Origin: a virus
Length of the DNA stretch: 27,450 bases
IMG/VR virus record: IMGVR_UViG_3300047564_002210
Span: 1-27,450 of that record
Direction: 5' to 3' (one strand)
Positions 1 to 27,450 of this stretch are shown here, piece after piece. A program made the position numbers and the translations under genes. The notes under the pieces were generated by a model. It searched no databases and was not told the origin of the DNA. It worked only from the letters and a program-made list of their open reading frames with translations. Position 1 is the first letter of the stretch. Every line of letters begins with the position of its first letter.

Positions 1-1483
1 TGAATGCATAGTTAATGTAGTTATCAAAGACTATGGCATCGACCCCTTTCCCTTCCATGGTCACTGTGTCTCCGGTAATAAGATCTTTAAGAAAGTCTGC
101 ATGATCTTCATTATCAGAGCTAGGCTCGTCCACAGTCACATAGATCTTGTTAGCCAAATGCGCATTAAACTTTCTAAAGATCTGGTCAGGGCCAATAGAG
201 ATAGCCATGTCACCGATCATCTTAGCAATCCAGCCGGTGGTGAACGACTTACCAATGCCTTGCTCATTGCTGATAATCTGTATGGCAGTGTTGTTACGGC
301 ACCAAGGCCGTTGAATAATGTTCGCAACCCAGTCATGAAAGTAAGACTCAAACTCCGGAGCATCCTGAAAGAAGTACTGACACCAGTCAAGCCAAGGCTT
401 GCAGTCACCTTCTATCGGTTCGTATTTCCATTCCTTCATAAAGTTATACTGACCTTCAGGCGTGAGGTTCTGACCTTGGTACTGAGGATATAACCCCATT
501 CCCTTTAGACTCAGCCGCTTGGTCCATTCTTCATACGCATCTTTAAGCTTGATCACCTTTTGTACAGGGTTGCCGTTAGCATTCATACGCTGTTCTAACC
601 AGCTAATGTTAGCAATCTCAGTAGCTATTTTTGTGGCATTAAACTGCTTACCGTCTCTGAGCCGTATCCATGTACCGTCATAGATTCCCCACTTAGTACG
701 TGCAGTATACAGATTTAAGTCTCTTGGCATACTGGTAATGGTCGGATCAAGGCTAGTGTTCAGTACTTCCTGTAGATTTCGGCCGATAAGTAGATGGTCA
801 TCAATAGCGTACTTCTGGCCTGCGGTCGTAATGAACTGCCCTACACGGCATAGATGCACTTTGGCGCCAAGCCCTACTAATGTCAGTGCTAGGCGGTTTT
901 CATGAAGAGCTACCTGCTCGTTAGGCTCGCCGTTATCCATCTTACCGTCATAGTCAAAGACGATGTACACAGACCGACCGCCAAGCTGCCGTTTCCAAGA
1001 TATTTGCATAAGATCTCTATGCAATGGCAAATCGTTCTTATCAGTCCAAGAGCTAACTCCGGCTAGGCCAAGACAGACATGTGGCAGGCCTTCTGCGGCA
1101 ATGGCCTTAGTGATCGCCCATGTCTTAAATTCACCCTCTGTAATAATGATCGGTATGCCGACGTTCTGAATGGCATGCGACCACAGCGGATTGAGTGGAA
1201 AGTAGATGTGCGACCCACTGGCCTTGGCCTGTGAGTACTTCATCTTACCTTTCGGTGTCAGTATTCGAACTCGGTTAAACGCAGTCAACTGACCATAAAT
1301 ATCTCTATACGGAATCTTGATAGACCACTCGGATGTATGCCCCAACAGGCTTCGAGTCTCTTCTTTGTTAAGAAGTTCTAGGCCTAGTGCTTGTACATCT
1401 TGGTCATCAAATTGTCTGTCTTGTAGGAATTTATTGTATAATTGTTCTGGTTGTGTTGTGTGAGAGGCAAACCCAGACGACAT
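1..1483 (-). CDS. Primase-helicase, TOPRIM + SF3-type (3' part cut by window edge)
   Basis: Replicative primase-helicase that would prime and unwind phage DNA. 494 residues are visible and the C-terminus lies beyond position 1. An N-terminal TOPRIM/DUF3854-like domain shows TEGE (residues 115-118) and an acidic YIVFDYDGK (173-181), which fit the metal-binding Glu and DxD of TOPRIM primases. A C-terminal ATPase domain has Walker A SNEQGIGKS (405-413) and Walker B YVTVDEPS (448-455), as in phage SF3/VirE-like helicases. No N-terminal zinc finger is visible. The ATG complement is at 1481-1483 with AAGGAA a few bases upstream, so the start is well supported. It is the last visible gene of the left leftward unit, downstream of the DUF932 gene. 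Domain families are assigned from motifs alone; the helicase subfamily is less certain than the primase-helicase role. Confidence 0.85.
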   Translation of the reverse strand, partial: MSSGFASHTTQPEQLYNKFLQDRQFDDQDVQALGLELLNKEETRSLLGHTSEWSIKIPYRDIYGQLTAFNRVRILTPKGKMKYSQAKASGSHIYFPLNPLWSHAIQNVGIPIIITEGEFKTWAITKAIAAEGLPHVCLGLAGVSSWTDKNDLPLHRDLMQISWKRQLGGRSVYIVFDYDGKMDNGEPNEQVALHENRLALTLVGLGAKVHLCRVGQFITTAGQKYAIDDHLLIGRNLQEVLNTSLDPTITSMPRDLNLYTARTKWGIYDGTWIRLRDGKQFNATKIATEIANISWLEQRMNANGNPVQKVIKLKDAYEEWTKRLSLKGMGLYPQYQGQNLTPEGQYNFMKEWKYEPIEGDCKPWLDWCQYFFQDAPEFESYFHDWVANIIQRPWCRNNTAIQIISNEQGIGKSFTTGWIAKMIGDMAISIGPDQIFRKFNAHLANKIYVTVDEPSSDNEDHADFLKDLITGDTVTMEGKGVDAIVFDNYINYAF

Positions 1484-1511
1484 AACTATTTCCTTTATTC
1501 AAAATTGTTCA

Positions 1512-1540
1512 GGCCATCGTTAACGCGATGGCCTTTTTTT
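1512..1540 (+). terminator. Hairpin plus T-run, rightward orientation
   Basis: A perfect 8-bp stem, GGCCATCG (1512-1519) with CGATGGCC (1526-1533), has a 6-nt loop and is followed by seven T at 1534-1540. This is a classic intrinsic terminator read on the + strand. The flanking genes both run leftward, and no rightward gene precedes it in the window. On the - strand the stem has no U-run after it, so there it may act only as a 5'-UTR or intercistronic hairpin of the primase-helicase mRNA. A second, weaker stem (AGCC.CTTC/GAAG.GGCT) lies at about 1542-1567. Confidence 0.6.
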
Positions 1541-1576
1541 GAGCCCCTTCACCAAAATGAAGAGGCTGGTTTTACA

Positions 1577-2563
1577 TCATACTACACACAGTTCATTAGC
1601 TAGCTCGGTGGCTTTTTCTTTGGTGGCAATGCCATCACCAAACCAAGCACGATCAATACGAACATCAGAAGTTCTACCCCGATGGTGATCAACAAATTCA
1701 GTGACCGCATTAACTAGGCCCCATACTGTTCCGTTGGCTGATTTTAATTCACTTCCTTTGCCACCACCGGCAAACAGTTCCATAAGGTACTTGGATGTAC
1801 GCTCGGATACTTTTACCTCGCCTTCTGTGGTTGTGTAAGACGAGATGGTATCGAAGTAATCCTGAGCTTGTTCCAGTTCGACCTTGGTCTTCATCCAGAC
1901 ATTCACTGAAGTAAGGAACTGCTTCCAAGAGGTAGCGGCTAGGCCTAACTGTGCCTTAACCTTGTCCTCGTCAAAAGCAGTCCGATGATTCACACGAATC
2001 ACGTTCTTAGCTTTACCGTTATCTGCCTCGGTCATTGCAAAACCAAGAGTGTTATTACATACAACACGGATGGAGGTGAACATGGCTGTAGTGGCCATAG
2101 AGCCGTCACACGCTGTACCGAGTAATAAGTAGCCTTTGATCGTGTCATCAAGAAGCTTGACTTCTTTACCCATGTTGGCCAAAGCCCAGTACTTTTTGCC
2201 ACCTTTAAGAACACCGGCCGTTTCTAATTGGAATCCAGCCTTCTCAGTGAGGTCACGGTAAAACTCTAGGACTTCTTTGGGTTGAACCACCTGATACTTA
2301 TCAGAAACCACTGCAAGTGGCGCTCTGGTGTCTGAGCGGTACAGAACGTTCTGGCCAGGGAATGTGTCCTCGGCATAAACGTTATTGGAATCGGACTTGA
2401 AAGCTACTGGAGAGGTGTAGATGGCAAAGTCCATGCCAGCGGCTTTACGCCATGTCTCTATAGATGCGCCTGCTTTAAGCTGTTGACCGAGGCCATGCCA
2501 TGGGGTTTCCCCCACGTATGCCATGTTTGCCTGACCGTTTGACATATCGATTTCGTGTGCCAT
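1577..2563 (-). CDS. DUF932 / phage-plasmid-like protein
   Basis: 328-residue protein of the DUF932 (phage/plasmid-like TIGR03299) family. It is recognised from the N-terminal YVGETPWHGLGQQL signature (about residues 16-29), the YQVVQPKEVLEFYRDL stretch after it, and a typical full length of about 330. The molecular function of the family is not established; members are common beside phage and plasmid replication genes. The start ATG (2561-2563) follows AAGGGT, which overlaps the end of the upstream 98-aa gene, so the two are co-translated. The gene lies between that small coiled-coil protein and the primase-helicase, which suggests a DNA-metabolism or early role. That role is inferred from position only. 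Confidence 0.85.
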   Translation of the reverse strand: MAHEIDMSNGQANMAYVGETPWHGLGQQLKAGASIETWRKAAGMDFAIYTSPVAFKSDSNNVYAEDTFPGQNVLYRSDTRAPLAVVSDKYQVVQPKEVLEFYRDLTEKAGFQLETAGVLKGGKKYWALANMGKEVKLLDDTIKGYLLLGTACDGSMATTAMFTSIRVVCNNTLGFAMTEADNGKAKNVIRVNHRTAFDEDKVKAQLGLAATSWKQFLTSVNVWMKTKVELEQAQDYFDTISSYTTTEGEVKVSERTSKYLMELFAGGGKGSELKSANGTVWGLVNAVTEFVDHHRGRTSDVRIDRAWFGDGIATKEKATELANELCVV

Positions 2564-2565
2564 GA

Positions 2566-2862
2566 TTAGTTACCCTTTCTTGCTGTTACGCGGATGGTTG
2601 AAAAATGTGTGGTAGAGGTATGAGCTCTGATAAACTGAGGTGATAGCTTGGCACGAACTGCTTCCATGTCCAAGGTGTCACGGCTTGTAGGTGATACTGT
2701 GGCATCGTACAGATTGCCACTGTGCTTACCATCACCAAGAGCAATGAGCTGCTCTTTTAGAGCTTTTTCTTGTTCTTGGAGTTGGGCGATTTCTGCCTTG
2801 ATAAGGCCGAGTTGGTCTACGACATTTACTTCTGTTAGGTTTTTGATTTGAGTATTTAGCAT
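2566..2862 (-). CDS. Small coiled-coil phage protein, partner of the DUF932 gene
   Basis: 98-residue hypothetical protein. Residues about 15-43 form a strong heptad-like Leu/Glu/Gln coiled coil (for example IKAEIAQLQEQEKALKEQL). A small C-terminal domain with TLDMEAVRAKLSPQFI follows and ends in a basic tail, ARKGN. Similar small proteins often sit next to DUF932 genes in phages, to my recollection; no function is known to me. ATG (2860-2862) has an AAAGGA ribosome site. It is the first gene of the leftward unit, directly downstream of the divergent promoter region. Confidence 0.75.
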   Translation of the reverse strand: MLNTQIKNLTEVNVVDQLGLIKAEIAQLQEQEKALKEQLIALGDGKHSGNLYDATVSPTSRDTLDMEAVRAKLSPQFIRAHTSTTHFSTIRVTARKGN

Positions 2863-2905
2863 TTAAGTTCCTTTATTAGTTAATATGGCTTTCGCCATAA
2901 GTTGA

Positions 2906-2934
2906 ACTATACACCAAAAGTAAACACTTGCACA
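2906..2934 (-). promoter_or_regulatory. Leftward promoter region with GTGTTTACTTTT element
   Basis: Read on the - strand, a -10-like TATAGT (complement of 2906-2911) lies about 45 bases before the 98-aa gene. Upstream is GTGTTTACTTTT (complement of 2916-2927), the same element found at 6075 and 12781. The -35 at normal spacing is poor (TGTGCA), so the element may be an operator or activator site rather than the -35. After it, the leader holds ATGGC-GAAA-GCCAT (complement of 2885-2898), a 5-bp stem with a GNRA tetraloop. From that ATG an 11-codon reading frame runs up to the gene's own start codon. The leader peptide is only a possibility, since it has no ribosome site. Confidence 0.4.
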
Positions 2935-2999
2935 TCGAGACTAAAAATATTTATAGTTTGTCATATAGTGAAAAAGACTTAAATAGTTGTAGAAAATGG

Positions 3000-3026
3000 T
3001 TACAAAGCTTAAAAATGTGGTACAGT
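3000..3026 (+). promoter_or_regulatory. Rightward early promoter candidate
   Basis: TTACAA (3000-3005) and TACAGT (3021-3026) are 15 bases apart and lie about 35 bases before the first rightward gene. The -10 context TGGTACAGTG closely matches TGGTACAATG at about 6096-6105, which supports a shared phage promoter type. The whole 2863-3060 stretch is very AT-rich and holds no gene. It is the only divergent region in the window and would also be a reasonable place for a replication origin, although I see no iteron array in it. Confidence 0.45.
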
Positions 3027-3060
3027 GCTATCGTAGTCCCATAACTTTGAAAGGAAAGAT

Positions 3061-3201
3061 ATGCAAAACGTACCACAAACCATTGAATTAGTTCAAGAAT
3101 CTAACCAAGAACCATCTGATAATATATGGGATGAACAGTCTCAGAAAGAATATGCAGAATGGGCAGCCTATAACGATGCACAACACTATGGAGAACAATA
3201 A
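3061..3201 (+). CDS. 46-aa acidic small protein
   Basis: Short reading frame MQNVPQTIELVQ... ending ...HYGEQ. It is strongly acidic and rich in Gln and Glu, with aromatic residues near the C-terminus (IWDEQ, YAEWAAYNDA). AAAGGAAAG lies 5-10 bases before the ATG and a promoter candidate lies just upstream, so it is the first gene of the rightward unit. The next gene starts 2 bases after its stop. I do not recognise the family. Being small, acidic and first-expressed fits early host-takeover proteins, but that is inference. Confidence 0.55.
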   Translation: MQNVPQTIELVQESNQEPSDNIWDEQSQKEYAEWAAYNDAQHYGEQ

Positions 3202-3203
3202 TC

Positions 3204-3602
3204 ATGTTCATTAAAACTTTTATGCGTAAAGAACTGGCACAATATGCCGTGGACAATATGGTCACCTCATACTGGACCAATCCTCATACACAAGAAAGCC
3301 AACCACAAGTCACCATCGACATAGACGGTGAGGTATACTGGTTAGACATCTGGCCAGAGACCGGTGAGCTTATATCTGTACATTCACAGAAGCTTATGGA
3401 TGAGACCGACAAAGACTCAGACATGGGTGATCTTTTAAGTAAGGCCGACTACATTAACTTGTGCGTTAAAATTGAAAGTGAAATCTTTAAGAAGAAAAAA
3501 GCAGCAGAAGATAAAGCTTTAATGTCTGACCAAAGCCAAATGCTGTTTAATTTAGTTAATGACATCAACAAAGCTTATTTAGCAGGGGCAAAACATGCGT
3601 AA
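3204..3602 (+). CDS. Hypothetical protein, 132 aa
   Basis: Unrecognised soluble protein. The N-terminal half looks beta-rich and aromatic (YWTNPHTQESQPQVTIDI, then VYWLDIWPETGELI). The second half is helical and charged with a lysine run (EIFKKKKAAEDKAL) and ends KAYLAGAKHA. ATG 3204 has GGAGA upstream and follows the 46-aa gene by 2 bases, which suggests coupling. The 3' end overlaps the next small membrane protein by 8 bases. No catalytic motif is visible. Confidence 0.65.
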   Translation: MFIKTFMRKELAQYAVDNMVTSYWTNPHTQESQPQVTIDIDGEVYWLDIWPETGELISVHSQKLMDETDKDSDMGDLLSKADYINLCVKIESEIFKKKKAAEDKALMSDQSQMLFNLVNDINKAYLAGAKHA

Positions 3603-3708
3603 ATTACAGTTTAGATTTGGTAAGTATTTTCCTCACTACTTTATTGCAGATGTAGTGTTGTACTCAATGATTGTATGGTGGGTTTCGAGGCTTTTCATTA
3701 ATGAATGA
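3595..3708 (+). CDS. 37-aa membrane microprotein
   Basis: Reading frame MRKLQFRFGKYF... with a basic, aromatic N-terminus and one likely membrane segment (IADVVLYSMIVWWVSRLF, residues 18-35). AGGGG lies about 8 bases before the ATG. It overlaps the preceding gene by 8 bases and the following microprotein by 8 bases, a pattern of translational coupling. Positive-inside logic would leave the N-terminus in the cytoplasm. Function unknown. Confidence 0.5.
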   Translation: MRKLQFRFGKYFPHYFIADVVLYSMIVWWVSRLFINE

Positions 3709-3799
3709 TCCTTGCCCATCATTGTTTAACTTGGTCATCGGCACGATCAGTGCCGGTGTTTTTATTTATTTAGCTTTAGTAGTATGTTTATCTTTTTAG
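3701..3799 (+). CDS. 32-aa membrane microprotein
   Basis: Reading frame MNDPCPSLFNLVIG... is almost entirely one hydrophobic helix (LVIGTISAGVFIYLALVVCL, residues 11-30). Its start overlaps the stop of the preceding microprotein. A weak CGAGG lies 11 bases upstream, so coupling is the likelier route to translation. The stop is 9 bases before the next gene. It may work as a pair with the 37-aa membrane protein. Function unknown. Confidence 0.45.
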   Translation: MNDPCPSLFNLVIGTISAGVFIYLALVVCLSF

Positions 3800-3808
3800 G
3801 AAAGTATC

Positions 3809-4084
3809 ATGTCACCATTATCATGGCATAAAAGACGGCATGCAGTAGGCATGTCAAGTGTTGCCGAAGTTATTCTTGATCTTATTTTTGATGAAGGGCA
3901 AATTGCAGTAACTGATGTTATGCGTGAATGCCATCATGTCGGCATTGCATCAACTGCTACAATTCACACTGAATTAGTATGGCTTCGTGAACACCACTAT
4001 GTCAAGGTTAGTACTAATGCACAAGATGCAAGGCGTAAAGATTGTTCTTTAACAGCCAAAGGCATTAAGTACTTAAATGTCTAA
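3809..4084 (+). CDS. Winged-helix-like small protein, possible transcription regulator
   Basis: 91-residue protein with the helix pattern of a winged helix-turn-helix. VAEVILDLIFDEGQIAVTDV (about residues 18-37) would give the first helices. STATIHTELVWLREHHYVKV would be the recognition helix and first wing strand. CSLTAKGIKYLNV at the C-terminus matches the usual end of MarR/PadR-like wings (LTxKGxxYL). AGGAAAG precedes the ATG. It is the only plausible DNA-binding regulator in the rightward block, so it is a candidate reader of the GTGTTTACT element. Both the fold and the link are inferred, and no family is certain. Confidence 0.55.
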   Translation: MSPLSWHKRRHAVGMSSVAEVILDLIFDEGQIAVTDVMRECHHVGIASTATIHTELVWLREHHYVKVSTNAQDARRKDCSLTAKGIKYLNV

Positions 4085-4115
4085 TGTTAAAACATACACA
4101 GGAGGTGTTCGTTAT

Positions 4116-4328
4116 ATGACTCAACCACTTAGTCCTTGGGAAGAAGCTTATCATGATTGGCGTGATTTATTAGACCGCGCAGGCGCATCTGAACTTGTAC
4201 ATGACCCTAAAGCAGTATGGGATGAAGCATGGCGCCAAGCACTCTTACGTTCATTAACTGTAATAGAAAAAGATGTTGCTATTACCGATGAAATAAGAAA
4301 CAATATTCAAGAGCTAATGAAATGCTAA
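4116..4328 (+). CDS. Hypothetical protein, 70 aa
   Basis: Unrecognised Trp-rich helical protein (PWEEAYHDWRDLLDRAG... then AVWDEAWRQALLRSL). A longer frame opens at 4077, but AGGAGGT at 4100-4106 lies 9 bases before the ATG at 4116 and would be internal to the longer form. I therefore chose 4116. It overlaps the next membrane microprotein by 7 bases. No function can be assigned. Confidence 0.6.
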   Translation: MTQPLSPWEEAYHDWRDLLDRAGASELVHDPKAVWDEAWRQALLRSLTVIEKDVAITDEIRNNIQELMKC

Positions 4329-4414
4329 CCACAGTCATTACAGTCTTTATACTAGGCTTTTTTGCCGTGTCGCTTATTGCAATTGTCGCGATTATTTATT
4401 TTATGTGGGATTAA
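4322..4414 (+). CDS. 30-aa membrane microprotein
   Basis: Reading frame MLTTVITVFILG... ending YFMWD. Residues 4-27 form one long hydrophobic helix followed by a short charged end. It overlaps the end of the 70-aa gene, and the next gene starts 3 bases after its stop. The ribosome site is weak, so coupling is assumed. It is the third single-span microprotein in this stretch. Function unknown. Confidence 0.45.
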   Translation: MLTTVITVFILGFFAVSLIAIVAIIYFMWD

Positions 4415-4416
4415 TT

Positions 4417-4683
4417 ATGGACATCGTTAAAGTAGGGTTTAAAACCGAAGAAGAAGCTATTAAGTTTAGAGAGTCTATTTTAGGCGACTACAACATAGTG
4501 TGCCTAATGACTCGGTTTCCTTCGGTTGATAGCCAAGAGATTGGTTTTTATTTAGAAGAAAAGCCGCTTACTGAAGAGAAGCTAAAAGAAAAGTTTCACG
4601 CATGGGTTGTGTATAACAACATTTTATTTGATGATCCTACAGAAGCCGCATGGAAAGCATGGAAGACAGCACATGGACAATAA
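4417..4683 (+). CDS. Hypothetical protein, 88 aa
   Basis: Unrecognised acidic alpha/beta protein beginning MDIVKVGFKTEEEAIKFRES. The end is tryptophan-rich (EAAWKAWKTAHGQ). A GTG start at 4405 would add four residues, but the ATG at 4417 with GGGA upstream is preferred. The 3' end overlaps the start of the phosphoribosyltransferase by 11 bases, so the two are probably co-translated. No motif points to a function. Confidence 0.6.
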   Translation: MDIVKVGFKTEEEAIKFRESILGDYNIVCLMTRFPSVDSQEIGFYLEEKPLTEEKLKEKFHAWVVYNNILFDDPTEAAWKAWKTAHGQ

Positions 4684-5071
4684 ACCAAAACCAAAGCAAT
4701 ATATTTCATGGGGTCAGATTGACAAAGCAATCGACATTATGTTTAAGCAAATTAAAGCTGCTGATAAGCAATATGAGATGGTAGTTGGTATTACACGAGG
4801 CGGTCTAATACCTGCTGTAATACTGTCGCACAAGCTTGATTTACCAATGATGGCCATGCCAAAAGAACATGTGTTGCCGCTTGAAACAGCAAAAAATGTG
4901 CTAATTGTAGATGAGATCTACGATACAGGTGCTACTATTAATCTAATTAAGCAACATCACCCAAACACTGATTTTGCTGTGTTGTACCACAATCTTAATT
5001 TGCCAAGACTTAATTACTACGGTCACATTAAGCGATTAGATCATTGGTTAGTCTTTCCATGGGAGATGTAA
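4673..5071 (+). CDS. Phosphoribosyltransferase (PRPP-binding, Gpt/ComF-like)
   Basis: 132-residue type I phosphoribosyltransferase, probably a purine-base salvage enzyme that transfers ribose phosphate from PRPP. The PRPP loop VLIVDEIYDTGAT (residues 76-88) is a clear match to the family signature. The PPi loop is seen as VVGITRGGLIPA (37-48). The size and the GITRGGLIPA stretch resemble xanthine-guanine phosphoribosyltransferases; the base specificity is a guess. The frame is open from 4607, but the internal ATG at 4673 with GGAAG upstream gives the normal N-terminus for the fold. It overlaps the 88-aa gene and, by one base (TAATG), the next small basic protein. Confidence 0.8.
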   Translation: MDNKPKPKQYISWGQIDKAIDIMFKQIKAADKQYEMVVGITRGGLIPAVILSHKLDLPMMAMPKEHVLPLETAKNVLIVDEIYDTGATINLIKQHHPNTDFAVLYHNLNLPRLNYYGHIKRLDHWLVFPWEM

Positions 5072-5220
5072 TGAAAATTCGTAAGCGTTATAGCAGAGGC
5101 AGAATGGCTACCGAAAGGAGAAGGCATGGCATTGCATATCAAATTATGAATCGGTATCAAGCATTTAAACTTAAACTTAAATACGGTAGACGTAAACTTA
5201 TACACTGGTGGAGAAAATAA
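5071..5220 (+). CDS. 49-aa highly basic microprotein
   Basis: Reading frame MKIRKRYSRGRM... ending LIHWWRK, with about 40% Arg and Lys. Such a charge suggests nucleic-acid or membrane-surface binding. GGGAGATG lies just before the ATG, and its start shares one base with the phosphoribosyltransferase stop (TAATG). The next microprotein again starts by TAATG overlap, with GGAGA upstream. No family is recognised. Confidence 0.55.
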   Translation: MKIRKRYSRGRMATERRRHGIAYQIMNRYQAFKLKLKYGRRKLIHWWRK

Positions 5221-5345
5221 TGATTAACTTTATTGCAGGACTTGTAGTTGGCTTCTTTGTAGCAACATACGGTGTTGGCGGTGTAGCCGCTGCATTGGAT
5301 AAAGGCATTAACTTAGTTAAGTCAGTAGAAGTTAATACAAAATGA
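5220..5345 (+). CDS. 41-aa membrane microprotein
   Basis: Reading frame MINFIAGLVVGFFVATYGVG... has a small-residue-rich hydrophobic helix (residues 4-26) with GxxxG-type spacing, then a short amphipathic tail (DKGINLVKSVEV). GGAGA precedes the ATG, which overlaps the stop of the basic microprotein. The helix resembles small phage inner-membrane proteins, but I know of no family. Confidence 0.55.
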   Translation: MINFIAGLVVGFFVATYGVGGVAAALDKGINLVKSVEVNTK

Positions 5346-5458
5346 GATCTGGACTGATGGTTAAATTTGATAAAAGTATTAGTAGCCTTGTAGATGCAAA
5401 TATATTTTTATGTCTTACAGTTCATCAGTCTAGGTTTTTTGGCTGTAAGACCATTTAA
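5342..5458 (+). CDS. Doubtful 38-aa reading frame
   Basis: Reading frame MRSGLMVKFDKS... starts by ATGA overlap with the preceding microprotein, but no good ribosome site precedes it. Its sequence coincides almost exactly with two long complementary pairings (see the ncRNA entry at 5346-5451), which would explain its odd composition. It is kept because every neighbour is coupled in the same way. I think an RNA element is at least as likely. Confidence 0.2.
   Translation: MRSGLMVKFDKSISSLVDANIFLCLTVHQSRFFGCKTI
5346..5451 (+). ncRNA. Candidate structured RNA with two interleaved helices
   Basis: Helix A pairs 5346-5359 with 5423-5436: 14 pairs, including three G-U, with GACTGATG/CATCAGTC as the perfect core. 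Helix B pairs GTCTTACAG (5412-5420) with CTGTAAGAC (5443-5451): 9 perfect pairs. The order A-B-A'-B' is that of an H-type pseudoknot. The 6-nt connector between A' and B' is too short to cross a full 14-bp helix A, so either A is partly formed or the two helices exclude each other, as in a switch. A further hairpin, GATGGG (5467-5472) with CCCATC (5489-5494), follows before the ribosome site of the 58-aa gene. No known RNA family is recognised. Confidence 0.4.
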
Positions 5459-5512
5459 GACAACGAGATGGGCGTTGAATCTACATACCCCATCGCCTAA
5501 CAAAGGTAAACT

Positions 5513-5689
5513 ATGAACGAAAACGAACATTTAAAGCACCAATCAGACTACATTGCCCAATTAGAAAAGGCTTTAGAGTCTAGCATAGCGATGAACAAGG
5601 CACAGGCAGAACGATTTGCGGAGCTAGAAAGAAAGCATAAAGAAGAGTATAACTACGCTGAAAAACTAATAAAGGAACGAAATAAATGA
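5513..5689 (+). CDS. 58-aa coiled-coil protein
   Basis: Reading frame MNENEHLKHQSDY... is one continuous charged helix with heptad-like hydrophobics (YIAQLEKALES, then RFAELERKHKEEYNYAEKL). AAAGG lies 8 bases before the ATG. The stop overlaps the MazG start (ATGA). It could be a small scaffold or adaptor for a neighbouring protein, but the sequence shows no more than a coiled coil. Confidence 0.6.
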   Translation: MNENEHLKHQSDYIAQLEKALESSIAMNKAQAERFAELERKHKEEYNYAEKLIKERNK

Positions 5690-6075
5690 ACCAAGACATT
5701 TTTAATAAAGTTCGTGAGTTTAGAACAAAACTAAACTTACCTGTAAACCATAAGGCACAGTTATTAGAGCCTGCAGCATTAAGCTTCTATGCACGGTTTT
5801 TAATGGAAGAACTGTCTGAGCTATTAAAAGCACACGAAGATGGTGATCTGGTGGCTGCTGCTGATGCATTGGCAGACTTATCGTATGTGACCATGGGATG
5901 TGCGCACCATATGGGATTACCCTTACCTCAAGTACTAGATATCGTACACACGGCGAACATGCAGAAGGTTCCTGGAACCACTCGTAGAGGTACCAAGCAA
6001 GATGCACAGAAGCCTGAAGGTTGGGTAGGCCCTGAAGATCACATTGCTTTATTGCTGTTAAACCATACAAGATAG
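5686..6075 (+). CDS. mazG: MazG-like nucleotide pyrophosphohydrolase
   Basis: 129-residue all-alpha NTP pyrophosphatase, which would hydrolyse (d)NTPs or related nucleotides to monophosphates and PPi. The metal-binding pattern is visible: EELSE (residues 41-45) followed by D60 and D64 in ADALADLSYV, matching the ExxE-(12-28)-ExxD type motif of the MazG/PRA-PH group. AKTNMQKV-type MazG ends are represented here by HTANMQKVPG (about 88-97), also typical of phage MazG-like proteins. It starts by ATGA overlap with the coiled-coil gene, with AAAGGAACG upstream. In phages it is thought to sanitise the nucleotide pool or adjust alarmone levels; which one applies here is unknown. Confidence 0.8.
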   Translation: MNQDIFNKVREFRTKLNLPVNHKAQLLEPAALSFYARFLMEELSELLKAHEDGDLVAAADALADLSYVTMGCAHHMGLPLPQVLDIVHTANMQKVPGTTRRGTKQDAQKPEGWVGPEDHIALLLLNHTR

Positions 6076-6104
6076 TGTTTACTTTTCAGAAAGCATGGTA
6101 CAAT
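6075..6104 (+). promoter_or_regulatory. Promoter with GTGTTTACTTTT element
   Basis: GTGTTTACTTTT (6075-6086) begins at the last base of the MazG gene. TACAAT (6099-6104) follows as the -10, inside TGGTACAATG. With TTTACT as -35 the spacer is 15 bases; with TGTTTA it is 17. A second GTTTACTT lies at 6115-6122. The 72-base gap up to the next gene is long for this compact genome, which supports a real promoter. It is probably bound by the same regulator as the sites at 2916-2927 and 12781-12800. Confidence 0.5.
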
Positions 6105-6147
6105 GTTCTTGTTGTTTACTTACTACTAAATACTTAAAGGCTAAATT

Positions 6148-6636
6148 ATGAATATCTTTTACTTACACTCAATACCACAAATAGCAGCCATTTATCATTG
6201 CGATAAACATGTGGTCAAAATGATCATAGAAACTGCACAATTATTAGCAACCGCACATCATGAACTAGGCAATGGCGATAAGGTCACATATAAGCCTACA
6301 CACAAAAATCATCCATCTGCCGTATGGGCAAGATCATCACGTTTACACTACATGTACTTAGTTACATTAGGCTTAAGCTTATGCAAAGAGTACACAAAGC
6401 GCTATGGCAAAGAGCATTCCGTAGAAAAGTACTTTAGAACAGAGCTTAATGCACACCCACCTTCACTCACATTTTCAGGCTGGTCTGATCCTCCACAGTG
6501 TATGCCAGATGAGTGCAAAACTAAAGATACTGTACAAGCATACCGTCAATACTACCGTCATAAGAAAAACATTATGACTATGCGGTGGTATAAAGATAAT
6601 GCATATGCACCTGACTGGATGTCTGCTAATGCATAA
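6148..6636 (+). CDS. Conserved phage protein with CDKHVVKM motif
   Basis: 162-residue protein starting MNIFYLHSIPQIAAIYHCDK and containing HCDKHVVKMIIETAQLLATA (residues about 17-36). I associate that pattern with a family widespread in environmental phages. I do not know an established function for it. His, Cys and Glu residues are clustered near the N-terminus, which could form a metal site; that is inference. The gene has its own upstream promoter candidate and overlaps the dCMP deaminase gene by 8 bases, so a nucleotide- or DNA-related role is possible. Confidence 0.7.
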   Translation: MNIFYLHSIPQIAAIYHCDKHVVKMIIETAQLLATAHHELGNGDKVTYKPTHKNHPSAVWARSSRLHYMYLVTLGLSLCKEYTKRYGKEHSVEKYFRTELNAHPPSLTFSGWSDPPQCMPDECKTKDTVQAYRQYYRHKKNIMTMRWYKDNAYAPDWMSANA

Positions 6637-7072
6637 CCAATGGAAGTGGGATATTCGGTATCTTGAATTGGCCAAGTTTATTTCGAACTGGTCAAAAGAC
6701 CCAAGCACTAAATGCGGTGCTGTGATTACTGACCAACACAATCGCATTATTAGTCTAGGATTTAACGGCTTTCCTGTTAGCGTTAAAGATACATTTAAAA
6801 GACTAAATGACCGTGATACTAAGTTGGCAATGACCATACATGCAGAACGAAATGCAATGGTGTTTGCCAAACAGGATCTACATAATTGTACGCTATACAC
6901 ATGGCCAATACAGGCATGCTCTGAATGTGCAGCTATGATGATACAAGCAGGTATTACAAGGCATGTAGCGCCAAGCTATGCGCCTACAAGATGGAAAAAG
7001 TCATTCAAATTAGCAAACCAAATGTTTGATGAAGCAAACGTTTTAGTTAACTTACACTCAGAGGAAATATGA
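6629..7072 (+). CDS. Deoxycytidylate (dCMP) deaminase
   Basis: 147-residue zinc deaminase converting dCMP to dUMP, the precursor for dTMP. The active site is clear: HAERN with H71 and catalytic E73, and C97-x2-C100 in PIQACSECA as the other zinc ligands. The cytosolic fold starts WDIRYLELAKFISNWSKDPSTKCGA, as in dCMP deaminases. The frame is open from 6599, but ATG 6629 with GGATG upstream gives the usual start and an 8-base overlap with the preceding gene. In the same rightward block a ThyX-like gene could use the dUMP. The Cys-replaced PCxxC motif (PIQAC) is only a mild variant. Confidence 0.9.
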   Translation: MHNQWKWDIRYLELAKFISNWSKDPSTKCGAVITDQHNRIISLGFNGFPVSVKDTFKRLNDRDTKLAMTIHAERNAMVFAKQDLHNCTLYTWPIQACSECAAMMIQAGITRHVAPSYAPTRWKKSFKLANQMFDEANVLVNLHSEEI

Positions 7073-7443
7073 ATATCTCAGAACTAATTAATCAGCTTAT
7101 ATCTGTTAAGCAACAAAGAACTGATCTGGCCACTAAAGATAGTGAATTGTCCAAGGAAGTATCTAGGCTTGAAGCAGACATTATGCATGCTATGACCGAG
7201 GCAGGTACAACCAAAGCCGCCTCACCAGAAGGTCACTCAGCTGCCATGAACAAAAAGACGCATCCGGTCATTGTGGATTGGAATGCATTCTATGAATACG
7301 TAGCTAAGTCACAAAGCTTTGACTTACTACATAAGAGACTCAGCTCAACGGCCTTTAAAGACCGTTGGGAATCGGGTGAGGTTATCCCAGGCACCTCTAC
7401 TTCAGAAGTTTGGGAATTATCTGTACGAGCATCTCGCAACTAA
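7069..7443 (+). CDS. Conserved phage hypothetical protein, 124 aa
   Basis: Residues about 5-45 form a coiled coil (LINQLISVKQQRTDLATKD, then LSKEVSRLEADIMHAM). A compact C-terminal domain follows with PVIVDWNAFYEYV, FDLLHKRLSS and DRWESGEVIPG. The design, a coiled coil followed by a small domain ending in a strand (WELSVRAS), is the same as in the 98-aa gene at 2566-2862, though the sequences differ. Start by ATGA overlap with the deaminase gene. It directly precedes the Cys-motif protein, so a role in single-stranded DNA handling is possible; that is inferred from position. Confidence 0.7.
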   Translation: MNISELINQLISVKQQRTDLATKDSELSKEVSRLEADIMHAMTEAGTTKAASPEGHSAAMNKKTHPVIVDWNAFYEYVAKSQSFDLLHKRLSSTAFKDRWESGEVIPGTSTSEVWELSVRASRN

Positions 7444-7455
7444 GGAGTAACGCAA

Positions 7456-8229
7456 ATGAGCAAATCGCAGTCGGCACAACAGAATGCCAAACAACCAGCA
7501 GGACAACTAACTATATTCGAAGATGAACTTCAGAAGATGGCTAGTCAAGGCATGATAGCAGAACGTAGCACTGCAGGTACTGTATTTTTAAGTGCCAAAG
7601 GTGGTACATTAACGTATCGTGATCAACCTATAGCAGGCAATTCAATTGATGTAGTGATTGTGGCAAGCCCTGTAGAACGTTTGTACTACACACAGCGGTA
7701 TGACCCCACCAATCCTGCACCTCCTGTATGCTATGCATTAGGGCCAACACTCACAGGCTTAAAGCCTAATATCACATCACCTGAGCCACAAGCTGAGATG
7801 TGTGCAAACTGCCCTAAAGATCAATGGGGTAGTGCTGCCAATGGTGGTAAAGGTAAAGCATGTGCAGAAAAACGTCGGTTATTGATCATGACTGCAGACT
7901 CTATTGGATCGTTAGAGACAATTAAAGTCGCAGAAGTAGCAGCATTAAGAACTCCAGTCACGTCAGTTCGTGGTTTTGCCACTTATTTACAGACTGTAGC
8001 TTCAGCTACTAAACGTCCATTGTCTGCTGTTGTGACTAATATTTCACTTGTACCAGATGCAAAGACTCAGTTTAAACTACAGTTTAAGTTTGTCAGGTCT
8101 TTAGATGATATGGACATCGTGAAAGCATTAATTGCACGTGGCGAACAGGAAATGAACAATGCCGTAATGACAGCAGGTGTTGAAGAAACTGACGCACCAG
8201 AAGCTGCAACTGCATCTAGCAAGTACTAA
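7456..8229 (+). CDS. Cys-motif replication protein, candidate ssDNA-binding protein
   Basis: 257-residue protein of a type common in environmental podoviruses, typically near the DNA polymerase. Residues about 115-137 hold CANCPKDQWGSA, then GGKGKACAEKRR: three Cys (C-x2-C-x16-C by count) with Gly and Lys, resembling a zinc or nucleic-acid-binding loop. The middle is beta-rich and would fit an OB-like fold. The C-terminus is acidic and disordered (EETDAPEAATASSKY), like the tail of many SSBs. Good AAGGAG ribosome site at 7442-7447. The block has no other SSB candidate. The function is inferred; the conserved family is more certain. Confidence 0.55.
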   Translation: MSKSQSAQQNAKQPAGQLTIFEDELQKMASQGMIAERSTAGTVFLSAKGGTLTYRDQPIAGNSIDVVIVASPVERLYYTQRYDPTNPAPPVCYALGPTLTGLKPNITSPEPQAEMCANCPKDQWGSAANGGKGKACAEKRRLLIMTADSIGSLETIKVAEVAALRTPVTSVRGFATYLQTVASATKRPLSAVVTNISLVPDAKTQFKLQFKFVRSLDDMDIVKALIARGEQEMNNAVMTAGVEETDAPEAATASSKY

Positions 8230-8238
8230 GGAGAAATC

Positions 8239-8373
8239 ATGTTAACAAGACAAGAACTAATTCTTCAGTTCATGCTAGCTTTAGCAGCAAATAGCAATGT
8301 TCAACAACAGTCTTCATATGTTTATCAATTAGCATCTGATTTAGCTGATGAATATATAAAGAAGCAAGCATAG
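8239..8373 (+). CDS. 44-aa small protein
   Basis: Reading frame MLTRQELILQFML... is helical (LALAAN and ASDLADEYIKKQA) and neutral to acidic. A strong AAGGAGAA lies 5-6 bases before the ATG, which supports expression despite its size. The 50-base gap after it holds a short GGTG/CACC stem and the ribosome site of the lipoprotein. Function unknown. Confidence 0.6.
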   Translation: MLTRQELILQFMLALAANSNVQQQSSYVYQLASDLADEYIKKQA

Positions 8374-8423
8374 GTTTGACGGGGAAAGCTTCGGTGAGTA
8401 CCCACCTAAATAAAGGAGCTGGT

Positions 8424-8699
8424 ATGAAACGAATACTTATTTTAAGCAGTCTTATATTAACTGCATGTAGTTCTACGCCACCACAAAATGTACCAATGCA
8501 TCTTAATGCACCATCAGTACAGCTAATGTATGAAGCACAGGTCCAGCAAATGAGCCGTCAACAAGTCATACAGGCCACAATGGACTGTGAAAGTGCCGGC
8601 ATGAGAGCTAGTCCAATCATGTCAAAGAGAAATGTGTCAGGCATGTTGTCTGACATCATTATTGATATTCAATGCATACCACGTTATAGGGTGTTTTAA
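8424..8699 (+). CDS. Small lipoprotein
   Basis: 91-residue protein with a complete lipoprotein signal: MKRILILSSLILTACSS has a basic N-terminus, a hydrophobic core and the lipobox LTAC, so Cys15 would be lipidated after cleavage. The mature part is about 76 residues, Gln- and Met-rich, with two further Cys. Residue 2 after Cys is Ser, which predicts outer-membrane sorting in Enterobacteria-like hosts. The frame is open from 8376, but AAAGGAG before ATG 8424 decides the start. It overlaps the polymerase start by one base. Phage lipoproteins can act in superinfection exclusion or lysis (Rz1-type); its position beside early genes makes exclusion the likelier guess. Confidence 0.75.
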   Translation: MKRILILSSLILTACSSTPPQNVPMHLNAPSVQLMYEAQVQQMSRQQVIQATMDCESAGMRASPIMSKRNVSGMLSDIIIDIQCIPRYRVF

Positions 8700-10519
8700 T
8701 GACCGATCCAATCTTTCTTGATTTTGAAACAGAAGCAATTGGACCAAGACCAGAGCAATATCCACCACAACCAGTCGGATTAGCCGTTTTAGATCGAACA
8801 CACCAGTTCGAGACTAAATACTGGGCATTTGGTCATGACCATAACAATAATTGTACATTCGAAACTGTACATCGACTATTACAACGAATATGGGAATCAG
8901 GTAGGCATATCTGCTGCCATAACACCATGTTTGACTTGGCTGTGATTATGGAACGATTCGGTATGGATTTCCCACAGCCGGAAAGAGTCCACGACACCCT
9001 TGTATTGGCCTTCCTGCATGATCCATATGTTCGTAGCTTGTCCCTGAAAGAACTATGTGTTGAATGGTTAGGAATACAGCCGGAGGAACGTGATGAACTC
9101 TTTGAATGGCTGGTTATGCATATCCCTGAGGTAGCCAAGAAGCCTAAGACTGCAGGTGCTTATATTGCTCGCGGCCCCGCGGATTTGGTTGGTAAGTATG
9201 CACTGGCTGACGTTACACTGACTGCCAAGCTATTTGACTACACATTAGAAGTCCGTGAGGATATGCCAGAAGCTTATCTAAGAGAGATAGCATTAATGCC
9301 AGTCCTATTGGAGAACTCTAAGCTAGGTGTCCGAGTTGACCGTGAAGGATTACAGGCATCACTTGACAAAGCTAACCAAGATATTTTGGATTGCCAGAAG
9401 TGGCTGGATAAATACTTTAATGTCAACGATATTAACTATAATTCTGGTGCACAGCTGGTTAAAGTCATTCAAGATAAAGGTTGTTATGACCAAAAGAAAA
9501 AATGGCCAACTAGTGATAAAGGTACACCTCTATCAGATAAAGATACACTTGCAGATCTAATTACAGACTCTGAGTTATCTTCTGTATTAAGGCACAGGGA
9601 CGTGCTTGTCAAACTGACAGGTACTTATATTGAGCCGTGGTTAGAGCAGTCTGCTTCTACAGGTAGAATCTACACTGAATGGAATACGGTCCGTGGAGAA
9701 GCTGGTGGTACACGAACAGGTAGATTATCGGCTAAACCAACACTGCAGACCATGCCTACCCGAGGCCCAAAGACACCACTGCCTGCAGAACTTGGCAATC
9801 TCATTATACCTAAGGTCCGCACCTTCATCTTGCCTGATGAGGGACATAAGATGGTGGCATGTGATTTTCAGGCACAAGAGTTACGGTTATTTGCACACTT
9901 TGAAGACGGTAAACTAGCAGAGCAGTACAGACAAGACCCTAATGCTGACTTACATACATTTGCATCTAATCTAATGACAGAAAAAGCAGGTAGGCCTATC
10001 ATACGTGACTATGCCAAGACACTATCATTCGGTATTTTGTACGGTGCTGGACCTAAAAAGATTGCAGAGATGCTTAAGATTCCGTATGATGAAGCCAAGC
10101 AGTTGGTAGCACTGTATAAGTCTGAAGTAGCATCTGGTCTGGATAAGATTAATACCGACTTAAATACTCGATATAAACTAAGAAATCCATTTTCTACCAT
10201 TGGTGGCAGACTAGTCAAAGGTGAACCACCTAAGCTGATTAATGGCAAGCTAATGGAGTTTGGGTTTAAGTCCTTGAATACATTAATCCAAGGCTCAGGC
10301 GCTGATATGGCAAAGCAAGCTATGATAGATTACTATAGAGTAGCTGAGAATTCACGATTGCTATTATCATTACATGATGAATTAATCATATCAGTAAGAG
10401 AAGATGTGGTGGATCGTGAAGCTAAGAAACTTGAGCATGCAATGATTCATGCTTTTACTTTAGATGTACCACTCATAGCAGAAGCTAAGGTTGGCAATAA
10501 TTTTTCGGAGGTTAAGTGA
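8699..10519 (+). CDS. Family A DNA polymerase with 3'-5' exonuclease
   Basis: 606-residue replicative polymerase, T7/Pol I type without the 5' nuclease domain. Exonuclease: Exo I LDFETE (D8, E10), Exo II HNTMFDL (D79), Exo III YALAD (Y167, D171); all catalytic acidic residues are present. Polymerase: motif A ACDFQAQELR (D389), motif B RDYAKTLSFGILYGA (R436, K440, Y448), motif C LHDE (H559, D560, E561). The residue equivalent to E. coli F762 is Phe (F444), not the Tyr of T7. Motif A reads DFQAQELR in place of the usual DYSQIELR but keeps the essential Asp and Glu. ATG overlaps the lipoprotein stop (TAATG), and the next gene starts by GTGA overlap. Confidence 0.95.
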   Translation: MTDPIFLDFETEAIGPRPEQYPPQPVGLAVLDRTHQFETKYWAFGHDHNNNCTFETVHRLLQRIWESGRHICCHNTMFDLAVIMERFGMDFPQPERVHDTLVLAFLHDPYVRSLSLKELCVEWLGIQPEERDELFEWLVMHIPEVAKKPKTAGAYIARGPADLVGKYALADVTLTAKLFDYTLEVREDMPEAYLREIALMPVLLENSKLGVRVDREGLQASLDKANQDILDCQKWLDKYFNVNDINYNSGAQLVKVIQDKGCYDQKKKWPTSDKGTPLSDKDTLADLITDSELSSVLRHRDVLVKLTGTYIEPWLEQSASTGRIYTEWNTVRGEAGGTRTGRLSAKPTLQTMPTRGPKTPLPAELGNLIIPKVRTFILPDEGHKMVACDFQAQELRLFAHFEDGKLAEQYRQDPNADLHTFASNLMTEKAGRPIIRDYAKTLSFGILYGAGPKKIAEMLKIPYDEAKQLVALYKSEVASGLDKINTDLNTRYKLRNPFSTIGGRLVKGEPPKLINGKLMEFGFKSLNTLIQGSGADMAKQAMIDYYRVAENSRLLLSLHDELIISVREDVVDREAKKLEHAMIHAFTLDVPLIAEAKVGNNFSEVK

Positions 10520-11157
10520 GCTATTCTTATTCTGCAATTAAGCTGTATGAACAATGCCCTTTGAAGTACAAACTTACGAGGATTGACCATTTGGTCGAGC
10601 CATCCGGTGATGCAGCTAACCGAGGTAAAACAATCCATGCCGAAATAGAAGCTATTCTTAAAGGTGGTCTAAATCTACTGTCTGATGATATTAAGCACTT
10701 AGAAGAAAAGCTAAGTAACTGGATTAAAGTTAATGGTCAATCAGAACTGCCTGTCGGTGTGAATGACAAATGGGAACCGGTTGCCTTTGATGCCGATGAT
10801 GTTATGTTTCGAGGCATTATCGACTTATTTATTAAAGAACAAGACGGTCGTGCCACAGTACTAGACTTTAAGACAGGCAAGCATAGAGACTATTCAGATC
10901 AAGTAACTGTTTATTCTACGGTCATTTTATCTACTATGCCAGATGTAGATACAGTGGAAAATGTAATTGAATTCATTGATCTGGCCAAGACAGATAGGTA
11001 TAAGCCTATTACAAGATCTGATCTGCCAAAACTGCAGCTCCAGCTTAAAGGCAGAATTACCACAATTGAAAAAGATAAGATCTATGCGCCTAATCCGTCA
11101 GTCTTATGCAAATGGTGCCATTTTAGAAAGTCTAACGGTGGCCCATGCAAGTGGTAA
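10516..11157 (+). CDS. PD-(D/E)XK exonuclease, Cas4/RecB-like with Fe-S cysteines
   Basis: 213-residue nuclease. SYSAIKLYEQCPLKYKL (2-20) is the typical start of RecB/Cas4-type nucleases. The active site is H41, D103 (FRGIIDLF) and D117-x-K119 (VLDFKTGK). Four Cys, C14 plus C198, C201 and C211 near the C-terminus (CKWCHF and GPCKW), match the iron-sulfur cluster ligands of Cas4 and AddB. It probably digests or resects DNA ends during replication and recombination. Start is GTG at 10516, overlapping the polymerase stop (GTGA), with GGAGG upstream. It overlaps the VRR-NUC gene by 13 bases, so polymerase, exonuclease, VRR-NUC and helicase form one coupled set. Confidence 0.88.
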   Translation: MSYSYSAIKLYEQCPLKYKLTRIDHLVEPSGDAANRGKTIHAEIEAILKGGLNLLSDDIKHLEEKLSNWIKVNGQSELPVGVNDKWEPVAFDADDVMFRGIIDLFIKEQDGRATVLDFKTGKHRDYSDQVTVYSTVILSTMPDVDTVENVIEFIDLAKTDRYKPITRSDLPKLQLQLKGRITTIEKDKIYAPNPSVLCKWCHFRKSNGGPCKW

Positions 11158-11453
11158 AAAAGATTCTAGAAAGAGATCTAGAACGGCATTTTAGTAAGGA
11201 ATGTAAGCGTCTTAAGATAGTCTCGGTAAAACTACATCTTCGGTTTAGCACAGGTTGGCCGGACCGAGTTGTAGTTTTAGATGATGACGTACTATGGGTT
11301 GAGCTTAAAACAATTACAGGTATAGTTTCAGAGCGGCAAAAAGTAATACACAACACACTTCGTCAATTAAATCAAAAAGTACTTATACTAAGAACTAAAG
11401 AGGACATCACACATGCTTTGGAATCCGCATCAGTATCAGCAAAACGCGGTTAA
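11145..11453 (+). CDS. VRR-NUC domain nuclease
   Basis: 102-residue stand-alone VRR-NUC nuclease of the PD-(D/E)XK group, thought to act on branched DNA such as Holliday junctions or flaps. Visible motifs: an N-terminal Glu helix (ILERDLERHF), GWPDRVV with D40, the core VLWVELKT with E53 and K55, and Q65 (SERQKV). Length is normal for phage copies. It overlaps both neighbours, with 41 bases shared with the SNF2-type helicase. VRR-NUC and SNF2 helicase pairs are common in phages and suggest that the two act together on recombination intermediates. Confidence 0.85.
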   Translation: MQVVKKILERDLERHFSKECKRLKIVSVKLHLRFSTGWPDRVVVLDDDVLWVELKTITGIVSERQKVIHNTLRQLNQKVLILRTKEDITHALESASVSAKRG

Positions 11454-12780
11454 GTTTCTTATTGAAAACGGATCCGGGCAACTATGGTTAGACCCAGGGC
11501 TAGGTAAAACCAGTATTGCATTACAAGCAATTAAGACTCTAAAAGCAGCAAATGTAGTTAATAAAGTACTAATCTTAGCGCCATTAAGGCCTTGCTATGC
11601 AGTGTGGCCAGAAGAGATACAGAAGTGGGATAACTTTAATGGCATGACAATTAGTGTATTACACGGCCCAACCAAAGATAAGAAGCTGCATGACACATCA
11701 TTAATCCATGTAATTAATTTTGAAGGTTTACAATGGTTGTCTGCCACTCTTAGAAAGATGAACATTAAACTACCATATGATATGCTGATTGTCGATGAAA
11801 TTAGCTATCTAAAAAATACAAGAACACAGCGGTTCAAAGCATTGGCTCCATTTCTAGATCAGTTTAAGAGACGATTTGGTTTAACAGGATCACCTGCGCC
11901 TAACAGCTTAATGGATATATTTGGACCGCAATTAGTCATTGATCGAGGGGCTACTTTTGGAAAGTATATTACTCATTTTAGAACTAACTATTTTTTCCCG
12001 ACGGGGTACGGCGGTTATACGTGGGCATTACAACCCGGGGCAGAAGAAAAGATCCATGAAGCACTGGCAAATAAAGTTCTTAGGATGTCGGCTCAAGATT
12101 ACTTGGATCTCCCAGAGCTAATTACCAATAGAGTCTATGTCACATTGCCTGAAAAAGCAATGAAGCTATATAAAGATCTCGAAGATAAGCTATTGATCGA
12201 TATAGAAAATGGTCAAGTAACTGCCATGAATGCAGCAGTTGCTGTCGGTAAATGTCAGCAAATTGCAAATGGCGCAATCTATCTAGATGGTGAAGATAAA
12301 GAAATACAAGAAGTCCACGAAGAAAAGCTAAATGCAGTAGAAGAAATAGTAGAAGAACTGTCAGGTCAGCCATGCATCATCGGTTATCATTTCAAGCATG
12401 ACTTGGATAGACTACAAAAGCTATTTCCAAGTGCCCCTGTAATTGGTTCTGGTGTGTCTGGTGACAAACTGACAGGCATTATTAATAAATGGAATGGCGG
12501 ACATATTCCGGTCTTGTTAGCACACCCTCAGTCAGCTGGTCATGGCTTAAACTTACAAGGTGCTGGCCATGCAGTCATCTGGTTTAGTAACACATGGTCA
12601 TTAGAAATCTTTGAACAGTTTATTCGAAGACTTTGGAGACAAGGGCAAAGAAATAACATTGTTGTTCACCAGATTATCGCTAAGAAAACGATTGATGAAG
12701 CAATAGTAGCTGCAATTAATTCAAAAGATAAGACTCAGCAATCATTAATGACAGCAATTAGAGACTATGCAACTAAATAG
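11413..12780 (+). CDS. SNF2-type SF2 helicase
   Basis: 455-residue DNA-dependent ATPase. Motif order: Q-like YQQNAV (8-13), Walker A LDPGLGKTS (26-34), Walker B LIVDEIS (125-131), motif III LTGSPAPN (157-164), then motif V-like QSAGHGLNLQGA and motif VI FIRRLWRQGQR (403-413). SxRxGQ-type endings of motif VI are typical of the SNF2 family. AGAGGA lies about 10 bases before ATG 11413, inside the VRR-NUC gene. Probably remodels branched replication or recombination intermediates with the VRR-NUC and Cas4-like nucleases. It ends just before the 12781 promoter, so it closes this transcription block. Confidence 0.9.
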   Translation: MLWNPHQYQQNAVKFLIENGSGQLWLDPGLGKTSIALQAIKTLKAANVVNKVLILAPLRPCYAVWPEEIQKWDNFNGMTISVLHGPTKDKKLHDTSLIHVINFEGLQWLSATLRKMNIKLPYDMLIVDEISYLKNTRTQRFKALAPFLDQFKRRFGLTGSPAPNSLMDIFGPQLVIDRGATFGKYITHFRTNYFFPTGYGGYTWALQPGAEEKIHEALANKVLRMSAQDYLDLPELITNRVYVTLPEKAMKLYKDLEDKLLIDIENGQVTAMNAAVAVGKCQQIANGAIYLDGEDKEIQEVHEEKLNAVEEIVEELSGQPCIIGYHFKHDLDRLQKLFPSAPVIGSGVSGDKLTGIINKWNGGHIPVLLAHPQSAGHGLNLQGAGHAVIWFSNTWSLEIFEQFIRRLWRQGQRNNIVVHQIIAKKTIDEAIVAAINSKDKTQQSLMTAIRDYATK

Positions 12781-12812
12781 GTGTTTACTTTAGTAAACAC
12801 TTGTAGTATAAT
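12781..12812 (+). promoter_or_regulatory. Palindromic operator and promoter
   Basis: GTGTTTACT-TT-AGTAAACAC (12781-12800) is a perfect 9-bp inverted repeat with a 2-bp centre, followed by TATAAT (12807-12812). TTTACT (12784-12789) and TATAAT are 17 bases apart, the ideal spacing for a sigma70-type promoter, so the operator covers the -35. One half-site recurs at 2916-2927 and 6075-6086. It begins directly after the helicase stop. An 87-base gap follows before the next gene and holds nothing else. Confidence 0.65.
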
Positions 12813-12867
12813 GTAATTGTAGTACAAAAACTTAAATACTAAATTACTTAATACGAGGATAAAAAAG

Positions 12868-13233
12868 ATGGATCATTATCAACAAGTAGAAGATGCATGG
12901 GGTGATAAAAAAGAATTAGCAAGTCAGCCTGTGCCTAAAGACAAAGCAATTGATATTGCATTAACTGTATATCTTTTTATGTTTGGTAAGCCATTTATAG
13001 GTAAGGTTAAACTAACTAGTGGTCGTCGATATACTTGGATTAGAAGAGGCACATTAGTAGTGAACCCTAATTTTGAACAAACACATGCATCAGGTTGGAG
13101 AGCATTAGTACATGATTTAAGTCATTATGGTCATTCAAGGCTACACCCTAAAAATAATAACCATGGTCGGATCCATGCAGAATTCGAGGCTGAAATAGCC
13201 AAGTATGTTGTTAAGAAGTATCTTAATAGTTAA
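12868..13233 (+). CDS. His-rich protein with HDLSH motif, metallopeptidase-like
   Basis: 121-residue protein, first in the last rightward block. The C-terminal half holds VHDLSHYGHSRLHP (81-94) followed by NNNHGRIHAEFEAE (96-109). HDxSH followed by HG resembles the HExxH plus HG layout of SprT-like zinc proteases, with Asp replacing the catalytic Glu. A basic aromatic strand, GRRYTWIRRG, precedes it. Start ATG has AGGA upstream. It may be a SprT-like or other metal-binding protein that is weakened or altered in catalysis; a non-enzymatic metal-binding role is equally possible. Phage relatives with this His cluster probably exist, but I cannot name the family. Confidence 0.5.
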   Translation: MDHYQQVEDAWGDKKELASQPVPKDKAIDIALTVYLFMFGKPFIGKVKLTSGRRYTWIRRGTLVVNPNFEQTHASGWRALVHDLSHYGHSRLHPKNNNHGRIHAEFEAEIAKYVVKKYLNS

Positions 13234-13246
13234 TAAAGGAGATTGT

Positions 13247-13699
13247 ATGATAAATGATATGTATGTGTATCTAGCAGCACCATTTTTTAATGAAACACAG
13301 TTAAGGCGCGTTGAGAATGTTAAGGAACTCATGGATAAGATGGGCATTCAGTATTTCAGCCCTAAGGATGCAAGTATGTTTGTGCCGGGTGTCACTACAC
13401 CGGAGGAGATTTTTGAAACAAATCTACAGGCGCTTAAAAAGACCAATGTCTTAGTTTGTATTACCGACGATAAAGACACAGGCACTATATTCGAGGCAGG
13501 TTGGTGTTGTGCATCTAATATTCCTATTATCTATGTATGGACTACTGCCAAAGAAGGCCAGAAGTTTAACATTATGCTAGCTGCTTCTGGTTCTGTATGC
13601 AAGACATATAGTCAATTAGAACAGGCTTTAGAAGATATTCAAACAACAAAAGAGTTTATGCGCCGTGACTGGTCAGACGGAGACATTGTATATGAATAA
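13247..13699 (+). CDS. Nucleoside 2-deoxyribosyltransferase-like protein
   Basis: 150-residue enzyme of the nucleoside deoxyribosyltransferase group, which swaps bases on deoxyribosides or cleaves deoxynucleoside monophosphates. Fold signatures are the N-terminal YVYLAAPFF, the acidic loop ITDDKDTGT (72-80) and FEAGW with the candidate nucleophile E83. The frame is open from 13205, but AAAGGAG before ATG 13247 fixes the start. It overlaps the HD nucleotidase by 8 bases. It belongs to the nucleotide-pool set. Whether it is a transferase or a dNMP hydrolase (Rcl-like) cannot be told from the sequence. Confidence 0.8.
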   Translation: MINDMYVYLAAPFFNETQLRRVENVKELMDKMGIQYFSPKDASMFVPGVTTPEEIFETNLQALKKTNVLVCITDDKDTGTIFEAGWCCASNIPIIYVWTTAKEGQKFNIMLAASGSVCKTYSQLEQALEDIQTTKEFMRRDWSDGDIVYE

Positions 13700-14198
13700 A
13701 GATGATTTTGATTTCTTCATGCAAAGCTATTCATTAGAGCACACCAAGCGCTATAGCATGAAGCCTGTTGTCCACCCTGAAAGTGTGGCAACACATAGTT
13801 TCTTTGTAGCATTAGGCGTATTAATGATGTCAAAAGACTATGAGTTTGATGTTAATACTGCACTAAAAATAGCCATATGTCATGATCTGCCAGAGATGGA
13901 AATCTCAGATGTAAACCATCTGGTCAAGAAGAACTTTCCATTAGTTGCAGCGGCATTAAAAGAAGCAGAAGCAAAGATTGTAGACAGCTTTCCTGAGCAA
14001 GTTAAAGACTACTGTCAAATGTACAATGATGATACGCCTGAAGCATTGGTGGTTCATTATGCTGATGCACTTCAATGCCTACAGTACTCAGACAATGAAA
14101 TTAAGATGGGTAATCAAGGCTACATGGTAGATGTACACACCAATAGTGCAAAGCGCATGGCTGTGCTTGCACATAAGTTGGAGGCATATAAAATATGA
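13692..14198 (+). CDS. HD-domain 5'-deoxynucleotidase, YfbR-like
   Basis: 168-residue HD hydrolase that would remove the 5' phosphate from dNMPs. The YfbR residue pattern is nearly complete: R20, H28 and E30 in HPESVATHS, H35, H64-D65 in ICHDLPE, E68, D73, and a later Asp in HYADAL (D125), spaced as in E. coli YfbR. The frame opens at 13665, but ATG 13692 with GGAG upstream and an 8-base overlap with the preceding gene is preferred. It opposes the dCMP deaminase and ThyX route if it acts on dCMP or dUMP. It may instead recycle host nucleotides or remove unwanted dNMPs. Confidence 0.85.
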   Translation: MNKDDFDFFMQSYSLEHTKRYSMKPVVHPESVATHSFFVALGVLMMSKDYEFDVNTALKIAICHDLPEMEISDVNHLVKKNFPLVAAALKEAEAKIVDSFPEQVKDYCQMYNDDTPEALVVHYADALQCLQYSDNEIKMGNQGYMVDVHTNSAKRMAVLAHKLEAYKI

Positions 14199-14491
14199 AG
14201 ACTACAGACAAAGTACTGAAACAACGTGGCTCAGTCTATGGTGACTTTCATGACGGTGTAAAGCTAGAAGCTGATATTCTTGACTTAATTACAGCTCAAT
14301 ATGCCAAACACCATAAAAAGCCTATGAGCTCTGTACATGCCATGTATTTCAGTAAGATTGTTATGAAACTGTCAAGGTTGGCTATTACACCAACACATAC
14401 AGATAGCTGGACCGATATTGCAGGATATGCAAGACTTGTAGAACTTCACTTAAATAAAGGAAATGAAAATGCCAAAACTACACAAGAGTAA
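14195..14491 (+). CDS. DUF6378-like conserved phage protein
   Basis: 98-residue protein with the motif chain RGSVYGDFHDGV (12-23), then MKLSRLA and DSWTDIAGYARLVELHL near the C-terminus. This is a familiar pattern in phage proteins that I assign to DUF6378. The function is not established. Start by ATGA overlap with the nucleotidase gene, with GGAGG further upstream. Its end overlaps the ThyX gene by 23 bases. Its position between nucleotide enzymes suggests a role in nucleotide metabolism or as a small binding partner. Confidence 0.75.
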   Translation: MKTTDKVLKQRGSVYGDFHDGVKLEADILDLITAQYAKHHKKPMSSVHAMYFSKIVMKLSRLAITPTHTDSWTDIAGYARLVELHLNKGNENAKTTQE

Positions 14492-15398
14492 CATGCCACA
14501 TCTACAAAAGATGCACACACAACTTAAGTTCGGTAAAAAGACTCAGCCAATCGAGTTTGTAAACCAATTAGAAGCAATCGATGTACAGATTGTCCATGCA
14601 CCTACAGTGGCTGAGTTCAGGAAGACCATATCAGTCTTTTTAATGAACACATGGAACGACAAGATTCAATGGGATTTTCCTCATGAAGACATTGACCAGA
14701 CCATTGATGAACTATTCCGATATGAACTGCTACCCACTGCAATGGAGACGATTAACATTACGTGGTCGGTTAATGGTATGGATATGATTGATACGACACA
14801 TTTAATCAGACATCGTCTGTTTAGTTTTGCGGCTCAGGTCCACGGAGATAGGGACATGAGAGATGATAGAGTAATGGTTAAACCGGGGATCATGGCAAAT
14901 GCAGACTTTTTTGAACGTTATAAGCAAATCACCACAATGGCTCGTGATCTGTATACTGATATGCTCGATAGTGGTCTTGTTCACGGTCTTGATACCCGTA
15001 CTATTATGCCTCGCAATTTTGAACACTTTTACATGGTACGCTGTACGATTAAAGACCTTATCGGTTACTGCATTATGCGCGGTGATGAACAAATTCAGAC
15101 AACGGTAGATAACGTTATTGCCATGAAGCTATGGCTAGAAGTATTAAAGAAATATCCATTCCTTGCAGGGTTGGTTGATTTCCGTAAGCCTGATTCGTTC
15201 TATCAACGGCAGTCTGCCAAAGGTAAAACCAATATATTCCCACCTAATGCAAAGAATGACAACTTTGACTGGTGTGAAGAGCAGTTCTACCATCCGATTG
15301 GCCGTGAAGAATTCCCAGGTGGGGATGTCTACCTAAAAATCAGAGAAGACTTGCTTAACCAAATTGATGCAATTAAAAAGGAGCATATTCATGTCTAA
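14469..15398 (+). CDS. thyX: Divergent flavin-dependent thymidylate synthase (ThyX-like)
   Basis: 309-residue ThyX-like protein. THLIRHRLFSFAAQ holds the RHR of the ThyX motif (R114-H115-R116), and the following VKPGI and RTIMPRNFEHFYMVRC match the conserved downstream blocks, including the R-x-IMP-x(8)-R type substrate region. The canonical serine of RHRx7S is replaced by V124, and the usual SxR arginine may be R128. Canonical ThyX makes dTMP from dUMP with FAD, NADPH and methylene-folate. An ATG at 14463 is too close to AAAGGA, so ATG 14469 is preferred. dCMP deaminase supplies a likely substrate. The divergence leaves room for another flavin-dependent pyrimidine reaction. Confidence 0.75.
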   Translation: MPKLHKSNMPHLQKMHTQLKFGKKTQPIEFVNQLEAIDVQIVHAPTVAEFRKTISVFLMNTWNDKIQWDFPHEDIDQTIDELFRYELLPTAMETINITWSVNGMDMIDTTHLIRHRLFSFAAQVHGDRDMRDDRVMVKPGIMANADFFERYKQITTMARDLYTDMLDSGLVHGLDTRTIMPRNFEHFYMVRCTIKDLIGYCIMRGDEQIQTTVDNVIAMKLWLEVLKKYPFLAGLVDFRKPDSFYQRQSAKGKTNIFPPNAKNDNFDWCEEQFYHPIGREEFPGGDVYLKIREDLLNQIDAIKKEHIHV

Positions 15399-15642
15399 AC
15401 GATGGTCAGATATACAAGTTAAACTGCAAAAGTTAACGCCTAAAGAGAGGACTAAAGTCTTTAATGACTTTATTAACCAGCATCCTAAACTGGCTGATCA
15501 TACAGTTGAGTCACTACGACTTATAGTGGTTAAACTTGAAAGTCAAGCAGCTGTTAGTAAAGACTTAGGTCTACATAAGCAAATAGTAAATAGAGTTGCT
15601 GCCAATTTTAAGCACTTTTTTACTAAGAAGAAGGTAATCTAA
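15391..15642 (+). CDS. Basic hypothetical protein, 83 aa
   Basis: Unrecognised helical, strongly basic protein (start MSKRWSDIQVKLQKLTPKER, end NFKHFFTKKKVI). Helix-rich with a regular Leu/Val pattern, so it may bind nucleic acid. AAGGAG lies 6 bases before the ATG at 15391, and a longer frame from 15364 lacks a site. It overlaps the ThyX end by 8 bases and the next gene by one base (TAATG). Confidence 0.6.
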   Translation: MSKRWSDIQVKLQKLTPKERTKVFNDFINQHPKLADHTVESLRLIVVKLESQAAVSKDLGLHKQIVNRVAANFKHFFTKKKVI

Positions 15643-15842
15643 TGAATTCTGACCTAGAGGATAAGGTCAGGATGACCATGCTTCATCTTCTGATGAAAGG
15701 ATATACCATGGACCAACTTATAACAGCATTGCAGACTATTAAAGTTGAGATGGCAATGGCAATGCAGTATGCCGATGCCATTAATGAAGCACTGTATCAG
15801 CCCAAAAAAACCCCGTCCGAAGACGGGGAAAACCACACGTGA
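15642..15842 (+). CDS. Hypothetical protein, 66 aa, last gene of the rightward block
   Basis: Helical protein rich in Met (VRMTMLHLLMKGYTMDQLI, then VEMAMAMQYADAI). Its last 13 residues (PKKTPSEDGENHT) are encoded by the leftward terminator at 15804-15828, so this tail is probably a by-product of the terminator and not a selected domain. Start overlaps the preceding stop (TAATG). It ends 15 bases before the stop of the leftward structural gene, so the two blocks converge here. Function unknown. Confidence 0.6.
   Translation: MNSDLEDKVRMTMLHLLMKGYTMDQLITALQTIKVEMAMAMQYADAINEALYQPKKTPSEDGENHT
15804..15828 (-). terminator. Leftward intrinsic terminator of the structural block
   Basis: Read on the - strand: CCCCGTC, loop TTCG, GACGGGG, then seven T (complement of 15804-15810). 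The C(UUCG)G tetraloop on a 7-bp GC-rich stem is very stable. It lies 30-55 bases after the leftward 377-aa gene and ends that transcript. On the + strand it lacks a U-run, so it should stop rightward transcription only weakly. It sits inside the coding end of the 66-aa rightward gene. Confidence 0.88.
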
Positions 15843-15856
15843 ACAACAGGGGAGAA

Positions 15857-16990
15857 CTATTCTTTACCAGTATATGCCTTGTAGCCTTCATAAGCTAATG
15901 GTATGGCAGACAAGCCTGCGCCAATTACTCTTGTAGGCAATGTAGGGGCTAGCCCAATTAGACCGCCCATACCTCCTGCAAAGTTAACGGCTGCTTCGCC
16001 ATATCGTTTCTGTTTATAGGCATTTGCTGCATTAGCAAAATCAGCTGCAGTCATAGCACCACCTAGCACATTTAGTGCAGGTGATAATGCGTAACCGACT
16101 TTGCCCATCGTACCTGGGGCAGCTGCTTTAAGCTTTTGAGCTGTTGCTTCTGCTATGGCAGCTTTTTCTTGTGCATTAATTACTCTTTGTGCTTGCTGTG
16201 GAGAAACAGCAGATCTTGTTGTCATCTTTTCAAACTGGTTCTGAACTCTAGCTGCATTTGTCTTAGCTTTTTCATATGCATCTTGTGCTTCTTGCAGTTT
16301 AATTTGTGCTGCTTGCTGATCTGCGTTGTATACAGGAGCAGCTGCTAACCCACTAGGCACAATCAATCGGCTATTCTGTGCATATCCTGTCAATGGCATA
16401 CGTTGCTCAGGTGAAAGACCTTTTGCAGTACCGGCAATGCCTTTCCTTACTGCATTTGCTTCTGTAATCTCACCCATCTTTGCAGAGTGTGACAAAGCAC
16501 CTTCTGATAAAGCACCTGGGGTAGTACTAGTACCAGGTAAAGGTGCAGTAGGTACTGGCACAGGTTCTACAATAGCACCTACTTTTACAGCATTTGATCT
16601 AGCTTCTGCCAACTTAGCATTTGCTTGTGCCAACTCAGCTGTAGCTGCTTTCATCTCTAATTGCAGCTTATCAAGATTGCTCATGTGCGCAGTTTTAGCT
16701 TCTTCTACTGCTTTTGCAGTTAGATCCGCAGTTTCTTTTGCAACATCAGCTTTAATGTTTGCTTGTGGCAATCCTCGAACAACAGGGGCTTCTAAAGGTA
16801 GTGTCTTTTGTAGACCTATGCCACCAAGAGCACCTGCTCCTGCAGCAAGCATAGGATCAACAACTACTTCTTTACCTGTGTCAGGCGAATAAACTGTAAC
16901 ACTGCCCTTAGGTTCAGAGGCTGACTTAGGAGGTTCAACAATAGGCTGTTTCCAAAGCGGAATATCTTCTTTTTTGTTGTCATCAGCCAT
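15857..16990 (-). CDS. Ala-rich virion-associated protein, 377 aa
   Basis: Unrecognised late protein, likely a structural or internal virion component. After an acidic N-terminus comes GAGALGGIGLQ, a glycine-rich helix (about residues 51-61). Long Ala/Lys/Glu helices with coiled-coil character follow at about 82-140 and 225-290. The C-terminus has several small-residue helices (GYALSPALNVLGGAMTAA; NFAGGMGGLIGLAP) that could insert in or line a membrane. Such a design is seen in podovirus ejection proteins. GGGAG lies about 10 bases before the ATG. It is the last gene of the leftward late block, followed by the terminator. Confidence 0.55.
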   Translation of the reverse strand: MADDNKKEDIPLWKQPIVEPPKSASEPKGSVTVYSPDTGKEVVVDPMLAAGAGALGGIGLQKTLPLEAPVVRGLPQANIKADVAKETADLTAKAVEEAKTAHMSNLDKLQLEMKAATAELAQANAKLAEARSNAVKVGAIVEPVPVPTAPLPGTSTTPGALSEGALSHSAKMGEITEANAVRKGIAGTAKGLSPEQRMPLTGYAQNSRLIVPSGLAAAPVYNADQQAAQIKLQEAQDAYEKAKTNAARVQNQFEKMTTRSAVSPQQAQRVINAQEKAAIAEATAQKLKAAAPGTMGKVGYALSPALNVLGGAMTAADFANAANAYKQKRYGEAAVNFAGGMGGLIGLAPTLPTRVIGAGLSAIPLAYEGYKAYTGKE

Positions 16991-16992
16991 TT

Positions 16993-18768
16993 CTATCTAC
17001 TCCCATATGGTGCCAGTGTTTTTTCAAGTTCTCTACGATTCTTACTATAAGAGTCAAGAATATTAGTGTAGTCTTTAGATGAGAAGAATGCAGAAGGAGG
17101 CGCAGCTGCACCAACTTTTTTGTCATGTGCATCCATGGCATTAAATAGACCAAGTCGTTGCTCATTCAACAATGCTTGTTGTCTAATCCAATACTGTACA
17201 GATTTAGATGAATCACTGATAGTAGGCATTGGTGCTTGTAACAGTCTTGCATCATTGTCTGTTGGGTTAATACCTAACAAGCCTCTATTCTGTGACACGT
17301 TATTTAAGAACTCGCTACCTAGAATTTGATTTGCTCGTGTTAAGTTAGCAGCTTCAGTAGGTGTTAAGTTATATGCTTGTGCCATTTTCTCAATTGGCAA
17401 ACTGACACTTCCAAATCGGCCTGCAGTAACACCTTCTTGTGCGCCTACTTTTACAGCAGACCAAACACCTTCACCTGAATTCTTTAATATTTGGAAAATA
17501 CGAGGTGTTTCAATTGCGATCTTATTTAACTCTTCTAAGTTTGCATTCGAAGTTGTAATAGACGCAGGGTTAAACTTAGTGATATTTGCACGCATCTCTT
17601 GGAATGGCTTATCAGCTTCTTTAACACGACCAACACCAACTTCACCTTGGCCTTTAAGACCTAATCCTTCAGGGCTAGTTAAACTTGCCACTTGAGTTCC
17701 TTGTGGCTGTGCTGCAGTAGCAGGCTTAAATAGCATTGTTGGATCAATAGGTTGATTGTTCTTGTCACGTAAACCAAACTCCACATGAGCACCAGTAGAC
17801 TTACCGGTAGAACCGACTGTACCGATCTCTGAACCTTCTCTAATCACATCACCTGGTTTTACTTTTACTTGGTCTAAATGAGCATAGTATGAAGTTGATC
17901 CGTCTTTGTGCTGAATCTCAATGGTGTTACCAAACCCGCCCTTAGGCCCAACAAACTTAACTTCACCCGGTAGGACTGCTTGTACAGGTGAGCCATTAGG
18001 CGCAGCAAAGTCAATACCGTTATGCATAGCAGTCTTTGTTCTATCCACCGGATCAGTTCTTTGACCGAACGGACTAGATATAACTGCATCTTTGGCAGGA
18101 GGACTAAATCCAAGACCTTGTGGTACAGTCTGTGTAGGCTGTGTGGCCTGACCAGGAATACCTTGTGTAAACATCTTAGGAAGTAATGGAAGAGCACCAG
18201 GTGTTTCAAGAACAATCTTGACCGCATCCATTGTACCTCTGCCTATGTCAGCGCCTACTTTATTGCTCTCTACTAACATGCCATGCATATTCTTCAGCAT
18301 CTCAGCTCTAGAAGGCGATAATGTTGCAATAATCGGATATAGCTGTGGTATCTTAGCAATCTGTGTAGGCGTTAAATCACCTTTCATTAGCGCTTGCTGA
18401 GTATTTTGTGGCTCAATGCCTAGATTGTCAGCAATAATGTTCAGTGCTTTTGCATCATTCTGTAATGTGTATTTCTGGCCTGCTAACTGAGCTCTCATTA
18501 ATGCAATAGATGGCGCAGCTGCTTGCCGTGCTTCAATTTCTTTTCCCATAGCAGTGGATGCTCTACCTGCAGCTTCACCAAATGAGCCTGTACGGCCTGG
18601 GTCAAAGAATTGACCTGCTACATTAAACCAATTAATCTGGTTTCGTTTTTCAAGTGACTCTACAACTTTATCAAGAGCAGACATATACTCTCGTTGAGCA
18701 TTCTGATCACTTGTAATGCCAGGAGGTATAGCAGTAGGTAATGCGCCAGTAAGTGGATTAGTAGCCAT
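16993..18768 (-). CDS. Virion protein with M23 peptidase domain
   Basis: 591-residue late protein with an internal M23 (LytM-like) peptidase domain at about 226-347, flanked by long helical regions. Seen: MHNGIDF with H249 and D253, YAHLD with H297, and TGAHVEFGL with H328. The usual HxH is H328-V-E330, so the last zinc ligand is Glu. Such domains cut peptidoglycan peptides, and in a virion protein would open a local hole during DNA ejection. N-terminal QREYMSALDKVVESLEKRN and the C-terminal half (NLTPTEAANLTRAN) are helical. Start ATG has no clear ribosome site in the 14-base gap. It lies next to other internal virion candidates. Confidence 0.8.
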   Translation of the reverse strand: MATNPLTGALPTAIPPGITSDQNAQREYMSALDKVVESLEKRNQINWFNVAGQFFDPGRTGSFGEAAGRASTAMGKEIEARQAAAPSIALMRAQLAGQKYTLQNDAKALNIIADNLGIEPQNTQQALMKGDLTPTQIAKIPQLYPIIATLSPSRAEMLKNMHGMLVESNKVGADIGRGTMDAVKIVLETPGALPLLPKMFTQGIPGQATQPTQTVPQGLGFSPPAKDAVISSPFGQRTDPVDRTKTAMHNGIDFAAPNGSPVQAVLPGEVKFVGPKGGFGNTIEIQHKDGSTSYYAHLDQVKVKPGDVIREGSEIGTVGSTGKSTGAHVEFGLRDKNNQPIDPTMLFKPATAAQPQGTQVASLTSPEGLGLKGQGEVGVGRVKEADKPFQEMRANITKFNPASITTSNANLEELNKIAIETPRIFQILKNSGEGVWSAVKVGAQEGVTAGRFGSVSLPIEKMAQAYNLTPTEAANLTRANQILGSEFLNNVSQNRGLLGINPTDNDARLLQAPMPTISDSSKSVQYWIRQQALLNEQRLGLFNAMDAHDKKVGAAAPPSAFFSSKDYTNILDSYSKNRRELEKTLAPYGSR

Positions 18769-18782
18769 GTTTGTTTAGTCGC

Positions 18783-20060
18783 TTAAGGTTCGTATTGACT
18801 CATGTCATAACCTTCATACGGGTTATAACTGTTATAGTAGTCTTGATAGGCATCATATGCATCTTCTTGGTAAGTATTATTTGCAGCTTCTTGATTGTAC
18901 AAATCTTGCTCATTATAGCCTTCAGCATAACCCATATCACCAGTACTACCAGATGGTAAAAGGTTACCTGCTCTGTCAAAATTCTGAACTCTTCCGTCTT
19001 CGAACATGATAGTTTTAGTACCGTCAGATGCAACATTCATGGTACTACCATCAGCTAATGTTTGCTGATAAGCGATGGTTTTACCACTTTGACCACCAAC
19101 AAGTGCATTAAACCCTGCTTTAGCAGCGCCTGTAACTGTAGAAGAAAGACCTTCAATGCCTTTATTAATAGTAGGTACAAGGTTAGACACACCTGTAGCC
19201 AAGGACCCAAGACCTGCAATCTGTGATAATGGTGATGCATTGTAAGCGCCAGGAATAGGCCCTGTGTACGACGATGCTGTTGATGTAGGTATAGTCTGAC
19301 CTCTTAGTAAGCCAGCCTCTTCTTTTAGCATTTGCATTGGGAATAGCTGTTGATTCTGTGCTAATGTACGTTGCTGTTCGCCTACTGTAGCAAGTGCATT
19401 CACATCACCAAGGCCTAAAGCTTGAGTTTGTGTTGCTAAATTACCATACTGCTGACTTGCTGCAAGCTTATTGGCGTAGTCACGTTGTAATGCTTCTTGC
19501 TGCTGTTGTGTAATTGCTAAATTAGCGCCTGCTAAAACTTGACCTAATGCTCCAGCACCTCTACGCGATCCAAACTGTCCAGAACCAACAATACCTGCAG
19601 TTGCTTGAGGTGCTAAGTTCTGAGCAATATTGTATCGGCCTAAATCACCAACGGCTTGTGCAAGATTTGAACTGCCTACTTGACCAGCTAAGTTCATAGC
19701 ACTTGTTAATGCAGGCTGATAATTTCCAACATTTGACTGAACGTCTTTAAATGCTTGAGTTTGTAACTCTGTAGGGCCTATATATCTTGCATTCTCTGCA
19801 GCAGCTCCACCTTGCGTTGCTAGCCGATTTAGATAGTCTGTGTAAAATTCAGGCGTTGCAGTAGCCTGCATTTGTGTAGTAGTAATATTAGGAAGTGCAG
19901 TACCTTGAGTTAAACCACCACCTCCAGGTGCTGATCCAGCAGTAACGCCTAAATTAGGTATTGCTGCAAAATTAGATACAGAACCAGTTTTTACTTGTGA
20001 TAGCGGATTAGGCGCTGAAGTTGTTGTAGGCGCTGAAGTTGTTGTAGGTGCAACAGCCAT
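18783..20060 (-). CDS. Low-complexity virion protein with Tyr-rich tail, 425 aa
   Basis: Unrecognised late protein. It starts with a Thr/Ser/Ala/Pro repeat (TTTSAP twice), then has a central helical, Gln- and Ala-rich part (QQQQEALQRDYANKLAASQQ). GSRRGAGALGQVLAGA is a recurring phage virion-type stretch. The last about 50 residues are packed with Tyr, Asn and acidic residues (YDAYQDYYNSYNPYEGYD), which should be disordered. AAAGGGAAAG precedes the ATG, which overlaps the stop of the upstream gene by one base (TAATG). By position it is likely an internal or tail-associated virion protein. Confidence 0.6.
   Translation of the reverse strand: MAVAPTTTSAPTTTSAPNPLSQVKTGSVSNFAAIPNLGVTAGSAPGGGGLTQGTALPNITTTQMQATATPEFYTDYLNRLATQGGAAAENARYIGPTELQTQAFKDVQSNVGNYQPALTSAMNLAGQVGSSNLAQAVGDLGRYNIAQNLAPQATAGIVGSGQFGSRRGAGALGQVLAGANLAITQQQQEALQRDYANKLAASQQYGNLATQTQALGLGDVNALATVGEQQRTLAQNQQLFPMQMLKEEAGLLRGQTIPTSTASSYTGPIPGAYNASPLSQIAGLGSLATGVSNLVPTINKGIEGLSSTVTGAAKAGFNALVGGQSGKTIAYQQTLADGSTMNVASDGTKTIMFEDGRVQNFDRAGNLLPSGSTGDMGYAEGYNEQDLYNQEAANNTYQEDAYDAYQDYYNSYNPYEGYDMSQYEP
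20011..20046. repeat. Two tandem 18-bp units in the 425-aa gene
   Basis: The unit GGCGCTGAAGTTGTTGTA occurs twice head to tail (20011-20028, 20029-20046) and the next bases (GGTGC) begin a degenerate third. On the coding strand it encodes the TTTSAP hexapeptide repeat at the N-terminus. It could change copy number by slippage without breaking the frame. Confidence 0.85.
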
Positions 20061-22129
20061 TATGCTTTCCCTTTCTTAATATATTCCAAAGGTGACTTTG
20101 CCTTAGGCGGTATCTTATGCACAGGGGCAGAACGTTTATGCTTTCTAATTTCTTGTCTCATTTTATCGAGTACCTTTGCTCCAGCATCTGAAGAGCCATT
20201 ACCAAGAGCAGCCACAGTGTCAGCGTCAAACACATATTCACCGTCAGCAAGCATAGCAGGAATGTCGTCAGACTGACCATCACCTTTCCCTTTTACATAA
20301 TGCCCTGTTGCTCCAGTAATAAACTCGGGCTTATGACTGCCATAGTTTAAACCGTGTATCTCACCACCCTTTGCACGATTTACAAAGTATTGTGAAGAGA
20401 TAGGTCGATTATAATTCCCACTCGGGTCTCCGAATGGTACTCGAGCAGCATATTTATTTTGTGCAGGGCCTAAGTTTTCAGCTGCATGCTTAAACAGACG
20501 GTCATTCTCTGCAAATCTTGCATTCCTATTTGCTTTTTCTATTCTTTCAAGCAGTTCATCAATACTGCCACCTTTGTTCATCTGTACAGCCCCTCCTCGA
20601 GCATATGTCTGTACAGGTGCTTTACTAGTTAAAGATGCCAAGATTCGAGGATCGACGTTTTCTAACTGAGGATAGAGCTGCTTTAACTGAGACACCTGAG
20701 GAGTGTCAACAGATTGATCAGATAATGCCTGAGAGGTTAAAACACCGGAAGCTAATGGTGCAGGTAATCCAGCAGCATTTAACCCTGAGCTAGGAAATAG
20801 GCCCGTCACAGAACCTACGTTGGCATTAGGCGATGATCCGGTTGGTACACCTGCTGAACCGCCTGGCAAAGACACATCAGAAGTATTGGAAGTGGTCGAT
20901 GCCATGGAAGGCATGCCTGTCTGACTCAGCATTGAAGAACTGCTCTGCTCATTGCCAAAAATAGGCGCACCTGCAGGGCTCATTCTTGGAGTAAACCCAC
21001 TAGATTGTGGTGGTCTAGATGTGCCAGCTTGTGGTAATGCTCCGGGCTGCAAATAGCTAACTGAACTAGGTGCCCCAGCCAACATAGTTCTAGGCATTGG
21101 CCTAGGCATCATTCTTCTAGGATCATCAGGAGTTAATAAGTCTCTAGCTTCAGATCTAGCAGCACTGCCTAAAATATCGCCTGTAATTGTTCGTCTATCA
21201 GCATCACCAGTCACTTCGTTCTGTAATGCTGTACCTAATTGTCTACCTGCAACACCTGCAGTTCCTACAGCAGCACCAGTTAACCCACCGATACCAATGC
21301 TTTTATCATTTAAAGCAGCTCCGGTCATTCCACTAGTTGCGCCTGATAAAGCACCTTGACCGTACTGATTTAGACCTAGTTCTTTACCGACCATAGAAGT
21401 TCCACCACCAACAGCACCACCAATACCTCCTGTCAATGCGCCCATGCCTACATCACGATCATTAATGGATGCATTTAGTGCTCCACCAACAGTGCCACTA
21501 AGAGTACTTGAAACCATCGGATTGACGTTATACGCATTTAGTGTGCTGTTTAATCCACCTGTCACACCGCCTGTAACGCCTGCATTAATTGCTTGACTTG
21601 GGTCAATACTGCCTGTCGTGACAAGCTGTGCAGCAGAATTCATGGCTGCTGATTTAGCTGCATTCACTGCAGCTGCTTCTGCAACTGTGGCTAGAGTCGG
21701 CGCAGTACTTGCAGCAGTTGTACCGGCTACCATGCCTGCTGTAGTTGCACCTTCTGCTATTGCTGCCGCTTCTAAAGCTGCTGCTGCTTCTGCTGCTCCT
21801 GCTGCTGTGGCTGTTGTGCCAGATAAATAAGGGGCTGCATAAGGAGCAGCTACCATTAATGCAACTGTGCCAACAGTAACCCAGCCACCTGGAATTACAT
21901 CATTAACACCTTTATCAATTGCTACACCAACATCGCTAACGGCTTGACCGACACTTTCAACAGCTTTACCTACACCTTCAAATACGTCGCCCACTGCATT
22001 AACAATGCCGCCTACAATTCCGCCTCCGCCGCCGCCACCTTCCAGTGTCATGCCATATGAAAATGGACCTTTGCCTAGTTTAGGCTGAAAAGCATGGATA
22101 GGTAATTCTGTAAAGTTAGTATATTTCAT
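20060..22129 (-). CDS. Gly/Ala-rich virion protein, 689 aa
   Basis: Late protein, probably an internal virion or tail-associated component. Near the N-terminus is a seven-Gly run followed by GIVGGIVNAVGDVFEGVGKA, a glycine-zipper helix likely to meet a membrane. The next about 250 residues are Ala/Gly-rich repeats (GALTGGIGGAVGGG). A Pro/Ser-rich linker and a conserved-looking C-terminal part follow: ARGGAVQMNKGG, then PAMLADGEYVFDADTVAALG, a pattern often seen at the C-terminus of phage virion proteins. A GTG start at 22144 is possible, but the ATG at 22129, overlapping the upstream stop by ATGA, looks better. T7-like ejection proteins are an analogy only. Confidence 0.65.
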   Translation of the reverse strand: MKYTNFTELPIHAFQPKLGKGPFSYGMTLEGGGGGGGIVGGIVNAVGDVFEGVGKAVESVGQAVSDVGVAIDKGVNDVIPGGWVTVGTVALMVAAPYAAPYLSGTTATAAGAAEAAAALEAAAIAEGATTAGMVAGTTAASTAPTLATVAEAAAVNAAKSAAMNSAAQLVTTGSIDPSQAINAGVTGGVTGGLNSTLNAYNVNPMVSSTLSGTVGGALNASINDRDVGMGALTGGIGGAVGGGTSMVGKELGLNQYGQGALSGATSGMTGAALNDKSIGIGGLTGAAVGTAGVAGRQLGTALQNEVTGDADRRTITGDILGSAARSEARDLLTPDDPRRMMPRPMPRTMLAGAPSSVSYLQPGALPQAGTSRPPQSSGFTPRMSPAGAPIFGNEQSSSSMLSQTGMPSMASTTSNTSDVSLPGGSAGVPTGSSPNANVGSVTGLFPSSGLNAAGLPAPLASGVLTSQALSDQSVDTPQVSQLKQLYPQLENVDPRILASLTSKAPVQTYARGGAVQMNKGGSIDELLERIEKANRNARFAENDRLFKHAAENLGPAQNKYAARVPFGDPSGNYNRPISSQYFVNRAKGGEIHGLNYGSHKPEFITGATGHYVKGKGDGQSDDIPAMLADGEYVFDADTVAALGNGSSDAGAKVLDKMRQEIRKHKRSAPVHKIPPKAKSPLEYIKKGKA

Positions 22130-22491
22130 CTTGTAATCATCCACTCATATTCTGGTCGATCAGACTTCTTCACTTGAAGGTCGTTCATCTTTAATACTTG
22201 CAGCATCTGTGCATCTCTAGGGTCGGCGATATACGCAACTTGAATTTCAGAATTCTTTAACTTCTGAATTAGTACTTTCATTGCAGAAATAAGTCTTAGA
22301 CCACTGTCCATGGTATATACATGGACTTCAACTGCACCGTCACCTAGACGAACAACAACTAAGACTGTCTCTCCGCTTTGAAGAACAACAGCCAGATTAT
22401 CTTCAACAAGTTTGGCAACACTGCGTAATACTCTGTCAGGCCCGTCTTCTTGACTATACTTATCGTTGTAGATGATTTCAGATGCTTTCAT
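22126..22491 (-). CDS. Late protein, 121 aa, weak GNAT-like pattern
   Basis: Unrecognised. The strand and helix order in the second half (VHVYTM, ISAMKVLIQKLKNS, IQVAYIA, AQMLQVLKMNDLQV, YEWMITR) recalls the C-terminal part of GNAT folds, as in the small internal virion protein of T7-like phages. No acetyl-CoA P-loop (Q/RxxGxG/A) is visible, so any acetyltransferase activity is doubtful. AGGTAAAG precedes the ATG. It sits between a 78-aa late gene and the Gly-rich virion gene, sharing ATGA with the latter. Confidence 0.45.
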   Translation of the reverse strand: MKASEIIYNDKYSQEDGPDRVLRSVAKLVEDNLAVVLQSGETVLVVVRLGDGAVEVHVYTMDSGLRLISAMKVLIQKLKNSEIQVAYIADPRDAQMLQVLKMNDLQVKKSDRPEYEWMITR

Positions 22492-22494
22492 ACT

Positions 22495-22731
22495 TTACCT
22501 ATTATCTATTGACATAATACCAACCATCTGTGCTGCCCAGTCTTTCCAGTCATCAAAAAGTCTAGGATCAGGCACTCCTGAATTCACAAAAAAGCCTATG
22601 CCCTGTATACCACATGCCCAGTCTTTCCATCGATCTTCTGACACAGTACCAAGCTGCTGTGTAGCAAACAGCTCTGACATTAGCTTACACCAATAATCCC
22701 AAGTCATGCCGCGAGGATCATATGTAACCAT
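22495..22731 (-). CDS. Late protein, 78 aa, with duplicated WKDWA motif
   Basis: Unrecognised Trp-rich small protein. RWKDWACGIQGIG (residues 39-51) and DWKDWAAQMVGIM (62-74) look like two copies of one helix-turn unit. Start overlaps the stop of the upstream tail gene (TAATG), with CAGGAAACC upstream. It may be a small tail or chaperone protein by position only. Confidence 0.55.
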   Translation of the reverse strand: MVTYDPRGMTWDYWCKLMSELFATQQLGTVSEDRWKDWACGIQGIGFFVNSGVPDPRLFDDWKDWAAQMVGIMSIDNR

Positions 22732-24491
22732 TATGGGTTTCCTGTACTACGCTCATCACCAATATCAGCACTGATCAGAATATTACCCGTCTGATAATTG
22801 CCACCAACTGTATTACTAATGAATTTTAATCTCATTTCACGACGCTGTTCTCTTAAATCTAACTTAAGAGTTGTAGGTGAAAAATCATATGGGTCAGACG
22901 GATCATCTACATCTTCTGCATAGCCTTTACCTGTCACAATTAAGCTCATATCGCCAGTTTGTACAAAGTCAGGCTCAAGTCGTTCAAGTCTAATCCATCG
23001 ATTAGCGCCTTGCAATGTTCTCTGCCCAGGACCACCTCCAACCCAGCCAATACTATTAGTCTCAAAGTATGACTCAACAGCACTGACAGTATTTAGAAAT
23101 ACAATATCTGTACCAATTTCATGCTGCCAAAGTGAATAAGTATTTAGCTGATTTTCTTGATTGTCTGCCCAAATAGGGAACTTAAATACTTCAGAAAATA
23201 CGCCAGCTGAGCGATTTGCACCGCTTGCAAACCCTGCATCATACCAAATTTGATCTCTGACATTAAAGATAATGGCATTGTTACACTCTGTAGAGTCACC
23301 ATGCGGATAGAACCACCAAATCTCACCCCAACGAGGTATCTTAGCTGCCCAAACTTTTTGTCTTTGTGTGTAGTTTAAGTTGTCAAAGAAGTAATTGATG
23401 TTTGCATTGTTCTTAATCTCTTGAACGACACCGTTGTATGCTAAGAATCGGTCAACGCCACACCAGTAGTAGATACCGTCATATTCAATAACGCACTGAG
23501 ACGATAAAATTGAAGACTGACTGGTCACAATGTCGTACTTCCAGTACAATGTAGAAGTACCTACTGTAGTCGGGCTGTATGTGACACGAATTAAAGAGTC
23601 AAGTGACCAGAACAATCCTGCAGGTGATGTGGTACCACCACGAACTGCCATACCTTTTACAATCTTTGTAGCAGATACACTATTTTCGTTGGCATCTGCT
23701 GCTACCCAGTTTGAGAAATCTCCTGCAGAGCTATTTCTAATCGTGCCGTTATTGCCATAGACAAACAAATAAGGGTATAGCATGCAAGTACCGCCTGACA
23801 CACTAACGCTGTTATCAAACGTAACAGTAATGCTCGTACCTGTTGTCATACTATTTGATACTGTTACTGTAGTTGTGCCGCTTGACACAGTTGCTGCAGT
23901 TACAGTTGTATTGGCAGGAATACCAGTACCTGTTACTATTTGGCCGACTCCAATTAAGAAATTTGCCGATGCAATGGTAATTGTAGTGCCTGATAAATTG
24001 CCTACTGCAGTAAAGACACCAACTTTTGACAATGAACTGCCTGCAAAAGTACCTGTTAAAACAGGAGTTTCTACTGTACTGTCAATATTAGTTAAGTTTT
24101 GACCGGGGTGTGCAATAAGTTGTAATGCGCCTGTTCCGTTAGAGTCATATCCAATATCAAACTGCCATAGATTATTAGCATTCGATGTAAAGTTACTTAG
24201 TGAAACAGCTGCAGGCCCTGATCCGACGCCATTATTGTCATCAGTCTGCCAAAAATTTAATGAATCAAAAAATCCAGAATAAACGTAGTTTAGACCTGTT
24301 TGAGATTGCATAATCATGCCACGAGATATACTCGGAGCATTGTAAAAAATACTTCTATATCCGCCCATCTTTCTTGGTCGACCGCGCTGAAAACGAACCC
24401 AACGTCCGTCTACATACATCGGTGCATCGAACAGCGTACCGTCTTTTTGTATTCCAGCAGGAATATTTAGAGATATAACGTTTGCTGTCAA
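22731..24491 (-). CDS. P22 gp10-like tail hub / DNA stabilization protein
   Basis: 586-residue late protein that resembles the packaged-DNA stabilization protein family (P22 gp10-like). Signatures: an N-terminal QKDGTLFDAPMYVDGRWVRF (residues 15-34), RGRPRKMGGYR (36-46) and LYPYLFVYGNNGTIRNSSAGD (238-258). These proteins close the portal channel and connect it to the tail. A Thr/Ser-rich beta segment (about 157-227, e.g. GTGIPANTTVTAATVSSG) seems inserted between two conserved parts. The start appears to be TTG at 24491, overlapping the stop of the upstream gene, with GGAGG 9 bases before it; no ATG or GTG near it would keep the conserved N-terminus. Confidence 0.75.
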   Translation of the reverse strand: MTANVISLNIPAGIQKDGTLFDAPMYVDGRWVRFQRGRPRKMGGYRSIFYNAPSISRGMIMQSQTGLNYVYSGFFDSLNFWQTDDNNGVGSGPAAVSLSNFTSNANNLWQFDIGYDSNGTGALQLIAHPGQNLTNIDSTVETPVLTGTFAGSSLSKVGVFTAVGNLSGTTITIASANFLIGVGQIVTGTGIPANTTVTAATVSSGTTTVTVSNSMTTGTSITVTFDNSVSVSGGTCMLYPYLFVYGNNGTIRNSSAGDFSNWVAADANENSVSATKIVKGMAVRGGTTSPAGLFWSLDSLIRVTYSPTTVGTSTLYWKYDIVTSQSSILSSQCVIEYDGIYYWCGVDRFLAYNGVVQEIKNNANINYFFDNLNYTQRQKVWAAKIPRWGEIWWFYPHGDSTECNNAIIFNVRDQIWYDAGFASGANRSAGVFSEVFKFPIWADNQENQLNTYSLWQHEIGTDIVFLNTVSAVESYFETNSIGWVGGGPGQRTLQGANRWIRLERLEPDFVQTGDMSLIVTGKGYAEDVDDPSDPYDFSPTTLKLDLREQRREMRLKFISNTVGGNYQTGNILISADIGDERSTGNP

Positions 24492-25717
24492 GGAAACGTG
24501 CCTCCTTTAATACCATCAATAACATGAAGACCGTCAGCTTCAAGCGTCATTTTTGACGTACCTGTCAATGAAAAACCTAGTTGACCACTTGAAGGTCGAT
24601 AAAAGCCTGTTGTTGTATCTCCAGTATAGTTTAGCGAAGGTGCTGCTGCCGTTCCTGCATTCAAAGTTAAACTGGCTAAAGAAGATACAGTAGCTGAGTT
24701 AGCATTATATACGTTTGTTCCATCACAAATTACAATCAAAGTTTGAGCTTGTGGCAGTGTAACTGTAGATGCACCGACTGAAGTAGTCTTAAACGTAACT
24801 GAAAATGAGCCTGTAGTTAAGTTCGTCAACGTATACATCTGTACTGTCGGAGGCAGTATAACGTTTATGTTAGTACTTAAAGTCCCAGTGTATTCTTGAA
24901 TAGCATTAGATGCTTCACTTGTAGTCAGCGTAACTGTTGGGCCTAGACCTGTTAATGACTTAGATAAAATGGTATAGAAGAAAGTTGATGACTGACCATA
25001 ACCGAATGAATTGTATCCGTCAACACCGTTAGACACAACAACAAACGATTCATCAAGTTGAAGTTGTTGAGATGCATTGTCATCAATCGTATCAGCACCA
25101 GAACAAGAAATAGTCAGAATACCTGTTCCGTTATTTCTTATCATTGCAAACCAGTTATTGCCTACAGAAGCAGCGCTAGGTAGAACTATGGAGCCTACGC
25201 CACCTTCCCAAACAGCAAAAGAAGCTCTATCAGCAAGAAGAAGAGTTGTACTTGTGGTATAGACGGAAAGATTATATGCTTGGTTAAGAGTTGTACTAAT
25301 TGCTGTTAATCCGTATCCTGCAAGTGTTGCTGCATTGGCAGAAGATGTTCCTGCACCAAATGTGACTGAGCTCCAAACACCTGCATCTGTCGAATTATCG
25401 GTTAGATAGATGTATTGCGAAATGCCTGAACTGATTGCAACAATTGTGCCGCCTGTGTTGTTCTTAACAGTAAAAGAATTTGCGCCTACGTTATTAATAA
25501 TGACTGACTGACCTACTGACACTTGCTGTGCAGAAGGAAAAATAAGACTTAAGCCGGCAGTCGTTGCAGTAACCTGAATAATGTTTGCAACAATGTTGCT
25601 TGTATTACCATTGACAGGCCACTGAAGTGTAGTGTCTGCAGATATAGATAACGACTCATAGCCTACTTGAGATGGGTTAATTGTCTGATTTGTAAACGGA
25701 TTAATATATGTAGTCAT
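24488..25717 (-). CDS. Tail fibre-like beta-rich virion protein, 409 aa
   Basis: Late protein rich in Thr, Ser, Ala, Gly and Val with short beta repeats (GQSVIINNVGANSFTVKNN; LTTGSFSVTFKTTSVGAS), typical of trimeric phage fibres and spikes. The C-terminal GDTTTGFYRPSSGQLGFS (about residues 365-382), then GTSKMTLEADGLHV, is a pattern I recognise from fibre-like proteins of environmental phages. It lacks an obvious enzymatic domain, and host receptor binding is inferred. The ribosome site is weak (GAAAG). The stop overlaps the TTG start of the next tail gene. It lies between the adaptor and the gp10-like gene. Confidence 0.6.
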   Translation of the reverse strand: MTTYINPFTNQTINPSQVGYESLSISADTTLQWPVNGNTSNIVANIIQVTATTAGLSLIFPSAQQVSVGQSVIINNVGANSFTVKNNTGGTIVAISSGISQYIYLTDNSTDAGVWSSVTFGAGTSSANAATLAGYGLTAISTTLNQAYNLSVYTTSTTLLLADRASFAVWEGGVGSIVLPSAASVGNNWFAMIRNNGTGILTISCSGADTIDDNASQQLQLDESFVVVSNGVDGYNSFGYGQSSTFFYTILSKSLTGLGPTVTLTTSEASNAIQEYTGTLSTNINVILPPTVQMYTLTNLTTGSFSVTFKTTSVGASTVTLPQAQTLIVICDGTNVYNANSATVSSLASLTLNAGTAAAPSLNYTGDTTTGFYRPSSGQLGFSLTGTSKMTLEADGLHVIDGIKGGTFP

Positions 25718-25719
25718 TT

Positions 25720-26352
25720 TTAGCTTTCAATTGCAATAGCTTGACGATCACCAAGACGAAGTTGATCTTCCATCTTCAGAACTTGCATAGCTTGGTCATA
25801 CTTTTGCTGGAATATTTGACGTTGATCATTCTTTAGAAATGGCATAGCTTGTAAGAGTGTACCAAAGAGCATGGCATTTGGCGCATTCTGTGTAATCCAG
25901 TTTGTCTGATTTGCAGAGTCAAGAGGCTGTAGTCTTTCATAGTACAGCACTTCAAAATCATAGTCTTGATTAGGAGTAGGCGATACTAACCAATGATCGT
26001 AATCATAGTCTGCATAGTACAGAGGAATACCGGTAGCAGCATCTGCCGGTGAATAGTTCTTTAGATATTCATATTTTCTAAGATAGACAGGCTGATAAGA
26101 ATTACCATTGTCTATGTTCATCGAGACAGTTTTACGCCATCTAGCCGGCTTAGGAATAATAGGATTACCTGATAGCATAGTGCTAGTTACTACTTGCTGC
26201 TGACCTAAAGTTTTGATCTGCTGTGCAATCTCATATTCACACAGAGTAATGAAAGTAGGTATTTGATTGACAACTGCAGCATCATTTCTTTCTAAATACT
26301 GCTCGACAGTAGTAATTAGATTGTCATAAGTCAGTACAAAAGAAGCAGTCAT
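25720..26352 (-). CDS. Phage adaptor protein, SU10/T7 gp11-like
   Basis: 210-residue late protein that fits the podovirus tail adaptor family connecting portal and tail. N-terminal LTYDNLITTVEQYLERND (7-24) and IPTFITLCEYEIAQQIKTL (31-49) are the usual helices. RWRKTVSM, then LRKYEYLKNY, DYDFEVLYYERLQPL, and a C-terminal helical hairpin (FQQKYDQAMQVLKMED) complete the pattern. AGGGTG lies close before the ATG. It is followed by the fibre-like and gp10-like genes, a plausible tail assembly order. Confidence 0.75.
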   Translation of the reverse strand: MTASFVLTYDNLITTVEQYLERNDAAVVNQIPTFITLCEYEIAQQIKTLGQQQVVTSTMLSGNPIIPKPARWRKTVSMNIDNGNSYQPVYLRKYEYLKNYSPADAATGIPLYYADYDYDHWLVSPTPNQDYDFEVLYYERLQPLDSANQTNWITQNAPNAMLFGTLLQAMPFLKNDQRQIFQQKYDQAMQVLKMEDQLRLGDRQAIAIES

Positions 26353-26385
26353 CTTTGCACCCTATTCGCGGTAATCAATAAATTA

Positions 26386-26391
26386 ATTATA
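26386..26391 (-). promoter_or_regulatory. Possible -10 box upstream of the tail genes
   Basis: On the - strand TATAAT (complement of 26386-26391) lies in the 42-base gap between the endolysin and adaptor genes, the largest gap in the late block seen here. No matching -35 is visible at 16-18 bases. It may be only an AT-rich stretch. Confidence 0.25.
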
Positions 26392-26394
26392 CTC

Positions 26395-26850
26395 TTATGC
26401 ATATGGGCGAGTACCTACTTTGTCAATGATCAGAGCTTGACGACGTGGGGGCGTGTCCTTAGTGTTTGAAACACTAATATGTGTCCATCCGCCGCCTTTA
26501 TCTTTATCCCAGAATTCACGGATGATCTGATCAAACTGAACATCTGATGCAATAATTGCTTTGCAGACTTCGTCTGGGTTCATACCTGGAACTCTAATAT
26601 CTGCAGCACAACCGATTCTGTGTTGACTGCTATCCTTTGACCCTACGGCATCATTAACTGGCTTTGATCGATAGGCAGAATTAATCATGATCGGCTTCAT
26701 ATCTAATGCTTTCTTGACTTCTTCTAGCATGCTTGCTAGTCTGACCAGATTTGCCAACTCAGTGGCATTTGGCGTATTATCAAACCCATGACGTGCTGCA
26801 GTCTCACTGGCAGTCATTTCTTGTACTGTAAAGTGTTCACTTAGCTGCAT
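26395..26850 (-). CDS. M15 family peptidase endolysin
   Basis: 151-residue zinc peptidase of the M15_3 group, which cuts peptidoglycan cross-links (L-Ala-D-Glu or D-Ala bonds) to release progeny. Motifs: LSEHFTVQEM (3-12), SAYRS with R61, SSQHRIGCAAD giving H77 and D84, and GWTHIS with H124 as the third zinc ligand. No signal peptide is visible, so export relies on the holin. It overlaps the upstream holin gene by 14 bases. The ribosome site is a weak AGAAAG, consistent with coupling to the holin gene. Confidence 0.9.
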   Translation of the reverse strand: MQLSEHFTVQEMTASETAARHGFDNTPNATELANLVRLASMLEEVKKALDMKPIMINSAYRSKPVNDAVGSKDSSQHRIGCAADIRVPGMNPDEVCKAIIASDVQFDQIIREFWDKDKGGGWTHISVSNTKDTPPRRQALIIDKVGTRPYA

Positions 26851-27250
26851 CTTTTTCTTTCTTTTTCATGTCCATGATCTTCTCAAGGGTTCTGCCACCA
26901 AAGTAGAACGACATGATTAACATACCCCATTGACCTAATAATTCTACGTACTTCTCGTTGGCATTGTTACCAAAGGCGCTCATCATTGCAAATAAGAAAT
27001 AGGCAAACAAAATAAAGATCAGGGTCATTGGACGGATGTTTTTGGATAGCCATGAGTCCGAGTTCATGTCCGCTTCTTGGCGCTTGGTTAGCTCTTGAGC
27101 CTCAATATTGTCGGCATTCAGTTCTGCTAACCTGCCTTCTTGTTGCATCTTGAGCAACTCTTGCTGGGCTTTAGCCTTGGCTTCTGGGTCGGGAATGAAC
27201 TTGTCTAGGACTTTCATCCCAACGTCTACTAGTGCTGTTAATGGAAACAT
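26837..27250 (-). CDS. Holin, GTA holin 3TM-like
   Basis: 137-residue membrane protein. The N-terminal part is amphipathic (LVDVGMKVLDKFIPDPEAKA) with a charged helical middle (to about residue 65). Then come a membrane segment at about 75-93 (MTLIFILFAYFLFAMMS) and another at about 104-122 (LLGQWGMLIMSFYFGGR), and a lysine-rich cytosolic end. The order and the SKNIRPMTLI stretch match the GTA_holin_3TM type that I know from gene-transfer-agent and phage lysis modules. GGGAGA lies before the ATG. It precedes and overlaps the M15 endolysin, the usual holin-endolysin pair. Confidence 0.8.
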   Translation of the reverse strand: MFPLTALVDVGMKVLDKFIPDPEAKAKAQQELLKMQQEGRLAELNADNIEAQELTKRQEADMNSDSWLSKNIRPMTLIFILFAYFLFAMMSAFGNNANEKYVELLGQWGMLIMSFYFGGRTLEKIMDMKKKEKDAAK

Positions 27251-27450
27251 TATTTTCTCCCTACTTCAGTTTCGTTATCGCCTTTGCGAACAACTACTTT
27301 GTCACCTTCTACCGACACGGACATTGGGTCACGGTCAGCCATCTTATCTAGGCGGGAAATGAGTTCTTTCATAATCTCAAACTCAGGCTTGTCTTGTTTG
27401 GGGGTAGCCCCAGCGACACCGTTAAGCATTGAGATTAAGGCGGTTAAAGA
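27250..27450 (-). CDS. Partial hypothetical protein, C-terminal part only
   Basis: 66 residues up to the stop are visible; the start lies beyond the right edge. It ends VEGDKVVVRKGDNETEVGRK and is mixed in charge, with a small hydrophobic stretch (LTALISMLNGVAGA) near the window edge. The stop overlaps the holin ATG by one base (TAATG). It belongs to the lysis part of the late block. Function cannot be inferred. Confidence 0.5.
   Translation of the reverse strand, partial: SLTALISMLNGVAGATPKQDKPEFEIMKELISRLDKMADRDPMSVSVEGDKVVVRKGDNETEVGRK

Follow-up and report, generated by a model that had tools for sequence, protein, structure and literature searches.

A predicted double-pseudoknot RNA at gene boundaries of uncultivated phages and a few Burkholderiales

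Sequence comparison indicates that positions 5344 to 5494 on the plus strand of a 27,450-base virus record (the window, meaning the whole stretch analysed) encode an RNA whose family is widespread among phages and also occurs in a few freshwater Burkholderiales. The RNA is ~150 bases long and is predicted to consist of two H-type pseudoknots, A × B and C × E; we regard its structural identity as a member of a double-pseudoknot family as virtually certain. The broader reading, in which it is an autonomous double-pseudoknot RNA at gene boundaries and its family lies outside Rfam, we consider likely. Strong covariation, interlocking knots and an invariant core, found in more than 100 viral contigs, imply a conserved and so far unassigned activity.

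Two crossing helices in the window

The initial annotation described two interleaved helices in the order A-B-A′-B′, and the sequence bears this out. Helix A joins 5346-5359 to 5423-5436 by 14 pairs, three of them G-U, and helix B joins 5412-5420 to 5443-5451 by 9 pairs, all Watson-Crick. Helix A can be extended to 17 pairs (5344-5360 with 5422-5438), and helix B possibly by two G-U pairs. The annotation also held that such an arrangement would be rare by chance, and would fall if shuffled sequence often gave similar pairings. When the whole window was dinucleotide-shuffled 1500 times, two crossing helices, one of 14 or more pairs and the other of 9 or more, fell within 115 bases once. The same shuffles gave ~0.5 single helices of at least 14 pairs per strand, and helix A by itself is not rare. 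In 1.2 Mb of real DNA from related phages, both strands included, there were two comparable crossing pairs, which are one homologous pair. Among the phage relatives collected first, only one further long pair of crossing helices is comparable in size; it lies at ~2295-2390 in L092 and L093 and is conserved between these two related contigs.

By folding energy the region is no outlier within the window: the chosen 117 bases gave z = -3.1, and 2.4% of all 120-base windows score below z -3. A pseudoknot-free folding program predicted A and practically never B. Hence, thermodynamics alone was insufficient to decide, and the decisive evidence for A and B is comparative, in the form of compensatory changes that keep both helices across the family.

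Family membership, architecture and covariation

Exact 20-mers from A and B matched a sister record only among viral sequences and nothing among genomes. L098 was reached with a 20-mer taken from the gap's 3′ part; it holds a copy of 5373-5497, 82% identical, with unrelated genes on either side. Comparison of L098 with the window gave the invariant core, and a core 16-mer together with a gapped pattern then opened the family. After a two-helix filter the family comprised at least 96 distinct sequences at 135 or more loci, a count that includes the window phage's own sister records and one chance match dropped later. Eight of 104 pattern matches were chance and were removed; a ninth, L174, passed the filter and was dropped by eye. 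The carriers are more than 100 uncultivated viral contigs and six bacterial genomes with one copy each (Limnohabitans JirII-31, Jir72 and LMRC04, and Rhodoferax, Burkholderiales and Comamonadaceae MAGs). Samples at genus, order and phylum level, scanned by pattern, showed the RNA to be rare in bacteria; a covariance-model search over 401 genomes was insensitive, few candidates having been scored.

Covariance model R1 was built from 18 relatives, with the window left out and only helices B and E modelled. It matched the window at 5340-5498 on the plus strand (78.3 bits; E, 2.5e-20) and found all 63 divergent members, L194 only as a short 3′ fragment (E, 0.002). Against isolate phages and plasmids, BLAST with the element gave chance matches or none. 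Searches with the MazG, 58-aa and 41-aa proteins returned many phage relatives, with the element at that site only in the sister record L001, which is 99.95% identical to the window and holds no informative changes.

From 5′ to 3′, the elements are A5′, I5′, the core loop, I3′, B5′, A3′, B3′, a pyrimidine-rich joint, C5′, E5′, C3′, AAUCUACAU and E3′. Helix A crosses B; the 5′ arm of E sits within the C loop and has its partner beyond C, so C crosses E. A and B are thereby predicted to form the 5′ half of a conserved RNA that runs past the region first noted to ~5494, with a second pseudoknot (C, E) and an invariant core. The family-like part of the 5′ arm of helix A occupies 5350-5360, reaching outward to 5344 in the window, and its 3′ arm, supported by covariation and loop geometry, occupies 5422-5432. 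The 14 pairs originally described are present, but only ~10-11 inner ones (5350-5360 with 5422-5432) would be used in the knot, as the outer ones would consume the loop. Helix I, an inner hairpin (5370-5379 with 5402-5411), is found in the minimum free energy (MFE) fold as well as by covariation. It encloses the conserved core loop UAGUAGCCUUGUAGAUGCAA (5380-5399), which is near-identical among 63 divergent members, a conservation partly enforced by search patterns that demanded parts of the core, including CTTGTAGATG. Helix C (CAACG at 5461-5465 with CGUUG at 5473-5477) is represented in the family by ~30 distinct arm pairs, nearly all of them fully paired. Helix E joins GAUGGG at 5467-5472, inside the loop of C, to CCCAUC at 5489-5494. 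Between these last arms lies the invariant AAUCUACAU (5478-5486); AAUCUACA is invariant in 63 members.

Because B and E were already in the covariance model and MAFFT misaligned the arms of B, every helix was also tested without an alignment. We compared the best stem formed by each member's own arms with that formed by arms swapped between 32 divergent subfamilies, in 2000 permutations. Covariation among homologues, which the initial annotation had named as the check on A and B, was found for both and for the helices added here: A, I, B, C and E each beat all 2000 permutations (z = 10.5, 11.7, 18.1, 15.2 and 11.1, respectively). Examples of compensated A arm pairs are GCUGACCC/GGGUCAGC, GUCUAUGUGG/CCACAUAGAC and UGCCGAC/GUCGGCA. 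In the alignment, all 10 modelled pairs of B covaried, with 95.3% of cells paired, as did 5 of the 6 pairs of E, with 99.2% of cells paired. For B, E and a possible long-range helix, D, taken jointly, there were 271 double-change cells versus 64 in shuffles, and 97.7% of cells were paired, a value that fell to ~42% when the partner was slid by 1 to 3 bases.

Both A and B and both C and E thus covary in the order S1-S2-S1′-S2′ of an H-type pseudoknot. Family members mostly have 0 to 2 bases joining B5′ to A3′, with one or two bases sometimes shared, and an A3′-B3′ loop that is mostly 9 to 14 bases for an A of 5 to 10 pairs. By sequence geometry these loop lengths allow both helices at the same time and fit coaxially stacked H-type pseudoknots, so A and B most likely coexist, formed at once. 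Of the two arrangements put forward at the outset, the pseudoknot is therefore favored by covariation and by loop lengths across the family. The other, two mutually exclusive states that switch the 58-aa and mazG genes, is unsupported: one lineage's downstream genes bear no relation to another's, and a promoter often stands between them and the RNA.

Helix D would pair GUAGAU in the core (5390-5395) with AUCUAC near the 3′ end (5479-5484, within AAUCUACAU). The match occurs in every member (62 of 62 paired), with both arms invariant, so D permits no covariation test. The search patterns required its 5′ arm. The 3′ arm was not required in the core 16-mer search and is present in the full-length members found by the core 16-mer alone. 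D may clamp the two knots together.

No reading frame is conserved over the element. The only frame lying over it in the window, of 38 aa, had been called weakly supported, and that doubt was justified: it is open in 13 of 95 members, has no protein relatives that we could find and carries a weak codon signal, and we rejected it together with a 40-aa frame. The spacing from the core to AAUCUACA, modulo 3, is evenly spread (36/31/28 among 95 members). Homologues that kept the 38-aa frame while breaking the helices would have spoken for a gene; the reverse was found, with the frame broken and the helices kept by compensatory change. A programmed frameshift pseudoknot was rejected because no conserved frame covers the element. 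An intrinsic terminator was rejected as well: the element is absent among terminator-like sites, the loop of helix A is ~62 bases, and the 3′ U run is paired inside the stem.

Genomic context

The RNA sits between two genes of its own strand, and in most loci its 5′ end meets or overlaps the stop codon of the upstream gene. In the window the upstream gene (5220-5345, plus strand) encodes 41 aa, has 54% identical homologues in L002 and L003 and overlaps the 5′ end of the RNA with its stop codon, a contact that recurs in the family. The downstream 58-aa gene (5513-5689, plus strand) starts 18 bases 3′ of the RNA and has a Shine-Dalgarno (SD)-like AAAGG at 5502-5506. Further neighbours are a phosphoribosyltransferase-like gene, small genes, MazG, a pyrimidine-dimer-glycosylase-like gene and a PolA-type polymerase. 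The flanking genes are unrelated between lineages: 41 aa and 58 aa/MazG in the window, DUF3310 and an Hjc/VRR-NUC-like nuclease in the largest group, and a MerR-type regulator and a VIT-VWA protein in the six Burkholderiales genomes (L244-L249).

A promoter-like site lies directly 3′ of the RNA in 34 of 95 loci (0 in shuffles), and another 34 of the 95, the window among them, lack a promoter and carry an SD and start codon no more than 36 bases from the RNA; such context counts are inflated by the DUF3310-RNA-nuclease arrangement, which many loci share by descent. At L215 an intrinsic terminator directly follows the RNA. The L215 terminator and the promoter-like sites indicate that, in those loci, the RNA belongs to the upstream transcript.

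Several other features were observed around the element. A palindrome, ~CCTAACA(A/T)TGTTAGG, flanks the RNA at 30 of the 95 loci (L100, L102-L104, L148, L215 and others), often near a conserved TTGACA-16-TATTAT promoter, and looks like the binding site of a regulator. In the 3′ flank of L100, L103, L104, L109, L236 and others, the -10 box of that promoter lies only a few bases before the nuclease ATG (TATTATGGTGGCATGGC), which suggests a leaderless or very short-leader nuclease mRNA. Homology of L002 and L003 to the window ends with the 41-aa gene, after which other genes follow; in related phages this variable slot (5346-5690 in the window; also L002, L003, L051-L054 and L066) is occupied by unrelated small genes. 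Relatives of the 58-aa protein have a MNAYELAD-type N terminus, which it lacks. Another intergenic gap of the window holds a strong intrinsic-terminator-like hairpin with an TTTTTATTTA tail (3736-3758, plus strand). In L098 the RNA is followed by a 245-aa gene without a Pfam match and a QueD/PTPS-type gene (4449-5557). A second structured RNA, Betaproteobacteria-1 (RF02932; E, 6.9e-15), lies at 4355-4480 of the viral contig L171, ~3.3 kb from the element.

Possible function and comparison with known RNAs

The RNA is constant and its relation to the next gene is variable, which argues against a 5′-UTR switch of the downstream gene and in favor of an RNA important in its own right. We propose that transcription of the upstream gene would run on into it and that it would fold after the upstream stop codon. 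The knots A × B and C × E would form, hairpin I would present the invariant core loop, and helix D, if formed between the core and the invariant AAUCUAC near the 3′ end, may clamp the knots. Left at the 3′ end or cut from the operon mRNA, the RNA could then act autonomously, binding a protein or another RNA (a hypothetical partner) rather than serving as a switch before the 58-aa and mazG genes. The RNA is probably processed or 3′-UTR derived. An autonomous, trans-acting or 3′-UTR-derived role is our tentative preference, held at just under even confidence, and we infer rather than observe the choice among a processed, a 3′-end and a self-cleaving RNA.

A self-cleaving ribozyme would cut the polycistronic phage mRNA at or within the RNA, splitting the upstream and downstream messages. 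Broadly, the RNA resembles known small ribozymes: its helices cross around an invariant core, its boundaries are compact and its gene contexts vary. However, no cleavage site is recognizable, no ribozyme family known to Rfam 15 was matched, and 150 bases is long relative to most small ribozymes; we consider this reading unlikely. Less probable is a riboswitch or other cis control of translation, in which a ligand or protein would stabilize the knots and alter access to a start site 10 to 30 bases downstream. The RNA is structured, intergenic and on the sense strand, and action on the next gene is possible at the 34 loci, including the window, where an SD and start codon directly follow it with no promoter. 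Against this, the downstream genes have no common function of the kind looked for behind a 5′-UTR element, a promoter or terminator intervenes in at least 34 other loci, and the compact loci leave no room for a separate expression platform. We give still less credence to a passive 3′-end element, in which stacked pseudoknots would block exonucleases or ribosome read-through and so protect the upstream mRNA. Contact with the upstream stop codon in most lineages and the terminator at L215 are consistent with this, whereas a simple barrier needs neither an invariant core loop nor an invariant AAUCUACA. Chance complementarity, within the 38-aa frame or at a recombination junction, is negligible: the window site is a mosaic junction with other genes there in relatives, and helix A alone is not rare, but family-wide covariation and the breakage of the frame refute it.

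Returning to an autonomous RNA, we lean slightly toward a more specific proposal, a new class with two H-type knots around an invariant core that a long-range helix would clamp. Many uncultured phages would deploy it either with or against a shared host component. It would be shared with Limnohabitans and relatives at the MerR/VIT-VWA locus and is possibly catalytic. The RNA is a defined object of ~150 bases carried by sequenced Limnohabitans strains.

The family is absent from Rfam 15 and from the isolate-phage collection searched. At gathering threshold the window matched no Rfam 15 family, and under lenient thresholds (E up to 10 or 0.5) there was nothing credible for the element in the window, L098, L164, L171, L247, L099 or L100. 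A literature search that included the core sequence returned no description; its coverage largely excluded subscription journals, so an earlier description is possible. Among known RNAs, GOLLD and ROOL are several times larger than the present one. They are likewise elaborate, pseudoknotted RNAs of phages and aquatic bacteria, with an unsettled biological role (PMC12286853, PMC2864571), whereas the present RNA has no Rfam match of any kind. The preQ1-II, SAM-II and similar riboswitches also place an H-type pseudoknot near a start codon, as in many loci here; they differ in that the present RNA matches no Rfam family, precedes genes without a shared function and in many loci is separated from them by a promoter or terminator. 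The glmS, HDV-like, twister and pistol ribozymes resemble it in crossing helices around a conserved core, compactness and varied contexts, although again no Rfam match links them to the present RNA, for which any cleavage is hypothetical. The c4 antisense RNA (RF01695; PMC2864571) differs in architecture, as far as is known, and in having an Rfam entry that the present RNA does not match, but it is likewise a phage-encoded structured RNA within a transcript.
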